From Candidatus Eiseniibacteriota bacterium (GTDB taxonomy: Bacteria > JAFGKV01): DNA of 6,084 nucleotides. A program made the position numbers and the translations under genes. Each line of letters opens with the position of its first letter. Positions within the stretch are counted from its first letter, which is position 1. Below the pieces are notes generated by a model that saw only the letters and a program-made list of their open reading frames with translations, had not been told where the DNA came from and did no database searches. The stretch is taken from contig JALOPK010000204.1 of assembly GCA_025453925.1 (NCBI GenBank), positions 1 through 6,084 on the forward strand, read 5' to 3'. This document shows positions 1-6,084 of this stretch, one piece after another.

Positions 1-1356
1 GCCCACGATCTCGGCATCGAGGTCGTCCTCGACCTGGTGATCAACCACACCTCGCTCCAGCACCCATTCATGAAGGATGCGCTGCGGTACGGCGAACACT
101 CGGTCTATCGCGACTACTACCTCTGGAATCCCGACGGCACGTTTCAAAGCTACTGGGCGGACCTGCCGAACCTCAACTACGGCAACTCGGAGGTCTGGGA
201 CTACTTCATCCGCGCCTCACAGTACTGGGTCGAGGTTTTCGACATTGACGGCTATCGCTGCGATGTCGCCTGGGGTATTCAGGAGCGTACACCCGGGTTC
301 TGGCAGGCGTGGCGGGATTCCCTCAAGGCCACCAAGGACAATGTGCTGCTCCTGGCCGAAGCCTCGATCGAGGACGCAACGCTCTTCGACGGCCGGTTCG
401 ACGCCGCCTACGACTGGGGCTACATGAACCACCTGAAGGGGCTGATGCGGGGAGTCGAGACGCCGCAAGACATCCATGGACACGTGGCGTCATTCCCCGG
501 CACGGGCAGCGGACCGCTCGCCCTTCGGTTCATCGAGAACCACGACGAGACCCGATTCCTCGCGGAGTTCGGCCCTGAGCGTACGAAGACGGCAGCAGCG
601 ATTCTCTACGCGTCTCCCGGGCTTCCGCTGCTGTATGCCGGCCAGGAGGTGGGCGAACTCACCCAGCGGTACTACATCAACTGGAGCGACCCCCACCACC
701 TGGAGCCCCTCTATCGGGCACTGGGCGCCATTCGAGAGCGGATGACCTGTCTGCAGCGCGGCGCATACCGGTGGGTGACCAACACCAACTCCGCCAATGT
801 TTACTGCTTCGCCCGCGACACCGCCGAACAGCGGATCTTCGTGGCGGCCAACTGCCGCGCATTCGCCCAGGCGGTGCAACTCACCCTCCCGGTCGATGCG
901 TGGGGTTTGAGTCCCGGAGAAGACTGGGTGGTGTCGAACCTCCTGACGGGCGAGACGGAGGTAGTGACGACGGAAGGGCTGGCCTCGCTCTCACTGACGC
1001 TCGACCCGTATGAGGTCATCCTCGCCGCAGTTGCGGACAGCGCCGTGGTGGGCACCGAACCCATGCCCGAACCGGCCGCGCTCCGCCTGGAACTGATGCC
1101 TCCGGTCCCCAACCCTGCCCGAGGAGCGACGATGGTGTCATTCACTCTCCCGCGGCCGGATGTTCCGACGTTGGAGCTGTGGGATATGGCGGGTCGCCGG
1201 CACGGGCATTTCGAGCCGGGTCGTCCCCTGGCGGCCGGAATGCATTCGCTCTTGTGGAGCGTGGATGGTCTCGGTGGCGTGAGGCCGGGCGCCTACCTCA
1301 TGGTGCTCCAGGCGGGCGATGAGCGGCGGACTCGTCCGTTGATCATCCTTCCCTGA
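1..1356 (+). CDS. GH13 alpha-amylase-family glycoside hydrolase with C-terminal sorting-type domain (5' truncated)
   Basis: Hydrolyses or rearranges alpha-glucosidic bonds; the exact specificity cannot be read. The frame is open from the first base, so the start lies upstream. Numbering from the first codon, the four GH13 signature regions appear in order: region I DLVINH (11-16); the MPDLN-like LPNLN (55-59); region II GYRCDVA (84-90) with the presumed nucleophile Asp88 and Arg86; region III LLAEAS with acid/base Glu120; region IV ENHDE with Asp182. All three catalytic carboxylates are therefore present. A beta-rich domain C follows the barrel. Residues about 362-451 form a separate domain starting PPVPNP and ending PGAYLMVLQAG...LIILP, the pattern of FlgD-Ig-like or T9SS type A C-terminal domains, which suggests export and possibly surface attachment. 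The missing 5' part should hold a signal peptide and the start of the barrel. The GTG at nt 37 lies inside region I and is not a real start. Family call very sure; substrate unknown. Confidence 0.95.
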   Translation, partial: AHDLGIEVVLDLVINHTSLQHPFMKDALRYGEHSVYRDYYLWNPDGTFQSYWADLPNLNYGNSEVWDYFIRASQYWVEVFDIDGYRCDVAWGIQERTPGFWQAWRDSLKATKDNVLLLAEASIEDATLFDGRFDAAYDWGYMNHLKGLMRGVETPQDIHGHVASFPGTGSGPLALRFIENHDETRFLAEFGPERTKTAAAILYASPGLPLLYAGQEVGELTQRYYINWSDPHHLEPLYRALGAIRERMTCLQRGAYRWVTNTNSANVYCFARDTAEQRIFVAANCRAFAQAVQLTLPVDAWGLSPGEDWVVSNLLTGETEVVTTEGLASLSLTLDPYEVILAAVADSAVVGTEPMPEPAALRLELMPPVPNPARGATMVSFTLPRPDVPTLELWDMAGRRHGHFEPGRPLAAGMHSLLWSVDGLGGVRPGAYLMVLQAGDERRTRPLIILP

Positions 1357-1521
1357 GCGGGAGTCACCCGGGCAGGCACGAGGAGCGCCTCTCGAGGGTG
1401 CGGCGCGCAGTGCATGCGCAGCGAGGCCACGAGTTCCGGTGGGCGGTCTTCGCGCTGCTTGACCAACCACCCGACCGGCGGCAGCTTACTCACTGCCATC
1501 ATATGTGACTATGGCTGCCGC

Positions 1522-1536
1522 CCCGGGAATACCGGG
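1522..1536. repeat. Inverted repeat CCCGG-GAATA-CCGGG, first of two similar copies
   Basis: A perfect 5-bp inverted repeat around a 5-nt centre, 41 nt upstream of the Ntn-hydrolase ATG. A nearly identical element (CCCGGGACATACCGGG) lies at 5979-5994, 32 nt upstream of the last gene. The two differ by a single inserted base. The similar placement before two exported-protein genes hints at a regulatory site or mRNA leader hairpin. With only two copies, and in GC-rich DNA, chance remains possible. Confidence 0.35.
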
Positions 1537-1556
1537 AGAGGCCGATCCGTGATTCA

Positions 1557-1574
1557 CCCCGGCACCGGGGAGGG
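1557..1574 (+). promoter_or_regulatory. Ribosome binding site of the Ntn-hydrolase, overlapped by a small hairpin
   Basis: The purine run GGGGAGGG (1567-1574) ends 3 nt before the ATG at 1578 and supports that start. CCCCG (1557-1561) pairs perfectly with CGGGG (1566-1570) across the loop GCAC, so the 5' half of the Shine-Dalgarno sits inside a short stable stem. This could reduce translation initiation. No ligand-binding structure is visible, so a riboswitch is not claimed. Confidence 0.4.
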
Positions 1575-1577
1575 TTC

Positions 1578-3110
1578 ATGCCGCGCCGCGCCACCATCGG
1601 GGATCGCCGTCAGTTTGGCTGCCGCGCCGCGGTGCTCCTGGCGATGGCGGCGGGCGCGACGTTCGTGCCAGTCGGCCACGCCTGCACCATCGGGGTCGCC
1701 TCCGGCCGGGCGACGTCGGACGGAAGGCCTCTGCTATGGAAGGTCCGCGACCAGGGGGAGTACCCCGACAACCAGGTGATCTGGAACGACAACCCCGCCA
1801 ACCCCTATCACTTCATCGCGGTCGCCAATGCGGGGGATACCCTTGCATGGATGGGAGTGAACGAGGCGGGCTTCGCCATCGTGAACTCCAACTCCCTCGA
1901 CCTGGTCGGCAGGGCGGACTTCGGCAATGGCTCTCTCATGCATCATGCGCTGGGACACTGTGCCACCGTCGACGAGTTCTCGCGTCTGCTCGACAGCACC
2001 AGCGCATCCGGCATGCGCGACGTGCACGCCTGCTACGGCGTGATCGACGCCGGCGGCGCCGCGTGGATGTTCGAGGTGGAAGACACCTCGTTCTGGGGAT
2101 ACGACGCGGATGAGGCGGCCGAGGTCGTGGACGGCGTCATCATCCGCACCAACTTCTCCATGGCCGGCGGGGGCGCCAACGGGATGGCGCGCTACCTCCG
2201 ATCCGTCGCGCTGATCGGGGACTTCTGCGCCGGTGACAGTCTCAACTATCGCAGCCTCCTCACCTACCACGCGCGCGACTTCTCCGACGCCAACAGCGAG
2301 CCTATCCCGGTTCCTTATCCCGGGCAGTGGAACCAGAACGTCCCCTATGGCTACTTCTGGACCCATCTGAGCATCTGTCGCGAGGGTTCGGTCTCCGGGG
2401 CGGTATTCCGGGGGGTCGAGCCCGGCCAGATGCCGTGGCAGACGACGATGTGGTCGCTGCTGGGCCAGCCCGCGTCCGCGATCGCGGTGCCGATATGGCC
2501 CGTGGGGAGCCCGCCGTCCGCCTTGGCTGGCGCACCCACCGCTCCCCTGTGCGACACGGCGAACCTCATCCGCGACCTGCTGTTCGATTGTGCCTATGAC
2601 GACTACCTCGATTCCTACAAACTGCGGACCGAGACGGGCCGCGGGCTGTGGGGGCTCATTTTCCCGGTCGAGGAGTCGCTTTTCGACGCCGCCGACCAGC
2701 TCGATGCCGCATGGCGCCTTCGGCGCTCCTCGGTTGCCGACCCCGCCGCGGCCTCCTCGATGCTCGCGGAACAGGCGCTGCTGTGTCTGGAGGACGCCTT
2801 TGCCGCCCTTGGTGCCGCCGAGCCCGTTGATGACCTGTGCGCGGAGCACACGGACGGCGGAATGATGATCACGTGGGAGCCCGTGACTCGAAGTGTCGCG
2901 GGCACTCCTCTCGCTGCAACCGAGTACGAGTTGGCGTGTGCGAACACTCCCGGCCCATCCTCCGGTGGCGAGCCTCGGACGGCAACGACTGAGCCCCGGT
3001 GTGTGATCCGGCCCGCCCCTCTCTCCGGATTCTTTTGCCGGGTCACCGCCCGGTCGAATGCCTCATCATCCATTGGCCCCTGGGTGTGGGTGTGCCCTCT
3101 TGGTGAGTAG
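1578..3110 (+). CDS. Exported Ntn-hydrolase, C45/acyltransferase-like, with fibronectin-III-like tail
   Basis: A 510-residue predicted cysteine-nucleophile Ntn-hydrolase, probably cleaving an amide bond in a small N-acyl compound or peptide outside the cytoplasm; substrate unknown. Residues 1-35 look like a signal peptide: Arg-rich start, hydrophobic AAVLLAMAAGATFV core, then VGHA followed by Cys36. Cys36 opens the motif CTIGVASGRATSDGRPLLWK and is followed by an Arg57-Asp58 pair, GVNEAGFAIVNSNS (93-106, Asn95 and Asn103) and RTNF (190-193). This is the pattern of the C45/AAT, C69 and choloylglycine-hydrolase relatives, in which the Cys is the N-terminal residue of the mature enzyme. Residues about 417-510 are beta-rich, begin near an ITWEPV stretch and resemble a divergent fibronectin III domain. 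The start is supported by a purine-rich ribosome binding site 3 nt upstream. Neighbours are 221 bp upstream and 207 bp downstream, so it may be a single transcript. Superfamily fairly sure; exact family (C45 against C69) less so. Confidence 0.8.
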   Translation: MPRRATIGDRRQFGCRAAVLLAMAAGATFVPVGHACTIGVASGRATSDGRPLLWKVRDQGEYPDNQVIWNDNPANPYHFIAVANAGDTLAWMGVNEAGFAIVNSNSLDLVGRADFGNGSLMHHALGHCATVDEFSRLLDSTSASGMRDVHACYGVIDAGGAAWMFEVEDTSFWGYDADEAAEVVDGVIIRTNFSMAGGGANGMARYLRSVALIGDFCAGDSLNYRSLLTYHARDFSDANSEPIPVPYPGQWNQNVPYGYFWTHLSICREGSVSGAVFRGVEPGQMPWQTTMWSLLGQPASAIAVPIWPVGSPPSALAGAPTAPLCDTANLIRDLLFDCAYDDYLDSYKLRTETGRGLWGLIFPVEESLFDAADQLDAAWRLRRSSVADPAAASSMLAEQALLCLEDAFAALGAAEPVDDLCAEHTDGGMMITWEPVTRSVAGTPLAATEYELACANTPGPSSGGEPRTATTEPRCVIRPAPLSGFFCRVTARSNASSSIGPWVWVCPLGE

Positions 3111-3164
3111 CGATCTCGCCGGGCTGCCCGGGGATCTCTCAGCACTCACTCCCATGTGTCATTC

Positions 3165-3284
3165 CCGTACCCATACCCGCACACGTGTACGTACCTGTCC
3201 CCGTACACGTACCCATACCCGTACACGTGTACGTACTTGTTCCCGTACACGTACCCGTACCCGTACTCGTTCCCATACCCCTTC
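3165..3284. repeat. Degenerate CCGTAC hexamer array with 42-bp higher-order period
   Basis: Twenty consecutive hexamers of consensus CCGTAC can be laid out without a gap. Position 4 is T in 19 of 20 units; positions 2 and 6 are C in 18 of 20. Seven hexamers make a 42-bp unit: 3177-3218 and 3219-3260 match at 38 of 42 positions. There is a perfect 14-bp palindrome CGTACACGTGTACG at 3220-3233 and two 17-bp strictly alternating purine-pyrimidine runs (3178-3194 and 3220-3236). No stop codon occurs in any of the six frames, so an ORF caller will extend a gene through it as Tyr-Pro, Val-Pro or Arg-Thr repeats. I read it as non-coding repeat DNA in the spacer before the PNGase F-like gene. Confidence 0.9.
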
Positions 3285-3317
3285 CGAACTCCTCTCTCCC
3301 TGGTCCTTGGAGTCATG

Positions 3318-4676
3318 ATGAAGCTACACGCTTGTGTCCTCGTTTTCGCGGGAGTGATGCTGACCGTCCTGCCAGCCTCCGCATCCGGGCTCCGCCCAGA
3401 TACGACCTGGGTGGTGACCTTCGACCACGATTTCTACAACTGGGCTGACCCCCATATCCAGACCTTTCAGCTTCCACCCGATTCGTTGATGTGGGAGAAA
3501 ATCCTGCTCTACTACAAGATCCAGTGCCCGCCGCTCCCCGGCGATTGCGACCCGTGGGACCGACTGGGCCACATCCGGGTCGTGACCACCGACACATCCG
3601 GCACCGAAGTCCATACCGAAATCGCCCGCATCGTGACCCCGTACGACATCACCGGCGGTACGCGCCCCGACTCGTGCATCTGGGAGCTTGACGTCAGCGA
3701 CTACGAATCGCTCTTGCACGACAGCGTGACGCTCCGCCATCAGATCACGACGTGGATCGGGGGCAACAAGGGCTGGATCGTGACGGTCACGTTCGCGTTC
3801 ATCTCGGGCGCGACACCCCTCGAGCCGTTCCAGGTCACGAACCTGTGGACCCACGAATACTTGGTCTTCGGAGATCCCGACAACCCAATCGAGTCCTTCC
3901 TGCAGCCCGTGGCGGCGCCGATACCGCCCGAGGCACAGGGGGCGAAAGTCCGCGCCATCACCACCGGCCACGGTCAGGGCAACACGGGCAATGCCGCCGA
4001 GTTCTCCAACAAATGGCATGAGGTCAGCGTCGGGGCCGAAGTCTACAGTCACAATCTGTGGCGAAACGACTGCAACCTGAATGAGTGCAGCCCTCAAGGC
4101 GGCACCTGGACCTATGCGCGCGCCGGCTGGTGCCCGGGCGACAAGGTGATCCCGTGGGACGTGGACGTATGGCACGCCGTGACCCCTGGAACTTCAGTAT
4201 CCATCGACTACAACATCCAGCCGTACATCAACTACTGCCGGCCCACGAACCCGGATTGCCGGGATGGCGTCACCTGCACCGATTGTGACTACAACTACAC
4301 GGGGCACACCGAGCCAAACTACTGCCTCCACGCGCAACTCATCCTCTATCGCGAGCGCATGATGCACCTGTCGGGCACACGATCAGCCAACGGCGTGCTT
4401 CTCTCCTGGCCGGCCTGGCCGGGAGCGGCGGCCTACTGGGTGTTCGGCGAGGCCAATACCCCGTACTTCGAGCCGGTGCTGACGCCGCCCCATCCCAACA
4501 GACTCGCCGTGCTCGATTCGGACGTCACAAACTGGGACGCCATCGGAGGAGCGGGCGATCCGCTCAACAACTGGACCTACGTGGTCTATGCCGTTGACGA
4601 CGCGGGGTTGGTCTTGGGCAAGTCCACCCGCGTGGGAGAACATGACTTCGCAGGGGAGATCCCCGGCGGGAGGTGA
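3318..4676 (+). CDS. Secreted PNGase F-like peptide-N-glycosidase with Cys-rich insertion and fibronectin-III-like tail
   Basis: Predicted to cut the amide bond between Asn and the first GlcNAc of N-glycans on exported or foreign glycoproteins. The 452-residue protein opens with a signal peptide (1 to about 22, ending LPASA-S). The N-terminal PNGase F domain has CPPLPGDCDPWDR (70-82), matching CPNKTCDEWDR of Elizabethkingia PNGase F; Asp81 equals catalytic Asp60 and Cys70/Cys77 equal its Cys51/Cys56. RIVTPY (104-109) and LDVSDYESLL (124-133) also align. The second domain has AEF with Glu228 at the position of Glu206, and YARAGWCPG (266-274) matching DRAGWCPG. The position of Glu118 is Thr144, and the Cys pair flanking Glu206 is absent. 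Residues 305-336 are a Cys-rich insertion; about 350-452 form a fibronectin-III-like domain (VLLSWPAWPGAAAYWVFG). GGAG at 3309-3312 lies 5 nt before this ATG; the adjacent ATG at 3315 is the alternative. An in-frame upstream extension into the hexamer array was rejected. Family sure; activity inferred. Confidence 0.9.
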   Translation: MKLHACVLVFAGVMLTVLPASASGLRPDTTWVVTFDHDFYNWADPHIQTFQLPPDSLMWEKILLYYKIQCPPLPGDCDPWDRLGHIRVVTTDTSGTEVHTEIARIVTPYDITGGTRPDSCIWELDVSDYESLLHDSVTLRHQITTWIGGNKGWIVTVTFAFISGATPLEPFQVTNLWTHEYLVFGDPDNPIESFLQPVAAPIPPEAQGAKVRAITTGHGQGNTGNAAEFSNKWHEVSVGAEVYSHNLWRNDCNLNECSPQGGTWTYARAGWCPGDKVIPWDVDVWHAVTPGTSVSIDYNIQPYINYCRPTNPDCRDGVTCTDCDYNYTGHTEPNYCLHAQLILYRERMMHLSGTRSANGVLLSWPAWPGAAAYWVFGEANTPYFEPVLTPPHPNRLAVLDSDVTNWDAIGGAGDPLNNWTYVVYAVDDAGLVLGKSTRVGEHDFAGEIPGGR

Positions 4677-4694
4677 GCCAGGAATTCGAGGGGC

Positions 4695-4723
4695 TTGACT
4701 GACTTCGGGAACCCCCGCAATGT
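4695..4723 (+). promoter_or_regulatory. Possible sigma70-type promoter before the barrel gene
   Basis: TTGACT (4695-4700) matches the -35 consensus at five of six positions. A poor -10 candidate, CAATGT (4718-4723), follows after a 17-bp spacer and matches only the important second A and final T. It would place transcription start near 4730, leaving a leader of about 40 nt. The weak -10 and unknown promoter rules of this organism keep confidence low. Confidence 0.22.
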
Positions 4724-4771
4724 CTGGCCATTCATCGTGTGGTCAGTGACCCTCACCTCAAGGAGGATTCG

Positions 4772-5644
4772 ATGCGTGCACTTGCTGTTGTGTTCGTGAT
4801 TGCCCTCGCTTTCCCTGCACTGGCGTGGGAGAAGTCGGCGGATCTCGGCCTGACCTTCAACCAGACGGCCTACAGCAACTCATGGACGGGCGGTGAATCC
4901 GGCGCCATGACGTGGGCATTCACGGGTAACTTCGCGGCACAGAAGCAGATGAGCCCCAAGGTCCACTGGGGCAACCAGCTCAAGCTCCAGTTTGGACAGA
5001 CCCACAATCAGGCCACCGCGGCAGACGGCACCAAGTCGTGGGAGTCTCCCAAGAAGTCATCGGACCGGATCTTCCTGGAGAGCATCGCCAAGCTGACGCT
5101 GGGCGCGGCGGTGGATCCGTATGCGGCATTTGCGTTCGAGAGCCAGTTCCTGGATGCGAGCGTGCCGGCGGTGAAGCGTTTCCTCAATCCGATGCTCCTC
5201 ACCGAGTCGGTTGGCGCGGGGCGCACGCTCATCAAGAACGAGAAAACGGAACTGGTCTCCCGGTTGGGCTTCGCGCTGAGGGAACGATTCGATCGGGTTG
5301 TTGTCTCCGAGGTGCCCGAGAAGACCGACATGGAGACCACAACGGACGGCGGCATCGAGTGGGTGACCGACTTCAGCCACACCTTCGGGTCGAATGCAAA
5401 GTACGTCTCGAAGCTGCGTGCATTCCAGGCCTTGTTCAGCAGTGCCGCCGATGATCTCGAAGGCCTTCCCAACGAGGACTACTGGAAGACCGCCGACCTG
5501 GCGTGGGAGAACACCCTGTCTGCGAGTGTCGCGAAGTACCTCCAGTTCTCGCTCTTCACCGAGCTTCTCTACGACAAGGAACTCGACCTCCGCGGCCGCT
5601 TCCGCGAGGTTCTGGGCATCGGCCTGGCCTACAAGCTTTTCTGA
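4772..5644 (+). CDS. DUF3078-like outer-membrane beta-barrel protein
   Basis: A 290-residue exported protein of unknown function, probably an outer-membrane beta-barrel. The signal peptide is clear: MRALAVVFVIALAFPALA, cleaved before Trp19. The mature start, with LGLTFNQTAYSNSWTGGESG (about 25-44), resembles the conserved N-terminus of the DUF3078 family (NQ...S.NW..GGE), best known from Bacteroidota. KSSDRIFLESIAKLTLG follows in the expected place. Alternating hydrophobic and polar strands run throughout, and the chain ends in LGIGLAYKLF, whose terminal Phe fits the signal recognised by the BAM machinery. The ATG at 4772 is chosen because AAGGAGG (4760-4766) lies 5 nt upstream; an in-frame GTG at 4739 has no such site and would bury the signal peptide. 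The gene lies 95 bp after the PNGase F-like gene and could be read from that transcript or from its own weak promoter. Barrel call fairly sure; DUF assignment from memory of the family pattern. Confidence 0.75.
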   Translation: MRALAVVFVIALAFPALAWEKSADLGLTFNQTAYSNSWTGGESGAMTWAFTGNFAAQKQMSPKVHWGNQLKLQFGQTHNQATAADGTKSWESPKKSSDRIFLESIAKLTLGAAVDPYAAFAFESQFLDASVPAVKRFLNPMLLTESVGAGRTLIKNEKTELVSRLGFALRERFDRVVVSEVPEKTDMETTTDGGIEWVTDFSHTFGSNAKYVSKLRAFQALFSSAADDLEGLPNEDYWKTADLAWENTLSASVAKYLQFSLFTELLYDKELDLRGRFREVLGIGLAYKLF

Positions 5645-5652
5645 AGGACCAC

Positions 5653-5678
5653 GGGCGGGCACAGAGGCCCGCCCTTCC
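5653..5678 (+). terminator. Hairpin after the barrel gene, possible terminator
   Basis: GGGCGGGC (5653-5660) and GCCCGCCC (5667-5674) form a perfect 8-bp GC stem with loop ACAGAG, beginning 8 nt after the stop codon. Position and stability fit a terminator, but only TTCC follows, not a T-tract, so termination would be weak or Rho-assisted. It may instead be another member of the inverted-repeat cluster just downstream. Confidence 0.45.
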
Positions 5679-5696
5679 ATCGCGAACCGACCAGAT

Positions 5697-5722
5697 GTAG
5701 GGGCAGGACTCCGTCCCTGCCC
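5697..5722. repeat. GTAGGGGC-type inverted repeat, copy A
   Basis: The 26-bp element starts GTAGGGGCA. GGGCAGG (5701-5707) pairs with CCTGCCC (5716-5722), and AC/GT can continue the stem past a one-base bulge. It matches copy B (5817-5842) at 20 of 26 positions. All six differences are transitions, and four of them form two compensatory pairs. It looks like a small dispersed intergenic hairpin repeat (REP-like). Confidence 0.7.
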
Positions 5723-5816
5723 GTCAGCCATACCCCATATCGGAAGCCGAACACGCTCCGGCGTCGGGAACGCACCGCTGCGCGGCGATTGATGGCGCGG
5801 GAGGTCCGGCCGTCCG

Positions 5817-5842
5817 GTAGGGGCAAGGCTCTGCCCTTGCCT
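5817..5842. repeat. GTAGGGGC-type inverted repeat, copy B
   Basis: It starts GTAGGGGCA like copy A. GGCAAGG (5822-5828) pairs with CCTTGCC (5835-5841). Relative to copy A, one G-C stem pair is A-T and one A-T pair is G-C, so pairing is kept while sequence drifts. It abuts copy C directly, and the two together are bounded by GTAGGGGC and GCCCCTAC (5817-5870). Confidence 0.7.
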
Positions 5843-5870
5843 AGGGGCGGAGTCAACGCTCCGCCCCTAC
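5842..5870. repeat. GTAGGGGC-type inverted repeat, copy C (inverted orientation)
   Basis: TAGGGGCGGAG (5842-5852) and CTCCGCCCCTA (5859-5869) form a perfect 11-bp stem with loop TCAACG, the strongest hairpin in the window. Read on the minus strand it starts GTAGGGGCGGAG, so it is the same family in the opposite direction to copies A and B. It could act as a terminator-like structure on either strand, but no T-tract flanks it. Confidence 0.75.
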
Positions 5871-5919
5871 ACTGGGAACGGCAAGATCCCCACGACCCGC
5901 TTGCTCCACTTCCATGCTC

Positions 5920-5949
5920 CCCATACCTTTCTGCCCGCTGGAGTATGGG
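5920..5949. repeat. Spaced inverted repeat CCCATAC / GTATGGG
   Basis: CCCATAC (5920-5926) and GTATGGG (5943-5949) are perfect complements separated by 16 nt, about 80 nt before the next ATG. This may be an operator-like dyad or a leader hairpin. A single 7-bp dyad can arise by chance. Confidence 0.3.
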
Positions 5950-5978
5950 CGAGTTACGCCCGCCGGCATCTGCGCATA

Positions 5979-5994
5979 CCCGGGACATACCGGG
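5979..5994. repeat. Inverted repeat CCCGG-GACATA-CCGGG, second copy
   Basis: A perfect 5-bp inverted repeat around 6 nt, 32 nt before the final gene. It equals the element at 1522-1536 apart from one extra base in the centre. The function could be a shared regulator site or leader hairpin; only the sequence similarity and placement are observed. Confidence 0.35.
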
Positions 5995-6026
5995 CCTGTC
6001 CTCATCTGCTCGAGAGGAGTGCCGCC

Positions 6027-6084
6027 ATGGGTCGGTCGCGCAATGTCCTTCTGTCGGTCCTGATGCTGCTCTCGGTCGTGGGTT
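6027..6084 (+). CDS. Start of an exported protein (3' truncated by window end)
   Basis: Only 19 codons are visible: MGRSRNVLLSVLMLLSVVG. The positively charged start followed by a hydrophobic stretch is a typical signal-peptide N-region and core. GAGAGGAG (6012-6019) ends 7 nt before the ATG, ideal Shine-Dalgarno spacing. The mature protein is outside the window, so no function can be given. It fits the run of exported proteins on this strand. Confidence 0.72.
   Translation, partial: MGRSRNVLLSVLMLLSVVG

What the first reader, a model, noticed from the sequence alone, without database searches (positions are those of the whole stretch)
3318..4360. Divergent PNGase F homologue keeps Asp60 and Glu206 but lacks Glu118 and one disulfide
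Aligned by eye with remembered Elizabethkingia PNGase F, the catalytic Asp60 (Asp81 here) and Glu206 (Glu228) are conserved with their WDR and AGWCPG surroundings. Glu118 is replaced by Thr144 in the ITTW stretch, and both Cys204 and Cys208 are lost together (Ala226, Ser230). Paired loss of a disulfide suggests a functional, drifted branch rather than a decaying gene, and the Glu118 change may alter rate or glycan preference.
Basis: partly seen in the sequence, partly recalled or inferred. Interest (0 to 1): 0.6.

Follow-up and report, generated by a model that had tools for sequence, protein, structure and literature searches.

The report
Sugar-removing enzyme with altered pocket
This is a secreted bacterial enzyme of the PNGase F family, predicted to cut N-linked sugar chains off proteins; one active-site residue differs from the textbook enzyme, but that position is known to vary in working relatives and probably tunes which sugar chains fit.

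Summary
Asp60 is Asp81, Glu206 is Glu228, Glu118 is Thr144, and Cys204/Cys208 are Ala226/Ser230; the other two disulfide pairs are kept. I found a subfamily of about 20 relatives in uncultured bacterial phyla. In it Asp81 and Glu228 are invariant. Position 118 is Glu in 15, Thr in 3, Asp in 1, Gly in 1. The 204/208 pair is either Cys/Cys (6) or Ala/Ser (14), never mixed, so "paired loss" is the common state and no mark of this gene. The window keeps all 61 columns invariant in 15 relatives, so it is not decaying. Absence of Glu118 is already known in active enzymes: Asp in Bacteroides group 1, Gly in type II, and by my alignment Ala in fish Ngly2. Published work says Glu118 blocks core alpha-1,3-fucose. 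Thr144 comes with Gln142 in place of the usual Tyr116, so the likeliest meaning is a roomier pocket at O3 of the first GlcNAc. No assay was possible.

The parts
3318..4676 (+). PNGase F-superfamily peptide:N-glycosidase gene, 452 aa (ATG at 3318, in-frame ATG also at 3315; GGAG at 3309-3312)
3318..3386 (+). predicted signal peptide (residues 1-23, MKLHACVLVFAGVMLTVLPASAS)
   Evidence: sequence shows a short basic start, a hydrophobic core and an ASAS end; helix 2-17 in the model; no dedicated predictor was run
3399..4358 (+). catalytic double jelly-roll, residues 28-347
3555..3563 (+). W80-D81-R82 = Trp59-Asp60-Arg61 of PNGase F
3741..3743 (+). Gln142 (CAG) at the Tyr116 position
3747..3749 (+). 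Thr144 (ACG) at the Glu118 position
3969..3971 (+). His218, where PNGase F has Trp191; His is the usual residue of the superfamily
   Evidence: PMC12381499
3993..4007 (+). A226-A227-E228-F229-S230 = Cys204-Ala-Glu206-Trp-Cys208
4236..4286 (+). subfamily cysteine cluster C307, C314, C320, C323 (CRPTNPDCRDGVTCTDC)
   Evidence: (invariant in alignment A2)
4353..4673 (+). C-terminal about 107 aa, fibronectin III-like by eye, in place of the PNPFNP sorting domain of most relatives
   Evidence: low model confidence; no Pfam match

Best explanation
The gene encodes a secreted peptide:N-glycosidase of the PNGase F superfamily, from a subfamily of uncultured bacterial phyla that I found no characterised member of. 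It hydrolyses the GlcNAc-Asn bond using Asp81 (= Asp60) with Glu228 (= Glu206); this step is inferred from homology and from mutants of relatives. Position 118 is a specificity position: Tyr116+Glu118, usual in the subfamily, is Gln142+Thr144 here. That should open the space at O3 of the Asn-linked GlcNAc and let core alpha-1,3-fucosylated (plant, algal or invertebrate type) glycans in, perhaps at some cost in rate. The missing 204-208 disulfide is one of two ordinary states of the loop carrying Glu206.
For: Fold and sequence. Asp81, Glu228, His218, Trp80 and Arg82 are invariant in the subfamily, and Glu206 is present in all 58 rows surveyed, which include the window twice and some repeated records. 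Zebrafish Ngly2, a proven PNGase whose Asp and Glu mutants are dead (PMC12753239), has Ala at the 118 position in the profile alignment. Glu118 blocks core alpha-1,3-fucose in type I enzymes, and Gly380 with Glu418/419 replaces it in type II (PMC9522356, which prints both numbers); the 39-residue spacing between the aligned Gly and the NVMEM Glu in the PNGF-II chain reproduces G380/E419, which confirms the column. Six further superfamily enzymes were described as having open space under the chitobiose and activity in a substrate screen (PMC12381499). In the subfamily every Glu118 goes with Tyr116 and the Asp with Phe, while the Thr and Gly rows have Gln, Ala, Ser or Gln. No decay.
Against: No member of the subfamily has been assayed, as far as I could find. 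The 116/118 coupling rests on three or four changes in the best tree and cannot reach significance. No compensating acid could be assigned: loop 178-180 carries acids in relatives with and without Glu118. In the characterised type II precedents the replacing residue is Gly, not Thr.
Confidence: 0.6

Rival explanations
1. It is a working PNGase of ordinary type I range; Thr144 is near-neutral, and another residue or water fills the Glu118 role, so core alpha-1,3-fucose is still excluded.
For: Position 118 varies (E, D, T, G, A, N, Q, S) across the superfamily; acids lie in the neighbouring loop, for example Glu180 here and Asp at 178 in L019/L020.
Against: The adjacent Tyr116 also changes to a small or polar residue whenever the acid is lost to Thr or Gly in the subfamily, which points to a remodelled pocket.
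Confidence: 0.22
2. The protein kept the fold but has lost or greatly reduced PNGase activity and now serves as a glycan-binding protein.
For: Glu118 is one of three acidic active-site residues in PNGase F (established knowledge); it is absent here.
Against: Asp81, Glu228, Trp80, Arg82 and His218 are all kept, with 61 of 61 conserved columns; Ngly2 and type II enzymes work without Glu118 (PMC12753239, PMC9522356).
Confidence: 0.1
3. The gene is decaying: Glu118 and the disulfide were lost by drift because the same genome has a second, type II PNGase gene.
For: A type II PNGase gene is on contig C148 of the same genome; the two other genomes held of the phylum have no PF09113 match.
Against: Open frame of 452 codons, all conserved columns kept, codon-position pattern of selection, and the same Thr and Ala/Ser states in distant relatives.
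Confidence: 0.05

Closest known systems
PNGase F (Elizabethkingia meningoseptica; 1pgs, 1pnf, 3pms), type I
   Same: Double jelly-roll fold (Z 28.5); Asp60, Glu206, Trp59, Arg61, Trp120 and two of three disulfides kept
   Different: About 22-25% identity; Thr for Glu118, Gln for Tyr116, Ala/Ser for Cys204/208, His for Trp191; extra cysteine cluster and C-terminal domain
PNGase F-II and Bacteroides group 2 PNGases (4r4x, 7zgn), type II
   Same: Same fold (Z 25.1); Glu118 absent; no Cys pair around Glu206 in the aligned sequences
   Different: Gly at 118 plus Glu419; N-terminal bowl-like domain; the window has Thr, no assigned compensating Glu and no such domain. The paralogue on C148 is the type II member of this genome (E=1e-114)
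Ngly2 acid PNGase of fish (9lwg)
   Same: Z 25.7; catalytic Asp and Glu; no Glu118 (Ala in alignment); His in the GHG motif
   Different: Has a protease-associated domain and homodimer (PMC12753239); has Cys around the Glu (CGEFC); about 24% identity
Close relatives in MAGs L017 (Holophagae), L018 (Cloacimonetes), L019 (KSB1), L027 (Delongbacteria) and others
   Same: 48-62% identity over the catalytic domain, same cysteine cluster, same invariant active site
   Different: Most have Glu118; nearly all carry a PNPFNP/FlgD-like sorting tail that the window protein lacks

Membership tests
PNGase F superfamily (PF09113/PF09112) | Two adjacent eight-stranded jelly rolls | tested here: met
   AF2 model, pLDDT mostly 80-95 over the catalytic domain with some low loops, Z 28.5 and rmsd 2.4 over 283 residues to 3pms
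PNGase F superfamily (PF09113/PF09112) | Catalytic Asp60 in W-D-R and Glu206 | tested here: met
   Asp81 and Glu228
PNGase F superfamily (PF09113/PF09112) | C-terminal domain over the Pfam cut-off | tested here: met
   PF09113 67 bits, cut-off 25
PNGase F superfamily (PF09113/PF09112) | N-terminal domain over the Pfam cut-off | tested here: inconclusive
   PF09112 20.7 bits, cut-off 22.4; the region nevertheless aligns with 1pgs at E=1e-21 and folds alike
PNGase F superfamily (PF09113/PF09112) | N-glycan release activity | not testable with these tools
   needs the purified protein
Type I PNGase (Glu or Asp at 118) | Acidic residue at 118 that blocks core alpha-1,3-fucose | tested here: not met
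   Thr144
Type II PNGase (PNGF-II) | Gly at 118 with Glu419 in the NVMEM loop | tested here: not met
   Thr144; the aligned loop reads NLWTHEY
Type II PNGase (PNGF-II) | N-terminal bowl-like domain | tested here: not met
   signal peptide leads directly into the catalytic domain

The most novel reading that the evidence does not exclude
The window and the L019/L020 proteins show a third natural solution at the 118 position (Thr with a non-aromatic residue at 116, no compensating Glu), giving an N-glycanase with a new glycan preference in a subfamily that has never been assayed.
Probability: 0.3. Interest if true: 0.45.

Novelty: new member of a known kind. Interest (0 to 1): 0.27.

Why it matters
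PNGases are the working tool for releasing N-glycans, and enzymes that accept core alpha-1,3-fucose are wanted for plant and invertebrate samples. A natural series with Glu, Asp, Thr or Gly at one position, on an otherwise constant active site, is a ready set for testing how position 118 (with 116) sets fucose tolerance. It also shows N-glycan release genes in uncultured phyla, where they probably serve feeding on eukaryotic glycoproteins (inference).

Tried and rejected
Sliding the alignment to place a Glu at 118: rejected, the whole subfamily fixes the register and most relatives have Glu there. A compensating acid like Glu419 of type II: loop 178-180 was examined, but acids occur there with and without Glu118, so inconclusive. 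Thr118 as one inherited event: the best tree separates the window from L019/L020, but a single clade is not rejected (AU p 0.12). Statistical test of 116/118 coupling: too few independent changes. Conserved neighbours or a glycan-use operon: none found around the relatives. Viral contigs: no relative. Contamination of the contig: flanking genes match the genus mate at 68-82% and GC3 is uniform. Mutant activities of PNGase F (E118Q and so on): no open paper found.

Full report
What is there. The start has a GGAG five bases upstream of the ATG at 3318 (another in-frame ATG is at 3315) and a signal-peptide-like leader. Pfam finds N-glycanase_C at 2e-18 and N-glycanase_N just under its cut-off (20.7 against 22.4 bits). 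phmmer finds PNGase F structures at 1e-21.

Checking the residues. In the phmmer alignment and in a profile alignment (E=8e-42) the mapping is Asp60 to Asp81, Glu118 to Thr144, Glu206 to Glu228, Cys204 to Ala226 and Cys208 to Ser230. The 51-56 and 231-252 cysteine pairs are kept as C70/C77 and C252/C272. The predicted structure superposes on PNGase F with Z 28.5, rmsd 2.4 over 283 residues, then on Ngly2 (25.7) and PNGF-II (25.1); folds outside the superfamily start near Z 9, led by peptidylglycine monooxygenase.

Relatives. A scan of species genomes found eleven close relatives (48-62% identity) in MAGs labelled Holophagae, Cloacimonetes, KSB1, Delongbacteria and unnamed bacteria; genome searches added more. 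Some loci are the same protein met twice (L029=L018, L030=L012, L031=window; L056 and L057 appear to repeat L023 and L025). About twenty distinct members remain. Across them position 118 is Glu in 15, Thr in 3 (window, L019, L020), Asp in 1 (L024) and Gly in 1 (L027). Positions 204/208 are Cys/Cys in 6 and Ala/Ser in 14, never mixed. The window retains all 61 columns that are invariant in the 15 others of the main set. So the two oddities of the finding are natural, repeated states, and the gene is intact.

The coupled position. Two residues before 118, on the same strand, PNGase F has Tyr116. In the subfamily all Glu rows have Tyr and the Asp row has Phe; the Thr and Gly rows have Gln, Ala, Ser or Gln. 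On the tree this is three or four events, all in the same direction, which is too few for a test. The inference is that the wall of the pocket near the first GlcNAc is remodelled as a unit.

What is known of position 118. Glu118 in PNGase F blocks a core alpha-1,3-fucose; Bacteroides group 1 enzymes have Asp and behave as type I; type II enzymes have Gly380, a fucose pocket, and a Glu (418 or 419; the paper prints both) that takes over the coordinating role (PMC9522356). The 39-residue spacing of the aligned Gly and the NVMEM Glu in the PNGF-II chain reproduces 380 and 419, an independent check of the column. Ngly2, shown active and dependent on the matching Asp and Glu (PMC12753239), has Ala there in the alignment. 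Six enzymes from other parts of the superfamily have open space in this region, and activity was found in a substrate screen (PMC12381499). That paper also notes that a His-plus-Glu pair is usual and that PNGase F, with Trp, is the exception; the window has the usual His218.

Setting in the genome. The phylum has only three genomes held; the two others have no PF09113 match. The flanking genes, a C45-like hydrolase and a DUF3078 protein, are 68% and 82% identical in the genus mate, but on different contigs there, with no trace of the PNGase gene in the stretches read. GC3 is even across the window. The same genome has a second PNGase gene on contig C148, 5' cut by the contig end, which is a type II enzyme by sequence (PNGF-II E=1e-114; Gly at 118 and the matching Glu present).

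Verdict. Observation confirmed. The reading as a functional PNGase F-type gene with a changed substrate pocket is reasonable; the reading of the disulfide as a telling paired loss is not. It is a new member of a known superfamily in a subfamily for which I found no assay. Shown here: homology, register, conservation and predicted fold. Inferred: activity, and tolerance of core alpha-1,3-fucose.

Noticed in passing
G000 contig C148:2-1168 (L004): A second PNGase gene of the same genome, type II by sequence (E=1e-114 to PNGF-II, Gly at 118 and NVLEM Glu), cut at its 5' end by the contig edge.
   Followed up: yes
window 3164-3280: Intergenic tandem array of CCCGTA-like 6-mers (42-bp higher unit, 2.5 copies) directly upstream of the PNGase gene; similar stretches on a few other contigs (C257, C405).
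   Followed up: partly
window 1578-3110: 510-aa protein with a weak match to C45 autoproteolytic acyltransferases/hydrolases (NF040521, under its cut-off) and CV2077 3gvz; possible Cys-nucleophile Ntn hydrolase beside the PNGase gene, 68% identical in the genus mate.
   Followed up: partly
window 4236-4286 and relatives L009-L027: Subfamily cysteine cluster C-x6-C-x5-C-x2-C followed by YNxTGHTxP, absent from PNGase F; could be extra disulfides or a metal site.
   Followed up: no
window 1-1356: 5'-open GH13 alpha-amylase-like gene with a C-terminal PNP-type, weakly T9SS-like sorting tail, which the PNGase of the window lacks.
   Followed up: no
window 4739-5644: DUF3078/DUF481-like protein, probably an outer-membrane beta barrel, kept in all three genomes of the phylum.
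   Followed up: no
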